A stretch of 64,000 nucleotides of DNA. Source: Sulfuricurvum sp. GTDB lineage: Bacteria; Campylobacterota; Campylobacteria; Campylobacterales; Sulfurimonadaceae. Made by a program: the position numbers and the translations under genes. Shown one piece after another: positions 1 to 64,000 of the stretch. Under the pieces are notes generated by a model. It made no database searches and was not told the origin of the DNA. It saw only the letters and a list, made by a program, of their open reading frames with translations. Each line of letters starts with the position of its first letter. The stretch's first letter is position 1. The stretch is taken from positions 1 through 64,000 of the forward strand of contig JAUYRN010000031.1 in NCBI GenBank assembly GCA_030696775.1. The letters are read 5' to 3'.

Positions 1-6
1 ATTGAT

Positions 7-477
7 ATGAAAACCAGTAGCGGAGATACTTTATCCTTAAATTTTGAAAATACGCAAGAGCTTTCATTGGATTCTCGTCAAAGCGATACTTCAAAAGAAA
101 GCAGCTTCTCGTTTTCATCCATGCAGGCGTTTTCTTTTAAACTTGACAGTAACGGAATTAGTGAGCAAGATCAAAAAGAAATTGATACTTTTATGAAAAA
201 AGCACAACCTTATATCGATAAGTTTATGAAAGAACTCGAAGATCAGACTCAAAACTCTCCGATCAATAAAGTAGCGTCGGATATTACTAAACTTATGGGT
301 GATTTAAAAAATAGCGATGAAAATGTTAAAAATAATACAAAAAAAGGGATTGTAGATCTATTTGACAATGCTGTTAAAAATGTTAAAACAAACGAAAAGA
401 TGATAGATGAAGCTCAAAAATTCTTACAAAAAATTCTCGACGGGTTTAATAAAATTTTAGAACCCTTGTACGCTTAG
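7..477 (+). CDS. hypothetical protein, possibly cut by the window edge
   Basis: I do not recognise a family. The 156-residue reading is hydrophilic, with no signal peptide or membrane segment. It has a Ser-rich first third (about residues 1-50) and a Lys/Asp/Asn-rich, probably helical remainder. The reading frame is still open at base 1 and no ribosome-binding site fits in the six bases before the ATG, so the true start may lie outside the window. It converges on the tetraheme cytochrome gene, and the two stop codons overlap by 4 bp inside a small hairpin. Confidence 0.5.
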   Translation: MKTSSGDTLSLNFENTQELSLDSRQSDTSKESSFSFSSMQAFSFKLDSNGISEQDQKEIDTFMKKAQPYIDKFMKELEDQTQNSPINKVASDITKLMGDLKNSDENVKNNTKKGIVDLFDNAVKNVKTNEKMIDEAQKFLQKILDGFNKILEPLYA

Positions 478-481
478 GGTT
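461..481. terminator. bidirectional terminator-like hairpin
   Basis: AACCCT (461-466) and AGGGTT (476-481) form a perfect 6-bp stem with a 9-base loop. It sits exactly where the two convergent genes end. There is no strong T-run, so termination efficiency is uncertain. Confidence 0.45.
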
Positions 482-833
482 TTAGAAAATCTCTTAATGT
501 AGTCTGTGATGATTGTCCTTTTGGAAGCATGTCTATGGATAGGGACGTTTTTAGCTTCATGTGACAATCACGACATTCACGGATAACGGCATGTTCTGCC
601 ACTCGGGCTGCTTCGATTTTAGCGACGGGATGACATGCGAAACAGTCACTTCCGCAATCTGCCATTTTTTCAGGGTTAGCACTGTGGCATTTGATGCAGG
701 TGGTCATCGGTTTGTGCCGTTTGTCCGAATCGATATTTTTTAAAAGTGCAGGATGACAGGTCATACAATCCCCTGTACATCCAAACACCTGTGTTCCAAA
801 AATAAAAATAAAAGTAAGAATAATTTTTTGCAT
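474..833 (-). CDS. small tetraheme c-type cytochrome
   Basis: Predicted exported electron carrier. From the chosen ATG (MQKIILTF) the 119-residue protein has a hydrophobic signal sequence (about 1-18), then four CxxCH heme c sites at C23, C46, C64 and C87. Periplasmic maturation is inferred from heme c chemistry. A Cys at 19 (VFGC) could be a lipid attachment site, but the lipobox is weak. An open frame extends upstream to 875, but that part is repeat-derived and lacks a signal sequence. No Shine-Dalgarno sequence precedes the ATG. TTGCAG (864-869), a 17-base spacer and TACTAT (841-846) on the minus strand could drive a leaderless transcript. The redox partner cannot be named. Confidence 0.75.
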   Translation of the reverse strand: MQKIILTFIFIFGTQVFGCTGDCMTCHPALLKNIDSDKRHKPMTTCIKCHSANPEKMADCGSDCFACHPVAKIEAARVAEHAVIRECRDCHMKLKTSLSIDMLPKGQSSQTTLRDFLKP

Positions 834-860
834 AAATGAAATAGTACCACGTTCCGATCT

Positions 861-926
861 GCCCTGCAAGGGCAAGCTTTAGCGCCTTAGCGGCTAGCGT
901 AGAATCGAGGGCTTCGCTCCCGATTC
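861..926 (+). repeat. hairpin-core-GTAG-hairpin element, copy 1
   Basis: Left hairpin GCCCT/AGGGC (861-865 and 869-873, loop GCA). The conserved core is 874-902, beginning AAGCTT and ending CTTAGCGGCTAGCGTAG. The right hairpin is GAATCG/CGATTC (902-907 and 921-926), extended by an imperfect inner stem. It lies between clpB and the cytochrome gene, antisense to both. Three relatives occur at 3547-3603, 6688-6754 and 15680-15741. Confidence 0.75.
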
Positions 927-943
927 GTTTAAAACAAATGTTC

Positions 944-3520
944 TTATGCCACACTCACCGTTATCTCACCATCTTTTGCATCAAAAGCAACGGATGATCC
1001 CTCAGTCACTTCACCACCTAGAATCAAATCAGCCAAACGGTCTTCTACGATCTCATACAATGCGCGCTTAAGAGGTCGTGCTCCGTAAACTGGATCAAAT
1101 CCGGCTTCTGCAACATACTGTTTTGCCGCATCACTCAAAGTTAGAGTAATATCACGTTCCACGACTTTTGCCGCAATATCTGCAAAGAAAAGATCGACAA
1201 TGCTCAAAATCTGCGCTTCTCCCAACGGATTAAACACAACAACATCATCCAAACGATTCAAAAACTCAGGCTTAAAGTGAAGCTTTAGTTCACCTAGCAC
1301 CATCTCTTCCAAACCACTCTCTCCATGATGGGCCATAATCTTATCGCTAGCGATGTTAGAGGTCAAAATGATGATAGTGTTGGTGAAATCAACGACTACC
1401 CCTTTATTGTCCGTCAAACGTCCATCATCGAGCACCTGAAGCAATACATTGAAAACATCGGGATGTGCTTTTTCAACCTCATCGAATAAAATAACGCTGT
1501 ACGGTTTACGGCGTACCGCTTCGGTGAGTTGTCCGCCCTCATCAAAACCGACATATCCCGGAGGTGCACCGACCAGACGCGATACCGCGTGTTTTTCCAT
1601 ATATTCCGACATATCGATGCGAATCATCGATTCACTGCTGTCGAAAAGAAACTTCGCCAACGTTTTTGCCGTCTGCGTTTTCCCTACTCCCGTAGGTCCT
1701 AGGAACAAGAACGATCCAATCGGACGGCTTTTATCGGAGAGTCCTGCTTTATTTCGCTTGATAGCGCGTGCTACTGCATGGGTTGCTTTTTCTTGTCCTA
1801 CAACATCACGATTAAGCTCATCTTCGATGTGGAGAATTTTTTCTTTTTCACCTTGGAGCATCTTGTTTACAGGAATTTTTGTCCAACGGCTGACAATGCC
1901 TGCAATCGACGCTTCATCTACACTGTTTTTAAGCAATGTTCCTTGAGACTGCATCACTTTCCATTTTTCTTGCAGCTCTTTTTCATCATTGAGTAATTTA
2001 GGAATCTGCCCATGAGTGATCTCAGCAACTTTACTAAAATCGCCACTTTGTTGTGCATTTTCTGCTTCACGACGTTTGGATTCGATTTCACGCTTGATTT
2101 TTGAAACGCGATCAAACTCCTCTTTTTCATGGGCGAACTGGGCTTCAAGACTTCGACGTTCTTCACTTACATCAGCAAGTTCTTTGATAATTTCTTCGAG
2201 ACGTTTTGTATTTGCAACACTCTCTTCCATCTTTAATGCTTCATTTTCGACCTGCAACTGAGTCATTTTTCGTTTGACGCTTGCCAAAGCATTGGGCTCA
2301 GATTCGATTTGCATGCGTAATTCTGCTGCGGCTTCATCGATCAAATCAATCGCTTTGTCCGGTAAAAATCGGTCATTGATGTATCGATCCGACAATTTAG
2401 CTGCTGCAACCAATGCTGAATCGGTAATAGTAATACTGTGATGCGCTTCCAATCGCTCTTTGAGTCCGCGTAAAATCTGTAACGTCTGATTCACACTCGG
2501 TTCTTCGACATGAACAGGTTGAAAACGTCGTTGAAGCGCGGCATCTTTTTCAAAATATTTACGATATTCTTTAAGCGTTGTCGCTCCTATCGTATGAAGT
2601 TCTCCTCGTGCAAGAGCAGGTTTGAGTATATTGGCAGCATCCATGGATCCCTCAGCTGCCCCAGCTCCTACAATCGTGTGAATCTCATCGATAAAGAGAA
2701 TAATATTGGCGCTTTTTTTAACCTCATCGATCACTGCTTTAAGACGATCTTCGAACTCACCTCGATATTTTGCTCCTGCGATAAGAGCACTCATATCCAA
2801 TGCAACCACTCGTTTGTTTTGTAAACTAAGCGGGACATCTTTAGAGATGATTCGTTGTGCGAGTCCTTCCACTAAAGCAGTCTTACCCACCCCTGGTTCA
2901 CCCAAAAGAATTGGATTATTCTTCGTTTTACGAATCAGAATTTGCATCATTCGGCTAATCTCTTCATCTCGACCGATAACAGGAGAGAGTTTCCCCTCCA
3001 CTGCCAGTTTTGTTAAATCGATTCCGTATTTAGCGAGAGATTCAAGATTTTCATCCGCACTTTGAGACTCTATTTTTTGCCCTGCGCGCATGGCTTCAAG
3101 AGTTTTACGTAATTCAAAGACATCAACATATTTTCCTAAAATGTCTTTAAATGGAGGATGACTGAGATTCCCTACTAAAAAGGTGTCAATTGCAATAAAA
3201 GCATCACCATTGACTGCCATTTCTGCAGTAGCACGCTCTAATGCGTGTGCAAAATTACGTGATAGACGAATGCTTTCTTTCGTTACACTCGAGACACTTG
3301 GAAGCTTGCTCGCAACACTTTTTACATCCAATTCAATGGCTGTTTTATCTACATTCATTTTCATCAGCGCTTGATTAAGCGGTGAGTTACTGTTCGCAAG
3401 CAGTGCCCATAAAAAGTGTATAGGCTCGGCTTCACTGTTTCTATTGAGTAATGCTAAAGAGATGGATGAATCGATCATCTCGGTCATTTGGTGGGTTAGT
3501 TTTTCAAATATATTATTCAT
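944..3520 (-). CDS. clpB: ClpB, ATP-dependent protein disaggregase
   Basis: Hsp100 hexameric AAA+ unfoldase that works with DnaK/DnaJ to rescue aggregated cytosolic protein. At 858 residues it has the family length. The order is an N-terminal Clp-N repeat domain ([11 protein letters not shown] onward), the first nucleotide-binding domain with Walker A GEPGVGKT (near residue 207), a coiled-coil middle domain rich in Glu/Lys/Arg (about 400-520), then the second domain with GPTGVGKT and the C-terminal ClpB small domain. The ATG has a good upstream AAAGGA. A TTGACA/TATAAT promoter lies about 100 bases upstream, and the leader contains a copy of the hairpin-core element. No CIRCE element is visible. 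Confidence 0.97.
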
Positions 3521-3546
3521 AATTATTTCCTTTTATTTAAATAAAC

Positions 3547-3603
3547 GCAAAGGGAACTAAGTCCCCTTTGCCTACGCTAACGCTAAGTTCTCCTCAGCGG
3601 AGA
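3547..3603 (-). repeat. hairpin-core-GTAG-hairpin element, copy 4 (short core)
   Basis: On the minus strand: hairpin TCTCC/GGAGA (arms 3589-3593 and 3599-3603), then a shortened core ending TTAGCGTAG (3572-3589). GTAG is followed directly by a perfect 8-bp hairpin GCAAAGGG/CCCTTTGC (3547-3554 and 3564-3571). It lies inside the predicted 5' leader of clpB, in the same orientation as the transcript. Confidence 0.65.
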
Positions 3604-3624
3604 GCTCAGTCCTTCAACAAGATA

Positions 3625-3654
3625 ATTATAATACATTGAGTCACTTATTGTCAA
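3625..3654 (-). promoter_or_regulatory. consensus sigma-70-type promoter of clpB
   Basis: On the minus strand TTGACA (3649-3654) and TATAAT (3625-3630) both match the consensus perfectly, with an 18-base spacer. Transcription would start near 3618, leaving a leader of about 98 bases before clpB. Confidence 0.7.
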
Positions 3655-3673
3655 GTCTTTTGAGTAAAATCAT

Positions 3674-4375
3674 TTAGATTAAAAAAGCTGACACAATTCC
3701 TATCGCGCCTCCGAACACTCCGCCCCATACAACAAGCCATCCTAAATGCTCTTGCATAAGTCCATGCAACATCTCTTTAACCATTAGCGGAGTCAATTCG
3801 GCTAAACGTGTTTCAACGATTTCACCAATCGTATCGGTCAAATGTCCTGCGCCTTGATGCAGATGGGTATTTAGAGCATTGATAAAGGATTCGCTTTGTG
3901 ATATTTCAATCGTCGAGAGTTTGATTTTTTCCAAAAACGGTTCTTTGAGTTTTCCAATAACCGCTTCTCCCCCAAACATTCCTAACATTCCACCTAAACT
4001 TGACTCCATCACACTCTTTACCAAGGCATTATATGCTGGTGTAAAATCAGTTACTTCAATAATAGGAGCTAAATCAATCGTGCGTTCTTGCGAAGCGACA
4101 AAGCTTTCAATCTTTTCAGGGGTAAAAAATTGTTCCATAATCAGTGTTTTCAATGCTTCTCGAATCGATTCAAAACGATCCAATATAATTCCAGATCCAT
4201 ACATAAATGGTACTTTTTCAAACAGCATATGAATCGCAAGCTGGTTGGTAACCGCTCCTGAAAGGGCAAACAACCCTGCACTGCGCAACATATCCGAGCC
4301 AATCCCGCTAAACGCATACGAGCTCCCTACTAAACCTAACGAAATTGCATTTGTCATCCAACCTTTGTCCAACAT
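3674..4375 (-). CDS. DUF445 family membrane protein
   Basis: 233-residue protein with the DUF445 pattern. An N-terminal hydrophobic stretch holds GAVTNQLAIHMLFEKVPF (about residues 40-57), where the family usually has a GxxTNxxAIxMLF motif. A long amphipathic helical region follows, and a C-terminal membrane segment (VWGGVFGGAIGIVSAFLI) ends the protein. Members are inner-membrane proteins of unknown biochemical role. The gene stands alone upstream of clpB with a spacer of about 150 bases holding the clpB promoter. The first ATG is used; ATG at residue 7 is an alternative. Confidence 0.75.
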   Translation of the reverse strand: MLDKGWMTNAISLGLVGSSYAFSGIGSDMLRSAGLFALSGAVTNQLAIHMLFEKVPFMYGSGIILDRFESIREALKTLIMEQFFTPEKIESFVASQERTIDLAPIIEVTDFTPAYNALVKSVMESSLGGMLGMFGGEAVIGKLKEPFLEKIKLSTIEISQSESFINALNTHLHQGAGHLTDTIGEIVETRLAELTPLMVKEMLHGLMQEHLGWLVVWGGVFGGAIGIVSAFLI

Positions 4376-4441
4376 ATAATCTCCTTTAGTTAATACACAT
4401 ATTATACAAAAAAGGTTACAGTTCGGTAAAAAAGATTTCCT

Positions 4442-4930
4442 ATGACATTACATTCTATGCCAACACTGCTTGCGACAGGTAATTCAACTGCTATTTTAGG
4501 TGCTATTTCTGCGACTTTAGAGCGAAGTGATGAAGCTCCTTTTTGGAGACAGAAAACACTTCCTTTTGTAGAAGCTATTTTAAGTGTTCTTATTCCTTTA
4601 CGGGAGCAACACCTTCTTTTTGATCCGGAAGGGAATGCTCATGAGGTGTTAACTCCTGCATTATTACTACGTTGGTGCGATTTGATGAGTCTTAAAACGC
4701 TCGCATTTACCCTTGCAAAAAGTAACGATCAAGGAAAATTAGTCCGTACAAAAATTACGAATGAAATCTATCAGCCGATTGATTTAGAAATTTTGGGGAA
4801 ATATTTGAGCAGTTATACAATCAATCTCGTCGATGAAACACTCGATTTTCCGATCCGAAACTACAATCTTCATATTGGTATTTCGGATCTTATTCGTAAA
4901 ATTTTAAATGGGAATATCACCAATGTTTGA
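4442..4930 (+). CDS. hypothetical protein
   Basis: 162 residues, no recognised family, no signal peptide and no clear membrane helix. It starts MTLHSMPTLLATGNST; the second Met (4457) is an alternative start. The next gene overlaps it by 8 bases (ATG inside the last codons), so the two are probably translationally coupled. The pair is bounded on both sides by opposite-strand genes and so forms its own unit. Confidence 0.6.
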   Translation: MTLHSMPTLLATGNSTAILGAISATLERSDEAPFWRQKTLPFVEAILSVLIPLREQHLLFDPEGNAHEVLTPALLLRWCDLMSLKTLAFTLAKSNDQGKLVRTKITNEIYQPIDLEILGKYLSSYTINLVDETLDFPIRNYNLHIGISDLIRKILNGNITNV

Positions 4931-5354
4931 AGCAAAACCTCTTAAGATCCATACGTATCTCTCAAAAAATGAAATTGAAAAACATCTCGAAAATGTTGAG
5001 TATATTATTATGGCTGCACCATCACTGTTGACTGCCCCTAAGCTACCACTCCATTTTAGTATCTTTTTAAATACTGCAGATAAAATCCCTGAAGAAATAA
5101 AAGAGAAACTGTTGGAAAAATTTTGCCAAGAATATTCGATTACAGCAACGTCTCATGTTCTTAGTAATCGCGAACGTATTGCTTTTGCGCAAACCCCGCA
5201 AGACACCCCGATGCCTCGCCATATCATAGACGATGCGGAAGCCAATACTATTCCATGGACTTTAATGCATATTATTGATTTTCTGGGAGAATCGGATGAA
5301 TTTAAAGAAGCAAAAGACGGCTTGAGCGGGTGGAGTTATAGCTACAATAGCTAA
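4923..5354 (+). CDS. hypothetical protein
   Basis: 143 residues from the chosen ATG (MFEAKPLKIHTYLS). This start was preferred over an upstream ATG at 4908 because GGGA lies in a suitable position and it gives a short coupled overlap with the previous gene. Soluble, acidic, no recognised domain. Its stop overlaps the end of the convergent aminopeptidase gene by 4 bp. Confidence 0.6.
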   Translation: MFEAKPLKIHTYLSKNEIEKHLENVEYIIMAAPSLLTAPKLPLHFSIFLNTADKIPEEIKEKLLEKFCQEYSITATSHVLSNRERIAFAQTPQDTPMPRHIIDDAEANTIPWTLMHIIDFLGESDEFKEAKDGLSGWSYSYNS

Positions 5355-6655
5355 CTCCTACACATCGATTCGATCTCCTCAACCGTTTTGGCGATCATAA
5401 AGGAGAGGTTTTCACATCCGCTTTCGGTAATAAGAATATCATCTTCGATACGGATACCGATTCCTCGGTATTTTAGGGATACACTCTCATCGTCAGCTCG
5501 AATATAGATCCCAGGTTCGATAGTCATTACCATTCCCGCTTTAAATACCAAGCTCTGCCCCTCGTCGTCTGCATACGGGCACGGATCATGAACATCCAGC
5601 CCCATCCAGTGACCGATTCCATGAGGAGCGTATTTTTTATGGGATTTCGCTTCGATTAGTGCATTTACCTCTCCGCTTAATATCCCTAAATCAATCAACG
5701 CTTGACACAGTAACTCTTCACTGTAGCGCTGCAACCAATCACGCTTAACATCGGGTTTCATTGCCTCAATCACACGTAACTGAACGTCCAGAACTTTTTC
5801 ATATACCTCACGCTGTGCCGCAGTGAATTTTCCATTGACGGGAAAAGTACGGGTGATGTCACTAGCATAGAGTTCCCATTCACAAGCAGCATCGATAAGT
5901 ACCAGATCACCCTCTTTTAAGACGTCACGGTTATCAATGTAATGCAAGGTGTTCGCATTATTCCCACCGGCTACAATTGCTCCGTATGCCTCATTCATTG
6001 CACCATTGGATAAAAATATATAAGTCATACTCGCTTGTAATTCAAACTCTTTTAATCCATCTCGACATCGCTTCATCACTTCATGATGCGCCAATGCGGT
6101 TAAAGAAATCGCATGGCGTATTTTGTCTATCTCTTCAGGTGATTTGATCAATCTCATCGAACGGGTCAAATGTGTTACATCATGAAAACTGCGAATGGTT
6201 CGCTTGACACCTCGTGCTTCTCGCAACTCTTTTGCGCTTTGCTGCGCTAATTTCAAATGATTGGAGTCATCGTGAAAATCAAAATAAAGGGCAATGTGTT
6301 CACGCAAAATTTCTTTGATATGATTGGGGTATTCAAGGATACTATGAACTTCATCAACATCAAAAAGCTTCATTGCACCCTCAACACCAAGACGCGCTCC
6401 GTTCCATAATGCGAACTCATCGCTGTGGGGCTCAACGTATAAAATAACTCGATTGGATTCACGTGTTTTGACTAAAACTACAGCACTGTTCGTTTCTTCA
6501 AATCCGGTAAGGTAATAAAAATCGCTGTTTTGGCGGTAAGAGTATTCCGTATCATTGGAACGTGTTTTAAGGGGAGACGAGGAGAGGATTATAACTCCCT
6601 CTTCTATGCTAGCTAGTAATTTTTGCCGTCTGGCTTGGTAATGTGTTTCGTTCAT
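5351..6655 (-). CDS. pepP: Xaa-Pro aminopeptidase (M24B family)
   Basis: Cytosolic dimetal peptidase that removes an N-terminal residue preceding proline. The 434-residue protein has the aminopeptidase P N-terminal domain (RQNSDFYYLTGF, ARLG) followed by the pita-bread catalytic fold. The metal ligands can be read in order: Asp in LIDAACEW, Asp in ASDITRTF, His in HGIGHWMG, Glu in TIEPGIY and Glu in IRIEDDIL. It is downstream of cheW in the same direction, separated by about 105 bases that hold a copy of the hairpin-core element. Confidence 0.93.
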   Translation of the reverse strand: MNETHYQARRQKLLASIEEGVIILSSSPLKTRSNDTEYSYRQNSDFYYLTGFEETNSAVVLVKTRESNRVILYVEPHSDEFALWNGARLGVEGAMKLFDVDEVHSILEYPNHIKEILREHIALYFDFHDDSNHLKLAQQSAKELREARGVKRTIRSFHDVTHLTRSMRLIKSPEEIDKIRHAISLTALAHHEVMKRCRDGLKEFELQASMTYIFLSNGAMNEAYGAIVAGGNNANTLHYIDNRDVLKEGDLVLIDAACEWELYASDITRTFPVNGKFTAAQREVYEKVLDVQLRVIEAMKPDVKRDWLQRYSEELLCQALIDLGILSGEVNALIEAKSHKKYAPHGIGHWMGLDVHDPCPYADDEGQSLVFKAGMVMTIEPGIYIRADDESVSLKYRGIGIRIEDDILITESGCENLSFMIAKTVEEIESMCRS

Positions 6656-6687
6656 GAATGCTATTGTGCCATAAATACAAAGATTTC

Positions 6688-6754
6688 TGTCTCTAAAGAG
6701 ACAAGCTTTAGTGCCCTAGCGGCTAGCGTAGTAAAATGGATGTATTCATTTTAC
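6688..6754 (+). repeat. hairpin-core-GTAG-hairpin element, copy 2
   Basis: Left hairpin TGTCTC/GAGACA (6688-6693 and 6698-6703). The core (6703-6731) starts AAGCTTTAG and ends CCTAGCGGCTAGCGTAG. The right hairpin is GTAAAATG/CATTTTAC (6731-6738 and 6747-6754), a perfect 8-bp stem. It lies in the cheW-pepP spacer, antisense to both genes. The core matches copy 1 closely, while both hairpins are unrelated in sequence. Confidence 0.75.
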
Positions 6755-6761
6755 GTCTAAT

Positions 6762-7256
6762 TTAGAAATTTCGTTCTAATAATTTATGCACTTTCAAAAT
6801 GGTTACAATACGATCAGCTTGCTTACCAACACCGTCAATCATCGTTTCGCTTTCAGAAATCGTATCGGGTGCCGGTCCAATATCACGCTTGGGCATACGA
6901 ATCGCCTCGGTAAGTCTATCAATCACAAATCCTGCAACATCATCACCATTTTTCATAACGATAAAGCGAGTCTCATCCGTATGTTTTTGTAACGGCAAAC
7001 CAAAACGAGCCCGTAAATCAATCAACGGAATAACGGATCCGCGTAGATTAAAGACACCCAAAATGTACGATGGAATTTGCGGTACACGCGTCCAGCTAAT
7101 AGGTTTAATAATCTCTTGAATACTCAAGATGGGAATCGAAAATTCTTCTTCTCCAACGATAAAGCCCACCAATTGAATCACTTCATCGACTTTCTGATCA
7201 TCGCCGATGAGGGCTTGATTTTGTCTGTTAATGATTTGTTGTAATTTTTCGCTCAT
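6762..7256 (-). CDS. cheW: CheW chemotaxis coupling protein
   Basis: Scaffold linking chemoreceptors to the CheA kinase in polar arrays. The 164-residue protein carries a full CheW domain: VIQLVGFIVGEEEFSIPI (about 24-41), ISWTRVPQIPSYILGVFNLRGSVIPLIDLR in the middle, and the terminal ADRIVTIL strand. It follows cheA after 2 bases, giving the gene order cheV-cheA-cheW common in Campylobacterota. Confidence 0.95.
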   Translation of the reverse strand: MSEKLQQIINRQNQALIGDDQKVDEVIQLVGFIVGEEEFSIPILSIQEIIKPISWTRVPQIPSYILGVFNLRGSVIPLIDLRARFGLPLQKHTDETRFIVMKNGDDVAGFVIDRLTEAIRMPKRDIGPAPDTISESETMIDGVGKQADRIVTILKVHKLLERNF

Positions 7257-7258
7257 GA

Positions 7259-9748
7259 TTATAGCCCCTCATTGAATTTAATATTACGTTTGACCACGTT
7301 CATCAGATACTCAGGAGAATACGGTTTAGTAATGTACTCAATCATTCCTGATTCAACACCACGCATACGATCTGCTTTCCCTGCTCGTGAGGTTACTGCG
7401 ATAAGAGGCAGGTTTTTATACTTATTGTATTTTTTGATTTCCAAAGCCAGAGAGTAGCCGTCCATACGCGGCATCTCTATATCAATCAGCATCGCATCAA
7501 AATAATGATCACCTTGCTTTAAAATATTCAAAGCTTCAACTCCATCAACCGCTTCAACGAGAGTCACGCCAAGCGGTTCAAGGGATTTGCGCATAATTGT
7601 GCGATCCGTTTTCGAATCATCGACGATCATAACACAATAATCGCTTGCGCTATTTTTGACACCTAATTTTTTTGCATCTCCACTCTCGCTTCCGATGGTA
7701 GATTTGACGGATTTGGCCATCTGCATAAGTGCTGCGACATCAACGATCAACGTTACCCCTCCATCACCTCGAATGGTTGCTCCGGCTATTCCTTCAATTC
7801 CTTTTAGATACTCTCCAAGAGATTTAATAACAATCTCTTCTTGTCCTATAAGGGTATCAACGATAAGACCGATCTTACTCTCAGCAAGACCAAGTACAAC
7901 GACATACGCGTGTTCACTGCTATCAAATACACGTTCTACTTCAAAAATATCTCCGATGTGTACCAGAGAAAGAACTTCATCACGAAGGCGCATAACCGAA
8001 CGGTTTTCTACGGTATAAATGTCATCTTTGCTAATACGAACGGTCTCAAGTACGGATGCAAGAGGAATCGCATAATACTCTTCTTGGACTCCAACCAATA
8101 AGGCTTGAATAATCGCAAGTGTTAATGGAATTTTGAGCTTCATCGATGTTCCATGACCTACTTCGGAATCAATGTCAATCATACCGTTTAACTTTTCAAT
8201 GTTGGTTTTTACTACGTCCATACCTACACCGCGACCTGAAACGCTGGTCACTTGTGCTGCGGTTGAAAAACCAGGTCGGAAAATAAGACCAAATGCTTCT
8301 TTTTCAGACATTGCATCGGCTTCTTTTTCCGTAATAATCCCTTTTTCTATTGACTTTTGCTTGAGCATATCCGCATCAAGACCTTTACCGTCATCGATAA
8401 TCTGGATAACAATATGATTGCCCTCATGATACGCTTTGAGCTGTATGGTTCCTACTTCAGATTTACCGGCAGCCATACGAACATCACCAATCTCAATCCC
8501 ATGATCACATGAGTTTCGAATGATGTGCACTAGCGGATCCCCGATTTCTTCAACAATTGATTTATCCAGTTCTGTATCTTCTCCTGCGATTTCCAGTTCG
8601 ATCTTTTTATTGAGCTCACGCGACAAGTCACGAATCATACGAGGGAATTTATTGAACACTTTTCCAATTGGGAGCATTCTGGTTTTCATAACGGCTATCT
8701 GTAAATCAGTTGTGACCAATGAAACGATGGATACGACTTGATTTAGCTCTTCTAAAAACGCTTCACCTTCGTATCGTTCCTCGACGTCATCATTGATTTT
8801 AATCAAACGATTTTTACCCAGTACCAGTTCTCCGATGAGATTCATGAGGTGGTCAAGACGTTTGACATCAACACGAATGGTTTGCTCTACGCCGCCCCCT
8901 TTAGAATCTCCTTCTTCTTTTGGTTCGCTTCGTCTTGGTGCCGGGGCAGAAGGAGCTGCTTTAGCCACAGGCGCCACTTCCGTTTTAGGCTGTGGTGCTG
9001 GGGCCAAGACAACTGCAGGTGCACTTGGAGCAACAGGCTCTTGAGGTGTTGCATTTTGGCTTTTTTGCACACGTTTAGCTGCATCTTGAGATTGTTTTTC
9101 AAGCAATAATCGCTCGATTTCTGCTTCGACTTCTGCATCACTCATATTGGCATAATCAGGTTCAGCCACTTCAGTGGTGGCAACTGCCGTAGCAGCTCGC
9201 TTGGCAACGGCTTCCGCTTGCTTTTGCGCTAAAAGACGCTCGATTTCTGCTTCGACTTGAGCATCACTCATGTTGGCATAATCAGGTTCTTCCTCGTTGG
9301 CTGTCGATACAACAGGCTCTTGCACCATAGGTGTTTCGATTGCAACAGGAACAGCTTCAGACTCGCCGTTTGCAACAACGTCCAATCTCGCAACACATCC
9401 TGAAACATCCAGTCCAGAATCTTCACCATGGTCACGAATACGAACCAAAAGTGCTTTCATCAAATCAATGGATTCAAGAATAACATCCATAACATTCGCA
9501 TCAATAACAAGATCACCATGCCGTGCCATATTCAACAGATTTTCCATATGATGCGTCAAATGCGTTAGGACATCAAAATTGAGGAAGGAACTTGCACCCT
9601 TAATGGTATGTGCTACACGGAAAATACGATTCAGTAAATCCAAATCATCCGGTCGTGTTTCCAATTCTACTAAATCTTGGTCAAGCTGTTCAATCAGTTC
9701 AAATGCTTCAATTAAAAAATCTTGTAATATCTCTTCAAATTCATCCAT
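7259..9748 (-). CDS. cheA: CheA histidine kinase with C-terminal receiver (CheAY)
   Basis: Central chemotaxis kinase. In 829 residues: an HPt domain with phospho-His47 (RVAHTIKGA), a Pro/Ala/Glu-rich linker, a dimerisation region, an HATPase domain (NSCDHGIE N-box, DDGKGL and GRGVGMDVV), a CheW-like domain (MKLKIPLTLAII onward) and a receiver domain at the end (DAMLIDIEMPRMDG). A fused receiver is typical of Campylobacterota CheA and may act as a phosphate sink. The linker contains a tandem duplication (residues 154-184 and 196-226) beginning EPDYANMSDA. It overlaps cheV by 8 bases. Confidence 0.97.
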   Translation of the reverse strand: MDEFEEILQDFLIEAFELIEQLDQDLVELETRPDDLDLLNRIFRVAHTIKGASSFLNFDVLTHLTHHMENLLNMARHGDLVIDANVMDVILESIDLMKALLVRIRDHGEDSGLDVSGCVARLDVVANGESEAVPVAIETPMVQEPVVSTANEEEPDYANMSDAQVEAEIERLLAQKQAEAVAKRAATAVATTEVAEPDYANMSDAEVEAEIERLLLEKQSQDAAKRVQKSQNATPQEPVAPSAPAVVLAPAPQPKTEVAPVAKAAPSAPAPRRSEPKEEGDSKGGGVEQTIRVDVKRLDHLMNLIGELVLGKNRLIKINDDVEERYEGEAFLEELNQVVSIVSLVTTDLQIAVMKTRMLPIGKVFNKFPRMIRDLSRELNKKIELEIAGEDTELDKSIVEEIGDPLVHIIRNSCDHGIEIGDVRMAAGKSEVGTIQLKAYHEGNHIVIQIIDDGKGLDADMLKQKSIEKGIITEKEADAMSEKEAFGLIFRPGFSTAAQVTSVSGRGVGMDVVKTNIEKLNGMIDIDSEVGHGTSMKLKIPLTLAIIQALLVGVQEEYYAIPLASVLETVRISKDDIYTVENRSVMRLRDEVLSLVHIGDIFEVERVFDSSEHAYVVVLGLAESKIGLIVDTLIGQEEIVIKSLGEYLKGIEGIAGATIRGDGGVTLIVDVAALMQMAKSVKSTIGSESGDAKKLGVKNSASDYCVMIVDDSKTDRTIMRKSLEPLGVTLVEAVDGVEALNILKQGDHYFDAMLIDIEMPRMDGYSLALEIKKYNKYKNLPLIAVTSRAGKADRMRGVESGMIEYITKPYSPEYLMNVVKRNIKFNEGL
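9071..9289 (-). repeat. tandem duplication in the CheA linker
   Basis: Two copies of a unit of about 31 residues (EPDYANMSDAxVEAEIERLL followed by a Gln/Ala/Lys-rich tail) lie between the HPt and dimerisation domains. The codons also remain similar, so the duplication is probably fairly recent or kept similar by recombination. Confidence 0.75.
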
Positions 9749-10694
9749 GTTTTACCCCTAAAATATGAGTTTGCACGACCCGTGCGACTTCATCATAAAA
9801 AATATTTGCATCAAATTTGACCAAATAGGCCTCAGCTCCTGCTTCCTTACCCCTCATCTCACTAAAATGATCACTGATTGAAGAGTTAAACACAATAGGG
9901 ATCATCTTAAATCTTGGATCCTCTTTTACTTTCGCAGCAAAGTGGAATCCATCCATGCGTGGCATTTCAATGTCCGAGGCTATAAGACGTAACTTCGATG
10001 AAAGAGCATCACCATGTATCTCATAAAGATCTTCTAGGATTTTTAATCCTTGCTCTCCATCACTTCCCTCAATAACGTGAAAACCCATTTTTTCTAGGGC
10101 ATCTTTAATAATATGGCGCGCAGTTGAGCTGTCATCAAGAAGTAAAACATAGCCGTCAAAATTGCTATTGTGCTCATTCATTGTCGCATGACCAGGCTGA
10201 TATAATCCAAGCTGCTGCACTACACTTTCCAAATCTAAGATCAACAGTACATTATCATCTTCAATACGAGTTACACCCGTTATTTTTGATCCATCCGTAC
10301 TGTTATCCAAAAAGGAGGCAGGTTCTATGTCTTTCCAGTTGATACGTCGAATACGTTTTGCTTCATGTACGACAAAGCCAATAAGAATATTGTTAAACTC
10401 CGTAATAATAACGCGAGCGCCCCGTTCCATCTCTTCAGGTGCTTCTATTCCCATCCATTTAGCGAGATTAACAACAGGAATGACGACTCCTCGAAGGTCA
10501 AAAATCCCCTCTATAAACTCTGGCGTACCAGGTAGTTCAGTTAATATCGGAAGACGAATTATTTCACGTACTTTGGCAACATTAATTCCATAAATTCCTT
10601 CATAGATTTCGTCACCTTCACGCTTAAAAATTCTAAAATCGACCAATTCCATCTCATTGCTACCAACCTTCAGAATATCTTTTTGTACCTTCAT
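9741..10694 (-). CDS. cheV: CheV, CheW-receiver coupling protein
   Basis: 317 residues. The N-terminal CheW-like domain (VDFRIFKREGDEIYEGIYGINVAKVREI, then LPGTPEFIEGIFDLRGVVIPVVNL) is followed by a receiver domain (GYVLLLDDSSTARHII, phospho-Asp in ASDIEMPRMDGF). CheV couples receptors to CheA and adjusts array gain through phosphorylation. It overlaps the upstream phosphoesterase gene by 4 bases (ATGA) and cheA by 8, so the chemotaxis genes are co-transcribed with argC and greA upstream. Confidence 0.95.
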   Translation of the reverse strand: MKVQKDILKVGSNEMELVDFRIFKREGDEIYEGIYGINVAKVREIIRLPILTELPGTPEFIEGIFDLRGVVIPVVNLAKWMGIEAPEEMERGARVIITEFNNILIGFVVHEAKRIRRINWKDIEPASFLDNSTDGSKITGVTRIEDDNVLLILDLESVVQQLGLYQPGHATMNEHNSNFDGYVLLLDDSSTARHIIKDALEKMGFHVIEGSDGEQGLKILEDLYEIHGDALSSKLRLIASDIEMPRMDGFHFAAKVKEDPRFKMIPIVFNSSISDHFSEMRGKEAGAEAYLVKFDANIFYDEVARVVQTHILGVKHG

Positions 10695-11434
10695 CCGGGC
10701 CCCTTGCTAAATAGTGTTTCATCTAAAATGAGTTGGTTCTGAGATGATTTTACAACATAATATCTTTCATTACAAGCAAAAGCACCCAAGTTACAATAAC
10801 GATACGTTTCAAAGTCAAAAGATTTGTTTTGGTGATAATGTCCTTCGACTACCATATCACACTCCTCAATCCATTTTTTGCCACTGTGTCGATGAGCAAT
10901 TGACTCAAAGTTTTCAATTTTTTTGCAATGGTTTTTTCGTTGCATATCCCGAGTAAGCCACTTGATGATAATCCCGCCAAAAATATTATTAATGATATTT
11001 AAACCATACAAAATAGGCCGATTACGAATGAGCGCCGTATAGACTTCATACCCCAAAGCAACCCGACTGTCACCGTGCAATAAAGCAATTTTTTGAGAAC
11101 CATACAGCATCATAAAAGGCTGGTGATGACGCGGGACAATGGTAATATTCGGAAAAACAGAGGCAAGTCTAAAGTCATGATTCCCTTCCAAATAGAGTAT
11201 GTCTATTTTTCTTGAGAGCACATTCAGAAGATCGACAAGTTTTTGATTTAAAAGAACCGTTTCACTAATCGGACCAAAAAGAAGGTCACAATTATCTCCC
11301 ATCAAAATAAGCTGTGTGGTTTTAATGGTCTCATTTTCTACTGCTCGCAAAAAATCAATAAAAGGGATTCGCCACGGTGCATAATGAGAATCAGCTACTA
11401 AAATAGCCCCATCATGAAGTTGTTTAAGGGACAT
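10691..11434 (-). CDS. LpxH-like metallophosphoesterase
   Basis: Calcineurin-like dimetal phosphoesterase of 247 residues. The motifs appear in order: ADSHY (DxH), LILMGDNCD (GD), YLEGNHD, HGDSR and GHYHQN. The layout resembles UDP-2,3-diacylglucosamine pyrophosphatase (lipid A synthesis), and the family usually has GDxxD where this has GDNCD. LpxH is therefore plausible but not proven. The ATG at 11434 was chosen over a TTG at 11440; it overlaps argC by 11 bases. Confidence 0.75.
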   Translation of the reverse strand: MSLKQLHDGAILVADSHYAPWRIPFIDFLRAVENETIKTTQLILMGDNCDLLFGPISETVLLNQKLVDLLNVLSRKIDILYLEGNHDFRLASVFPNITIVPRHHQPFMMLYGSQKIALLHGDSRVALGYEVYTALIRNRPILYGLNIINNIFGGIIIKWLTRDMQRKNHCKKIENFESIAHRHSGKKWIEECDMVVEGHYHQNKSFDFETYRYCNLGAFACNERYYVVKSSQNQLILDETLFSKGPG

Positions 11435-12437
11435 ACGCAATCACAGGAATTCCGAGTGATTCATCCAACCCCATCATGATATTGGCATTCACCATAGCTT
11501 GTGAACTGGCTCCGCGCATGAGGTTATCGATCGCACACATAGTAACCAAAGCATTGCCGTGCCGAGTGGCGTATACATCTGCGAAATTCGTCCCTGCTGT
11601 CATTTTAGTGTGAGGCGGTGCAGTACGAACACGGACGAACGGCTGACCTTCATAAAACTTTGCCATACACTCATCTGCTTGAATATCCGATTTTAACGTA
11701 GCATAGACACACGCCAACATTCCGCGAGTCATGGGGACGAGAGAAGGTACAAAAGTCACTTTAACATCGTTACCGCACAAGAGGCTCGCGTGTTGTTCTA
11801 TCTCAATGGCATGACGGTGCTTTATGATGTTGTAGCAGTTAATATTATCATTGACATTCACATAATGAACGCCGGACGTAGGTGATTTACCTGCTCCCGA
11901 AACGCCGGTTTTAGAATCGACAAAAATAGGCTGTGTCGTATCAATATGGTTTAAAAAAGGTGCGAGTGCCATCAATGTTGCAGTAACATGGCATCCTGGA
12001 TTGGCAACTAAGCGCGAGCCCTCTGCGATACGTCCGTGCAACTCCGGTATAGAATAAACGGCATGCTCCAGATTAGTAATATCTTCATGCTCACAATAAA
12101 ATGTTTCGTAATTTTCACGATTTAGACGATAATCAGCGGAAAGATCAACGATTTTTACACCGCGATCCAACAAACCTTTGGCGGCATTCATCGCGGTTTT
12201 GTGAGGAAGAGCTAAAAATATAAGTTCACACATCGAAGCGGCGCGATCTAAATCAACCTTTTCAACACCCAAATCACATACACCAAAAAGGGCAGGATGA
12301 AGATCACTCAAGCTTGTTTCACCCTCGGTATTGGCACAATACGTCAAAGTAAAGCGAGGGTGGTTAAGGAGCATCTTAACAAGCTCTAAACCTGTATACC
12401 CGCTTACCCCAATTATCCCAACATTAATGGCTTTCAA
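11424..12437 (-). CDS. argC: N-acetyl-gamma-glutamyl-phosphate reductase
   Basis: Arginine biosynthesis: NADPH-dependent reduction of N-acetylglutamyl phosphate to the semialdehyde. The 337-residue protein has the Rossmann signature GVSGYTG (about 10-16) and the catalytic Cys in NPGCHVTATLMAL, followed by the conserved His-containing HRHAIEIEQH region. It overlaps greA by 14 bases at its start, so greA and argC are co-transcribed. Confidence 0.96.
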   Translation of the reverse strand: MKAINVGIIGVSGYTGLELVKMLLNHPRFTLTYCANTEGETSLSDLHPALFGVCDLGVEKVDLDRAASMCELIFLALPHKTAMNAAKGLLDRGVKIVDLSADYRLNRENYETFYCEHEDITNLEHAVYSIPELHGRIAEGSRLVANPGCHVTATLMALAPFLNHIDTTQPIFVDSKTGVSGAGKSPTSGVHYVNVNDNINCYNIIKHRHAIEIEQHASLLCGNDVKVTFVPSLVPMTRGMLACVYATLKSDIQADECMAKFYEGQPFVRVRTAPPHTKMTAGTNFADVYATRHGNALVTMCAIDNLMRGASSQAMVNANIMMGLDESLGIPVIAYVP

Positions 12438-12921
12438 AGACTATCTCCTGATATTTAACCTCTAAGACTTCGAATTTTTTTATGCCGCCAGGAAGTTTTG
12501 CATGTATATCATCTCCCTCTTCGCGTCCTAGTAGTTGCTTAGCTAAGGGAGAGTTAAACGAGATAAGTCCGCGTGCAGGATTGCTCTCACATCCGCCGAC
12601 TATCGTATACGTTACCTCTTCGTCGGTATCAAGGTCACACAATACCACTGTCGAGCCAAAACTCACACGTGCATGCTCAAGTACGCTGGGATCAACAATC
12701 TGAGCTATAGAGATAACTGCGCCCAACTCTGCAATACGTGTACCGATAAACGCTTGTTTTTCACGCGCTGCATGGTATTCAGAATTTTCTTTTAAATCGC
12801 CATACTCTTTGGCACGGTCTATTTCCACATTAACTTCGGGAAGATCGATATTTTTGAGGGTGTTTAGCTCATCGGATAATCGTTGAAATCCGTATTTGGT
12901 CATTGGCTCTTTGTGTTCCAC
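12424..12921 (-). CDS. greA: GreA transcript cleavage factor
   Basis: Stimulates RNA cleavage in backtracked RNA polymerase. The 165-residue protein has the N-terminal coiled coil (FQRLSDELNTLK ... EYGDLKENSEYHAAREKQ, containing the acidic tip D/E-N-S-E-Y) and the C-terminal FKBP-like domain (SFNSPLAKQLLGREEGD). The GTG at 12921 is preferred to the ATG at 12903. GGAGAG precedes it, and the longer N-terminus (MEHKEPMTKYG) fits the common MxxxPMT start. The ribosome-binding site is one arm of a hairpin. Confidence 0.95.
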   Translation of the reverse strand: MEHKEPMTKYGFQRLSDELNTLKNIDLPEVNVEIDRAKEYGDLKENSEYHAAREKQAFIGTRIAELGAVISIAQIVDPSVLEHARVSFGSTVVLCDLDTDEEVTYTIVGGCESNPARGLISFNSPLAKQLLGREEGDDIHAKLPGGIKKFEVLEVKYQEIVFESH

Positions 12922-12926
12922 TGTTC

Positions 12927-12965
12927 TCTCCGCGTGAAGTAATAATAGGCATTATAGCGCGGAGA
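12927..12965 (-). promoter_or_regulatory. hairpin burying the greA ribosome-binding site, with a TATAAT in its loop
   Basis: TCTCCGCG (12927-12934) and CGCGGAGA (12958-12965) form a perfect 8-bp stem with a 23-base loop. On the minus strand the downstream arm contains the greA Shine-Dalgarno GGAGAG. The loop contains TATAAT (12951-12956). A transcript from that -10 box would lack the upstream arm and leave the site free, whereas read-through from tcdA would pair it. Confidence 0.5.
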
Positions 12966-12967
12966 AA

Positions 12968-13615
12968 CTAAAGCTTTGTAATTCGACGCAACGCCAACGA
13001 GCACATTGCCAATCCAAAAGCTCCCGTCACGGCAACAAAGCTTCCTTTTTCTTTGATACGAGGGAGTTCACTGCTGCAAATACAGCTAAAATCACCGTTA
13101 AATTTTCGTTTACGCAACTCGTTACGTAGTTTGGAAGCAAAGGGGTCGCCTTCGGTTTTCCAGATGGAGCGTACTTCAATTTTAGTGGGGTCAAGTCGTT
13201 TTGCGGAGCCTACTGAGCAGATAAGCTTGGATGAACATTTTTGGATAAGAGCAATTTTGGCCCACATATCATCGATGGCATCAAGAATTAGATCATAGGG
13301 TTCAAAGTCATACGCGTCCACCCACTCTGGAGTGATTTTTTCTGCGATGGCAATGACTTCCGGATAATGACTTTTAAGAGCATCGACTTTTAGATCGCCT
13401 TCGTGCAGTTCTGAGTGCATCTGGCGATTTTGATTGCTCGCATCGTAGCGATCAAAATCAATGATGGTGATGTCTCGAACACCCGAGCGATAAAGACAAT
13501 CAAGACAAAAACTTCCCACGCCACCGACGCCAAGGAGAAGAATTTTAGCATTTTGAAGTTTCTCGTACGTCTCTTCGCCAAAAACGAGTTTAGTTCGAGC
13601 GTTTCTCACAGCCAC
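12968..13615 (-). CDS. tcdA: TcdA-like tRNA threonylcarbamoyladenosine dehydratase
   Basis: E1-like ThiF/MoeB-fold enzyme that would cyclise t6A37 of tRNA to ct6A using ATP. It has the nucleotide-binding LLLGVGGVGSFCLDCLYRSG (about 29-48), the DFDRYDASNQNRQ region expected of TcdA and the distal CSVGSAKRLDPTKIEVR. At 215 residues it is shorter than the E. coli enzyme (about 268), mainly at the C-terminus. The GTG at 13615 is used; an in-frame GTG two codons later is possible. It overlaps surE by 10 bases. Confidence 0.88.
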   Translation of the reverse strand: MAVRNARTKLVFGEETYEKLQNAKILLLGVGGVGSFCLDCLYRSGVRDITIIDFDRYDASNQNRQMHSELHEGDLKVDALKSHYPEVIAIAEKITPEWVDAYDFEPYDLILDAIDDMWAKIALIQKCSSKLICSVGSAKRLDPTKIEVRSIWKTEGDPFASKLRNELRKRKFNGDFSCICSSELPRIKEKGSFVAVTGAFGLAMCSLALRRITKL

Positions 13616-14373
13616 TCTCGTAAGGTATTCATCGATTTATACGCCGTTAAATCCAATTTTATCGGACTCACCGATACCATCCCATTTTCAATTGCTTCAA
13701 AATCACAGTGCCCCTGACGATTTTCTCTGGACTTGTACTCAAGGGGGTGCAGGCCTAGCCAATAATATTCCAGACCTCTTGGATTGCGATGTAGATGAGC
13801 ATCATTAGCATAAAATCGGTATCCCGCATACGTTGGACAAAAGTTCAATTCTTTCACATCCCATGGGATATTAACGTTTAAAAATTCTCGTTCTTTGAGA
13901 GGAAATTCACCCGCAAAAATCTTTTCAACCAACGCTCGAATTGCCATTTTAGCCAATGCAAAATCCCCAACTGGTTGGGTAAAGTCCATCACTTGAGAGA
14001 TTGCAATAGAGGGGATACCCTGCAATACGCCCTCCATAGCTGCGGCAGCTGTTCCTGAATAGGTAATATCTTCCCCCATGTTTGAGCCTTTGTTAATCCC
14101 GCTAATAACAAGATCAGGCTTTTTAACCTCAAACAACGAATTCAGCGCCAAATAGACACAATCGCTAGGTGTCCCGTCGTCAAGTTTGTAAAAATCATCC
14201 CCGACGCTGATAAAAGAGAGAGGACGTGTAAGAGTGAGCGAATGCCCGCATGCTGATTTTTCGGTAGAGGGGGCAACAACGGTAATGTGCCCAAAATCTT
14301 TAAGCGCATCAATCAGGGCTAGCAATCCTTCGGATTCGTATCCATCGTCGTTCGTGATGAGTATTTCTTTCAC
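13606..14373 (-). CDS. surE: SurE 5'/3'-nucleotidase
   Basis: Divalent-metal nucleoside monophosphate phosphatase. The 255-residue protein begins MKEILITNDDG, the signature metal-binding NDD. PSTEKSACGHSLTL and ISGINKGSNMGEDITYSGT (residues about 35-48 and 90-110) are both diagnostic. The start overlaps the stop of the sensor kinase gene by 4 bases (ATGA). The block kinase-surE-tcdA is tightly packed. Confidence 0.96.
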   Translation of the reverse strand: MKEILITNDDGYESEGLLALIDALKDFGHITVVAPSTEKSACGHSLTLTRPLSFISVGDDFYKLDDGTPSDCVYLALNSLFEVKKPDLVISGINKGSNMGEDITYSGTAAAAMEGVLQGIPSIAISQVMDFTQPVGDFALAKMAIRALVEKIFAGEFPLKEREFLNVNIPWDVKELNFCPTYAGYRFYANDAHLHRNPRGLEYYWLGLHPLEYKSRENRQGHCDFEAIENGMVSVSPIKLDLTAYKSMNTLREWL

Positions 14374-15665
14374 TTTCTATTTCCTTTTGGTTTTATGGGG
14401 ACAAAGATAAAACAATTAAGCGTATCGCGTCGCTCGTAAGCCAGCACATACCCATGCTCTCTCAAAATCGCATCGACAATGTAAAGACCTAAGCCAAAAC
14501 TGTCTTTGGTCGGCTGATCTTTAGTAAAAGGTTCGATGTAATGGGCAAGAGGTTTTTTTAAAGGCTCACCAAGATTGGTGAAAAATATCTCATCATGCTC
14601 CATAAAGATAGACATTTTCTTCTCAGGAGAATACTTGATAGCATTGTCAATAAGATTTTTAACTGCCGTTACAAATAACCGATAATCAACCACAATTTTA
14701 ACTGAGGCATCAATATTGGAATCTACCGATTCATATTCCACCATTGCACTGTCAATCGCACCATCGATAATGTCGATCAAGCGATACTCTTTTTTTTCTA
14801 GATGCTGAGACCCGGAGCTAATCTCTTCAATCAAAGCAAATTCCCCAATTAAACCCTCGAGTCTTTCAAAAATACTGACAAATCGTCCCCGCTGTTTTTC
14901 ATCCGAAATCATGGTCGTAACAATACGCCCCTTGGCAATCGGAGTTTTAAGCTCGTGCATAATGTTGCGTAAAAAAAGCGTTCGAGATTCAATAAGAGAA
15001 CGAATTTTATTTTGAGCCGTTTCAAGCTCATTGGCGATCAATGCAATCTCATCTTCTCCGTCCGTATGAAATCGAACGCCCATATCCCCCTCACCGAAAC
15101 GGGCAATTTGACGACGCAAACGTCGAAGTGGTGCGATACGAACAATAATCAACCCAAAAGAGAATAGTAAAATAAGTAAAATAGTTCCATAGGAATACAA
15201 CAAATAGGAAAAATTATACGCTTGAACTTTGCGATCTTCTAAAAGGATCGAGTGATGGTCGGATTGAACCCAAAAATATATTTTTCCCTCAAATTCGAGC
15301 ATCCGGACATATACTTGACTCACAATCAAATCATTATAGGGAGCTTCAAACGAGATATACTGCGATACTGCTTGTCCTTCTTCTTTGAGCACAACTGCAT
15401 TTTCGGTAATATTGTGATAGCCTGCATCGTTTACAATATACAAATCATACACGGCCAGATTGGCTTCTAAAATAGGCAATGAGATTTGTTTGAGTAGAAA
15501 AGTGTTATAAATTTGGGAAATAAGCGAATATTTATTAAAGAGATTATCGGTATGCTTGGTACGATTAGTTTGATACAGTTGATAAAATGTATAGCTAACG
15601 CTCCCTACCGTAACGGCAAGAGCGAAAAGAACCGTTAGTAAAACGGCATTACGTCTAATAATCAT
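14370..15665 (-). CDS. ArsS-type sensor histidine kinase
   Basis: Membrane sensor, 431 residues: TM1 (about 8-28), a periplasmic domain of about 125 residues, TM2 (154-176), a HAMP-like segment, phospho-His237 in FLRNIMHELKTP, N-box LIDNAIKYSP and a G-box with FGLGLYIVDAIL. The architecture and the IMHELKTPI H-box fit the ArsS family of Campylobacterota (acid or metal responsive in Helicobacter and Campylobacter). Its stimulus here cannot be read. The regulator gene lies just upstream, separated by a hairpin-core element. Confidence 0.88.
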   Translation of the reverse strand: MIIRRNAVLLTVLFALAVTVGSVSYTFYQLYQTNRTKHTDNLFNKYSLISQIYNTFLLKQISLPILEANLAVYDLYIVNDAGYHNITENAVVLKEEGQAVSQYISFEAPYNDLIVSQVYVRMLEFEGKIYFWVQSDHHSILLEDRKVQAYNFSYLLYSYGTILLILLFSFGLIIVRIAPLRRLRRQIARFGEGDMGVRFHTDGEDEIALIANELETAQNKIRSLIESRTLFLRNIMHELKTPIAKGRIVTTMISDEKQRGRFVSIFERLEGLIGEFALIEEISSGSQHLEKKEYRLIDIIDGAIDSAMVEYESVDSNIDASVKIVVDYRLFVTAVKNLIDNAIKYSPEKKMSIFMEHDEIFFTNLGEPLKKPLAHYIEPFTKDQPTKDSFGLGLYIVDAILREHGYVLAYERRDTLNCFIFVPIKPKGNRK

Positions 15666-15679
15666 TATTTTGCACGCCT

Positions 15680-15741
15680 ACGGAATAGAATCCCGTTGTC
15701 TACGCTAGCCGCTAAGGCACTGAAGCTAGCCCTAAACGGGC
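15680..15741 (-). repeat. hairpin-core-GTAG-hairpin element, copy 3
   Basis: On the minus strand: hairpin GCCC/GGGC (arms 15729-15732 and 15738-15741), then a core (15700-15728) ending CCTTAGCGGCTAGCGTAG. Three bases later comes a 7-bp hairpin ACGGGAT/ATTCCGT (15680-15686 and 15690-15696) with one G-U pair. It lies in the spacer between the response regulator and its kinase, in the sense orientation. Confidence 0.7.
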
Positions 15742-15753
15742 AGAAAAATTTAA

Positions 15754-16416
15754 TCATTTTAAGAGTTTATACCCGATACCGCGGATCGACTCGACGAGGG
15801 CTTTATCTCCTAGTTTATTACGAATACGTCCCATCATCACATCGATACTTTTATTTGAAGAATCTTCATTGATAGCGCTCACGTTGTGAATCAAATCTTC
15901 GCGTGACACCACCATCCCCTGCTTTTTAATCATGTGTGCGAGAATACCGTATTCTGCATTCGTAAAGTCCAAGGTTCTCCCCTTGTAACTGATCTGCATA
16001 GCGGATTCGTTGAGGTTAAAATCACTCTCATTCTCTGCTGCTGCTTGAGATGCCGCATCGTAACGACGTAACACTGAGTGAATACGCGCTTCGAGTTCTC
16101 GCGGGTCGTAAGGCTTGGGAAGATAATCATCCGCACCCAATTCCAACGCGTTAATCTTATCTGTCACATCCGAACGTGCCGATGAGATGATAATCGGGAT
16201 ATTTTGACGAGAGCGAATCGCTTCACATACCTCCAACCCATCCATTCCAGGTAACGTCAAATCCAGAATTACCGCATCAAACTTTTCAAGCTTGAGGATA
16301 CTAAGTGCTTTGAACGGATCGTCTTCCGTCGTCACTTTAAAATCATACTGCTCTAAAAATTCAGTCAAAATCTCGGCGAGCTCGAGATCGTCTTCTATCA
16401 TTAATATTTTATTCAT
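15754..16416 (-). CDS. OmpR-family response regulator (ArsR-like partner of the kinase)
   Basis: 220 residues: receiver domain with acidic pair E8/D9/D10, phospho-Asp52 (AVILDLTLPGMDG) and the Lys of LPKPYDP, then a winged-helix effector (LNESAMQISYKG ... SIDVMMGRIRNKLG ... VESIRGIGYKLLK). It is the DNA-binding partner of the sensor kinase that follows it. Upstream is a divergent promoter region shared with the FecR gene. Confidence 0.92.
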   Translation of the reverse strand: MNKILMIEDDLELAEILTEFLEQYDFKVTTEDDPFKALSILKLEKFDAVILDLTLPGMDGLEVCEAIRSRQNIPIIISSARSDVTDKINALELGADDYLPKPYDPRELEARIHSVLRRYDAASQAAAENESDFNLNESAMQISYKGRTLDFTNAEYGILAHMIKKQGMVVSREDLIHNVSAINEDSSNKSIDVMMGRIRNKLGDKALVESIRGIGYKLLK

Positions 16417-16513
16417 ACGCTAATTGTAGCCCACGAACAGTTAATAGTTTCCTAACTTAATCACTAGCGTAAGCGAAAATACGATAAAATTTGTTTTATT
16501 ACACGAAAAAAGG

Positions 16514-16942
16514 ATGATGGTGAAATCACTTATTATAATGATGGGATTTGTACTTTTGGCTTGGGGTTCCCAACCGGTAGCATTTATTAAAAATGTTCAG
16601 GGTAATGCCATTGTAAAACATGACAATATTCCACACACCATTCAAAAAGGGGAGCATCTTTTTACCGGAGACAGCATTCAAACGGCTAAAAAAACAACTA
16701 TTGGAGTCTCGTTTAACGACGGAACGCGTATCGCTATTGGTCCTGAAAGTATCTTTATTATCGATGATTATATCTTTGCTCCTGCACAAAAAGATTTCCA
16801 TTTTAATGTGACGCTTCCAAAAGGGACGATCGTATTTGAATCAGGGAAAATAGGGAAACTGGCACCTGAAAAAGTGACCATCAAAGTACCGCAGGGCATT
16901 ATTGGAATTCGTGGCACCAAATTTATCGTGGAGGCTGAATAA
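16514..16942 (+). CDS. FecR-domain exported protein
   Basis: 142 residues with an N-terminal signal sequence (LIIMMGFVLLAWG), so probably periplasmic. The rest is a FecR-like beta-domain (GEHLFTGDSIQTAKKT, VSFNDGTRIAIGPES, VPQGIIGIRGTKFIV). In related bacteria, FecR proteins of this kind sit next to OmpA and CHASE2 proteins rather than TonB receptors. It is the first gene of a three-gene unit, with a strong AAAAAAGGA ribosome-binding site. The second Met (16517) is an equally good start. Confidence 0.8.
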   Translation: MMVKSLIIMMGFVLLAWGSQPVAFIKNVQGNAIVKHDNIPHTIQKGEHLFTGDSIQTAKKTTIGVSFNDGTRIAIGPESIFIIDDYIFAPAQKDFHFNVTLPKGTIVFESGKIGKLAPEKVTIKVPQGIIGIRGTKFIVEAE

Positions 16943-16944
16943 TT

Positions 16945-17541
16945 ATGGAACCATTACTCATTTGGACTGCCCTACTTTTATCGTTGCCTTTTCTGACGTA
17001 TGAACCTAAAACAACTGTTATTTTACTCGATAATGAATCTTCCCATAATGCAGTCGTCGTTAAAACTGATATTGGAAGCGTTATCGTTGATCAACCTTAT
17101 TCGTATACAACATTAGCAGCGCAAGATAAACAGCCCTCTTCGATTGAAAAAGCTGATCCAGAGGCTGTTCGTGAGAAATACGCGCAACAACTCAATATGC
17201 TTCCGACAAAGCCTGTTTCAATGCTGTTTCATTTTGAACCAGGGACAGCTGATTTGACCGAATCTTCTAAAAATCAAGTCAATGACTTGATCCAGCTCAT
17301 TTCGTCGCATGAACCTGCTGCTGTTGATATTATCGGTCATTCTGATCGTGCCGGTGATGCTGATAAAAATTACCTATTGGCATTGGAACGCGCTAAAACG
17401 GTAGAGCAATATCTTTTAGAACACAATGTGAAACTAGACCGCAGCTCCGTCACTTCGTATGGAGAAAATGATCCTATTGTCCTAACAGAAGATGGTGTAT
17501 CTGAACCTCAAAATCGTCGTGTTGAAGTGATTGTACGCTAG
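16945..17541 (+). CDS. OmpA-family peptidoglycan-binding protein
   Basis: 198 residues. The hydrophobic N-terminus (LLIWTALLLSLPFL) is a signal sequence or anchor. The C-terminal 110 residues form an OmpA domain: MLFHFEPGTADLTESSK, VDIIGHSDRAGDADKNYLLALERAKTVEQYL and NRRVEVIVR, which contacts peptidoglycan. It starts 2 bases after the FecR gene and ends 4 bases before the kinase start. Its place in this unit suggests a link between the envelope and the CHASE2 kinase. Confidence 0.85.
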   Translation: MEPLLIWTALLLSLPFLTYEPKTTVILLDNESSHNAVVVKTDIGSVIVDQPYSYTTLAAQDKQPSSIEKADPEAVREKYAQQLNMLPTKPVSMLFHFEPGTADLTESSKNQVNDLIQLISSHEPAAVDIIGHSDRAGDADKNYLLALERAKTVEQYLLEHNVKLDRSSVTSYGENDPIVLTEDGVSEPQNRRVEVIVR

Positions 17542-17545
17542 TTTT

Positions 17546-19639
17546 ATGAAAAAAAACATGCTATTAATTGCGGGATCGTTGATTATAACGATCCTGTTTT
17601 ACCTTTTTTGGTGGCAAAATCCCTTACTCGCCTATCTCGATTACAAACTCTACGACCGGTTCACTCATGCAATGCCCTCTTCTCATTCTCCTGCATCAAC
17701 CGTGGTTATAGAAATTGACGATAAAAGCTTAAAAGCGCTGGGTCAATGGCCGTGGCCTAGAATCATCACGGCTAAGTTAATTGATACCATTACCAATTCT
17801 AAACCATCAGCTATCGTAATGGATATGGTTTTTTCTGAAGAGGATCGAACCTCCCCAATCATACTTCAAAGCTTTTATAACAACGTTTTAGGAGTCAAGA
17901 TCACCATTGACGGTCTGCCTAAATCTCTGCACGACAATGATGCTGTCTTATCCGATGCAATACATCGATCACCGATGGTCTTACCGGTATTTTCGAATAC
18001 CGACAGACAAAGCAGTGTTTGTATACTGCCAAGTAGTGTAACCTATGACAATTTTCTTAAAAATACAAATCTGTACCCATTAAACAATTTGGTATGCAGT
18101 TTGCCCCGTTTTCAGCAACCTTCCCAAGGAATCGGACATATCCATGCAATGGCGGATGGAGATGGGATACTACGGCGTTTGCCCTTGGTCATGCAGCATG
18201 AAGATGTATGGATACCGACACTGGGTATGGCGGCTACGGCTTCTGTACGTAAAGGAATTCAGTTTGATGCAGCTTCCCCATTTGTGGGAGGAATGAAATT
18301 AACCCAAAGCGGCAAGCGATTCTTTGCTGACAGCCACAGCAATGCACTTCTCTCTTTTTATCCCTTGGATCAGTATGAAAAAATTTCTGCAGTCGATGTA
18401 TTAAACGGCAGTGTTACCCGTGAGAGATTAAAAGGAAAATACGTCTTTATCGGTTCTACGGCTCTTGGTTTGGATAGTATGTACACGATGAGTGACGGTT
18501 CTGTTCGTTCGGGTGTCTATATCCATGCGACTATGGTTGAAAATATTTTGAACGGTGATTTGGGAGTGCAGCCCTCTCTCTACCAACCTCTTAATATTAT
18601 TCTTTCCTTTATCATTGGCGTATTGCTATTAATGCAAATGATCCGAAAACAGTATCTAAGTGTTGTTATTTCCTATTTTTTCATCTCTTTATTGGCAGGG
18701 ATTATCACCGCCCTAGCGTGGCAACAGCATCTCTATCTCTCCATTGGCTACCTCATCATCCCGTTATCTGCCTACTTATTTATTTTGGCGTTACTAATGT
18801 TTTTTATCGATTATCGCAACAAAAAGAGATTTATTGATGAACTCAATCGTTCTGCTTTACAAAAACAGCGACTACAAAGCGCCTTGAGTGCCAGTGAAAG
18901 TGAAATAGAATATCAAAAAGTGATGCTATTTCAGCAATCAAAACTCGCAGCAATGGGTGAGATGATTGACAATATTGCCCATCAATGGCGTCAACCTCTC
19001 AATTTGCTCGGTGTCATTATCCAACATGCCGAATTTGCGTATTCAAAAGGAAAAGTGGATGAAAACTACATCCAAAAAATGAATACAGACTCGATGGAAC
19101 AGATTCTCTTTATGTCTCAAACCATTGACGATTTTCGAAATTTTGTCAAACCGGATCGACAAAATATTCTTTTTGATCTTAATCAATCCATTGAAGAATC
19201 GATTCGTCTTCTATCGGGAATGTTCAAAGCCAACAGAATTACGATCTCAGCAGAGTATTCAGATGCACCATTGTTAGCTATGGGCTCACCAAGTGAATTT
19301 AAGCAAGTCATCATCAATCTGCTTCACAATGCCCGCGATGCACTGTTGGAAAATAACCAAATAAACCCCAAGATCCATATTAAAATAGTTGCAGATCAAA
19401 GCAATGCTGCCATTACCCTAAAAGACAATGGCGGAGGAATCCCATGGGCTGTCATTGATAAAATTTTCGATTCTTATTTTACAACGAAAGACGAAACGAA
19501 GGGAAGCGGTATAGGTTTATATATCTCACGTGCGATTATAAAGACAAAAATGGGAGGAGAGATTACTGCTTCAAATATCGAGGATGGTGCGTTATTTACG
19601 ATTACCCTTCCCTTAGATACCCGAGAGGCGATAGCCTAA
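17546..19639 (+). CDS. CHASE2-domain sensor histidine kinase
   Basis: 697-residue membrane kinase. After TM1 comes a large periplasmic CHASE2 domain (VVIEIDDKSLKALGQWPWPR ... GKYVFIGSTALGLDS ... SGVYIHATMVENIL). Three further membrane segments follow (about residues 345-425), then a coiled coil and an H-box LAAMGEMIDNIAHQWRQPLN. N-box INLLHNARDALLE and G-boxes DNGGGIP and GSGIGLYIS complete the ATPase. The HQWRQPLN form of the H-box is common in Campylobacterota. The ATG at 17546 was chosen because a start at 17531 would overlap the OmpA gene. Its 3' end overlaps the convergent response-regulator gene by 27 bp. Confidence 0.92.
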   Translation: MKKNMLLIAGSLIITILFYLFWWQNPLLAYLDYKLYDRFTHAMPSSHSPASTVVIEIDDKSLKALGQWPWPRIITAKLIDTITNSKPSAIVMDMVFSEEDRTSPIILQSFYNNVLGVKITIDGLPKSLHDNDAVLSDAIHRSPMVLPVFSNTDRQSSVCILPSSVTYDNFLKNTNLYPLNNLVCSLPRFQQPSQGIGHIHAMADGDGILRRLPLVMQHEDVWIPTLGMAATASVRKGIQFDAASPFVGGMKLTQSGKRFFADSHSNALLSFYPLDQYEKISAVDVLNGSVTRERLKGKYVFIGSTALGLDSMYTMSDGSVRSGVYIHATMVENILNGDLGVQPSLYQPLNIILSFIIGVLLLMQMIRKQYLSVVISYFFISLLAGIITALAWQQHLYLSIGYLIIPLSAYLFILALLMFFIDYRNKKRFIDELNRSALQKQRLQSALSASESEIEYQKVMLFQQSKLAAMGEMIDNIAHQWRQPLNLLGVIIQHAEFAYSKGKVDENYIQKMNTDSMEQILFMSQTIDDFRNFVKPDRQNILFDLNQSIEESIRLLSGMFKANRITISAEYSDAPLLAMGSPSEFKQVIINLLHNARDALLENNQINPKIHIKIVADQSNAAITLKDNGGGIPWAVIDKIFDSYFTTKDETKGSGIGLYISRAIIKTKMGGEITASNIEDGALFTITLPLDTREAIA

Positions 19640-20347
19640 TCCATAAATACTGGTAAGGGTATTTTCCGGAAGTTTTTTTCGCAATCGCATCATCATTCCT
19701 CTCAGACTTTCAGAGCTTATATCGATCTCATGAAGAAAAAAGTGGTTTAGAATTTCATCAGTACTGCACACTTGCCCAAATTTTAATGTTAAGACAATCA
19801 TTAAATAGATTTCATATTTAGTCAAAGCGACACTCACCTCATCACACAAGAGCAACTGCTTCTCTTTATCCCATATAACATGATCATCCAATGAAAGGAT
19901 ATGCGATGGCTGAATAGATTTTTTCGGTATTAAATTTATTTTTATAGATACAGTATAGAGAGTTTCTAACATCTGCTGATATTGAATCGGTTTTGTAATG
20001 AATTGAGCCACTCCGAGGTTAATCAAGGCTATCAAATAGTCGACTTCAGTGTGTGCTGAGATAATAACAATAGGCTGATCTTCACGTAAAGCATACAATT
20101 GTGCAGCAAGTTGGACGCCATCCATTCGAGGCATTTGAATATCGGAGATGACTAAATCGTAGTAAGTATTTTTGACCTCATGATGATGCCTAAATTTTTC
20201 AAGTGCATCGATTCCGTCTGTTGCAAAATCAACATGGTGAAAATATTCTTCGAGTATTTCAACGATTCGCACACGTAATAATGCATCATCTTCAACAAAC
20301 AAAACAGACAAATGTTTTGTTTGCTCATACATTATTTCCAAATTCAT
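19613..20347 (-). CDS. response regulator with winged-helix-type C-terminus
   Basis: About 244 residues. The receiver has acidic pocket VEDD, phospho-Asp in DLVISDIQMPRMDG and Lys in ITKPIQY. The C-terminal domain (VALTKYEIYLMIVL ... SLRGMMMRLRKKLPENTLTSIYGLGYRL) is OmpR-like. It converges on the CHASE2 kinase gene and is its likely partner by position, though not in the same operon. The ATG at 20347 follows AGG at suitable spacing; an ATG at 20332 is also possible. Confidence 0.88.
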   Translation of the reverse strand: MNLEIMYEQTKHLSVLFVEDDALLRVRIVEILEEYFHHVDFATDGIDALEKFRHHHEVKNTYYDLVISDIQMPRMDGVQLAAQLYALREDQPIVIISAHTEVDYLIALINLGVAQFITKPIQYQQMLETLYTVSIKINLIPKKSIQPSHILSLDDHVIWDKEKQLLLCDEVSVALTKYEIYLMIVLTLKFGQVCSTDEILNHFFLHEIDISSESLRGMMMRLRKKLPENTLTSIYGLGYRLSGI

Positions 20348-20370
20348 AATCAACCTATTATCATTATATT

Positions 20371-20389
20371 AATCATGATTATATCATTT
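20371..20389. promoter_or_regulatory. Fur-box-like AT-rich palindrome
   Basis: AATCATGATTATATCATTT contains the perfect palindrome ATGAT-TAT-ATCAT (20375-20387). It resembles a Fur site (11 of 19 to GATAATGATTATCATTATC). It lies just upstream of the response-regulator gene and downstream of feoB. Confidence 0.3.
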
Positions 20390-20422
20390 TCTTCTGTGAT
20401 AAGCTGAGGTTCTAAATCTCTG

Positions 20423-22534
20423 TTAGGTCAACCAACATGTCAAATGATACGCTATATATGCGAGTAAATAGGCTACTATCGTAGTAAAAGCAAAAAGATA
20501 GAAAAAATATTTAATTCCCCCTGCTTCACGTGTGAAGACAACCGATGCCGCTAAACACGGAAGGTAAGTCATTATCACTACAATAAACGCCACAGCAGAA
20601 GCCAATGGGATATGAGAACTAATGGCATGCATTAGTGAGTTATCTGATTCGGTAGCATCACTGCCCAGTGAATACAAAACTCCCAATGTCGAGACGACTA
20701 CCTCTTTTGCGGCCAATCCCGTCTGTAATGCCACTGCCATTTTCCAGTCAAAGCCAAGAGGAGCAAACACAGGCTGGATTGTATGCCCGATCACCCCTAA
20801 AAAACTTTGTTCCAATTGTGCTTCGGCGAGCTGGTTCTCTAAACTTTTCACCTCTTCTTTTGATGCTGCTGCTTCGATTTTTACCGTATACACAGCATCA
20901 AGGGAACTGTCTTTTGGATACGTACTTAAAAACCATACAATTAATGATGCAGCAGCGATAAAAGTCCCGGCTTTTTTGAGATACATCGTCGTTTTGGTCA
21001 CTACAGTATGCCATATCAGCTTCACCGATGGAAGCCGATACTTTGGCATTTCCATAACAAATGGCTCATCAATCCCTTTAAACGCAGTAATCTTTAATAC
21101 TTTAGCCGCAACTAATCCAATCATTGCGCCGAGAATATAGATGCCAAACAATACACTTCCCGCCATCTCGGGACCAAAAAATGCTCCGGTAAAAAGAACA
21201 TAAACCGGCAAACGGGCCCCACAGCTCATAAATCCAATGACAAATAATGTCAGCAGCCGATCCCGATCATTTTTAAGAATCCGTGCCGACATATACGCCG
21301 GTATCGAGCATCCGAATCCTGTAACGAGCGGGATAAATGACTGTCCGTGCAATCCAAATTTATGAAAAAATCCATCCAGTAAAAAAGCGACTCGTGACAT
21401 ATACCCCGTTGCTTCAAGCAATGCAATCCCCACAAACAATATAACAATATTGGGGACAAAAAGGACCACCGCCCCAACTCCTGAGATCACTCCATCGACT
21501 ACAAGAGAGCGGATTTCATCATTGCCGATCGTGGCTCCTATGGCCGCGCCGAACCAGCCGAAAAAGCCATTGATCCAATCCATCGGTATAGACCCGAGTT
21601 CAAAAGTGAGCTGAAACAATCCCCACATAAAAAAGAGAAAAATCGGTATTCCGAATATCGGATGAATCAATACGGCATCAATCTTTTCAGTCGTTGTTTT
21701 CTTCATCTGAGATTTGCTGTTGACTTTTACCGCTTCGGCAATAATTCCCCGATTAAAAGAGAAATACTCTTCTGCAAACGCCTCTTTCATATCATCCGTA
21801 TCGTGATGGAGCAATACATGACGATCTGCTTCGATCAACATCGGCTGAAGCTCTGTCCATATAGGGTTATCGCGAAGTGTTCGGTAGGTCTTTTTCTCTT
21901 GTTTCAACAAATTGATAGCAATATCACGGTTACTGATAGACGCTTTAAAATGGTGCCGATTTAGGTACTCTTCAAGTTGTCCTATCTCCTCTTCCACCGC
22001 TTCACTAAAAATAAGTTTAGGCACTTTAAAATCATTTTCGTAAATCTCTAAAATTTTTTTGAGCAGTTTCCCCAAGCCCGTCTGTTCAACCGCAGAAACT
22101 TTTATCGCTTCTACCCCTAAAAGCTGAGAAAGCATCCCCTCATCGATAAAAATACCTTCCTTTTTCGCTTCATCATTCATATTCAGCGCCAGAACCATCT
22201 TTTTATTCATACCCATAAGTTCAGCGGTAAGTTGAAGATTTTTTTCAAGATTGGTCGAATCAACGACATTTAAAATGATGTCATACTCTTCATTGCATAA
22301 AAAATCGTGAGTGACCCGCTCTTCGATCGAATAGTCGCTAAAAGCATAGGTTCCTGGAAGATCCACAACCCTCATCGAATATCCCTTAAATTCAAAAACA
22401 ACTTCGCTTTTTTCAACCGTTACCCCTGTAAAATTACCGACTTGCAGGCGTGCATTACTGATTGAATTAATCAGCATACTTTTACCGACATTAGGCTGCC
22501 CTACTAAGGCTACTTTAATTTTTTTATCGGACAT
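20423..22534 (-). CDS. feoB: FeoB ferrous iron transporter
   Basis: Inner-membrane Fe(II) uptake protein, 703 residues. The N-terminal GTPase has G1 GQPNVGKS (12-19), G2/G3 (VRVVDLPGTYAFS region) and G4-type NMND. The membrane part shows both Gate motifs: LFVPNIVILF ... SFIPLVTGFGCSIPAYMSAR and LFVIGFMSCGARLPVYVLF with its conserved Cys. It overlaps feoA by 11 bases. The family usually transports Fe(II) under low-oxygen, low-iron conditions. Confidence 0.97.
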   Translation of the reverse strand: MSDKKIKVALVGQPNVGKSMLINSISNARLQVGNFTGVTVEKSEVVFEFKGYSMRVVDLPGTYAFSDYSIEERVTHDFLCNEEYDIILNVVDSTNLEKNLQLTAELMGMNKKMVLALNMNDEAKKEGIFIDEGMLSQLLGVEAIKVSAVEQTGLGKLLKKILEIYENDFKVPKLIFSEAVEEEIGQLEEYLNRHHFKASISNRDIAINLLKQEKKTYRTLRDNPIWTELQPMLIEADRHVLLHHDTDDMKEAFAEEYFSFNRGIIAEAVKVNSKSQMKKTTTEKIDAVLIHPIFGIPIFLFFMWGLFQLTFELGSIPMDWINGFFGWFGAAIGATIGNDEIRSLVVDGVISGVGAVVLFVPNIVILFVGIALLEATGYMSRVAFLLDGFFHKFGLHGQSFIPLVTGFGCSIPAYMSARILKNDRDRLLTLFVIGFMSCGARLPVYVLFTGAFFGPEMAGSVLFGIYILGAMIGLVAAKVLKITAFKGIDEPFVMEMPKYRLPSVKLIWHTVVTKTTMYLKKAGTFIAAASLIVWFLSTYPKDSSLDAVYTVKIEAAASKEEVKSLENQLAEAQLEQSFLGVIGHTIQPVFAPLGFDWKMAVALQTGLAAKEVVVSTLGVLYSLGSDATESDNSLMHAISSHIPLASAVAFIVVIMTYLPCLAASVVFTREAGGIKYFFYLFAFTTIVAYLLAYIAYHLTCWLT

Positions 22535-22769
22535 TGCATACCTCGATCAGCTCGGCTTCTTCGCGGCGAAGCGCTAAAGAGACATTTCCCACTTTGATTT
22601 CAAACGTGCTTTTGGAAATTCCACACTCGAGCATTTTGACTTCACATCCCTTCATCAGCCCAAAAGAGATTAAACGTTGTTTTAACGGACCGGTTGCCTT
22701 AATTCTTGTCACTGTCGCCATACCACCTTTGGTACAGGCGCTTAATAGTGTCATCGTATCCTTGTTCAT
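22524..22769 (-). CDS. feoA: FeoA
   Basis: SH3-like cytosolic partner of FeoB, 81 residues from the chosen ATG. Hallmarks are the hydrophobic beta-barrel pattern GPLKQRLISFGLMKGCEVKML and the closing VSLALRREEAELIEV. AAAGG lies upstream of the ATG at 22769. A second ATG at 22757 also has AAGGA in range, and FeoA proteins often start MTL, so that shorter start is possible. It is translated ahead of feoB in one transcript. Confidence 0.93.
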   Translation of the reverse strand: MNKDTMTLLSACTKGGMATVTRIKATGPLKQRLISFGLMKGCEVKMLECGISKSTFEIKVGNVSLALRREEAELIEVCNVR

Positions 22770-22862
22770 TCTCAAAACCTTTAAAATGTATCGTTTATTC
22801 GTGCGAGAAAACGGCTATATCCAGCATCGTTCCCTCCATCAAAATTTTTATCTCGATCCTCT

Positions 22863-22891
22863 ATTTTAGCATAAGTCACATCTGTACTCAA
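22863..22891 (-). promoter_or_regulatory. feoAB promoter
   Basis: On the minus strand TTGAGT (22886-22891), a 17-base spacer and TAAAAT (22863-22868) preceded by TGC, giving an extended -10. Transcription would start near 22856, leaving a leader of about 87 bases before feoA. Confidence 0.5.
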
Positions 22892-22901
22892 CTTCACACT
22901 A

Positions 22902-22916
22902 ATAATTTTCGATTAT
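22902..22916. promoter_or_regulatory. operator-like palindrome upstream of feoAB
   Basis: ATAAT-TTTCG-ATTAT is a perfect 5-bp inverted repeat just upstream of the feoAB -35 box. It overlaps the end of the preceding gene. Its AT-rich character and position suit an iron regulator, but it matches the classical Fur consensus only partly. Confidence 0.3.
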
Positions 22917-23344
22917 CTGAACTCTTGTAGTGTTTGCTTGAAAAGTAAAGTCCAAATCCATAACAGTGCAATTTGAAAGCCGAGAAACGCAAAGAGTTTA
23001 AGTACGGCAAAGGATTCCAAACCTATACTAATAAACAGTGGGCTGAACTGATCGAGAAAAAAAAGAATAAAGAGGAAATAGGTCGCTTTTTTTGTAGTTT
23101 TGGGATCAATGGTTTTAATAAACGCCAAAAAATGGAGCACTGCCATAAGAGCTATAGAGATAAAAAGGGTATGGGGAAGAGTCACTTCCAACAACCCATG
23201 CAATGATTTATTTCCATAATACACACTCACATCGTGAACGCTAAATCCGACCAATCGTCCAAAAAGCACTACCCCTAAAAAGGCTTGCAGTATCACCAGA
23301 GTGCTAAATGCCAAGGCTAGAAACTGTAAAACTTTAGAATTCAT
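22913..23344 (-). CDS. small four-helix membrane protein of the iron locus
   Basis: 143 residues with four predicted membrane helices (about 7-28, 52-75, 85-100, 112-135). No family recognised. His residues lie in or near helix 2 (LHGLLEVTLPH and VLHFLAF), in positions where b-heme ligands would be expected, but heme binding is only a guess. Its ATG overlaps the stop of the preceding membrane-protein gene (TAATG), so the two are probably made in matched amounts. It is the last gene of the porin/FMN-protein operon and lies immediately upstream of feoAB. Confidence 0.65.
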   Translation of the reverse strand: MNSKVLQFLALAFSTLVILQAFLGVVLFGRLVGFSVHDVSVYYGNKSLHGLLEVTLPHTLFISIALMAVLHFLAFIKTIDPKTTKKATYFLFILFFLDQFSPLFISIGLESFAVLKLFAFLGFQIALLWIWTLLFKQTLQEFR

Positions 23345-23823
23345 TAGAATTTTTTCCGTAGAAGCCCTATGAGGGAATCTAGCCCCCCCATAATCATCAA
23401 GCTATGGAATAGGATAAATGCACTCAAAGAAAGAATAACTCCAGCACTGCCAATTAACGGAGAAAAAAGCATCCCGATAGGATAAGCGAGGAGTGAGAGC
23501 AAGGAAAGGGTTAAGAAACTAATCATCATAACACGGCTGCGTCCCATGCGTGCATAGACAGAAGCTATAAGAATAAACGTAATGATAAGCCCAAAAAGAT
23601 CAGTATGAATTCCCAAAAGAAGATCATTAAAGCTCATCGGATCGATAAACTCCGCTTCATTACCCAATACGGTAGCACTCCACTCCATTGGTGTCACTCC
23701 ATAATCGATTCCTTTTGCGGCCATACTAAGCACCATGGCAAGAATAAGAGAGAAGAGCATGACACTAATAATTGAGCTCATCATGCTGTTATCAGAGAGT
23801 TTTTTAGAGGCGATAAATTTCAT
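23344..23823 (-). CDS. small four-helix membrane protein of the iron locus
   Basis: 159 residues. Four hydrophobic segments: about 18-38, 70-92, 98-118 and 124-148. One extracytoplasmic loop lies between helices 1 and 2 (GVTPMEWSATVLGNEAEFIDP). Single His residues fall at the start of helix 2 (LGIHTDLFGLI) and in helix 4 (LFHSLMIMGG). No domain recognised. It begins 2 bases after the FMN-binding gene. By position it is a likely membrane partner of that flavoprotein, passing electrons or anchoring a complex. Confidence 0.65.
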   Translation of the reverse strand: MKFIASKKLSDNSMMSSIISVMLFSLILAMVLSMAAKGIDYGVTPMEWSATVLGNEAEFIDPMSFNDLLLGIHTDLFGLIITFILIASVYARMGRSRVMMISFLTLSLLSLLAYPIGMLFSPLIGSAGVILSLSAFILFHSLMIMGGLDSLIGLLRKKF

Positions 23824-23825
23824 TT

Positions 23826-24341
23826 TTAAGGCTTAATAATATCGAGTAGAGAAAGAGCAAGACGTGCTCCGTCAGTAATAGCACGAGCGGATAATGTTGC
23901 TCCAGTTGTGGTTGGAATGTCTTGATTTAGTTTGAGCGTGTTGGCACTGCTTTTTTGATCAAACACATTGAGCCATGTTGCCGTGGGGAGGTACTCGATA
24001 GGCTCATTAAAGGCAACGATTTCAATCGATTTAATTTTACCGTCTACTCCAACGAGATAGAGGGAAATAGCTGTTTTAGTACGAACTTTTTTATTCAAAA
24101 GCACTCCGTAGCCCACTGTCTTCAAGTCGTTTTTAGCGATATAGAGGCGATAAATTTTCGTCTCTATAGGCTGTTGTGACGCTTTGACAAGCTGTTGCAT
24201 TTGCACGTCATTTAAAATAACGTTTTGTTGCTCCACCGATTTGGCCCCGAATGTCCGTTGAGTCAATGCTACGGGATCACCCAAAACCTGAGCGAACGCC
24301 AAAAGAGGTAATACTAAAAGAAATAAAACGGTTTTAATCAA
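23826..24341 (-). CDS. exported FMN-binding domain protein (NqrC/RnfG-type)
   Basis: 171 residues. After a signal sequence (VLFLLVLPLLAFAQ) is a compact FMN_bind domain. The flavinylation motif TTGATLS (residues 145-151) puts T149 as the predicted covalent FMN site, joined by a phosphoester bond made by ApbE. The divergent neighbour at 25804 encodes ApbE, which fits. The likely role is a periplasmic one-electron carrier. It shares 4 bases with the porin gene (ATGA) and precedes two small membrane proteins. Confidence 0.85.
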   Translation of the reverse strand: MIKTVLFLLVLPLLAFAQVLGDPVALTQRTFGAKSVEQQNVILNDVQMQQLVKASQQPIETKIYRLYIAKNDLKTVGYGVLLNKKVRTKTAISLYLVGVDGKIKSIEIVAFNEPIEYLPTATWLNVFDQKSSANTLKLNQDIPTTTGATLSARAITDGARLALSLLDIIKP

Positions 24342-25678
24342 AATATAAATCCTAATCCAAACGAGTAGATACCTTCATTACTATAGTTGGCTGAGTCGGC
24401 ATCATTTTTGTTATGACGCACTTTGTACTCCCCTTTTAAGACCACTTGTTCATGGGGGAAGTAATTCAGACCATAGGTAAAGCTTTCTGTATTTCCAAAC
24501 GCAATCCCATTGACCATTGATGTGGCTAACTTGTAGTTTTCGTATTGGAAAAAGATCGGTAATCGTGCATTTGCTTGTATAAAATATGGTAAGACATTAT
24601 ACTCTAAATTCACATAGCCTCCCCGTGCAGATTCGGGATGAAATGGAAAATCGAGAGTTGTATCACCGACCGTATGAAGTCCGAGATAAGAATCCGCATG
24701 GCTTAAATGTGCTTGGGCATAAAGTCCTTTGATTTTAAAACCCTCATTTTGATATTGGGCATGAAGATCAGCAAGGGTTAAGCGTCCCACTTCTTTATCA
24801 TTCGTAGAGGGACCTGCTTCTCCTGTATAGAAGCTTGCACCTATAAGGAGACCGTTAATCCCAGTGTAATCGAGACGAGCGACAGCCGCAAGATTGGAGG
24901 TTTGACTGTTTGTTTCATTCCCTCCGCGACGACCATCCCGAATCCAGTTTTTACCATAAGTTCCTTCATCAGGAACTCCATCATGATTTGCAAGACCCAT
25001 ATCCAATGCTACAACCGCACCTACTGCATAATTGAACGTGTCCGTTTTTCCATAAACCGTTAATCCATTTTCATGCCACGTTGAGGGAATAAGGTAATTT
25101 TCGACATCAGGACGTTTTACCGTATTATAAAGTACCGGCTCATGATTTTGATTAATAAGCCCCATAGGGACAACTTGTTGACCCAAACGAACGTTAAATG
25201 CCGGGTTAATCAAAAAATCAAGATAAAGCTGCTCAATCGCTATTTCTGCACCGCCGTGCTCAAATTCAATTTCAGAATTCAAGATGATAGTATCGCTAAA
25301 CTTATATCCGATATAAGGGACAAAGCGATAGACCTCCGTCTCGTCCGCACCCGAATGCTCTTGGTGTGTGTAATACATTTCACCATATCCACCAATAGAG
25401 AGCGGATTTTTAGAATAATAAACTTTTGATGCTGCTGCACCCAAGCCTGCTTCAGTTTTAGACATATCGACACTGCTAAACGAGGTCGCGTTTTGAACAT
25501 TAATCAGTTCAGATGTAAGAGCATTGGTTTGTTCACCCTGCTTTTTATCATTCGCTTCTAGCGCACTGAGACGTTCACTTAGAATTTTAAGCTGTACTTT
25601 TAGGTCACTTAGCTCATCAGCCGATAATGCAGTGGTAATCGCCATAGCGGCAACAGTACTTAGGAAGAGTTTTTTCAT
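24338..25678 (-). CDS. outer-membrane porin with N-terminal coiled coil
   Basis: 446 residues from the chosen ATG (MKKLFLSTVAAMAITTALSA signal peptide), which has AAAGGA upstream. An open frame extends 27 codons further but lacks a signal. After the signal is a coiled coil (LSDLKVQLKILSERLSALEAN), then a beta-barrel with alternating aromatic strands ending in YSFGLGFIF, where the terminal Phe is typical of BAM substrates. It resembles phosphate-selective-type (OprO/P) porins, but the substrate is not evident. First gene of the operon, with a Fur-box-like site at its promoter, so a role in iron or iron-chelate entry is inferred. Confidence 0.8.
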   Translation of the reverse strand: MKKLFLSTVAAMAITTALSADELSDLKVQLKILSERLSALEANDKKQGEQTNALTSELINVQNATSFSSVDMSKTEAGLGAAASKVYYSKNPLSIGGYGEMYYTHQEHSGADETEVYRFVPYIGYKFSDTIILNSEIEFEHGGAEIAIEQLYLDFLINPAFNVRLGQQVVPMGLINQNHEPVLYNTVKRPDVENYLIPSTWHENGLTVYGKTDTFNYAVGAVVALDMGLANHDGVPDEGTYGKNWIRDGRRGGNETNSQTSNLAAVARLDYTGINGLLIGASFYTGEAGPSTNDKEVGRLTLADLHAQYQNEGFKIKGLYAQAHLSHADSYLGLHTVGDTTLDFPFHPESARGGYVNLEYNVLPYFIQANARLPIFFQYENYKLATSMVNGIAFGNTESFTYGLNYFPHEQVVLKGEYKVRHNKNDADSANYSNEGIYSFGLGFIF

Positions 25679-25693
25679 CGGGTATCCTTTTAT

Positions 25694-25712
25694 GATAGTG
25701 ATTATTGATTGC
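25694..25712. promoter_or_regulatory. Fur-box-like site at the porin promoter
   Basis: GATAGTGATTATTGATTGC (12 of 19 to the Fur consensus). It covers the expected transcription start of the porin operon, whose minus-strand TATAAT is at 25716-25721. Confidence 0.45.
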
Positions 25713-25748
25713 GAAATTATAGAGCAGCAAGCTGAAAGCAATATTAAT

Positions 25749-25767
25749 AATGCAAACAATTATCATT
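25749..25767. promoter_or_regulatory. Fur-box-like site upstream of apbE
   Basis: AATGCAAACAATTATCATT, or AATGATAATTGTTTGCATT on the other strand, resembles the Fur 6-1-6 pattern. It lies between the divergent porin and apbE promoters. Confidence 0.4.
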
Positions 25768-25803
25768 TAGAAAAAGATGCTGTTCAAATGGTACACTTTC
25801 GGT

Positions 25804-26760
25804 ATGAAAGCATTATTCTTTTTTTTATCTCTAGTAATTTTTCTTTTCGGCGATGAGCGGGTTCAGATGCATATGGGAACCCTCATCAGTGTCAATATTA
25901 CTGACCATGACGAGGTTTTTATACCCGCAGGAGATGAAAATCTTACGGATGAGGTATTTTCCCTTTTTAAAGATTTGGATGAGAAGCTCTCAACCTATAA
26001 AAGTGATTCGGAAATTTCACGATTGAATCGTGATCATGAAGCAAATCTATCGAATGTAACACGTACTGTTTTAGAGCGGTCGATAGAAATGAATCACAAA
26101 ACGCAAGGTGCCTTTGATATAACAATCGGTTCTTTAAGCCATGGAGCATACCATTTCGGAACACAGGAAAAACTCCCAACATCAGCAGAGATCCAGCATG
26201 CTTTGACTTTTGTAGGTGGAACCCATATTTGGATGGATCACGAGAAAGTAAGTGTGACAAAGGGAACGATTATAGATTTAGGCGGTATTGGCAAAGGATA
26301 CGCGGTTGATCTCTCTATCACTTTATTAGAACGCCGTGGAGTCAAAAAAGCGGTGATTGCTGCATCGGGAGATATTGGGTGCTTAGGAGAATGTGAGGTA
26401 CGTATCCAAGATCCTTTTCATTCTAAAGGTATCGTTGCAACCGTAACTTCAATTTTGCCTCGATTTGCCATCAGTACCAGTGGTAATTATGAACGCTATA
26501 TTCGTAATAAAGAGCATAATCATCTTCTCAATCCGAAAACAGGAAAATCTGAGCAAAATTTTGCTTCGGTAACGTTGTTTGGAAAAGGGGACAACACCGC
26601 GTTAGATGCAATCGCCACAGGTGTTTCTATTATGAGAGTAGATCAGGCAATCGCACTATTAGAACGTGAAAATATCGGATATTTTTTGATTCACAATGAT
26701 GGACATATATTTCAAAGTAAGATAATAGAAGGAATTAGGATAGAAAATAACGAACAGTAA
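25804..26760 (+). CDS. apbE: ApbE-type FAD:protein FMN transferase
   Basis: Attaches FMN to Thr of exported flavoproteins using FAD. 318 residues from the chosen ATG, whose N-terminus (MKALFFFLSLVIFLFG) is an export signal. Motifs: STYKSDSEISRLN, GAFDITIGSL, DLGGIGKGYAVD (FAD and metal site), AASGDIG and the final TALDAIATGVSIM. The expected substrate is the FMN-binding protein encoded divergently (T149). An upstream ATG at 25777 would delay the signal and was rejected. No Shine-Dalgarno precedes the ATG. TACACT (25792-25797) sits 6 bases before it, which would give a leaderless mRNA. Confidence 0.93.
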   Translation: MKALFFFLSLVIFLFGDERVQMHMGTLISVNITDHDEVFIPAGDENLTDEVFSLFKDLDEKLSTYKSDSEISRLNRDHEANLSNVTRTVLERSIEMNHKTQGAFDITIGSLSHGAYHFGTQEKLPTSAEIQHALTFVGGTHIWMDHEKVSVTKGTIIDLGGIGKGYAVDLSITLLERRGVKKAVIAASGDIGCLGECEVRIQDPFHSKGIVATVTSILPRFAISTSGNYERYIRNKEHNHLLNPKTGKSEQNFASVTLFGKGDNTALDAIATGVSIMRVDQAIALLERENIGYFLIHNDGHIFQSKIIEGIRIENNEQ

Positions 26761-26764
26761 AAGT

Positions 26765-26783
26765 AATAACGATTATCACTATT
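26765..26783. promoter_or_regulatory. Fur box upstream of the MauG-like gene (distal)
   Basis: AATAACGATTATCACTATT matches the Fur consensus GATAATGATTATCATTATC at 15 of 19 positions. Confidence 0.6.
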
Positions 26784-26813
26784 GACTTATAGCATCTCTT
26801 ATGATATATTTCT

Positions 26814-26832
26814 GAAAATCATTATCATAAAG
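26814..26832. promoter_or_regulatory. Fur box upstream of the MauG-like gene (proximal)
   Basis: GAAAATCATTATCATAAAG matches the Fur consensus at 14 of 19 positions. It lies immediately upstream of the AAAGGA ribosome-binding site. Together with the site at 26765-26783 it would give strong iron repression. Confidence 0.55.
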
Positions 26833-26841
26833 GATGTTCGA

Positions 26842-27957
26842 ATGAAAACATCAAGTTCCATAACCTTAGCACTCTCTACCACATTGGTTTTTCTCTTGAG
26901 TGGCTGCAATGAAGGTTCTACTTCCTCTGCCCACTCTTCTACTGAAGTTGATTTAGCGACTCTAGGTGAAGCACTATTTTTTGATACAAATCTCTCCGAA
27001 CCTTCAGGTCAATCGTGTGCATCGTGTCATACAGCGGCAAATGGATTCGCCGATCCTGATAGCAATTTGTCTACATCGGAAGGCGTTATTGCAGGACAAT
27101 TTGGAACACGAAACACTCCGACAGCTGCCTATGCGGTATTCGTTCCTGCTTTTATTTATGATGTTGTGGAAGGACTCTATACGGGAGGGCAATTCTTAGA
27201 TGGTCGCGCTTCACTGCTTGAAGATCAAGCCAAAGGACCACCGCTAAATCCGATAGAAATGCACAATCCCAATAAGGCATCGTATGTTGCCAAAGTAGCG
27301 GCAGCATCCTATGCTCCTTTAGCCAAAAAAATCTTCGGGTTAAATGTATTTGATGACCCAGAAACGGCATACGATAAAATTGCACGCGCTATTGCCGCGT
27401 ATGAGCGGACGAAAGTATTTTCACCCTTTAGCTCAAAATTTGATGCCTATATTAAAGGAACGGCAACGCTAAGTGCACAAGAGCTCGAAGGGTTATCTCT
27501 ATTTGAAGGAAAAGCACAGTGTGTCGCATGTCATCCGACCCGTCCTACCGCTGACGGTACACCGGGATTGTTCACTGATTTTACGTATGATAATCTAGGA
27601 GTTCCAAAAAACATGGCTATTCCTGCCTATGCTGCCGATGCCAACTTTACCGATATTGGTCTTGCTGGAAATATTAAAGTTATTGCCGATGGACGAGCGG
27701 CTGAGAATCGAGGGAAATTCAAAGTGTCAACATTGCGTAACATCGCTATAACGGGACCGTATATGCACAATGGTGTATTTAAAACACTTAAAGAGGTCGT
27801 ATCATTTTACAATACACGGGATACAAACCAAAGCCGTTGGGGCGCTGCGGAAATTCCTGAAACAGTCAATCACACCGAACTTGGGAATCTAGGACTCAGT
27901 GATACTGAAGAAGATGCTATTGTTGCATTTTTACAAACACTTACGGATACTTATTAA
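26842..27957 (+). CDS. diheme cytochrome c peroxidase / MauG-family lipoprotein
   Basis: 371 residues from the ATG preceded by AAAGGATG. A lipoprotein signal ends FLLSGC (C22). The two heme c sites are SCASCH (C59, C62, H63) and QCVACH (C227, C230, H231), with family regions LGEALFFD, GTRNTPTAAY, GGQFLDGRA, NPIEM and KFKVSTLRNIAITGPYMHNG. The family reduces H2O2 or oxidises protein/metal substrates in the periplasm; which applies here is not clear. The two Fur boxes upstream tie it to iron status. It is co-directional with apbE, 80 bases away, but appears to have its own promoter. Confidence 0.9.
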   Translation: MKTSSSITLALSTTLVFLLSGCNEGSTSSAHSSTEVDLATLGEALFFDTNLSEPSGQSCASCHTAANGFADPDSNLSTSEGVIAGQFGTRNTPTAAYAVFVPAFIYDVVEGLYTGGQFLDGRASLLEDQAKGPPLNPIEMHNPNKASYVAKVAAASYAPLAKKIFGLNVFDDPETAYDKIARAIAAYERTKVFSPFSSKFDAYIKGTATLSAQELEGLSLFEGKAQCVACHPTRPTADGTPGLFTDFTYDNLGVPKNMAIPAYAADANFTDIGLAGNIKVIADGRAAENRGKFKVSTLRNIAITGPYMHNGVFKTLKEVVSFYNTRDTNQSRWGAAEIPETVNHTELGNLGLSDTEEDAIVAFLQTLTDTY

Positions 27958-28031
27958 GGGGAATACACTTCTCAAGATTTTCTCATCCAATATCCCTATA
28001 ATTAGCCAATATATTATTAAAAAGGATTTGG

Positions 28032-29225
28032 ATGCGATTATTTTCCTTGTTTAGCGCTATTGTTCTCGTGCCTGCATTCTCGTATGGGATGAGTTTTAAC
28101 ACTCTATGCAATCATGCCTACAACGCCTCAAGTGACCTTATCCAAACAAATGGTCACCTATTGGCCAATACACACACTAAGGCTGCGGCTCTTGCGGGTG
28201 AGCCTTTATCGATTGAGGGAAGTGCAAGCAGTGTCACAGGAAAAGACCCTGTAGACAATGGGATGCGCTATGGTGCTATGCTCAATTACCAGCTCAAACA
28301 ATTCGGCGTCCAAGAAGCACAAACTAATTACTATGACCAAAATATGAAGAATCTTCAGCAAGAGATTCAACTGCAACAAAAAATTATCCAAGTCATTCTG
28401 AAACGCGATTGGCTCATAGCCTTGATCGAGCAAGAGAAAATTAAGATTTTAGGTGAAAAAGTCACTTTATCCAAGGAAGCTGCCCTGATAGGTCAAAAAA
28501 AAGTGACTGCCGGACGAATGTCACAAATGGAACTTTATCGATTGCAAAGCGATGAGCGTACGGCAGTTCAAGAATTTGCTATGGGAGAGATGGAGCTTGA
28601 ACATGCTCAGCACTCTCTTCAAGAGTCTGCTATGCTCCATGAAGAAATCGTTGTTGATGATTTACGTTTCGACTTTATCTCGGATGATAATGCTACAGAA
28701 GAGAGAATCAATAATGCCGCGATCCTGCAAATTCTTACCGCTCAAATCAACATTCTCGATACTCGCATTAAAAGCACCCATTATGAGGGAAAAGAATTCA
28801 TATCACTGGGAGCCGGTGCAACGCATGAACCGGTACAAAACAGTATTGACTTTCGTATTAACATACCGTTGAGTATAAGTAAAAAAAATGATCAAAAAAT
28901 CGCTGCATTGATGGCAGAAAAAAGTGCACTTCTTCATCGACGAGACGTAACACACCAAAAATTGCAAATGAATATCCATACTCTTTTAGAGCATTTACAA
29001 ACGAGAGAAAAGCGATATAAAGATTCCTTAACAGCGCAAAAGTATCAAAAAACGCTGATGGAGATGGCTCAAAAAGGTTATGAGGCAGGAGTTGTCAGCC
29101 AATTTGAATTTTTGTCAACAAAAAACAGTTTTTATGACATGCAATTGCGTGCTGTAGAACTTAAACGCGAATACATTCAAGAGATGAGTGCAATGGAAGA
29201 AAAATTAGGGAGAATTTGGTTATGA
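28032..29225 (+). CDS. TolC-family outer-membrane efflux protein
   Basis: 397 residues: signal peptide (LFSLFSAIVLVPAFSYG), then long amphipathic helices typical of TolC tunnel proteins (YYDQNMKNLQQEIQLQQKIIQVIL; VTAGRMSQMELYRLQSDERTAVQEFAMGEMELEHAQ). A final helical repeat follows (KGYEAGVVSQFEFLSTKNSFYDMQLRAVELKREYIQ). First gene of the metal-efflux operon; its stop overlaps the adaptor ATG (ATGA). TATAAT at 27997-28002 and AAAAAGGA before the ATG mark a promoter and ribosome-binding site. Confidence 0.88.
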   Translation: MRLFSLFSAIVLVPAFSYGMSFNTLCNHAYNASSDLIQTNGHLLANTHTKAAALAGEPLSIEGSASSVTGKDPVDNGMRYGAMLNYQLKQFGVQEAQTNYYDQNMKNLQQEIQLQQKIIQVILKRDWLIALIEQEKIKILGEKVTLSKEAALIGQKKVTAGRMSQMELYRLQSDERTAVQEFAMGEMELEHAQHSLQESAMLHEEIVVDDLRFDFISDDNATEERINNAAILQILTAQINILDTRIKSTHYEGKEFISLGAGATHEPVQNSIDFRINIPLSISKKNDQKIAALMAEKSALLHRRDVTHQKLQMNIHTLLEHLQTREKRYKDSLTAQKYQKTLMEMAQKGYEAGVVSQFEFLSTKNSFYDMQLRAVELKREYIQEMSAMEEKLGRIWL

Positions 29226-30262
29226 AATCACTATTACTATTACTGGCAATAACAACAGCTGCGATGGCGCAAATCACGATAAACGAAACACAAATGAAAA
29301 AGCTTGGAATTACCACGAGCACTGTCAATATCAGCAACACTGCCCTTATAGGGCCACTGATCGCTAAAATCGATTATGACGAAGATAAATCTAAAAGCTA
29401 CTTTTTAGATCAAGAGGCCTCTGTGATCTCGCTCAATGTCCGCCAAGGAGATCATGTCCAAAAAGGCTCGACGTTGTGTACGATTGCTTCTCCGTCTCTT
29501 ATGGCAAACAGTTTTGAGCTCAAAGAACTGCATAATCGTTATAAAGCGATGCAGAACAACGCTAAAAAAGATGAAACGCTCTACAAAGAGGGAATAATTT
29601 CATATCGTGATTATCAAACCAGCGCACTCGAAGCATCAATACTTCGTTCTCGAATCTCTGTCCTGGAGAGTCAGTTCGCTATCGCAGGAGTTCGTGCTAA
29701 CACCAATGGTACTATGAATGTGATCGCTCAAAAAAGTGGTATTGTCACGAATGCCCCACTGGCTGTTGCCGAAAAAATCACCCCTTATCAACCCTATTTT
29801 AGAATTTCAGACTCTAGCGCAATGGTTGCCATGATTAATATCTCCCCAAGGCTTATCTCCTCTGTTTCCAAAGGCGACACTGTTTTGTCCAAAGACGCTC
29901 ATCCTATTGGTACAGTTATCTCAGTCTCTCCTGCCATTAGCGGCTTGACAAACTCAGCCATCGCTATAGCACGTATTCGTGGCTCACAGTTGCGTGCCGG
30001 AACGACCATCGGCGTATTAGTATCCGCTCAAAAACCAACTGCCAGTATCCTAATCCCGTCGCACGCACTAGCACAGTTTGGTGGAAAAACCATTTGTTTC
30101 ATTCGTAACAGTACTGGATTTAGCGCTCAAGAACTCCTAATCGTGGCAACAACTAAAGAGGGTGTTTTGGTGCGCCAAAAAGGAATTGATACGAATACCA
30201 AAGTAGCCATTAGCGGTCTCATCATCCTCAAAGGCGCAATGAGCGGATTGGGGTTTGAATAA
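29222..30262 (+). CDS. RND efflux periplasmic adaptor (CusB/CzcB-like)
   Basis: 346 residues with a signal peptide (LLLLLAITTAAMA). Membrane-fusion protein layout: barrel-sandwich hybrid half (VISLNVRQGDHVQKGSTLCTIASP), helical hairpin (LKELHNRYKAMQNNAKKDETLYKEGIISYRDYQTS), second lipoyl half (NVIAQKSGIVTNAPLAVAEKITPYQPYFRIS), then beta-barrel and membrane-proximal domains. It joins the outer-membrane channel to the RND pump. No Met-rich N-terminal copper-binding stretch is visible. It ends on the same base where the pump gene begins. Confidence 0.88.
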   Translation: MKSLLLLLAITTAAMAQITINETQMKKLGITTSTVNISNTALIGPLIAKIDYDEDKSKSYFLDQEASVISLNVRQGDHVQKGSTLCTIASPSLMANSFELKELHNRYKAMQNNAKKDETLYKEGIISYRDYQTSALEASILRSRISVLESQFAIAGVRANTNGTMNVIAQKSGIVTNAPLAVAEKITPYQPYFRISDSSAMVAMINISPRLISSVSKGDTVLSKDAHPIGTVISVSPAISGLTNSAIAIARIRGSQLRAGTTIGVLVSAQKPTASILIPSHALAQFGGKTICFIRNSTGFSAQELLIVATTKEGVLVRQKGIDTNTKVAISGLIILKGAMSGLGFE

Positions 30263-33200
30263 TGTTAAGCTCAATCATTGAGTTTTCACTCAAACAGCGG
30301 ATAGTTATTTTACTCATGGCGGTGGGGATACTCATAGGAGGGGTCTATTCGTTTCTTAAAATTCCTATCGATGCATTCCCTGACATCTCATCCACGCAAG
30401 TAAAAATAATTCTAAAAGCTCCCGGGATGTCTCCCGAGGAGGTAGAATCACGAGTAGTACGACCACTCGAAGCTGAGCTCATGGGGTTGGAAAATCAAAC
30501 CATGCTTAAAAGCACCTCAAAATACGGTATTGCCGATATTACCATCGATTTCAAAGATGGTACGGATGTTTATCGTTCCCGCGCTCAAGTTTCTGAAAAA
30601 CTCTCAAGCGCAATGAGCGCCCTTCCAAAAGGGGTCAATGGTGGCATGGCGCCCATCACGACTCCATTGGGAGAAATTTTTATGTTCACCATCGAGGGAA
30701 ATATCTCTCAGCAAGCCAAGCGAGAATTACTTGATTTTACCATACGTCCTGCCTTGCGAGGAGCAAAGGGAGTTGCGGACATCAATGCCCTCGGTGGAGA
30801 AGCCCGTACCATCACCATTGTTCCCGATGTAAGTGCCATGGGACGACTTGGAATTACCATCTCTACACTCGAACAGGCTTTAAGCGAAAACCTCAAAAAT
30901 GACGGTGCAGGCAGACTGGATAAAGGCGATGAAGGCTATTTGGTCAAAGTCCAAAGTGGCGTCAAGAACAAAGATGAAATCGGCAACATTACCATCCATT
31001 CGCACAATGGACCGATACGTATCAGTGATTTTTGTGCCATTAATGAAGAATCTCGCACCCGCATGGGATTTGTAACCAAAGATGGACTCGGCGAAGCAAC
31101 CGAGGGTCTTGTTATGGCGTTGCGAGGAGCAAATGCCAAAGAGAGCATTATTGAGATCAAAGAGCGTCTTGCCATCCTTGCACCAACGCTTCCGGAAGGG
31201 GTCAAAATTGTCCCTTTTTATGATCGCAGTGAACTCACCCAAAAAGCGGTCGATACTGTCTCTAAAGCACTCACTGAAGCCGTTGTGCTGGTTATCATAC
31301 TCTTGCTCCTCTTTTTAGGAGATGCTCGTGCGGCGATCAGTGTCGCTGTGATATTACCATTGGCCATTTCGATAGCCTTTATCCTCATGCAAGCCACGGG
31401 AATTACTGCAAATCTCATGAGCTTGGGAGGATTAGCCATTGCCGTGGGAATTCTCGTCGATTCCGCTGTTGTTGTTGTGGAAAACACCTTTGCAGCCCTG
31501 GGTGAAAAAAATCAAAAACTTCCCAAACTTCATCTCGTTTATCGAGCTAGCAAAGAGGTGAGTCTCTCGGTATTCAGCGGTCTACTCATTATTTCTGTTG
31601 TCTTTTTGCCTCTTCTTTCCCTCGAAGGGTTAGAAGGAAAACTTTTTGCACCTGTGGCCATGACGATTGTATTTGCACTCTTGGGCTCTCTTGTCCTCTC
31701 TTTGACCGTCATTCCGGTTGTCGCATCGCTATTGCTCAAATCCACTCCTCACCATGAGACAAAGTTGGATATGTTTTTTGCTCGTCTGTACAAACCGCTT
31801 CTTTCATTTGCACTCAATCGCACTAAAACACTTTTTACCGGAGCCATTATTTTCCTAATCCTTAGTTTTTCACTCTACACACTCGTAGGTAAAACGTTTA
31901 TGCCCACACTCGATGAGGGTGATATTATCCTAGCCATAGAGCCCATACCTTCTATCTCTCTTGAAGCCTCTAAAGAGCTAAATCTCGCCATTCAAAAAGA
32001 GTTAATCAAAAATATTCCTGAGATTAAAACCATCGTTGCCCGTACAGGATCGGATGAAATGGGCTTGGATCCCATGATGCTCAACCAAACCGATACATTT
32101 TTAGTTCTAAAACCAAAAAATGAGTGGAAAGCCGCTTCTAAAGAAGAAATCCTCCAAAATATCACAGCAGCCCTCAAACCTTTTGCAGGAGTTGGGTTTA
32201 GTTTTACACAACCCATCGATATGCGTATCTCTGAGATGCTCACAGGCTCTCGCGGAGATTTGGCAATCAAAATTTTTGGTACCGACATCAACACGTTAAA
32301 TGTTCTCAGTTCACAGGTAGGGAAAATTTTAGAGGGGATTTCCGGTTCCAGTGAAGTTATCGTTACCCTTAATACTGGGATCAACTATCTCACCGTAACG
32401 CCTGATCGTTTTGCAACCGCAAACACAGGGGTAAGCAGCGGTGAATTACAACAATTTCTCAAAGCCTCGCTCGAGGGAATTATCGTCGATACTTTACCAG
32501 AGGGGAATATTCGGACTCCTGTTATGATCCGTTTGGACAGTGACATTGCAAAAGATTTTGATAAATTCAGCGCACTTGAGATCCCTCTTATGGAAGGAGG
32601 AAGCGTCCCTATTGCAAGTATCGCAACGATTACACAAAACGAAGGACCCGTACAAGTCATTCGTGAAAATAATGAACGACTCAGTGTTGTACGATCAAAC
32701 GTAGAAAATCGAGATTTAGTCGGGTTTGTTGAGGAAGCAAAACAAAAAATAAGCAATGATATTAAACTCCCAGATGGGTATCACATCACTTACGGAGGAC
32801 AGTTTGAAAATCAGCAACGCTCTTCTGCGAGGCTGATGGCAGTGGTTCCAGTAAGTATCGTGGTAATTTTCTTTATCCTCTTTTTTACCTTCCGATCCGT
32901 GAGCAACACGTTGCTCATTTTACTCAATATCCCTTTTGCGATTACAGGAGGCATTATCTCTCTGTTTATCAGCGGAGAATACCTCTCTGTCCCTGCATCG
33001 GTAGGCTTTATCGCCCTTTTTGGTATTGCAGTGCTCAACGGTATCGTTATGGTGAGCTATTTCAACACTCTGCTGGCTAATGGTTATACCATCGATGAAG
33101 CAGTTGGCGAAGGAGCACGCAGACGGCTTCGTCCCGTGCTGATGACGGCGTTTATCGCGGCACTTGGACTGCTACCGTTATTATTTGCAACCGGAGTCGG

Positions 33201-33321
33201 AAGTGAAATCCAAAAACCGCTCGCAATCGTTGTACTTGGGGGATTGGTCACATCGACTATTCTTACTCTCCTGATTTTACCGCCTGCCTTTAAAATGATC
33301 TATAATCGAGGTAAAAAATGA
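30262..33321 (+). CDS. heavy-metal RND efflux pump (CusA/CzcA family)
   Basis: 1019-residue inner-membrane proton antiporter of the HME-RND class. Visible are TM1, a large porter domain with PGMSPEEVESRVVRPLEAEL and GIADITIDFKDGTDVYRSRAQV, the TM2-6 block, and the second porter half with GSDEMGLDPMMLNQTDTFLVLKP and FTQPIDMRISEMLTG. The TM4 signature GGLAIAVGILVDSAVVVVEN lacks the DFG of zinc/cobalt/cadmium pumps. Monovalent copper/silver or another ion is therefore as likely as zinc. The operon with TolC, adaptor, DUF3240 and a two-component pair is a self-contained resistance module. Confidence 0.93.
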   Translation: MLSSIIEFSLKQRIVILLMAVGILIGGVYSFLKIPIDAFPDISSTQVKIILKAPGMSPEEVESRVVRPLEAELMGLENQTMLKSTSKYGIADITIDFKDGTDVYRSRAQVSEKLSSAMSALPKGVNGGMAPITTPLGEIFMFTIEGNISQQAKRELLDFTIRPALRGAKGVADINALGGEARTITIVPDVSAMGRLGITISTLEQALSENLKNDGAGRLDKGDEGYLVKVQSGVKNKDEIGNITIHSHNGPIRISDFCAINEESRTRMGFVTKDGLGEATEGLVMALRGANAKESIIEIKERLAILAPTLPEGVKIVPFYDRSELTQKAVDTVSKALTEAVVLVIILLLLFLGDARAAISVAVILPLAISIAFILMQATGITANLMSLGGLAIAVGILVDSAVVVVENTFAALGEKNQKLPKLHLVYRASKEVSLSVFSGLLIISVVFLPLLSLEGLEGKLFAPVAMTIVFALLGSLVLSLTVIPVVASLLLKSTPHHETKLDMFFARLYKPLLSFALNRTKTLFTGAIIFLILSFSLYTLVGKTFMPTLDEGDIILAIEPIPSISLEASKELNLAIQKELIKNIPEIKTIVARTGSDEMGLDPMMLNQTDTFLVLKPKNEWKAASKEEILQNITAALKPFAGVGFSFTQPIDMRISEMLTGSRGDLAIKIFGTDINTLNVLSSQVGKILEGISGSSEVIVTLNTGINYLTVTPDRFATANTGVSSGELQQFLKASLEGIIVDTLPEGNIRTPVMIRLDSDIAKDFDKFSALEIPLMEGGSVPIASIATITQNEGPVQVIRENNERLSVVRSNVENRDLVGFVEEAKQKISNDIKLPDGYHITYGGQFENQQRSSARLMAVVPVSIVVIFFILFFTFRSVSNTLLILLNIPFAITGGIISLFISGEYLSVPASVGFIALFGIAVLNGIVMVSYFNTLLANGYTIDEAVGEGARRRLRPVLMTAFIAALGLLPLLFATGVGSEIQKPLAIVVLGGLVTSTILTLLILPPAFKMIYNRGKK

Positions 33322-33605
33322 ACTTGAATAAAATGGATATTTACTTTGATATCGCGAATAAAGACACCTTAGTTGATTTATTATTAGAAGAAGGATATGA
33401 TGATTTTTATTTTTCCCCTTGTAAACGCTACGGTGCAGGGGCCTTTTTGGTCAGCACAGAAGAACAAGTAAGTGCCAGACGGGATTTTGGATTGTTTAGC
33501 CTGTTTTTACAAAAAGCTGAAGCTATAGTTCTGGCCTGCGCTATCAAAGAAGAACTAAAAGACAAAACAATTAAGATATTTATAGACGAGGTCAAAGAGC
33601 TTTAA
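33318..33605 (+). CDS. DUF3240-like small protein of the RND cluster
   Basis: 95 residues, probably a small alpha-beta (PII-like ferredoxin-fold) protein. Expected features are a DTLVDLLLEEGYDDFYFSPCKRYG start, an EEQVSARRDF middle and an AIKEELKDKTIKIFIDEVKEL end. Proteins of this family are repeatedly found directly after HME-RND pump genes, as here, where it overlaps the pump stop by 4 bases. Biochemical role unknown; metal or nucleotide sensing has been suggested by fold only. One Cys (SPCKRYG) is a candidate ligand. Confidence 0.7.
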   Translation: MNLNKMDIYFDIANKDTLVDLLLEEGYDDFYFSPCKRYGAGAFLVSTEEQVSARRDFGLFSLFLQKAEAIVLACAIKEELKDKTIKIFIDEVKEL

Positions 33606-34253
33606 ATGCGATTACTAATTGCCGATGATGAAAAAGAGATGCTGGAACTGTTAAAACTTTCACTCGAAAACAAAGAGTGGATTATAGATACAGCTTGCGA
33701 TGTCGAAGAGGCAAAAAGCTACTTAGATGCGTACCATTATCAAGTTTTTTTGGTTGATCGAACGTTTCACGGAAAAGATCGTGTGCAAGAGCTGATTGTC
33801 TATGCAAAAACTAAAAACAATACGTTAGGCATTCTAGTCCTGAGTGCACTTGGAAGCATCGATGAAAAAGTCCAAGGGCTAGAGTATGGCGCAGATGACT
33901 ATCTCGAAAAGCCGTTTGATATTAAAGAGCTCCGCGCCAGACTTGTGGCACTTTCACGCCGATTTTCACCAACGATCAAAATATTTCGAGGCATAGAAAT
34001 CGATCCTCACCATAAAACGATTCGAAAAGAAAAAAGTGAAATTCTCCTTAGTGCTAACGAACATAAACTCTTTTTTTATCTTCTTGAACGCGCTTGTGTT
34101 GCTTCACGCGATGAAATCATGGATGCCCTTTACGATAATCCACAAAACATTACCCCTAATGCTATTGATGAATTAGTGGGGCGCCTGCGTCGTAAACTTG
34201 ACCCTGCTATTATTAAAACCGTCAAAACACGAGGATATGTAATTGAGCTTTAA
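33606..34253 (+). CDS. OmpR-family response regulator of the efflux operon
   Basis: 215 residues: receiver with acidic D7/D8, phospho-Asp51 (VFLVDRTF), Lys in LEKPFDIKEL, then a winged-helix domain (IEIDPHHKTIRKEKSEILLSANEHKLF ... IDELVGRLRRKLDPAIIKTVKTRGYVIEL). Its ATG directly follows the stop of the DUF3240 gene. As the fifth gene of the efflux operon it is a probable activator of the same operon in response to periplasmic metal. Confidence 0.92.
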   Translation: MRLLIADDEKEMLELLKLSLENKEWIIDTACDVEEAKSYLDAYHYQVFLVDRTFHGKDRVQELIVYAKTKNNTLGILVLSALGSIDEKVQGLEYGADDYLEKPFDIKELRARLVALSRRFSPTIKIFRGIEIDPHHKTIRKEKSEILLSANEHKLFFYLLERACVASRDEIMDALYDNPQNITPNAIDELVGRLRRKLDPAIIKTVKTRGYVIEL

Positions 34254-35451
34254 TTGGAGTAAATCACTTAAATTTAAAATTTCTTTTATCTTTGCAATAC
34301 TAATGGCAATCACCTTTAGCCTCAACTGGATGGTTGCCCTCCAAACGATGCGCAGTGAAAAAGTAAATGACATTCAAAAAGTTCTTAAACATTTATTGAA
34401 TGAAAGTAACGATGAATACATTACACAACCGCTTACCCCCGATAGTTCCGTGACTTTTTTATACGCTATTCCTCACAATCAAATGATTCTTGATGACTCC
34501 GAAGTATCTGCTTTACGTTTTTTGGTCTCTAAGCATCCTTATATTCCGTATGATAATGAGATTGTCGCTTCCGTACAACAACCCAACAGTATCTATCTAA
34601 ATGCCATTAGTAATTCGCGCAAAATTGATACGGCGCTCGATAAATATGGACAAAGGCTCTTAACACGCTATCTTATTTTTTTACTTGCTATTTTATTGAT
34701 CAGTATATTTTTACTCAACTACTACATGAAATCCTTAGCTGCATTAGCCAAAAAAACTCATGATTGGCAAATAGGTGATCCCTTTGATTTCTCACTGGAT
34801 AACGCTGGCAGTGAGATAAAAGAAGTATCGATCGCTTTTGAATCGCTTATTCGTAAAATAGAAGGATTTAGGAGAAAAGAAGGAGAACTGTTCAAAGAAG
34901 CAGCTCATGAGCTAAAAACACCTCTCGCACTTATGCGTTCACGCTTGGATGTGTACGAGTATACCCAAGGATATGATAAAAATAAATTTATCCTTGATTT
35001 GGGACATGATATCGAGCGTTTAACTACGGAATTGAAAAATGTTCTTTTTTTAGAAAGTTCCGATTATGAAGACCCCATAACCCTAAATATCACAACAGCA
35101 CTGCGCAATATCGTACAGAAGGTAGACATTCTCGCGAAACGAAAACAACTCCTTCTTCAGCTTCCCTCCGAAAGTTTTATCGTTTCGGCACCTGAGCGAT
35201 TACTCAAAAAAGTTCTCTTAGCATTGATTGAAAATGCCATGACCTATGCTCCGGAAAATAGCCAAATTCATATTGAGATTGATTCCATTGTACGAACCAT
35301 TACTATAACCAACGATGCCGGTCATGAGAAATACCTTTTCAGCTCCAAAATAGGACATAAAATGTTGCAAAGACTCAGCGAAGAGCTCCATTATACATAT
35401 GAAATCGCCCAACATGACTCTCAATACGCCATTACTCTTAAATTTTCGTAA
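34243..35451 (+). CDS. sensor histidine kinase with degenerate ATPase domain
   Basis: 402 residues starting at TTG (11 bases inside the regulator gene). TM1 is at about 13-33, followed by a periplasmic domain of about 105 residues and TM2 (142-160). The H-box is FKEAAHELKTPLALM with phospho-His222, and the N-box is LIENAMTYAP. After the N-box the usual DxGxG and GxGxG signatures are not readable (TNDAGHEKYLFSSKIGHKML), and the protein ends early. It may bind ATP in a reduced way or be mainly a phosphatase or scaffold. Its partner is the regulator just upstream. Confidence 0.85.
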   Translation: MSFNWSKSLKFKISFIFAILMAITFSLNWMVALQTMRSEKVNDIQKVLKHLLNESNDEYITQPLTPDSSVTFLYAIPHNQMILDDSEVSALRFLVSKHPYIPYDNEIVASVQQPNSIYLNAISNSRKIDTALDKYGQRLLTRYLIFLLAILLISIFLLNYYMKSLAALAKKTHDWQIGDPFDFSLDNAGSEIKEVSIAFESLIRKIEGFRRKEGELFKEAAHELKTPLALMRSRLDVYEYTQGYDKNKFILDLGHDIERLTTELKNVLFLESSDYEDPITLNITTALRNIVQKVDILAKRKQLLLQLPSESFIVSAPERLLKKVLLALIENAMTYAPENSQIHIEIDSIVRTITITNDAGHEKYLFSSKIGHKMLQRLSEELHYTYEIAQHDSQYAITLKFS

Positions 35452-35498
35452 GCACTTGTTATAATAACACTATTAATCTCTCAATAAATAGGAATTCA

Positions 35499-36047
35499 AT
35501 GAACTTTTTATGGCGCTCAACCAGTCACTTCAACCTTGCCAACTTGGTAACAATGGCAAACATCACCTGCGGTCTTCTTGCTACGTATTTTATTACTCAA
35601 AATCAATTCATCGTAGCCGTAGTCCTTGCATGGATGGGGGGAGCGTTCGATATTATTGACGGTAAAATTGCCCGTAAATTCGGTCTCTCTAACGAATTTG
35701 GAATTCAGCTCGATTCATTTGCTGATTTTCTCAGCTTCGTTCTCGTCCCGACCTTCTTTATCTTCCAAGGAGTTTATACTCATCTTGAGGGGATTCCTCT
35801 TATCATTACGTCAATCGCTTCGATCTACTATGTCATCAGCGGTCTGCGCCGTCTGATTCAGTTTAACATTAACGCCGATGTCGGAGAAGTAGCTAAACAT
35901 TTTACGGGAGTGCCTACACCACTTGGAGCAATTCTTTTATGGCTCGTATGGCTTGGATCAGGATTTATTGGATGGATGGGAGTACTTGCCCTGATGATTA
36001 TCATCGGAGCGCTGCTTAATTCTAAGGTGAAAATTCCACACCTTTAA
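35499..36047 (+). CDS. pssA: CDP-alcohol phosphatidyltransferase, PssA-like
   Basis: Membrane enzyme of phospholipid synthesis, most likely CDP-diacylglycerol-serine O-phosphatidyltransferase. The family motif DGxxAR(x8)GxxxDxxxD is complete: D51, D54-G55, A58-R59, G68, D72 and D76. About six membrane segments in 182 residues; PssA of relatives is usually around 240, so this is a short form. The N-terminus (FNLANLVTMANITCGLLA) is characteristic of PssA rather than PgsA. TATAAT is at 35460-35465 and TAGGAA precedes the ATG. Confidence 0.82.
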   Translation: MNFLWRSTSHFNLANLVTMANITCGLLATYFITQNQFIVAVVLAWMGGAFDIIDGKIARKFGLSNEFGIQLDSFADFLSFVLVPTFFIFQGVYTHLEGIPLIITSIASIYYVISGLRRLIQFNINADVGEVAKHFTGVPTPLGAILLWLVWLGSGFIGWMGVLALMIIIGALLNSKVKIPHL

Positions 36048-36068
36048 GATCTGTTTGCCGGCCACTTA

Positions 36069-36090
36069 TTCCCACTTTCGCGATTGGGAA
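36069..36090. terminator. bidirectional hairpin between pssA and rmuC
   Basis: TTCCCA (36069-36074) and TGGGAA (36085-36090) pair perfectly around a 10-base loop, in the short gap between two convergent genes. Confidence 0.45.
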
Positions 36091-36101
36091 CGAGAGAATA
36101 C

Positions 36102-37412
36102 TTAACTTTCAATATCTTCTTCACCATCATCTATTACCGACGATGGAAGCATCTTCTTAGGCTTCAATCCCAGCTTACGCATCGACTCTACCCGACGGAT
36201 CAAATTTCCTTTTCCGGTAGAAAGTTTATTCATGGCACCCTCATAGCTTTTTTGGGTTCGCCCGATCTGGTCACCGATTTTTTCCATATCTTCAACAAAC
36301 GCTACGAGTTTCTCATACAGCGCTTCAGCGGATTCGGCAATCGCTTTAGCGTTACGTTCTTGATACTCACTTCGCCAAATATGTTCTATCGTGCGCAATG
36401 TTACGAGAAGTGTGGAAGGAGAAACGACAACGATATTTTGCTCATAGGCTGTTTTGAAAAAGGTATTATCCTGTTCCAATGCGAGTAAAAATGCCCCTTC
36501 TATCGGCATAAAGAGCAGGACGAAATCAAGCGTCCGAACACCGTTGAGCTGTTCATACCGTTTGCCGCTCAGTCCTTTGATATGTCCGTGAATAGAAACA
36601 AGGTGCTGCTTAAGAGCATGAGCACGATCTTCATCATTGTCAGCCCGGATAAAGGCATCATACGCGACCAATGAGACCTTCGAGTCAATGATAATATCTT
36701 TATTCTGTGGAAGATGAACGATAACGTCAGGTCGGAATTTTTTCCCCTCTTCATCACTGTACGTATTTTGGGTTTCGTATTCATGCCCCTCACGAAGCCC
36801 TGAATCTTCCAGTATCCGTTCCAGTACAATCTCTCCCCAGTTGCCTTGAGTCTTATTTTCACCTTTAAGAGCATTAGTGAGATTGATCGCATCTTCACTG
36901 AGGCGTTCATTGAGAGATTTTAGACGAAGTATTTCGTCTTTGATACTCTGACGCTCTTTGGCATCATGGATAAACTGTTCTTTGCTCTGAGTCGCAAAAT
37001 TGGTGATCTGTTCACGAAACGGCTTGAGCAACAGATCAAGCCCTTTCGTATGCGCTTCATCAAAAGTTTTAGCTTTTTGGTCAAAAATTTGAGTCGCCAG
37101 ATGTTCAAACTGCCCTTTCATCTGCAGTTTTGCTTCATCGAGTAGACGTAATTTCTCTTCAAAAGCACGTGCTGATTCCTCATGTCGCGTATGCAATACC
37201 GCAAAATCCCGCTCAAGTGCATGATAATCATTGTTCTTGGCTTCAAATTTTGATTGAGACTCCATGCGCAATTGATGTTCTTGATTGAACATCTCTTGAA
37301 TCTGTAAGGCACGTGATTCCAACAAAGTGTATTCCTGACGGGATTGATTCCACATCCACGCGAGCGTTCCGGCAGTTAGGGTAGCAATTAGGGTTGTTAT
37401 TTCATATATCAT
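36102..37412 (-). CDS. rmuC: RmuC family protein
   Basis: 436 residues: a membrane anchor at the N-terminus (IATLTAGTLAWMWNQ), a long coiled coil (about 30-190), and the RmuC nuclease-like core (GNWGEIVLERILEDSGLREGHEYETQ, PDVIVHLPQNKDIIIDSKVSLVAYDAF, FLLFMPIEGAFLLALEQD). RmuC limits recombination at inverted repeats; a PD-(D/E)xK-like fold is proposed for the family. A single gene, divergent from ychJ and convergent with pssA. Confidence 0.93.
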   Translation of the reverse strand: MIYEITTLIATLTAGTLAWMWNQSRQEYTLLESRALQIQEMFNQEHQLRMESQSKFEAKNNDYHALERDFAVLHTRHEESARAFEEKLRLLDEAKLQMKGQFEHLATQIFDQKAKTFDEAHTKGLDLLLKPFREQITNFATQSKEQFIHDAKERQSIKDEILRLKSLNERLSEDAINLTNALKGENKTQGNWGEIVLERILEDSGLREGHEYETQNTYSDEEGKKFRPDVIVHLPQNKDIIIDSKVSLVAYDAFIRADNDEDRAHALKQHLVSIHGHIKGLSGKRYEQLNGVRTLDFVLLFMPIEGAFLLALEQDNTFFKTAYEQNIVVVSPSTLLVTLRTIEHIWRSEYQERNAKAIAESAEALYEKLVAFVEDMEKIGDQIGRTQKSYEGAMNKLSTGKGNLIRRVESMRKLGLKPKKMLPSSVIDDGEEDIES

Positions 37413-37475
37413 GGTGTGATTATAACCAACCGCCAGCTAAGGCGAAAAAAATATGGCATGGTGTAATATTTTTAG

Positions 37476-37874
37476 ATGAAAATATCTTCCAATGCACCCT
37501 GCCCCTGTTACAGTGGTGAAAAATACAAAAAATGTTGTCAGCCTTATCATAAAGGGATATTTCCCTCCAATGCACTCAAACTTATGCGCTCCCGTTACAG
37601 CGCCTATTCTTTGAATTTAGCGGATTACATCCTAAAAACAACCCATCCTAACAATCCTGATTACACGGTTGAAACATCTTTGTGGAAACAAAGTATTTTA
37701 GAGTTTTCTCACAATACTCAGTTCTTAGGATTAAAGATTGGTGAATTTATAGATGGTGAAACGGTCGCGTATGTGACGTTTGAGGCTATCTTGGACAGCG
37801 GCTCTCTCAAAGAGAAAAGCCGATTTTTAAAAGAAGATGGAAAATGGCTCTATGAAAGCGGGAGCTTCGATTAG
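37476..37874 (+). CDS. ychJ: YchJ-family SEC-C motif protein
   Basis: 132 residues. The N-terminal SEC-C zinc motif is CPCYSGEKYKKCC (Cys pattern CxC...CC, residues 9-21), followed by an NTF2-like YchJ domain (LMRSRYSAYSLNLADYILKTTHP ... VTFEAILDSGSLKEKSRFLKEDGKWLYESG). Function of the family is unknown; zinc binding is expected. Its stop overlaps the convergent cupin gene by 4 bp. Confidence 0.9.
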   Translation: MKISSNAPCPCYSGEKYKKCCQPYHKGIFPSNALKLMRSRYSAYSLNLADYILKTTHPNNPDYTVETSLWKQSILEFSHNTQFLGLKIGEFIDGETVAYVTFEAILDSGSLKEKSRFLKEDGKWLYESGSFD

Positions 37875-38227
37875 CACCCGACCATTTCAATGCAATCTTC
37901 CCCTTTAGGGATCAGGCACAAAAACACATATGCTTCCTCACCAACCGTCTCATAACTGTGAGGTACTCCTGCTGGAATAAAAAGGATATCCCCTGCAACT
38001 GCTTCAAACGTCTTATCCCCACACTTCACGTTTGCTTTTCCTGATAGCACATATTGCTCATGCTCAACCGTATTCGTATGATGTGGCATAAAACCGCCCG
38101 CATCAATAGTAAAACATCGCATCGCAAAATTGGGAACTTCTTGTAAAGAGAGAAGCATCTGCATACTAACACCAATACCAGCTTTTTGAGGTATGGATTC
38201 AATTGTATTTAATTTTTTATGTATCAT
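37871..38227 (-). CDS. single-domain cupin protein
   Basis: 118 residues from an ATG with AAGGATCATA upstream (the upstream open frame to 38290 was rejected). A conserved small beta-barrel with cupin motif 1 (PHHTNTVEHEQYVLSG, three His and a Glu as likely metal ligands) and motif 2 (GDILFIPAGVPHSYE). It has a Cys-containing tail (GEDCIEMVGC). Small cupins can be metal-dependent enzymes or sensors; the substrate is not readable. Divergent from rho. Confidence 0.82.
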   Translation of the reverse strand: MIHKKLNTIESIPQKAGIGVSMQMLLSLQEVPNFAMRCFTIDAGGFMPHHTNTVEHEQYVLSGKANVKCGDKTFEAVAGDILFIPAGVPHSYETVGEEAYVFLCLIPKGEDCIEMVGC

Positions 38228-38271
38228 TATGATCCTTTTTTTAGTTGTATTATCCCATATTTTCCTCAAAC

Positions 38272-38300
38272 TTGACAACCCATCCACCATTGATTATAAT
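38272..38300 (+). promoter_or_regulatory. perfect consensus promoter of rho
   Basis: TTGACA (38272-38277), exactly 17 bases, TATAAT (38295-38300). Predicted start near 38307, leaving a pyrimidine-rich, G-poor leader of about 76 bases before rho. Confidence 0.75.
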
Positions 38301-38382
38301 GTCATCATACAAAAAGACTCTCAAGCAATCTACAACTTTCTTCTATAGCACAAAATTTTCATACCCTAAGGCTTCTTTCATA

Positions 38383-39714
38383 ATGAGCGATATCGCAAAA
38401 ACCCCTACTCCTCGAAATAACTCCAAAAACCGTACTCATACCCCAGTAGAAGGGTTCACGATTGAAGCCCTTAGAACAAAAACACTTGAAACCCTCCTAG
38501 AGATTGCAACCTCACTCAGTGTCGAAGACCCAAACGAGCTAAAGCGTCAAGACCTTATTTTTGAAATCTTAAAAACGCAAGTACAGCAAGGCGGATTTAT
38601 CCTCTTCACCGGTATTTTAGAAATCATGCAAGACGGTTACGGTTTTTTACGTGCTGTCGACCAAGGTTTCAGTGATTCGATGCACGATGCGTATGTTTCC
38701 AGCACTCAAATTCGCCGTTTCGCTCTCCGTAATGGGGACATTGTTACAGGTCAAGTACGTGCACCAAAAGATCAAGAGCGCTATTATGCTCTTCTAAAAG
38801 TCGAAGCAATCAACTATCTTCCGCCTGAAGAGTCTAAAAAACGTCCATTATTTGAAAACCTTACTCCTCTTTACGCACTCGAACAACTCAAACTTGAGTA
38901 CCAACCAACGCATTTGACTGGACGAATGATGGATTTATTCTGTCCGGTAGGTAAAGGACAGCGTGGTCTCGTTGTCGCCCCTCCACGCTCAGGAAAAACA
39001 GAACTTTTAAAAGAAATTGCTCATGGTATTACCACCAATCATCCCGAAGCGGAACTCATGGTATTGCTCGTCGATGAACGTCCGGAAGAAGTAACCGATA
39101 TGGAACGCTCCGTCAAAGGCGAAGTTTACAGTTCCACGTTTGATGAACCCGCAAAAAACCATGTCAAAGTAGCTGAAATGGTTATCGAACGTGCAAAACG
39201 CCGCGTAGAACTTGGAAAAGATGTTGTTATTTTGCTTGACTCCATCACCCGTCTTGCCCGTGCATACAATACCGTCACTCCAAGCTCAGGTAAAGTCCTC
39301 TCAGGAGGAGTAGATGCCAACGCGCTGCACAAACCAAAACGTTTCTTTGGTGCTGCTCGTAACATCGAAAACGGCGGAAGTCTAACCATCATCGCAACTG
39401 CATTGGTCGAAACAGGAAGCAAAATGGACGAAGTCATTTTCGAAGAGTTCAAAGGAACCGGTAACTCCGAAGTCGTACTCAGCCGTAAGATTTCAGAACG
39501 TCGAATCTATCCTGCTATTGATATTCTCAAATCAGGTACACGTAAAGAAGAACTTCTTTTAGGTGCCGATGTCTTGCAAAAAGTATTTGTATTGCGTTCT
39601 ATGCTGCACAAACAAGAAGACGAAGTTGAAGCATTGCGTTTCCTCTACAGCACCATGCTAAAGAGTAAAAGCAATACTGAATTTCTTGACAGTATGAACG
39701 AGTCGGGTAAATAA
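38383..39714 (+). CDS. rho: transcription termination factor Rho
   Basis: Hexameric RNA helicase that ends transcription. 443 residues from the ATG at 38383 ([10 protein letters not shown]); the open frame upstream is leader. The N-terminal helix bundle ([19 protein letters not shown]) and cold-shock-like RNA-binding domain ([38 protein letters not shown]) precede the RecA-like core with Walker [10 protein letters not shown], Walker [19 protein letters not shown]- and R-loops ([30 protein letters not shown]). Its stop overlaps the murI ATG by one base. Confidence 0.97.
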
Positions 39715-40460
39715 TGCGCGTCGGTGTTTTCGATAGCGGGGTTGGAGGCTTAAGCGTCGTCAAATCCCTATTGGAGCACCATCTTTTTGAAGAAATCATC
39801 TATTTTGGTGATACCGCCCGTGTCCCTTATGGGGTCAAAGATCAAAATACCATTATCCGCTATTCTCTCGAAGCAATCGAATTTTTTAAAAACTTCGAGA
39901 TCGATTTACTTATCACCGCATGCAATACTGTCAGTGCCTACGCCCTAGATGAAATGCGTCTTCATAGCGATCACGATGTTATCGGTGTTGTGGATCCCGG
40001 AGTCTTAGCACTCAAAAATGCGATCCCCGATACGAATGCCAATATTCTTATTTTAGGCACCAAAGCAACCGTAAAATCAGGCGCTTACACAAAAGGACTC
40101 AATGCTCTTGGATATCAAAATCTAAGTGCTATTGCCACAGGGCTTCTCGTCCCCATCGTCGAAGAGGGATTGTATGAAGGAGAAGTTCTCCAAAGTACGT
40201 TGAACCATTATTTTGGCAATTTGACCCAAGCACCGGATGCGATTATCCTCGGATGTACCCATTTTCCCCTTATCGCCAATGCTATAGAGTCCTACTTCGA
40301 GGGAAAAAGTACCTTGATCCACTCAGGAGAAGCAATCGTTGAGTATTTAGAAGCGCATTACGATTTTACGAAACGCTTTGAGCATACAGAACTGAAATTT
40401 TTCGCCTCTGAAAATCCAGAGGGACTTCGACGTACCGCCAAAGAATGGCTACAATTATAA
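39714..40460 (+). CDS. murI: glutamate racemase
   Basis: Makes D-glutamate for peptidoglycan. 248 residues with the paired catalytic Cys motifs: DSGVGGLSV at the N-terminus (GDTARVPYG follows), LITACNTVSA (first Cys, about residue 68) and ILGCTHFPLI (second Cys, about residue 179). Directly downstream of rho by one-base overlap and followed by dnaX after 10 bases, forming a rho-murI-dnaX unit. Confidence 0.97.
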   Translation: MRVGVFDSGVGGLSVVKSLLEHHLFEEIIYFGDTARVPYGVKDQNTIIRYSLEAIEFFKNFEIDLLITACNTVSAYALDEMRLHSDHDVIGVVDPGVLALKNAIPDTNANILILGTKATVKSGAYTKGLNALGYQNLSAIATGLLVPIVEEGLYEGEVLQSTLNHYFGNLTQAPDAIILGCTHFPLIANAIESYFEGKSTLIHSGEAIVEYLEAHYDFTKRFEHTELKFFASENPEGLRRTAKEWLQL

Positions 40461-40470
40461 AGGAAATGCA

Positions 40471-42102
40471 ATGGCTGAACGTTCCGAAGTATTAGCATTA
40501 AAATACCGCCCAAAACGATTCGAAGAGCTTATCGGTCAAGAGAGTATTTCTCAAACTCTCAGCCTCGCTCTGGACTCCAAGCGTCTCTCTCATGCGTATC
40601 TTTTTTCAGGGCTTCGCGGATCGGGAAAAACCTCTACTGCACGGATTTTTGCTAAATCACTCATGTGCGAAAACGGTCCAACTTCCGCACCGTGTGATGT
40701 CTGTTCTCACTGTGTGATGGCGAACGAAGGTCGTCATATTGATATCATCGAAATGGATGCTGCATCCAGTCGTAAAATCGATGACATCCGTGACCTCATC
40801 GAAAACACCAAATACCGTCCGGCAGCAGGGGCATTTAAAATCTTCATTATTGACGAAGTACACATGCTCACCAAAGAAGCGCACAATGCTCTTCTTAAAA
40901 CTCTCGAAGAACCGCCTGAATATGTCAAGTTTATTCTGGCAACCACCGATCCGCTCAAACTCCCGCCTACCATTCTGAGCCGAACCCAGCATTTTCGTTT
41001 TAAGCGTATCAGTCACCCGAATATTGTTCATCACCTCAGCCACATCCTCCACCTTGAAAACATTGAGTTTCAGCCAGAGTCCCTCGATATTCTGGCACGA
41101 AGCGGGTCAGGAAGCCTACGAGACACCCTTACACTTCTTGATCAGGCAATCATCTATTCCAAAGGTTTTGTTGACGTAAAAACGGTTACGGATATGCTGG
41201 GACTTCTTGATCCTGAATATATCTCGCTCCTCTTTGACGCCATTTTTGCCAAAAACCGTAATTCACTTATCGGTATGCTCAAAGAGCTCGAAGCCTATGA
41301 AGCCGAAATGGTGGTCGATGAACTGATCGCCTTTCTCAAAGAAAAGCTTTACGAAGGAGACCATCGCTTTAGCCCTCTGGTTATTGAACGATTTTTTCGA
41401 ATTCTCAGTGATGCAAAAACCCTCTTCGCCATCAATGCGGATGGCGGGTTTGTCATAGGACTCATCTTATTTAAGATGATTGAAGCACTGAAAATCAAAG
41501 AGATCGATGAAATGATCGAGTCCCTCGAATCACGTACACCGCTGCATGCAGTTCCCAATACAACACCGATAGCAACAGCTCCTCAACCTGTTCAAAAAAT
41601 TACGGTAACCGCGTCCGAAGTCTCCCCTTTTGATCACTTATGTGCCAAAATCCGTGATCGTGATGCTACCCTTTCACGATGCTTTGAGAACAATATCACG
41701 TTTGTTTCATTTGATGGAAACACTCTCACATGGGAAAGTTGTGCTGAGGGAAATGATAGAGAGCTACTAAAACACGGATATTCTATTATCCGCCAATTTG
41801 TTCGCGAAATTTATGGGATTGACACGGTGATAAAATCGCAAGGTTGCACCAAAGAAGCAGTCCCCGAAGTCCCAGCACAAGAGCCAGCACCCAAACCTAT
41901 CAGTGAACCCGCTGAAGAACCTATCGTAGAACCTTCGTCAATGGTAGAAGATGTGGAAATTAGCGTCGGAAGCTGTGTCAGTCAATGCGATGAAGTCAGT
42001 ATAAAAGAATTTGACGGCTCCGACGTCCTAAAAGAACCCATGATCGCCAAAGCCGCAGAACTCTTTGAAGCAACGAAGATTACGGTGCAATCGAAGGTAT
42101 AA
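40471..42102 (+). CDS. dnaX: DNA polymerase III subunit gamma/tau
   Basis: Clamp-loader ATPase, 543 residues. Walker A GLRGSGKTS (about 44-52), zinc site CENGPTSAPCDVCSHC, Walker B IIDEVHML, and sensor TILSRTQHFRFKR. The C-terminal region (350-543) is Pro/Glu-rich and then a short conserved tail, shorter than E. coli tau. I saw no A-rich slippery site like the E. coli one, so a single product is likely. AAAGGA precedes the ATG. Confidence 0.96.
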   Translation: MAERSEVLALKYRPKRFEELIGQESISQTLSLALDSKRLSHAYLFSGLRGSGKTSTARIFAKSLMCENGPTSAPCDVCSHCVMANEGRHIDIIEMDAASSRKIDDIRDLIENTKYRPAAGAFKIFIIDEVHMLTKEAHNALLKTLEEPPEYVKFILATTDPLKLPPTILSRTQHFRFKRISHPNIVHHLSHILHLENIEFQPESLDILARSGSGSLRDTLTLLDQAIIYSKGFVDVKTVTDMLGLLDPEYISLLFDAIFAKNRNSLIGMLKELEAYEAEMVVDELIAFLKEKLYEGDHRFSPLVIERFFRILSDAKTLFAINADGGFVIGLILFKMIEALKIKEIDEMIESLESRTPLHAVPNTTPIATAPQPVQKITVTASEVSPFDHLCAKIRDRDATLSRCFENNITFVSFDGNTLTWESCAEGNDRELLKHGYSIIRQFVREIYGIDTVIKSQGCTKEAVPEVPAQEPAPKPISEPAEEPIVEPSSMVEDVEISVGSCVSQCDEVSIKEFDGSDVLKEPMIAKAAELFEATKITVQSKV

Positions 42103-42105
42103 CCT

Positions 42106-42122
42106 CGATTTTATCGTTTTTT
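42106..42122 (+). terminator. short terminator-like hairpin after dnaX
   Basis: CGAT (42106-42109) and ATCG (42113-42116) pair around TTT, followed by six T residues. The stem is only 4 bp, so the call is weak. Confidence 0.35.
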
Positions 42123-42860
42123 CCACACCGACATTTGTGAAATCGTATGTTGAAACTTACGTGCGGTTTCGCGAATAACGAACGGGACATCTTCAGTTGC
42201 GATAAGCTCAAAATGGCTTTCTAATAGTTCTTTTAATCCCTCTAACGTCGAGACTTCTTTTCCCTTTTCATCCACATAACCGCCTATCCAAAACTTTTTT
42301 GCTGTGTATTCTTCTTTCCATGTATAAGGTGAAGTCAGTACCAAAATTCCATTATCATTAATCCGTTCATGAATGGTTGATAAAAACAATTTTGGCTGAT
42401 ACAATCGGTCGATGAGATTGGTGGCCATAACCAAAGCATAGCCGCTAAACGTTTCAGCCAAAGCGCACGCATCTCCTTGAGAAAACTTTACTTTGACACA
42501 CGCATCTCGGAAGCTGTACATTGTCATATCAACAAGTATTTGATTTTTAAGATCACCTTCTGTATTTTGCGCATACATTATTCGACCATTTTTTTGAAGC
42601 TCTGCTGCCGCATCTATAAACGCCTGAGAATAGTCAACACCGTCAACATGATCAAACTCCAGTGCCAGCTCAAAAGATGCTCGCCCTGTTGCACATCCTA
42701 AATCCAATGCTTTGCCTTGTTGCGTATTTTTAGAATACCCAATGGCTTTTTGCGCACAAACTTTAGCAAAGTTTTCAACACCAAAATAGTCATCTCCATA
42801 TTGAAAATCACAATATTGAGAGACCAATTCATCCGTTTCATAAATATTTGTTTCTTTCAT
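42111..42860 (-). CDS. stand-alone OvoA-type (mercaptohistidine) N-methyltransferase
   Basis: SAM-dependent methyltransferase, about 249 residues, resembling the C-terminal domain of OvoA (ovothiol synthesis, N1-methylation of 4-mercaptohistidine). The hallmark NIYETDELVSQYCDFQYGDDYFGVENF is at the N-terminus, followed by SAM motif ALDLGCATGRASFELA and VDGVDYSQ. The usual N-terminal sulfoxide synthase domain is absent. The ATG at 42860 is preferred because AGGTGG lies 5 bases upstream; ATG 42863 and GTG 42869 are alternatives. Translationally linked to the upstream ADP-ribosylglycohydrolase-like gene (its stop codon touches the ribosome-binding site). Confidence 0.78.
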   Translation of the reverse strand: MKETNIYETDELVSQYCDFQYGDDYFGVENFAKVCAQKAIGYSKNTQQGKALDLGCATGRASFELALEFDHVDGVDYSQAFIDAAAELQKNGRIMYAQNTEGDLKNQILVDMTMYSFRDACVKVKFSQGDACALAETFSGYALVMATNLIDRLYQPKLFLSTIHERINDNGILVLTSPYTWKEEYTAKKFWIGGYVDEKGKEVSTLEGLKELLESHFELIATEDVPFVIRETARKFQHTISQMSVWKKR

Positions 42861-42869
42861 CATGTCCAC

Positions 42870-43934
42870 CTAGCTTTTTAATAATGGAAGTGTATTAAGT
42901 AGATTTTCACAATATTCCCACTGATCCAATGTCTCTTTCCACTCAGAGGGAATCGCATTAACGCCTTTGTACGCACCCAATACCATCCCGATGGCAATAG
43001 AACGAGAAGCATTATCGCCCCCGACCATAGCATTCGCTTGTAATGCTTTTTTTAAACCCTCTGCTTCATTGGCATACTTGAGAATAAAATAAACCGCTCC
43101 TGGAAGTGTACCCTCTGTCGGGCTCGCCTTACCCACTTTTATCGGCTCTGAGCGTCCAATATCCCACAATCGTGCCATACTGGTCAATGCCAGATCATCT
43201 ACGAAAGGTTCCTTCGACAATGCTGACTCAGGATTGGTTGCTTCCGTAAATTTTGCAATCGCCTGCGCTACTTTACGCTCCACAAAACCGCCCATCTGTA
43301 CGGCGACCGCTTCAATCGCGTCTTGAGGAGAAGAACCATTGATGACACGATGTGTAACACGAGCAAAAAATTCTCCACCACCGAGTGCTTCACTGTTTTT
43401 ATGGGTAAACATACATGCTCGAGCAACATTTGCCAGCTCTTCTTCGTTTTCATAATAACCATGTGCGGCAACATGACGAATCGCCATTGCATTCGAAATT
43501 CCCCCTAAACGTTCTACTGGGACACCTTGTCGTACTTGTGCATACGTTTCTTTGGTCATGGTACAAATCCATGAACCCCATCCGTTTTCAAGACGATTCA
43601 TCCAATGCCCAATCATGGTACTCACATCAAAAGCTCTTGGCGGTACCGCAGTAGAACTCAAATGTTCTAAAACAACGACATTGTAATCACCATAATCGGT
43701 AGTACCTCCCGCACTTTTCCCCGGATGGTAGTTACGCTCACCCCAACCAATGCCATGGGTTTGACCACCCATCATTTCTCCGGGTGACATAAACTTCTCA
43801 ATAGGTTTATCCCCATACGCTCTAAAAATCTTCTGCGCATCATACTCGTAATGACTCCCCAGACAAAGGGCATCACCCACTAAAGCACCGAAAAATGCTC
43901 CTCTAATTGCCTCTTCTTTTGTAACATGGTCCAT
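42870..43934 (-). CDS. ADP-ribosylglycohydrolase-like protein
   Basis: 354 residues from the ATG at 43934 (GGATGATAGT upstream; the TTG at 43946 was rejected). DraG/ARH fold: GAFFGALVGDALCLGSHYEYD (residues about 10-30), the first metal region AGGTTDYGDYN, and the second AMVGGDNASRSIAIGMVLGAYKG. Canonical enzymes usually have TDDT and GGDTDT at these sites. Here the second acidic ligand of GGDxD is replaced (DNA), so the metal site may differ and the activity is uncertain. Leads a two-gene unit with the OvoA-type methyltransferase. Confidence 0.75.
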   Translation of the reverse strand: MDHVTKEEAIRGAFFGALVGDALCLGSHYEYDAQKIFRAYGDKPIEKFMSPGEMMGGQTHGIGWGERNYHPGKSAGGTTDYGDYNVVVLEHLSSTAVPPRAFDVSTMIGHWMNRLENGWGSWICTMTKETYAQVRQGVPVERLGGISNAMAIRHVAAHGYYENEEELANVARACMFTHKNSEALGGGEFFARVTHRVINGSSPQDAIEAVAVQMGGFVERKVAQAIAKFTEATNPESALSKEPFVDDLALTSMARLWDIGRSEPIKVGKASPTEGTLPGAVYFILKYANEAEGLKKALQANAMVGGDNASRSIAIGMVLGAYKGVNAIPSEWKETLDQWEYCENLLNTLPLLKS

Positions 43935-43994
43935 ACTATCATCCAATTTTTTTACGAGTTTATCCGATTATAGTATTGAATTTAAATTGTTTTA

Positions 43995-44023
43995 TTGCTT
44001 TTTTGCTTTTTTTCAGCTATACT
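43995..44023 (+). promoter_or_regulatory. promoter of the cold-shock gene
   Basis: TTGCTT (43995-44000), 17-base spacer, TATACT (44018-44023). Predicted start near 44030, giving a leader of about 144 bases. Confidence 0.55.
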
Positions 44024-44075
44024 TCAGATATTGAAAGATGATTTAGAGTTTCATCTTTAGCTAGCTCTCTATTGA

Positions 44076-44170
44076 AGACCTTTTGTTAACAGTACGGCCC
44101 GCTCTAAGAATACTCCACTTTATATTTTCGACCACCACGGCAACGCGGTGTATTTTTAACAAAAAGGTCT
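44076..44170 (+). promoter_or_regulatory. structured leader of csp, candidate thermosensing switch
   Basis: AGACCTTTTGTTAA (44076-44089) pairs with TTAACAAAAAGGTCT (44156-44170) as 14 bp with one bulged A. The second arm contains the AAGG ribosome-binding site. Inside the loop, 44133-44150 forms CACC-A-CG / CG-C-GGTG capped by GCAA, a GNRA-type tetraloop. cspA-family leaders are known to switch structure with temperature. The pairing here is read directly, the switching is inferred. Confidence 0.65.
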
Positions 44171-44173
44171 ACT

Positions 44174-44392
44174 ATGGCAGATGTAATCAACGGAACAGTA
44201 AAATGGTTCAATGGCGAAAAAGGTTTTGGATTTATCCAACAAGATAATGGAGACAAAGATTTGTTTGTTCACTTTCGTCAAATTAACCGTACTGGTTATG
44301 GTCGTGTTTCACTTGAAGAAGGTCAAAAAGTAACTTATACTGTTGGCCAAGGTGAAAAAGGTCCACAAGCAGAGAACGTTACAGCACTGTAA
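44174..44392 (+). CDS. cold-shock-domain protein
   Basis: 72-residue single OB-fold RNA/DNA-binding protein with both RNP motifs: [10 protein letters not shown] (about 13-22) and [10 protein letters not shown] (about 29-38). The family melts RNA secondary structure at low temperature or during growth changes. Translation starts in the structured leader described above. A strong terminator follows, so it is transcribed alone. Confidence 0.95.
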
Positions 44393-44400
44393 CTTCTTCT

Positions 44401-44425
44401 TATTGAGTAGGTTCCCTACTCAATA
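44401..44425 (+). terminator. terminator hairpin after csp
   Basis: TATTGAGTAGG (44401-44411) and CCTACTCAATA (44415-44425) form a perfect 11-bp stem with a TTC loop. A pyrimidine-rich tail follows without a long T-run. Confidence 0.7.
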
Positions 44426-44483
44426 TCTTCTACTTCACTCTTTTAAATCGTTTCATAACAACTTATTCATTCACCTTTCCAAA

Positions 44484-44489
44484 TATAAT
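44484..44489 (+). promoter_or_regulatory. -10 box of the two-gene unit after csp
   Basis: TATAAT with no clear -35 partner. The 5' leader would be about 30 bases and contains AAGGA in front of the first ATG. Confidence 0.4.
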
Positions 44490-44527
44490 ATCAACCAACC
44501 CTATTCAAGATCACTAAGGATCACCCA

Positions 44528-44713
44528 ATGGAAAGCAGAGAAGCCGTTTTAGAGGCCCTTTCAAAAGGCAAAAAACTCACTAGTAGCGTTACTGGCTTAC
44601 AATACATTTACATTGATGGCAAACTTCATGCGCGCCATGGAGAAAAAAATGATTGGAATCAAAGTGAACTTTGTTTCGACAATCCTCCATCATGGCTCAA
44701 TCTAAGAGACTAA
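44528..44713 (+). CDS. small hypothetical protein
   Basis: 61 residues (MESREAVLEALSKGKKLTSS), soluble, with aromatic residues near the end. I do not recognise a family. AAGGA lies 7 bases upstream. The next gene (ywbE-like) follows after 9 bases, so both are one operon. Confidence 0.6.
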   Translation: MESREAVLEALSKGKKLTSSVTGLQYIYIDGKLHARHGEKNDWNQSELCFDNPPSWLNLRD

Positions 44714-44722
44714 GGACACAGT

Positions 44723-44914
44723 ATGAATGGAAACGAACGTAAAAATATTCAATCGGGTAAGCGAGTCACCATCGTCCTAAAGCAAGATCAATCTTCGGGA
44801 AAACTTACCGAGGGAATCGTACGGGACCTTCTTACTAACTCCTCTTCTCATCCTCATGGTATCAAAGTACGATTAATGAGCGGTGAAGTTGGTCGCGTTA
44901 AAGAAGTCTTTTAA
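44723..44914 (+). CDS. YwbE-family small protein
   Basis: 63-residue protein typical of the YwbE/DUF2196 family: NIQSGKRVTIVLKQDQSSGKLTEGIVRDLLTNSSSHPHGIKVRLMSGEVGRVKE. Probably a small beta-barrel nucleic-acid-associated protein; function unknown. Its 3' end overlaps the convergent VanZ-like gene by 17 bp. Confidence 0.85.
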   Translation: MNGNERKNIQSGKRVTIVLKQDQSSGKLTEGIVRDLLTNSSSHPHGIKVRLMSGEVGRVKEVF

Positions 44915-45263
44915 AAGACTCGCGTGACGAACAAATAAATTTGTAGACAATAACTCCTATTATAATTCCAATACTATCTGCGACAATGTCCATAAACGAA
45001 GAAGATCGTCCCGGTATAAAATACTGTGTTGCTTCGATTTGAAAACCAACAAGTAATAAAAGAGCAATTTTTTTACGTGTTGAGAAATGAGTGTACGCAA
45101 AACTTAGTAGAATAAAGAGCACAAAAAATGCGATAAAATGGTTTTGTTTATCCCAAAGACCGTCTAACACTTCAATATGTTGTGGTGTCAATGCCAAATA
45201 TTCAATAACTATGAAATTGATATACAATGCACTTTTAAAAAGATTGGTTATCGTTGATCGCAT
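44898..45263 (-). CDS. VanZ-like membrane protein
   Basis: 121 residues, four membrane segments. The VanZ-like signature includes QNHFIAFFVLFILLSFAY, FQIEATQYFIPGRSSSFMDIVADSIGIIIG. The family role is poorly known. The ATG at 45263 (MRSTITNL) was chosen; it overlaps the glycosylase gene by 29 bases. Confidence 0.72.
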   Translation of the reverse strand: MRSTITNLFKSALYINFIVIEYLALTPQHIEVLDGLWDKQNHFIAFFVLFILLSFAYTHFSTRKKIALLLLVGFQIEATQYFIPGRSSSFMDIVADSIGIIIGVIVYKFICSSRESFKRLL

Positions 45264-45903
45264 TCTGACAGATTTCCACATTCACCACTTTCCCTTTACT
45301 ATTATTTTTAACATACTCCACAATCATGCCATGAAAATGGGCAAATGTCCGCTGAAGTGCCTCATCATCGCAATGTTCCCGTATTCCACGTTCACACCAC
45401 TCCTGCAAATCATCATAACTTTCGAATTCGTAACCAAAAGCTTTTAATAGACGTGCAGTATAGCTGTCTACGACCATGGCATCACGCATACAGGCATAAC
45501 AGAGAATCGAATCTGCCGTCTCAGGACCAATCCCTTTTTGATTTAATAACCATTCCCTGCTCACATTCAGTACAAATTCCTCAAATGATCCAAAATCTTC
45601 GAGTATAGCACCACAAAGGCGAATAATATTTTGAGATTTAGCTTTGATGAGTCCACTTGGGTGAATCAGTTCCATGAGTATTTCGGGGTCGCACTTAGAA
45701 AGTGCTTCAAGCGATAGAAGGCCATTTTGGGCAAGATTAGTGAGGGAAACAGTAACTCTTGCCCATTGAGTATTTTGGGTTAAAATCGCACCTATGACGA
45801 CTTCAAATGTGCCGTGTTCTGGCCACCAAAGAGGCTGAGAGTTTTCAAGAAGATTGAGACGTTTTAGTGCAGTGTAAAGTTCGAAAGAGTCGGTTAAATG
45901 CAA
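45235..45903 (-). CDS. MagIII-like / HhH-GPD DNA glycosylase
   Basis: 222-residue helix-hairpin-helix GPD glycosylase for base-excision repair. It most resembles H. pylori MagIII (3-methyladenine excision): HhH NQKGIGPETADSILCYACMRDAMVVDSYTARLL, with Asp in VVDSYT. The EndoIII catalytic Lys position is Glu (GPETAD), and there is no C-terminal Fe-S cysteine cluster. The start is TTG at 45903 with AAGGAG 5 bases upstream. An open frame to 45957 begins MDPRVKPEDDE, which is translated repeat sequence and was rejected. Confidence 0.8.
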   Translation of the reverse strand: MHLTDSFELYTALKRLNLLENSQPLWWPEHGTFEVVIGAILTQNTQWARVTVSLTNLAQNGLLSLEALSKCDPEILMELIHPSGLIKAKSQNIIRLCGAILEDFGSFEEFVLNVSREWLLNQKGIGPETADSILCYACMRDAMVVDSYTARLLKAFGYEFESYDDLQEWCERGIREHCDDEALQRTFAHFHGMIVEYVKNNSKGKVVNVEICQNAINDNQSF

Positions 45904-45926
45904 GTAAGCTCCTTTTTTAAAAGGTT

Positions 45927-46000
45927 CGTCATCCTCGGGCTTGACCCGGGGATCCATCTCCTATTGAACAACTGGATTCCCGCCTTCGCGGGAATGACGA
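45927..46000. repeat. widespread bacterial intergenic double-hairpin repeat
   Basis: CGTCAT (45927-45932) pairs with ATGACG (45994-45999). GATCCA (45951-45956) pairs with TGGATT, and CCCGCCTTCGCGGG forms an inner hairpin. The sequence reads as MDPRVKPEDD in one frame, the known tell-tale of this repeat. It sits just upstream of the MagIII-like gene and ends 3 bases from ymdB. Confidence 0.85.
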
Positions 46001-46003
46001 TAA

Positions 46004-46813
46004 TTAATCTTCAATCCAAGCATCGGTTCTGAGGCTTCTGCCATCATCAAATATTTTGAGTTTAAATGCCTCGGTGCATTTTCCCTCTTCAAGAGTCATA
46101 ATAGCGATTTGGAGAATTTTTCGACATTTTTCTGGTACTTCAAAACGTCCAGCCATACCGGTAATAAATCGTTCCAAAGGGACTTTGGCATCCATTCCGA
46201 TAACATTGTCTCGACATCCGCTCAAACCCATATCTGTAAGATAGGCCGTACCTTTTGAAATTTGGAAATCATCACTTCCTACATGGGTATGCGTACCGAT
46301 AATACCGCTTGCTTCACCTTGAAGCAACATCATCATGGCACGCTTTTCACTCGAGGCTTCTGCATGGAAATCGAGGAAGATATGGTTAATTCCTTCTTCT
46401 TTAAGTTGCGCCACGGTATCACGAGCGCATCGAAACGCATTATCAACATACGGCATTCCATAATGCCCCATGATGTTGAGCACGGCAAGCTTTTCACCTG
46501 CTACATCAAACACTCGGCATCCGATTCCAGGTACACCTGCTGGATAATTGTGAGGACGGAGCAAGGGAAGTGATTCTAGGAGAGGAAGTATATCTTTTTT
46601 ATCCCATGTATGATTTCCGCCGGTCATCACATCGATACCGCTATCAAAGAGCTCTTGTGCATTTTTTAATGTTAGACCAAAACCATGCGAGGCGTTTTCG
46701 TAATTGGCAATGGCAAAATCTATTCCGTGTTCACGTCTAAGTTTTTTAACGTGTTCTTTAATCATCACTCGTCCCGGACGACCGACGACATCCCCTATAA
46801 ATGCTATCTTCAA
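46004..46813 (-). CDS. ymdB: YmdB-family metallophosphoesterase
   Basis: TIGR00282-type dimetal phosphodiesterase of 269 residues. Motifs: FIGDVVGRPGR (metal Asp), NYENASHGFGLT, TGGNHTWDKKD, LDFHAEASSEK and GTHTHVGSDDFQI. In Bacillus this family hydrolyses cyclic nucleotides and affects RNA turnover. Starts at TTG (AGGG 6 bases upstream); KIAFIGD fits the family N-terminus. Divergent from the YgjP-like gene. Confidence 0.93.
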   Translation of the reverse strand: MKIAFIGDVVGRPGRVMIKEHVKKLRREHGIDFAIANYENASHGFGLTLKNAQELFDSGIDVMTGGNHTWDKKDILPLLESLPLLRPHNYPAGVPGIGCRVFDVAGEKLAVLNIMGHYGMPYVDNAFRCARDTVAQLKEEGINHIFLDFHAEASSEKRAMMMLLQGEASGIIGTHTHVGSDDFQISKGTAYLTDMGLSGCRDNVIGMDAKVPLERFITGMAGRFEVPEKCRKILQIAIMTLEEGKCTEAFKLKIFDDGRSLRTDAWIED

Positions 46814-46873
46814 TCATTACCCTTTATATGCGTTATCGAAGTTTATCAAAACAATGCTTTTGTATAATACGAT

Positions 46874-47371
46874 ATGCTAAAGTACATCAACGGTTATAAT
46901 CAAACTATCAAAACTCAAATAGAATCTTTACTGCACCAAAACAAGCTTGGTGAATACCTTCTCAATCGCTATCCCGATACCCACAGCTATACCACCGACA
47001 AGAGTCTCTATGATTATGTGATAGAACTTAAAAATACTCATTTACGCAATGCTTCTCCCATCTCAAAAGTCCTCTACGATACTAAAATCCGTGATCTGCA
47101 ATCGGCACTTGGCACACACACTTTTGTCTCAAGAGTTCAAGGGGGAAAACTTAAGGCTAAAAATGAAATCCGAATTTCACATCTTTTCAAAAAAACACCC
47201 GAACCCTTTTTACGAATGATTGTAACCCACGAACTCGCCCATCTCAAAGAAAAAGAGCATAATAAAGCATTTTACAAACTCTGTATCCATATAGAACCCG
47301 AATATCATCAACTGGAGTTTGATGTGAGATTGTATTTGACACAGTGTGCTTATTCTGGAAGTCTTTATTAA
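46874..47371 (+). CDS. YgjP-like zinc metallopeptidase
   Basis: 165 residues with HELAHLKEKEHNKAFYK (HExxH, about residues 119-123). The spacing to a third ligand (His in KEKEHNK) fits the YgjP/DUF45 group. No signal peptide, so probably cytosolic. TATAAT (46863-46868) ends 5 bases before the ATG and no Shine-Dalgarno is seen, so the mRNA may be leaderless. Confidence 0.75.
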   Translation: MLKYINGYNQTIKTQIESLLHQNKLGEYLLNRYPDTHSYTTDKSLYDYVIELKNTHLRNASPISKVLYDTKIRDLQSALGTHTFVSRVQGGKLKAKNEIRISHLFKKTPEPFLRMIVTHELAHLKEKEHNKAFYKLCIHIEPEYHQLEFDVRLYLTQCAYSGSLY

Positions 47372-47488
47372 TCTAGCACTTGGAAATCGTTTGATTACAA
47401 AATATCATTTCCACTTTGTTTGTGCCAAAGTTTTTCATTTTAATTAAATCTGCTACACTTTCAAATTGAATTGGCAAAAAGGTACTCA

Positions 47489-48355
47489 TTGTATTACAGT
47501 AAACTCGTGACATTCCTTCCACTTCTTTTTATTACTCTTCATGCCTCAAATATAGATGAAATCAACACGTTAATTAAAAAAAACACCCTCGTAATTTATG
47601 GTATCAACAATCAACCCAATCAATCTCCCTCTAGCTATGACAGCTTAGGCATATCCTATAATGACAACGATATCAAAATCAAAGTTGAAGGTTCGGATGA
47701 CACTTTCAAATCAGCAGGAGCTTTAACGTACAATCCATTTAAAAATCAGATGTATGTTGTTTTAGGTGCCAATTATATTACTCAAAATTTAGATAGTATG
47801 TACACCAATAATATCAGCCAATATTCTGGCACACTTGGCGGTGGTTACAGGATTGAGAATGATCTCTATTTTGAAGTGGGCAATTCTTTTACTCAGCTAA
47901 AAGCTCCCTCTCTTGATGCTGTAGAGCAAGCTAAAGTCCAAACATTTAATGATACTTATTTGTCGATTGCGAAGTTTATAGAGTTACCTATAGGAACGGT
48001 TAACACAACCTTCAAAGGAGCAAAAATCTATGAAACACTTTCGAAAAAAGAAACCAATTATGTCAGCACAATCAATTACTATTCAAATAATGATATTAAT
48101 TTTGGCTATTCCTATACCAATGCTTCAAACAATATTTCAAACTACTACTCCATCAATTACGGCTACTTTATAACAGAATTTATGGATAATACATCTCTTG
48201 ATATCTGTAATTTAAAAGTTGGTGTCAAAGCTAATTTCAAAGATATTACCAATTTGTCCAGCTATACTGCACCAAATCGTACGAAATCACGCTTACCAAA
48301 ATTGCATAAACTCAACGATGTCATTTTAACCAATAATATGAAGCCACGGCTGTAG
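47489..48355 (+). CDS. outer-membrane beta-barrel-like hypothetical protein
   Basis: 288 residues. The start is TTG at 47489 with AAAAAGG 6 bases upstream; this puts the signal peptide (YYSKLVTFLPLLFITLHAS) at the N-terminus. An earlier TTG at 47471 would add six residues. The mature protein is rich in Asn, Tyr and Ser with alternating strands (LGGGYRIENDLYFEVGNSFT, FGYSYTNASNNISNYYSINYGYF), suggesting a barrel. The basic tail (TKSRLPKLHKL) is unusual for a BAM substrate. No family recognised. Confidence 0.6.
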   Translation: MYYSKLVTFLPLLFITLHASNIDEINTLIKKNTLVIYGINNQPNQSPSSYDSLGISYNDNDIKIKVEGSDDTFKSAGALTYNPFKNQMYVVLGANYITQNLDSMYTNNISQYSGTLGGGYRIENDLYFEVGNSFTQLKAPSLDAVEQAKVQTFNDTYLSIAKFIELPIGTVNTTFKGAKIYETLSKKETNYVSTINYYSNNDINFGYSYTNASNNISNYYSINYGYFITEFMDNTSLDICNLKVGVKANFKDITNLSSYTAPNRTKSRLPKLHKLNDVILTNNMKPRL

Positions 48356-48381
48356 ATTATTATTCTTAGATAGACACTTAT

Positions 48382-49500
48382 TTAGCTTCTTACTAACTCC
48401 ACTAAGGTTTCATAATGCTCTGTATGCGGAAACATATCAAATAATTGCACTTTTTTAACACTGTACTGAGGTAAATACTCTAAATCACGGGCTAAGCTTG
48501 TTGCGTTACAGCTTGAATAGATAATCCGTTCTGGGGCACTTCTCTCAAGCCATTTACATAACTGCTCACCTAGACCCCTGCGCGGAGGATTTACAATAAC
48601 AACATCCACATTTTTCCCTGATACAGCCGTAAAACTTGCTGTATCCATTGCCTCAAAACGAAGGTTTTCAAATCCGATTATTTTTGCCGAATCACGAGCG
48701 CAGGCAATGGCTTCACTCTCTATTTCTATTCCTACAATTTCTCGATCCGCTGCGGCACAATGCAGGGCGAATCCTCCGACACCGCAAAAAAGGTCCCAGA
48801 TCACTTTCGGTTTGCTTTCGCCTACCCATTCTGAAGCGGTTTTATACAGTTTAGCTGCAACATCCGTATTGGTTTGAAAAAAACTTTTGGGTCGTATAAA
48901 AAGAGGAATGCCATTTAGCCGCTCTTCAAGACGAGTACTCTCCGTCAAAAAAATTTCTTCCTCACCCTCTAAAATTGCCATATGAATCGGTTGAATATTT
49001 GCAGTAACAACTTTTAGCTCAGGACACTGTGTAATCAATCCGCTCAAAGCATTTTGAAGCCGTGAAATCACTCCATGTGAACGTAAAACAAAGCGGAGCA
49101 TCATAGAATTATTGTGTTTGCTTCGCGTCAATAAAACGTATTTTAGTTCCCCCTTTTTCAATCTCACATCATAGGCTTTGATGCCCAAACTTCGTAACCA
49201 TGCTTGTGTAGTTTCCAGTACATGCTGCATCGAAGTATCATATAGCGGACATTGAATCAAGCTTACGTCATCTGATAGTCCAAGCACTACACCATCACGA
49301 CTAGGGATCGCTACCATTTTGGCTTTGTTTCGAAATCCTTTTAATGGACTAGAAGAGGGTTTCAAATATTCTTTAGGAGCAAATTTAAAAAGTAACTCAT
49401 GTAAAAGCACACTCTTTTGCTTTAACTGCTCCGCATAAAAAAAGTCAATCCACGAGCAAGAGCGGCAGACTTGTGCATCATAAAAAGAACAAAAACTCAT
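48382..49500 (-). CDS. rlmC: 23S rRNA (uracil-C5)-methyltransferase, RlmC-like
   Basis: 372-residue SAM-dependent RNA m5U methyltransferase of the TrmA/RumA/RumB class. N-terminal Cys residues C4, C12 and C15 (CRSCSWI) can bind a [4Fe-4S] cluster as in RlmC. The catalytic part has DLFCGVGGFALHCA, NPPRRGLGEQL and the nucleophile motif YSSCNATSLARDL, ending with PHTEHYETLVEL. TrmA was considered, but the cluster Cys pattern favours RlmC. It overlaps mfd by one base (TGATG). Confidence 0.88.
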   Translation of the reverse strand: MSFCSFYDAQVCRSCSWIDFFYAEQLKQKSVLLHELLFKFAPKEYLKPSSSPLKGFRNKAKMVAIPSRDGVVLGLSDDVSLIQCPLYDTSMQHVLETTQAWLRSLGIKAYDVRLKKGELKYVLLTRSKHNNSMMLRFVLRSHGVISRLQNALSGLITQCPELKVVTANIQPIHMAILEGEEEIFLTESTRLEERLNGIPLFIRPKSFFQTNTDVAAKLYKTASEWVGESKPKVIWDLFCGVGGFALHCAAADREIVGIEIESEAIACARDSAKIIGFENLRFEAMDTASFTAVSGKNVDVVIVNPPRRGLGEQLCKWLERSAPERIIYSSCNATSLARDLEYLPQYSVKKVQLFDMFPHTEHYETLVELVRS

Positions 49501-52487
49501 CAGAGAACCTTTGGCTTAGCAGTTCGTAGATAGTGTAATACCGTAGCAATCAAATCATCATCGTCTTTGCTTTTACTCTGTAAACTCTCTTTTGAACCAT
49601 TTAGATATTCGATTCCGATGTTTTGATTGTAATTACTCACTGTTTTAATTTTTTTCTCGATACACAACAGCTTCATGACCATAATCTCAAAAAACTGCTT
49701 TGTCGCAATGTCAGGCTTACCGAAACGGTCTTCGACCTCTTCGAGTATCTCATACACCTCACTGGGTACTTCGCAATGACTTAGGCGACGATAGAGTTCA
49801 AGCCGCAAACGATCCTCATGAACTACATCATCACTAATAAAGGCACTGATCGTGAGCTTAATATCCACTTTGGCACGCACAGCAGTCGTTTGATTCGTGA
49901 GAATTTTAATCGCATCTTCCAGCATCCGCAGGTAGAGGGAATAACCGATGTTTTTAATATGACCGCTTTGAGCATCACCAACAAGATTTCCACCGCCGCG
50001 GATTTCAAGATCATGATACGCCAACATCGATCCGCTCCCCAAAAATGAATTCGATTCAAGGGCTACAAGCCGTTTTTTTGCCTCTTCGGTCAAATGGTCT
50101 TTATCATCAACGATAAAGTACGCGTACCCCTCTATATGACCTCGTCCAACACGTCCGCGAAGCTGATGCAAGTCCGCCATCCCAAAACGGTCGGCTCCAT
50201 CAATAATCATAGTATTGACCGTAGGCATATGGATGCCCGATTCGATAATCGACGTCGCAAGTAGTACATCATACTCCCGATTAGCAAACTTCGCCAATTC
50301 CTCTTCCGTTTTTGTTGCACTGATTTGTGAATGAAGGATCAAAATACGTAAATTTGGCAAGATCGCTTTGAGTTCTCCCGATTTAATAATCATCGAGTCA
50401 ATCGAGTTATGGACATAAAAAAGTTGCCCGCCACGGCGAAGTTCACGCAATATGACTTCTTTAATAAGCTTCTCATCGTAATTTTTGACAAATGTACGCA
50501 CCCCTAACCGCTCGCTTGGAGGAGTTAAAAGCTCTGACATTGTCTTGATCGAACTCATCGCTTGATTCAAACTACGCGGAATCGGTGTTGCACTCATGGA
50601 GAGGAGATGGACATTTTCATACAGCGATTTAAGCTTCTCTTTTTGTTTTACCCCAAACTTGTGCTCTTCATCGATAATAACCAATCCAACCTTCGCACAA
50701 CTCACACCAAACAATGCATGCGTCCCAACGACGCAATCAAGCTCACCCATGGAGAGAGCTTTAAGCGTTGCAGTTTTTTCTTTGGCACTTACAAAACGGT
50801 CAAGCTTCGCAACACGCAGACCAAATGCACCTAAACGCTCTTGCAAGGATTTAAAATGTTGTGAACTAAGAAGCGTTGTGGGGACAACAAGAAGGGACTG
50901 ATATCCACCGCGAGCTGCGGCAAAAATAGCATTCATGGCTACTTCCGTTTTTCCAAATCCAACGTCACCGCTGAGCAATCGGTCCATAATCTGCCCTGAG
51001 GATATATCATTTATAATAGAGCCAATCGCACTGGACTGATCTGCGGTATAATCAAATCCTGCAGCTGCTTGAAAGCGCTTCAACTCGCCCGCATCGACAT
51101 TTAATTTTGGCGCTTTTATGAGCGCACGACTTGCTGCGATTCCCACAATTTCAGAAGCTATTTCAAAGAGTCGTGCCTTGACGGATTCTTTGAGTTTTCC
51201 AAAACTTCCTTTGCCCAATCTGTCAAGTACAGGCAATGATCCCGAGGCAATATAGCGATCAATGGTATCAAGGTTTTCAACGGGGAGAAGGAGCTTATCA
51301 TCCCCCATATATTTGATAACAACGAGGTCTTTAATACCCCCGAGAATTTCAGCTTGCTCAATCCCCTCAAATATCCCGACTCCATACTCTTCATGGACAA
51401 CATAGTCTCCTACTTTTAAATCATCAAGTAATATTGATGTCTTACGACGGCGACGTTTTTTCTCATGACGGTTTAGGGAAATTATTACCTCATCCGAACT
51501 GATAAGATTAAGAACAATTCCTGAGGTTTTAATCGTTAAGTCTTTAGTCTCAAAAATCCCTGCTGATTTAAGCTGTGTATCACTGGCGACAATAAGGGTG
51601 AATTTTTTGTTTTTATGAACGCTTTGCAATGTTTGAAAATTAGGCGCGATCAGCGATTTATAACGCACTGCATCAGGGATAATGTCAGCTTCTAAATGCT
51701 CACGTGGAATAAGAGGAAAATCCAATCCATACGATTCGTCTAACAGTGATTTCATTTCATGAAGACGCAGAAGTGATTTCCCTAACGTAAAATCAGCTCC
51801 CTCTTCTCCCAAAACCCAAAATCCAAGGGATGCCATATCTTTGACAAAACTGTCACTTTGAGCATTTAAAATAGCCTTATCAAACCATTTCCCCTGCTCA
51901 TCATCCAGCGAGAAAAAGGCACTGGTTACCTCGATTGAGGCGAGCTCTTCTTTTTGCGTTCGTTGTGTCTCAACATCAAATGCTTTTATCTCTTCGATCT
52001 CATCATCAAACAAACTGATACGATAAGGATTTTCGGTATTGGGGATAAAAATATCGAGAATATCGCCTCGATGGGACACTTCCCCCTCCATCTCCACCAT
52101 ATCGACAAACGTATAACCCCAACGTAGAAGCATTTCTTTAACACTTTTAAGCTCGATACGAGAAGCAAATTCAATGGTCATACTTTGAAGTAAAGAGGCG
52201 TTAGGAAGAGGATAGAGCAAGGTTTTTAAAGGTGAGATGATAAGCGGTTTTTTCGCAGCAGTATAATAAGTACGCAATGCGGCAAACAGCGCAAACAACT
52301 CTTCATGAAAGGGGCGCAAATCATCCATATAGGAAGCTCTAAAATCAGGAAAAACAAGTGCTTCTATCTCCAAATACTTTGCCACATCCGCAAGCTCGCT
52401 CGCCTCTTTGGCATCTTCACATACGAGTATATCGCATCGTTTTTTGGGATTATTTTTTAGATACTCATAAAATCGTGGTTGTGGCAT
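49500..52487 (-). CDS. mfd: transcription-repair coupling factor Mfd
   Basis: Removes stalled RNA polymerase and recruits UvrA. 995 residues, somewhat short compared with about 1150 in E. coli: UvrB-like region (SHRGDILDIFIPNTENPYRISLFDDEIE), RNA polymerase-binding module (VGDYVVHEEYGVGIFEGIEQ), superfamily 2 translocase with Walker A GDVGFGKTEVAMNA, DEEH box LVIIDEEHKFGVKQKEKLK, SMSATPIPR, QLRGRVGRG and the D7 domain. The ATG overlaps the folC stop by one base. Confidence 0.96.
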   Translation of the reverse strand: MPQPRFYEYLKNNPKKRCDILVCEDAKEASELADVAKYLEIEALVFPDFRASYMDDLRPFHEELFALFAALRTYYTAAKKPLIISPLKTLLYPLPNASLLQSMTIEFASRIELKSVKEMLLRWGYTFVDMVEMEGEVSHRGDILDIFIPNTENPYRISLFDDEIEEIKAFDVETQRTQKEELASIEVTSAFFSLDDEQGKWFDKAILNAQSDSFVKDMASLGFWVLGEEGADFTLGKSLLRLHEMKSLLDESYGLDFPLIPREHLEADIIPDAVRYKSLIAPNFQTLQSVHKNKKFTLIVASDTQLKSAGIFETKDLTIKTSGIVLNLISSDEVIISLNRHEKKRRRRKTSILLDDLKVGDYVVHEEYGVGIFEGIEQAEILGGIKDLVVIKYMGDDKLLLPVENLDTIDRYIASGSLPVLDRLGKGSFGKLKESVKARLFEIASEIVGIAASRALIKAPKLNVDAGELKRFQAAAGFDYTADQSSAIGSIINDISSGQIMDRLLSGDVGFGKTEVAMNAIFAAARGGYQSLLVVPTTLLSSQHFKSLQERLGAFGLRVAKLDRFVSAKEKTATLKALSMGELDCVVGTHALFGVSCAKVGLVIIDEEHKFGVKQKEKLKSLYENVHLLSMSATPIPRSLNQAMSSIKTMSELLTPPSERLGVRTFVKNYDEKLIKEVILRELRRGGQLFYVHNSIDSMIIKSGELKAILPNLRILILHSQISATKTEEELAKFANREYDVLLATSIIESGIHMPTVNTMIIDGADRFGMADLHQLRGRVGRGHIEGYAYFIVDDKDHLTEEAKKRLVALESNSFLGSGSMLAYHDLEIRGGGNLVGDAQSGHIKNIGYSLYLRMLEDAIKILTNQTTAVRAKVDIKLTISAFISDDVVHEDRLRLELYRRLSHCEVPSEVYEILEEVEDRFGKPDIATKQFFEIMVMKLLCIEKKIKTVSNYNQNIGIEYLNGSKESLQSKSKDDDDLIATVLHYLRTAKPKVL

Positions 52488-53638
52488 TAATTGCTTTTCA
52501 TCCTCTTTAAAAACGCTTCGGCGACACTAAATGAGCCGAAGACTAAATATTTTTTATCCTCACGGATTTTCTGAAATGTACAATACCTTATCCCTAGATT
52601 GTGTAATGCACTTTCTAATAATTCTTGCTCTACGATACGAGCTTCATCCACTTTAATAATTTCGACTCTCTCAATAATGGGCGCTAAAATGGTTAAAATC
52701 TCTTGATAATCTTTATCCGCATAGGTATTATAGATAAGCGTTACTTTTTGACCGACAAACGCTTCAGAAATTACCCGCGCAGCAAGAACATTATGACCGA
52801 CATCAAGAGTAATATTATCGTTGATTTTAGTCAGTCGCCCAAAGAGTGCCTTTTGGTCAAATAACATCTTTTCTACTGTATAGCCCAAAACTTCATACGC
52901 AGCCATTGCGAGTTCCAGATTATCGCGTAAATAATCACTAAGATCATTTTTTATGGCAATATGCAATGCGCATTCTTTGATTTCAGGGCTTGCCATTCCA
53001 TCAATGCATTTAATATCCGTTTTTTTCTCATTCGCAATTTGACGAGCAATTATTTTAGTTTCGATATACGGTTGCTTACCCATCAACGCTACACTTTGCA
53101 TACTGCGCAATTTTGTTGCGGCAATGGATTCTATCGTGTTTCCTAAAAAGGCGCTGTGATCCAAAGCAATGGGGGTGAAAATACTTAAGATTTTATCAAA
53201 AACATTGGTTGCATCGAATTCACCACCAAGTCCAGCTTCCAGAACGACATATTCACACTCTTCAAATACTACCATTGCAAGGAGCGTTGTATACTCAAAA
53301 TAACTAAGAGCGTATGCGTATTCAGAACTCAAAAGACCTAAAAGTTTTTGATGAGCATTTTCAAGTACCTCATCCGATATTTCTTCCCCGTCCATCCATA
53401 CCCGCTCATTAAAACGTACAATATGGGGAGAGGTGTAATGTCCTGTTTTTTTTCCTGCTCGATGGAATGCTGTCGCTAAAAATCGTCCTGTAGAACCCTT
53501 GCCATTGGTACCCACAATATGAATAAGTTTTGGAAGAGATAAAAAAGATCGAATACTCTCATATGCAGCGGGAAACCGTGCATAATCAATCACATCGTAA
53601 AAAAGAGGCTTAGAGCCAAGGAATTGGGCTAATGTCAT
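52487..53638 (-). CDS. folC: folylpolyglutamate/dihydrofolate synthase
   Basis: Mur-ligase-type enzyme of folate metabolism, 383 residues. ATP site IVGTNGKGSTGRFLATAF, then YTSPHIVRFNERVWMDGEEIS and EAGLGGEFDATNVF; DVGHN in LDVGHNVLAAR. Cytosolic. Overlaps the GGDEF gene by 4 bases (ATGA) and mfd by one base. Confidence 0.95.
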   Translation of the reverse strand: MTLAQFLGSKPLFYDVIDYARFPAAYESIRSFLSLPKLIHIVGTNGKGSTGRFLATAFHRAGKKTGHYTSPHIVRFNERVWMDGEEISDEVLENAHQKLLGLLSSEYAYALSYFEYTTLLAMVVFEECEYVVLEAGLGGEFDATNVFDKILSIFTPIALDHSAFLGNTIESIAATKLRSMQSVALMGKQPYIETKIIARQIANEKKTDIKCIDGMASPEIKECALHIAIKNDLSDYLRDNLELAMAAYEVLGYTVEKMLFDQKALFGRLTKINDNITLDVGHNVLAARVISEAFVGQKVTLIYNTYADKDYQEILTILAPIIERVEIIKVDEARIVEQELLESALHNLGIRYCTFQKIREDKKYLVFGSFSVAEAFLKRMKSN

Positions 53639-55170
53639 GCAGGCTCTACGCGATTACGCCCTTTTTTCTTTGCCGTATAAAGCTGTTCATCTGCACCAAC
53701 AATAGTACTTCCAAGGGATGAATACATGTCACGCTGCGCAATACCGGCGCTCACGCTCAATTTAATTCGCTTCTCTTGATACATAAAATGAGCTTCTTCA
53801 ACATGTTCACGTACTTTATTGGCAAAAATTTTCGCTCCGTCAAGCGTAGTATCTCCTAATATAACAAGAAATTCTTCTCCCCCATAACGTCCTACAATGT
53901 CATTAGTACGTGCTTCATCTTTGAGGATACGAGAAAAGGCTCGCAATACCATATCGCCTGCTTCATGTCCGTATGTATCATTCACTTTTTTAAAATAATC
54001 CAAATCAAACATTACAATGCAATACGTTCGTCCATGGCGATCAAAATCAGCCTCTTTATGGACCATAAACTCATCAAGGGCCCGTTTATTATAAAGCTTC
54101 GTCAAAAAATCTTCTCGTGACGCGTGTGTCGCTTGTGCCAATTCTTCTTCAAGTTCAGTAATCTTGGCTCCCATTTGAATCACTTGCTCGTTATGAAATT
54201 TCAAATCTTTACTTAGACCTTCAACTTTTTCTTCCAGGGCACTTGCAATCGTATAAAGTCGCTTGTGTGCTGTTTTAAAATCACTCGTTTTTTCTGATCC
54301 TAAACTTTCCAGATCTTTTTTAATTTCTTTAATTTCAACACTCGACATATCACTGCGTTCAATCAAATCAATAAGCTGTACTGAAAGCTTCCCCAATAAA
54401 GTATCCAATGAATGAATCATCTCATTCACGCTTTTTTTATCCAGAGTGATACGCAAGGCTATTGCTGTTTTTATCTCATTTTCAAATGTGCTGTGAGCTA
54501 TGTATTCAGGATTATCATTTACTTTACGAGCCAATGCAGCAAGTTCATCATCCATCTTTGGAGCAATTGACGGAGAAAGCCCCAGTATAAGAAATGAAGC
54601 TATTTTAGAGTAATCGTTTGAAGCAGAAGTTCCTTGCACACGCTCTAATCCTTCAACCGTTTTTTTGAGGTTGGCTCGATCCACATCTCCAAAAGAAGAG
54701 AGTTTCATCAAGAATGTATCATCATACACACTCAAAAAATTTTCCCACGCCTGTTTTAATAGTTCAAGCTGGGATCTTCCCCCTTGTGCATCTAAAATAG
54801 TAATGGTTTTTTTAGCCAAAACTGACGCATCCGGATTATGAAGAATATCAATACTCTGCGCCATAGCGCGTGAAAGAGCACTCAAAACTTCAACCAGCAT
54901 AGTAGCTTCACTTGGGTTTAGACGGCTCATTTTAGAGATTAAAAAACGGATCAATTCTGCAGTTGTTCTGACTCGGTATTGCTTCACTTCTTCAATCGTT
55001 TTTTTATCCAATAAAGGAGTAAAACGATCAATACCGCTACAGTCTTCTACTTGCACACCGGCTTTTTTTGCTTCCATACAAAACGTTTGAGTATACACAT
55101 CCGGTGTCCATACTTTCCCCTCAGCTTTCAGCCGTTCTACCGTATTACGTACAATTTGATTGATTGTCAC
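53635..55170 (-). CDS. diguanylate cyclase (GGDEF)
   Basis: 511-residue c-di-GMP synthase. The C-terminal GGDEF domain has the active site GGEEF (VGRYGGEEFLVILGD) and an RxxD inhibitory site (RTND) five residues before it. The N-terminal about 320 residues are helical with a coiled coil (EKVEGLSKDLKFHNEQVIQMGAKITELEEELAQAT). No membrane segment or known sensory domain. It is embedded between lptE and folC in the envelope/housekeeping operon, so its level may follow growth. Confidence 0.92.
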   Translation of the reverse strand: MTINQIVRNTVERLKAEGKVWTPDVYTQTFCMEAKKAGVQVEDCSGIDRFTPLLDKKTIEEVKQYRVRTTAELIRFLISKMSRLNPSEATMLVEVLSALSRAMAQSIDILHNPDASVLAKKTITILDAQGGRSQLELLKQAWENFLSVYDDTFLMKLSSFGDVDRANLKKTVEGLERVQGTSASNDYSKIASFLILGLSPSIAPKMDDELAALARKVNDNPEYIAHSTFENEIKTAIALRITLDKKSVNEMIHSLDTLLGKLSVQLIDLIERSDMSSVEIKEIKKDLESLGSEKTSDFKTAHKRLYTIASALEEKVEGLSKDLKFHNEQVIQMGAKITELEEELAQATHASREDFLTKLYNKRALDEFMVHKEADFDRHGRTYCIVMFDLDYFKKVNDTYGHEAGDMVLRAFSRILKDEARTNDIVGRYGGEEFLVILGDTTLDGAKIFANKVREHVEEAHFMYQEKRIKLSVSAGIAQRDMYSSLGSTIVGADEQLYTAKKKGRNRVEPA

Positions 55171-55172
55171 TG

Positions 55173-55679
55173 TTACTCCTTTGGAGGTTTTGAACCCTGT
55201 GCTGCAACATGGGCAATAAATACATCGATCGCTTTTTGTGAACTTTGCCGTATCGCTTCAAAACGAGCCTGATCCGAAATAATAGCATTAGGTTCTATAT
55301 CAAAATCATACACACCTGAAACTGCATAATGCCCATTTGAGGCTTTCGAAACTCTCTCAACAGTCATTGCAACAGTCGTTCGATATGTTATCACATATCC
55401 ATTTGTATCGTAGCGCAACGGATAAAAACCAACCGAAGCAATACTAAATTTCAAATGCGTTTGAGAACTGCTTTTACTCACCAATGCGGTGCGAAATTTG
55501 GTAATTATCGCCGTATCAACAGCATCTTTGATAATGACAGTATTTTGAGGATCTTCCATTGAAATGGTAACCTCAGTACTGACACTCTCTCCAACAATAT
55601 TTTTAGCATAATGACTTGCCGGTGAATAACCGCACCCTAGCATCAAAAAAAGAATTGCCAATGAGAGTAAAAGTTTCAT
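55173..55679 (-). CDS. lptE: LptE-like lipopolysaccharide-assembly lipoprotein
   Basis: 168 residues. Lipoprotein signal LLLSLAILFLMLGC (C16), then a small alpha-beta domain. Sequence identity to LptE is low in general, so the call rests on size, lipobox and position: directly downstream of leuS, as lptE is in E. coli. It would plug the LptD barrel in the outer membrane. The next gene follows after 2 bases. Confidence 0.7.
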   Translation of the reverse strand: MKLLLSLAILFLMLGCGYSPASHYAKNIVGESVSTEVTISMEDPQNTVIIKDAVDTAIITKFRTALVSKSSSQTHLKFSIASVGFYPLRYDTNGYVITYRTTVAMTVERVSKASNGHYAVSGVYDFDIEPNAIISDQARFEAIRQSSQKAIDVFIAHVAAQGSKPPKE

Positions 55680-55681
55680 AC

Positions 55682-58132
55682 CTATCCTTTTATGACGAGA
55701 TTAACGAGTTTCCCAGGTATAACAATCGATTTTACTATCTCTTTACCTTCAATCCATTTTTCGACAGAAGCTTTTGCTATCGAAATAATCTCTTCCTCGC
55801 TGACATTGACCCCTACTTCAATAGTAGCACGATTTTTTCCATTTACAGAAACACCTAAAACAAGTGCATCAACTTCAAAAACCTCGTCAAGTACTTGTTG
55901 AGGAGCAAGATTTTTTCCGCCAAAAAGGGTATGAGAAAGTTCCCAGCATAGATGCGGCACAATCGGTTCCATCACAGAAGTAAGAATCCAATATCCCTCG
56001 CTCCAGACATCACGATTTGTTTGTTCATTGAGCGCATTCATCGCTTCCATAACTCCGGCAATCATGGTATTGAATGTATAGCGTTCATTGTAAACATCTT
56101 GGGCACGTTTGAGTGCTTCATAGACTTTTTTACGTGCATGTTTTTCTTCTTTAGAGAGACTTGCATGATCTATCACTGGAAACTTATTGCTTTTATTTAC
56201 GTATGAGCTACGATCCGAAAACCGCTTTAAAAAACGAAATGCGCCCTCAACCGCACTGTCATTCCACTCTAACTCTTGAGTGGGAGGAGCAGCAAACAAT
56301 ATAAATAATCGCGCAGTGTCCGCTCCGTATTTCTCGATAATTGCATCGGGATCGACGGTATTTCCTTTGGACTTGGACATCTTCGCCCCATCTTTAAGGA
56401 CCATTCCTTGCGTCAACAGCTTTTCAAAAGGTTCATCAAACGCTATATATCCCAAATCTCTGAATACTTTGGTGAAAAATCGCGCATAAAGCAAATGTAA
56501 AATTGCGTGTTCAATCCCACCGATGTAATGGTCCACACCCATCCAGTATTTGATTTGTTCAGCTGAAAATGCTTCATTTTCCCAGTTAGCTGGTGAGGCA
56601 CAAAAGCGCAAGAAATACCAGCTCGATTCGACGAATGTATCCATCGTATCGGTTTCACGAATCGCATCTTTACCACATTCAGGACATTTACAATGTTTCC
56701 ATGTTGGATGTTTTTCGAGCGGATTTCCCTCTCCTGTGATCTCAATGTCATGGGGAAGAGCAATCGGAAGATTCTCTTTTTTCTCCATTACCAAACCACA
56801 ATCATCACAATGGACAAACGGGATCGGAGCACCCCAGTATCGTTGACGTGAGACACCCCAGTCTTTGAGTTTGTAGTTTGTCGTTTTTTGTCCGATTTTT
56901 TCACTCTCAAAATAGTCAATTACTTTTGATTGTGCTTCTTTGGAGTTCAATCCATCAAAGGAGCTTGAGTTAAACATAATCCCTGCATCGGTATACGCTT
57001 TTGTTAAATCCAACTCACCCTCTAAAGGTTTAATCACCGCATGAATCGGTAAATCGTATTTTTTGGCAAAATCAAAATCACGATCATCGTGTGCCGGAAC
57101 GGCCATCACCGCACCGCTGCCGTAATCCATCAATACAAAATTGGCTATCCACACCGGAACACTTTTACCTGTCAATGGATGAAGGACATTTAATCCTAAT
57201 GCAACACCTGATTTCTCTTTTTGGCGATCGATAGAGGAGCTGTTTTTCATCTCTTTGACTTGAGAAACAACGTCATCGCTCAATAAAGTATTTTCAATCA
57301 TATAAGAAACGATAGGATGCTCAGGCGCTAATGCCGTATACGAAACACCGTAAATCGTATCAGGACGTGTAGTAAAAACATCAAAATTCTCAAAAGTCGA
57401 ATTTAATTTTGCCTTACTCTCTTCATCAAAAAACAAATCAAATGCTAAACCGTTCGATTTTCCGATCCAGTTTTCCTGCATCGTCAAAACTTGTTTTGGC
57501 CAGCCGCCTTCAAGTTTTTTCAAATCATCTAACAGTTCATCGCCGTACTGAGTAATTTTAAAATAATATTGATTCATATCTTTTTTAACAATCGGAGTAT
57601 CACATCTCCAGCAGCATCCGTCAACGACTTGTTCGTTCGCCAATACCGTCAAATCATGGGGGCACCAGTTGAGCATCCCTTTTTTACGATAGAGTAGCCC
57701 TTTTTCATACATATCGATGATAAAGCCCTGCTCGAACTTCGTATACAGTTCATCACTGGTGGCAAGTTCTCTCTCTTTTGAAAACGAAAAGCCCAAAGAG
57801 GCAAATTCTTTTTTCATGTAATCGATATTATCGTACGTCCATGTTTTTGGATGCGAACCATTTTTAATCGCCGCATTTTCAGCGGGCATACCAAAACTGT
57901 CAAAACCGATTGGGTGAAGTACATTAAATCCCTGCTGACGATAATAACGGGCGAAGGTATCACTGAGGGTATAATTTCGCACGTGCCCCATGTGGAGTCT
58001 TCCACTAGGGAATGGAAACATGCTTAAGATGTATTTTTTGGTTTTCGAAAAATCTTCACTGGGCTCAAAACTTTTATTTTCAGCCCAAAATTTTTGCCAT
58101 TTCGCTTCAATATCTTTTGGGACGTAATTCAA
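55682..58132 (-). CDS. leuS: leucyl-tRNA synthetase
   Basis: Class I aminoacyl-tRNA synthetase, 816 residues. HIGH-type motif [12 protein letters not shown] (about 41-52), editing domain ([12 protein letters not shown]), zinc-like CGLV and CPECG ligands, KMSKS loop [11 protein letters not shown], and the anticodon-binding end. The gene follows secF by 12 bases. Confidence 0.97.
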
Positions 58133-58144
58133 AAAAACTCCTAA

Positions 58145-59116
58145 TTAAACAATGCCTTGCTCGAATTGAGCACGCATTTTTTCTTTTTCAGCTCGGTTTT
58201 TTACTTTTTCTGCCAACATCTGACGATAACCTGCAACATTAAATCCTGTCCAAACGACCAATTGTGCCGCAACGAAAATCGAACTGTATGTACCGACAAT
58301 AACTCCGATCAACATCGGGAAACTAAAGCCCATCATGATATCACCACCGAAAACAAACAGTGTCAATACGACAAAGAATACAGTCAAAGAGGTAAGGGTC
58401 GTTCGAGACTGGGTACGAGAAACCGCTTCATTGACAATCATAACAAAATCAGTATTTTTAGACTCTTCAATGTGTTCACGAATACGATCATAGACAATAA
58501 TAGTATCATGAATTGAATAGCCCAAAATCATCAACAATGCCGCAACACTTTCAATATTAAAATCAACTTCAAAGTACGATACAAATCCAAACGTAATCAC
58601 AATATCGTGAACAATTGCAATAATTGCAGCAAGAGCGAAACGCCACTCATAACGAAACGTTACTGTGGCCATTATGGCAAGGAGTGTCAGCAAAAATGCG
58701 GTCAAACCCTTCACTCGCAATTCATCGCCTACTTTTGGTCCCACCATGTCAACACGGCGAATCTCAAAATTACCCGTTCCTGCAAGAATTTTTTTCGTGG
58801 TATCACCGATGTCATTACTTAATCCCATCGTCGATGCAGGTGTTTTAATGATTACTTCTTGAGGTGAGCCAAATTCTGTGACCGTAGCATGCGCGAATAA
58901 CTCATTTTTTTTCAAGCTTTCACGTATTTTATCAATCGGTGCAGCTTCGGTGTATTTAACTTGCACCACCGTTCCGCCGGTAAAATCGATTCCAAAAGAG
59001 AATCCTTTTACCGAAATCAGGGCGATGGCAAGAAAAAAGAGCACAAAGGATGCGAGAAAAAAGATTTTTCCCTTTCCGAGAAAGTTATAAATTTTGTCTT
59101 CTTTAAAAAGTTCCAT
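58145..59116 (-). CDS. secF: SecF preprotein translocase subunit
   Basis: 323 residues, six membrane segments with a periplasmic P1 domain between TM1 and TM2. Signatures: GFSFGIDFTGGTVVQVKY, GPKVGDELR, MILGYSIHDTIIVYDRIRE and SRTQSRTTLTSLTVFFVV. It partners SecD in proton-driven translocation. The ATG at 59116 was chosen (MELFKEDKIYNF), 2 bases after the secD stop; an upstream start at 59149 would overlap secD. Confidence 0.96.
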   Translation of the reverse strand: MELFKEDKIYNFLGKGKIFFLASFVLFFLAIALISVKGFSFGIDFTGGTVVQVKYTEAAPIDKIRESLKKNELFAHATVTEFGSPQEVIIKTPASTMGLSNDIGDTTKKILAGTGNFEIRRVDMVGPKVGDELRVKGLTAFLLTLLAIMATVTFRYEWRFALAAIIAIVHDIVITFGFVSYFEVDFNIESVAALLMILGYSIHDTIIVYDRIREHIEESKNTDFVMIVNEAVSRTQSRTTLTSLTVFFVVLTLFVFGGDIMMGFSFPMLIGVIVGTYSSIFVAAQLVVWTGFNVAGYRQMLAEKVKNRAEKEKMRAQFEQGIV

Positions 59117-59118
59117 GC

Positions 59119-60693
59119 TTATTGTGCCTTTCTCGTCATACCAAACCACAAGGTGTAGTTTTTATTTTTTTCAATACGATCCATAAATAATAGATAAATA
59201 CCATACGATCCGACGATAGCAGTAAGCATTGAAGCCAAAAGCCCCATACTAAGGGTTACCGCAAATCCTTTGATAGCACCGGTTCCATACACGTACAAAA
59301 TAGTACATGCCAAAATCTGCGTTACATTCGAATCTAAAATTGCTCTCATTGCCTTAGAATACCCTTCCGAAATCGCTCGACGCGTTGGTACTCCTGCACG
59401 AAGACCCTCACGAATACGCTCATTAATAATAATATTCGCATCCACCGCAAGTCCTATGTGCAAGACAATACCTGCCATTCCTGGAAGAGTAAGAGTTGCC
59501 CCCATCAACGACATAAGTGCCAAAATGATGAAAAGGTTAATCACAACCGCAAGATTGGCAATCACACCCGCTAAACCGTAATAGAACATCATAAATAAAA
59601 TGACCAATCCAAAACCGCTTACAAGAGCCAAAAGAGAAGCACGAATACTATCCGCTCCCAAACTAGGCCCAACTGAGCGCTTTTCCATCATATAAATCGG
59701 AGCAAGCAATGCTCCAGAACGAAGTGCGATTGCAAGGTCATTCGCTTCAGCCGTCGTATAATTACCGCTGATTTGACCACTTCCGCCGCCAATACGCTCA
59801 TTAATCACCGGAGCAGAATAAACTTTTCCATCCAAAACAATCGCGAGACGTTTTCCAACGCTTTTAGCCGTGAAGTCCCCAAAAATCTGTGCACCCTCAG
59901 AGTTGAGAGTAAAGTTGATTGTAGGATTATTGTTTTGATCGTATCCCACTTGAGCATTGGTAAGCATTGTCCCATCTAGGATAGGAATTTCACGCACCAA
60001 ATGTTTTACCTTTGGTTGCAAAGCATCCACGAGAATTTTATCTCCATAGCCCATTGCTTCCGCATCGCCAAGCTCATTTACGCGCATAGCACGATCTTCA
60101 TCGACTGCCATAAGCTCGAGTTTTGCCGCACGTGAAATGAGCTCACGAGCACGCTGCTCCTCTTCTTGGGTTTTGATACCGGGAAGTTCGACCAAGATTT
60201 TATCGACGCCTTGCTTCGCCACAGTTGGTTCTGCGAGGCCGAATTGATCCAGTCGATTACGAATCGTCTCAATTGCCTGATCGACAGCTTGAACTTTTAG
60301 CTTCTCAACGGCCACTGGAGTCATTGCAATGCTATAGTTCCCCCCAGATGCTCGGACAACTGTCCCCTCTATTTTTTTAAAATAGCCATCTAGTAATACC
60401 GCATCATCGTTATCAAGTAATTCAAATGTAACCGTATCACTGCTCGCATTTAAACCATCGATCATAATATCGTTCTTCTCAGCGAATCTGCTCACACCGG
60501 AGGCAATTGATTTAAGTTGAGAAGTGACAGCTTCTTCGGTTTTAACACCGAGTAACATATGCAATCCGCCCTGCAAGTCCAGACCCAAAGTTACTTTTGC
60601 ACCACGTTCACTTTGTGTTAGAGAAGGTAGCGAAAAAACAATCCCAAAAATCGTAGCAATAATCAGTAAAACGACGCGATAATTAAGCTTCAT
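59119..60693 (-). CDS. secD: SecD preprotein translocase subunit
   Basis: 524 residues. First TM (RVVLLIIATIFGIVFSLPSL), then LDLQGGLHMLLGV, a large P1 region with IRNRLDQFGLAEPTVAKQG and ELPGIKTQEE, and five C-terminal membrane segments with GLAVDANIIINERIREGLRAG. It forms the SecDF motor. The ATG at 60693 (MKLNYR) overlaps the yajC stop region by 11 bases; the TTG at 60711 is an alternative. Confidence 0.96.
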   Translation of the reverse strand: MKLNYRVVLLIIATIFGIVFSLPSLTQSERGAKVTLGLDLQGGLHMLLGVKTEEAVTSQLKSIASGVSRFAEKNDIMIDGLNASSDTVTFELLDNDDAVLLDGYFKKIEGTVVRASGGNYSIAMTPVAVEKLKVQAVDQAIETIRNRLDQFGLAEPTVAKQGVDKILVELPGIKTQEEEQRARELISRAAKLELMAVDEDRAMRVNELGDAEAMGYGDKILVDALQPKVKHLVREIPILDGTMLTNAQVGYDQNNNPTINFTLNSEGAQIFGDFTAKSVGKRLAIVLDGKVYSAPVINERIGGGSGQISGNYTTAEANDLAIALRSGALLAPIYMMEKRSVGPSLGADSIRASLLALVSGFGLVILFMMFYYGLAGVIANLAVVINLFIILALMSLMGATLTLPGMAGIVLHIGLAVDANIIINERIREGLRAGVPTRRAISEGYSKAMRAILDSNVTQILACTILYVYGTGAIKGFAVTLSMGLLASMLTAIVGSYGIYLLFMDRIEKNKNYTLWFGMTRKAQ

Positions 60694-60949
60694 CCTCGTA
60701 CTTTCGCGCAACTGCGTCTTTGACTAAACGCCCCTCTACGTCATTATTGAATTTCACTGCAAAAAAGGTCTCTTCGACTTTTTTAATTTCAACGATCAAA
60801 CCGCCGTTCGTAACCACTTTATCTCCCTTGGTAAGGGCACTTAGCATCTGCGCATGTTTCTTTGCTTGCTGTTGTTGTGGACGAATGATGACGAAGTACA
60901 TAATCGCAATCAAAAAGACAAAAGGGAGTAATTGAGTTACTATTTCCAT
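60683..60949 (-). CDS. yajC: YajC, SecDF-associated subunit
   Basis: 88 residues from the ATG at 60949 (AAGGATCTTC upstream). One membrane helix (LLPFVFLIAIMYFVIIRPQQQQAKKH), the typical IRPQQ motif, then KGDKVVTNGGLIVEIKKVEE. First gene of a nine-gene operon; TATAAT on the minus strand (60980-60985) is its likely -10 box. Confidence 0.94.
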   Translation of the reverse strand: MEIVTQLLPFVFLIAIMYFVIIRPQQQQAKKHAQMLSALTKGDKVVTNGGLIVEIKKVEETFFAVKFNNDVEGRLVKDAVARKYEDEA

Positions 60950-60979
60950 GAAGATCCTTGGATGTATAAAAGTTGGTGC

Positions 60980-61012
60980 ATTATACTCAAAAGAGATTAA
61001 CATCGCTATAAT
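60980..61012. promoter_or_regulatory. divergent -10 boxes of the yajC operon and lnt
   Basis: Minus-strand TATAAT at 60980-60985 serves yajC. Plus-strand TATAAT at 61007-61012 lies 6 bases before the lnt ATG, implying a leaderless lnt transcript. No good -35 for lnt. Confidence 0.45.
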
Positions 61013-61018
61013 TCGCCC

Positions 61019-62236
61019 ATGAAATTACCGATTACTGTCCCCTACAACCTACTCGTCACTCCGCTGCTGATTGCACTTAGCTTTAGTGCTTTTATCTATT
61101 TTGAGCACTTTCATATTACGATTAAATTCATCAACACGTTTATGGCACTTGGAGCACTTTATGGCTTGCTGCATGCTCCACGCATTGTACTTCCCATAGC
61201 AGGATTTTGGATTGGTCTTTTTTGGTGCTATTGGATTGGCTTCAGTTTTCAATATTATGGGCTTGGATGGGCGACATGGCTAATAGCTCTTGGTTTTGGC
61301 GGTGTCTATGCTCTTTATTATGGAACACTTGGACTAACGACTAACCCATGGCTTCGAGCACTTATTCTATTTGGCTTGACCTATGTTTGGCCTATGGATT
61401 TTAACTGGATGCAGCCTGAGCTTATTTTTGTGGAAAGTTACATCGGTTTTGAAAAATGGCAATTCGCTTCTGTTTTACTTCTTTTAGCCTCTACATCATG
61501 GTTTGCTCGACAGAAAAAGCTTCTCCCTTTGCTATTGCTTCCCTTAACCGTTCAAACTGCTTATACTCCACCTCCCCTGCCACCATTAAAAATTAAACTA
61601 ATATCAACTGACATTCCGCAGGATTTAAAATGGCAGGCATTTATTCTCGAAGATACCATTAATAACAATTTGGATCTTATCGATGAAGCAATAGCTCAGA
61701 AATACGATCTTGTCGTTCTCCCTGAAGCCGCGTTTACCCTCTATATGAATCACGCTCCGATGTTAATGAAAGAGCTTCAAAAGAAATCTGCCTCGATTGC
61801 TATTCTCACAGGAACTCTGCACGATGAAAAAAACCTCAATTACAATGTTTCGTATCTTTTTGATCAAGGAAAAATTACGGTAGCCAAAAAAATGATTCTT
61901 GTCCCTTTTGGGGAATACATTCCTCTGCCGTCATTTTTAAAAGTCTGGGTAAATCGTCAAATTTTTGGAGGAGGATCAGATTTTGTTACGGCAGATAAAC
62001 CAACCGATTTTATGATCAAAGGGGTGAAATTTCGTAATGCCATCTGTTATGAAGCCACACGCGAGGAACTTTATACTCCCGATGCTCGCTATCTCATTGC
62101 AACAAGCAACAACGGATGGTTCAAGCCTTCTATTGAGCCTACATTGCAAAATCTTTTAATCCGGTTTTATGCACGAAAAAATAATTCAATGGTGTTTCAT
62201 TCCGCCAATGGCGGAGGAAGTGGAGTAGTTTGGTAG
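61019..62236 (+). CDS. lnt: apolipoprotein N-acyltransferase
   Basis: Inner-membrane enzyme that adds the third acyl chain to lipoproteins. 405 residues: about six membrane segments in the first 190, then a nitrilase-fold domain. The Glu-Lys-Cys triad is visible as Glu in VVLPEAAFT, Lys in AKKMILVPFGEY and Cys in RNAICYEATRE. The C-terminus ends soon after SANGGGSGVVW, without a further membrane helix. No ribosome-binding site precedes the ATG. Confidence 0.93.
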   Translation: MKLPITVPYNLLVTPLLIALSFSAFIYFEHFHITIKFINTFMALGALYGLLHAPRIVLPIAGFWIGLFWCYWIGFSFQYYGLGWATWLIALGFGGVYALYYGTLGLTTNPWLRALILFGLTYVWPMDFNWMQPELIFVESYIGFEKWQFASVLLLLASTSWFARQKKLLPLLLLPLTVQTAYTPPPLPPLKIKLISTDIPQDLKWQAFILEDTINNNLDLIDEAIAQKYDLVVLPEAAFTLYMNHAPMLMKELQKKSASIAILTGTLHDEKNLNYNVSYLFDQGKITVAKKMILVPFGEYIPLPSFLKVWVNRQIFGGGSDFVTADKPTDFMIKGVKFRNAICYEATREELYTPDARYLIATSNNGWFKPSIEPTLQNLLIRFYARKNNSMVFHSANGGGSGVVW

Positions 62237-62251
62237 TAGTTTATTTTATTT

Positions 62252-62299
62252 ATGGTGAGCTTATCGAGCCATGAATCTGTCCTTAGACAAGCTAAGGAC
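62252..62299. repeat. intergenic repeat with terminator hairpin between lnt and accC
   Basis: ATGGTGAGCTTATCGAGCCAT (62252-62272) closely resembles a hairpin repeat found in many proteobacteria. It is followed by GTCCTTAG/CTAAGGAC (62279-62286 and 62292-62299), a perfect 8-bp stem. It lies between two convergent genes and probably ends both transcripts. Confidence 0.55.
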
Positions 62300-62311
62300 G
62301 AACAGTATCTA

Positions 62312-63769
62312 TTAGTGTCGAACCGTTAAATTCTTACTATTGATCGCAGCAATCACTTGTTCGATATGCTTCATCTTTGTCTCTTCATCTTCCATATTAT
62401 GGATAGCATCAAGATTAAAAGTACTCAATTTAGTATCCAAGTAACCTGTATCCAAGTTTCCAGCTATAAAATCTGGATCACGAACTATTTGACGGTGAAG
62501 AGAAATATTCGTAGGTACACCTTCGATGATAAATTCATCCAGCGCACGTCGTGCTTTACGCACAACGTCTTCCCATGTCAATGCAGAAACAATAAGCTTT
62601 CCGATCATAGAATCATAGTTTGATGGAATTTGATAGTTGGTATATGCCATACTGTCCAAACGTACACCTGGACCACCTGGAGCTAGATAGTTCGTAATAA
62701 GACCCGGTGACGGTACAAATCCAAGTTTTGGATTTTCAGCATTAATACGGAATTCAATAGCATATCCACGGAATTTAATCTCTTCTTGCAAGAAAATAAG
62801 TTGATCACCCTCAGCGATTTGAATCATACGTTGGATCAAATCAATCCCTGAAATTGCTTCAGTAACAGGATGCTCAACTTGAACACGGGTATTCATTTCA
62901 ATGAAATAAATATTATCGTCTTGGTCAACCAAATATTCGATCGTACCGACACTTTCATATCCGAGTTTGAACATCGCTTTGGTCGAAATACGGTAGAGCT
63001 CACGACGAGTTGTTTCATTTAACAACGGTGATGGAGCAATTTCGATTACTTTTTGATGACGACGTTGAATAGAACAGTCACGATCGCCCAAGTGGACAAC
63101 GTTACCGTATTTATCGGCAACAATTTGGATCTCGATATGACGAGGATTTTTGAGATATTTTTCAATAAATGTTTCACCGCGATTAAAAAATCGTAATGCT
63201 TCATTGGTCGCAGACTCATACATCTCTTTAAAATCTTCCGCTTTTTCAACGATACGCATACCGCGTCCACCTCCACCGAAAGCTGCTTTAATAATTACGG
63301 GGAAACCGATTTCAGTTGCAATTTTTTCCGCTTCTTCAATATTATCAATAGGCTCATCCGTACCAGGAAGCATCGGAACACCTACTGCACGCATAGCTAC
63401 TTTTGATGCCATTTTATCGCCAAAAAGGGCAATATGATCTGCTTTTGGTCCGATAAAAACAATTCCGTTATCCGCGCATGCTTGCGCGAATTCAGCACTC
63501 TCAGAGAGAAAACCATATCCCGGATGAATCGCATCACAATCCGCTTTTTTAGCCAAAGAAATAATACGTTCATAGTCCAAATAAGCGGCGATTGGATCAC
63601 CCATAATCGGATAACACTCATCTGCTTTACGAACCCAGACGCCGTTTACATCTGCTTCAGAAAAAACAACAACACTTTTTTTACCAAGTTCTTTACACGC
63701 ACGTATAATACGCAATGCAATCTCACCGCGGTTTGCAATCAAAATTTTATTGATCGTTTTGTGCTCCAT
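62312..63769 (-). CDS. accC: biotin carboxylase subunit (AccC or pyruvate/2-oxoglutarate carboxylase A type)
   Basis: ATP-grasp enzyme that carboxylates biotin. 485 residues from the ATG at 63769 (MEHKTINKILIANRGEIALR). Motifs: GYGFLSE, AFGGGGRGMR, RDCSIQRRHQKVIEIAP, EMNTRVQVEHPVTE. It is longer than a typical AccC (about 450) because of a tail DTGYLDTKLSTFNLD, seen in pyruvate or 2-oxoglutarate carboxylase subunits. No biotin-carrier gene is adjacent. AccC is the simplest call, but the carboxylase A type is open. Confidence 0.82.
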   Translation of the reverse strand: MEHKTINKILIANRGEIALRIIRACKELGKKSVVVFSEADVNGVWVRKADECYPIMGDPIAAYLDYERIISLAKKADCDAIHPGYGFLSESAEFAQACADNGIVFIGPKADHIALFGDKMASKVAMRAVGVPMLPGTDEPIDNIEEAEKIATEIGFPVIIKAAFGGGGRGMRIVEKAEDFKEMYESATNEALRFFNRGETFIEKYLKNPRHIEIQIVADKYGNVVHLGDRDCSIQRRHQKVIEIAPSPLLNETTRRELYRISTKAMFKLGYESVGTIEYLVDQDDNIYFIEMNTRVQVEHPVTEAISGIDLIQRMIQIAEGDQLIFLQEEIKFRGYAIEFRINAENPKLGFVPSPGLITNYLAPGGPGVRLDSMAYTNYQIPSNYDSMIGKLIVSALTWEDVVRKARRALDEFIIEGVPTNISLHRQIVRDPDFIAGNLDTGYLDTKLSTFNLDAIHNMEDEETKMKHIEQVIAAINSKNLTVRH

Positions 63770-63858
63770 CGGATACCCCAAATAATGAATTTTATTGTGA
63801 AAATTATACCTAACCTAATATTAAACTATAAAACCTCAATGTAATACTGCTCATTCTA

Positions 63859-63886
63859 TTGTTTTTTTCTTTATTTGGTTTATAAT
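63859..63886 (+). promoter_or_regulatory. promoter of the cysteine synthase gene
   Basis: TTGTTT (63859-63864), 16-base spacer, TATAAT (63881-63886). Start near 63893; GGGGA before the ATG. Confidence 0.5.
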
Positions 63887-63907
63887 AAGAAAAAAAATGG
63901 GGAATTC

Positions 63908-64000
63908 ATGAATATCGCCGCCAACATCACCGAACTTATCGGAAATACTCCCCTTGTGCACCTTAATGTTCCGTCTAAAACTTCAGGTGCAACGATTTTA
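63908..64000 (+). CDS. cysK: cysteine synthase, start only (runs off the window)
   Basis: The first 31 codons (MNIAANITELIGNTPLVHL...) match the start of O-acetylserine sulfhydrylase, where TELIGNTPLV is the conserved opening. The PLP Lys lies beyond the window edge. GGGGA lies 5 bases upstream of the ATG. Whether it is CysK or CysM cannot be told from this fragment. Confidence 0.75.
   Translation, partial: MNIAANITELIGNTPLVHLNVPSKTSGATIL

Follow-up and report, generated by a model that had tools for sequence, protein, structure and literature searches.

The window, by which we mean the whole 64,000-nucleotide stretch analysed here, carries a compact unit of genes for an outer-membrane porin, an FMN_bind protein (hereafter FMN protein) and two short membrane proteins, memB and memA (Table 1). 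The genes follow one another in this order, and usually apbE lies alongside. The start of the FMN protein gene overlaps the porin stop by four bases. The sequence-only reading of this region had proposed two short, translationally coupled frames with four helices each. In accordance, both frames are present in the list of open reading frames, AlphaFold2 predicts four helices in each, and at their junction (TTCTAATGAATTC) the TAA stop of memB and the ATG start of memA share one base (TAATG). The gap between memA and feoA (22776-22912) lacks terminator-like sites and has a single, weak promoter-like site, so transcriptional read-through from memA into feoAB is possible.

Table 1 Features of the gene unit and its surroundings in the window.
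Feature	Position	Strand	Basis
FeoB ferrous iron transporter, downstream of FeoA	20423..22534	-	PF02421
FeoA, downstream of memA	22524..22775	-	PF04023
memA, 143-aa four-helix membrane protein	22913..23344	-	ORF, AlphaFold2 model, N-in topology
memB, 159-aa four-helix membrane protein	23344..23823	-	ORF, AlphaFold2 model, topology
FMN_bind protein (PF04205)	23826..24341	-	Pfam E 2.9e-6; TTG start
Outer-membrane porin, N-terminal coiled coil, first gene of unit	24338..25678	-	Probable start 25678, 446 aa
Fur-box-like palindrome just upstream of porin	25693..25707	.	11/14 letters, conserved block
Second Fur-box-like palindrome	25751..25765	.	11/14 letters, conserved block
ApbE flavin transferase, divergent from porin	25777..26760	+	PF02424 E 4.5e-62; start probably 25804

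Conservation of the unit and its flavin proteins

A single-sequence search with memB matches 30 of 298 genomes of the phylum at E ≤ 0.01. We keep 23 of these at E < 1e-6; the seven dropped matches (E 2e-4 or worse) all have stops inside the match. A scan of GTDB species contigs for close relatives adds nine loci; it is the sole scan reaching outside Campylobacterota, where the unit may also occur. With wider stretches from 20 of the 22 kept relatives, the set comprises 29 neighbourhoods (L031-L059) besides the window. For conservation counts, the other two kept relatives (G009, G129) and 13 genomes from a memA profile search are added, giving 44 loci in total.

Profile searches of the 29 neighbourhoods find memB in 29 (by the choice of loci), the FMN protein in 29, memA in 28, the porin in 27 and ApbE in 26. 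Most of the gaps are contig ends: L037 stops after memB, and L032 and L034 are short contigs. In L048, ApbE is absent nearby and two ApbE are found elsewhere in the genome. Scanning of the 44 loci shows memB and memA on the same strand in all 43 that hold both, the remaining contig ending after memB. Beyond the five genes, no wider neighbour is shared by most loci, bar a loose signalling-protein cluster (16/29), and no further integral membrane protein is constant in the unit among the 29 neighbourhoods. A search of plasmids yields no memA or memB relative. In L052 (G027), several short frames stand upstream of position 6960 in place of a recognisable porin.

The memA profile matches 40 of 397 genomes, of which two are dropped (E above 3e-4, internal stops). 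We compare the resulting 38 genomes with 20 of the memA-negative relatives. ApbE is found in 38/38 genomes with memA and in 4/20 without it (Fisher 6e-11), and FMN_bind, as defined by Pfam, in 30/38 and 0/20, respectively (Fisher 2e-9); because the genomes are related, these Fisher values overstate independence. Six of the eight genomes missed by Pfam hold the FMN protein according to its own profile, the other two being G358 and G361. The sequence-only reading had associated the membrane pair with the FMN protein, and the strong genomic linkage of memA/memB to the FMN protein and ApbE bears this out.

Both flavin-related proteins score over their Pfam gathering thresholds (28.3 vs 22 bits for the FMN protein; 210.4 vs 25.6 bits for ApbE). 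The FMN protein keeps the motif [TS]GAT(L/M)SA throughout its homologues. In particular, residues G147, A148 and T149 are invariant in 30 sequences and are preceded by T or S. Given this motif and the ApbE gene next door, T149 very probably carries the flavin. FMN_bind and ApbE each match once in the window genome; therefore, the FMN protein is the only recognised FMN_bind target of ApbE in that genome.

An FMN_bind domain with a flavinylated threonine is known from NqrC (PMC8238504) and RnfG. The FMN protein shares this domain and, very probably, the modified threonine. Unlike NqrC and RnfG, it looks soluble and exported, as judged from an N-terminal signal-like stretch, and is the sole FMN_bind match of its genome. 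Like the FMN_bind protein of the P19/FTR1 systems outlined in the same source (PMC8238504), it occurs in a putative iron assimilation cluster, but its constant partners are the porin and memA/memB.

The membrane pair and its histidines

In the AlphaFold2 models, memA is composed of helices 3-31, 48-75, 81-106 and 111-142 (pLDDT 88, pTM 0.79) and memB of helices 13-41, 62-91, 97-124 and 126-155 (pLDDT 82.8, pTM 0.81). The two models were built from 9 and 10 sequences, and pLDDT ranges from 62 to 83 across the five memB models. K+R counts predict an N-in, C-in topology for both proteins. When the profiles of memA and memB are compared by hhalign, 137 columns align with a probability of 93.7%, which identifies the two proteins, on the level of profiles, as distant paralogues, and the pair probably arose by duplication. 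The sequence-only reading contained neither this paralogy nor the link to iron through Fur-like operators and feoAB.

That reading had pointed to a few histidines near the helices as possible ligands of b-type heme, which would give the FMN protein a path to the quinone pool. The named residues are indeed present (memA H49, H58 and H71; memB H73 and H140), and all except H49 are conserved; lack of conservation, by which that reading would have been refuted, thus applies to one residue of the five. H58 and H71, both on helix 2 of memA, are each found in 44/44 sequences; on memB, H73 (helix 2) is found in 45/45 and H140 (helix 4) in 44/45. H49 (15/44) and also memA H37 (10/44) are not conserved. 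The sole memB homologue with H140 replaced (L039, 5001-5480) has Asn at this position, which counts against the two-heme reading proposed below, and its memA keeps H58 and H71. Other residues conserved in at least 95% of the sequences are F28, P57, F72 and F75 of memA and F3, G42, G54, L69, F77 and R92 of memB, plus its start Met. The chance of histidines filling the conserved columns in this way is 0.002 for memB and 0.009 for memA, with columns treated as independent.

The four conserved histidines are spread over the two subunits, two on memA and two on memB. H58 and H73 are positioned at equal depth, each displaced by 6 residues from the centre of the helix-2 core toward the periplasm, and H71 and H140 lie on the cytoplasmic side of the helix centre, by 7 and 2 residues, respectively. 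The matching depths suggest the ligand pairs H58-H73 and H71-H140, so that two hemes could be stacked across the membrane. With regard to orientation, the conserved helix face includes H71 and H73 and has H140 close by, which places these residues, H140 more loosely, toward the interior; the question whether the histidines face lipid is thereby answered in part. H58, however, points about 100 degrees off the conserved face, which counts against the reading proposed below; Pro57 beside it may bend the helix. Overall, the earlier proposal of heme and an FMN connection is partly supported.

Searches of memA and memB against Pfam and NCBIfam return chance-level matches only. One of 29 memA homologues touches DUF3180 (E 1.4e-4), which the others do not, and a single memB homologue gives a CybS match at E 0.53. 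Sequence and profile searches against solved structures give nothing convincing. Foldseek and VIA-align retrieve generic helical bundles only, with no Foldseek E below 0.3 and no cytochrome-like membrane fold standing out. In these searches no relation to a known cytochrome is found in sequence or fold, and this counts against the reading proposed below.

Other membrane cytochromes have been described for the same electron-transfer job (PMC8238504, PMC11334425). Among them, PepSY-like and MsrQ-like cytochromes are presented there as inner-membrane heme carriers to periplasmic FMN that are linked to iron reduction (PMC8238504, PMC11334425). At E ≤ 1, their models (PF03929, PF16357 and PF01794) match 0/29 memA and 0/30 memB homologues. 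Heme b is bound by DUF4405 proteins and FezC, which are located near flavinylation clusters or in ferrosomes (PMC11334425). They resemble memA/memB in being small multi-helix membrane proteins with central histidines, encoded near flavinylation or ferrosome genes, and the heme sites of FezC are built by dimerisation (PMC11334425), a likeness to the two-subunit carrier proposed below. Unlike them, memA and memB form a two-gene pair with four helices each and with histidines on helix 2 of both subunits and helix 4 of memB. Membership of DUF4405 itself is rejected: hhalign gives 0.2 to 3.5% against DUF4405 proteins of the same phylum, compared with 93.9% for a positive control, and the DUF4405 model is unmatched by memA/memB homologues. 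By these comparisons, memA/memB is a membrane component that matches none of the published ones considered here.

Fur-box-like palindromes at the unit

Sites were scored over 14 letters against the palindrome TGATAATNATTATCA, which we take to be the Fur box consensus. At a score of at least 12/14, the porin upstream regions of 27 loci (8,300 bp in total) contain 37 sites, compared with 11 in the remaining 410,102 bp of these loci, an enrichment of about 166-fold. With this consensus, 23/27 loci have such a palindrome upstream of the porin. At the porin promoter, the window, L031, L035 and L036 reach 11/14 only, and the 11/14 pair in the window is not significant alone (20/527 stretches of equal size within the window do as well), which counts against it. 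When nine Sulfuricurvum-type promoters are aligned, both palindromes appear as conserved blocks flanking a TATAAT-like hexamer, which in the window is the TATAAT at 25716-25721.

In three loci (the window, L031 and L033) a diheme peroxidase gene lies near apbE, and six of the 11 sites elsewhere are located upstream of it. In the window, this MauG/MbnH-like gene spans 26782-27957, with a start probably at about 26842, and the palindromes at its start are 26764-26778 (12/14) and 26813-26827 (13/14, the best of the window); the pair is also present in L031 and L033.

In five genomes picked for strong module sites, 24 sites are found genome-wide at no more than one mismatch, compared with 4 for a reversed control; seven of the 24 are the module's own. 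Among the other 17, for all of which the adjacent genes were inspected, a palindrome precedes feoA (L157), another lies 300 bp ahead of a feoB reading frame (L153), and three precede OprD-family porins (one in L154, two in L155). The remaining non-module palindromes lie before other or unclear genes or within genes. That only 2/17 non-module palindromes sit before feo genes counts against a link to iron, as does the finding that, among the 29 neighbourhoods and the window, L031 and the window alone have feoAB next to the unit. The other palindromes of the window genome give no clear pointer to iron genes (15/49 sites examined). Taken together, the enrichment and the feo-associated palindromes support, short of proof, a control of the unit by Fur. 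In L161 (4-2172, minus strand; G186), a 723-aa protein, hydrophobic in its N-terminal part and matching a cytochrome d1-like propeller, starts at a Fur-box-like palindrome.

A putative electron path and its alternatives

The unit combines a periplasmic flavin carrier and its loading enzyme with a porin and a membrane pair that has heme-type histidines; most economically, this is read as a chain from quinol to Fe(III). We propose that memA and memB form an inner-membrane heterodimer holding two b-type hemes between its subunits, an arrangement that the paralogy of the two proteins fits as a pseudo-symmetric pair. The heme on the periplasmic side would be ligated by memA H58 and memB H73 and the inner heme by memA H71 and memB H140. 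Electrons would pass from menaquinol through memA/memB to the FMN attached by ApbE to the threonine of the periplasmic protein. The reduced FMN protein would in turn reduce Fe(III) compounds entering via the co-encoded porin, and the Fe(II) would be taken up by FeoAB. Shortage of iron would switch the unit on through Fur. Such a path agrees with published ties between flavinylation clusters and iron reduction (PMC8238504) and, for E. coli, with a supply of iron to Feo via a porin (PMC7315122). We give the full reading, that of Fur-controlled iron reduction by a two-heme cytochrome b from quinol to periplasmic FMN, a probability of roughly 0.55; heme binding by the memA/memB pair, taken for itself, is likely.

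The substrate is the part of the path on which the heme and flavin evidence has no bearing, since all of it fits equally a diheme carrier whose FMN protein feeds a different periplasmic reductase or an electron acceptor, other than iron, that enters through the porin. We regard such a role as rather unlikely. It would agree with the restriction of adjoining feo genes to two closely related loci, and a multicopper oxidase gene lies near the unit in L041 (8887-10536; Pfam-tested), with relatives in L042 and L050. The palindromes, however, recur upstream of the porin in most loci and also before feo genes, and no other conserved enzyme accompanies the unit. The same iron-type operators suggest an assimilatory, reducing role, which makes it very improbable that electrons flow inward, with the FMN protein oxidising a periplasmic substrate and memA/memB delivering the electrons to the quinone pool, even though the sequence does not fix the direction and a reversed flow is conceivable in systems of this kind (PMC8238504).

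Two further explanations dispense with heme. Histidines within a membrane are able to bind metals, and iron-type operators would also suit a metal permease or channel in which they bind Fe(II) or Cu(I). Beside the four histidines, however, the helices have no conserved acidic residue, Cys or Met, the conserved set being made up of His, Phe, Gly, Pro, Leu and a single Arg; FeoB is already present in the window, and the FMN protein, its electrons then coming from elsewhere, would be left without an electron source in the unit. We consider a permease improbable. Quite improbable, too, is a structural role, in which memA/memB serves as an anchor or assembly factor for the FMN protein or ApbE, with another purpose for the histidines. 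It would accord with a cofactor that is only predicted and with the lack of homology to redox proteins in our searches, but anchoring alone hardly explains four conserved histidines at matching depths.

If the proposed quinol-to-Fe(III) path is true, it adds a further route by which flavinylated periplasmic proteins receive electrons from the membrane, with a carrier made of two short paralogous subunits that are unnamed in the family databases searched here. It would also mean that Campylobacterota such as Sulfuricurvum possess a complete ferric reduction unit under the control of Fur, and both unnamed protein families as well as the neighbouring porin would gain a function. In the open-licence literature, we recognise no description of the porin/FMN_bind/memB/memA unit.

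A more speculative extension, which we think has little chance of being correct, assigns the porin a direct part. The FMN protein, reduced by the diheme pair, would dock on or in the porin and, for iron assimilation, pass electrons to Fe(III) located at the outer membrane or outside it. The multiheme porin-cytochrome conduits would then have a counterpart that is based on flavin. That the porin itself has a flavinylation site is rejected, [ST]GA[ST] occurring in 3/28 porin sequences and not being conserved. Comparison of the porin with solved structures gives chance matches only. The Porin_O_P family (PF07396) matches 18/27 porin homologues at E ≤ 0.5, the window copy not among them, with a best E value of 6.6e-8.
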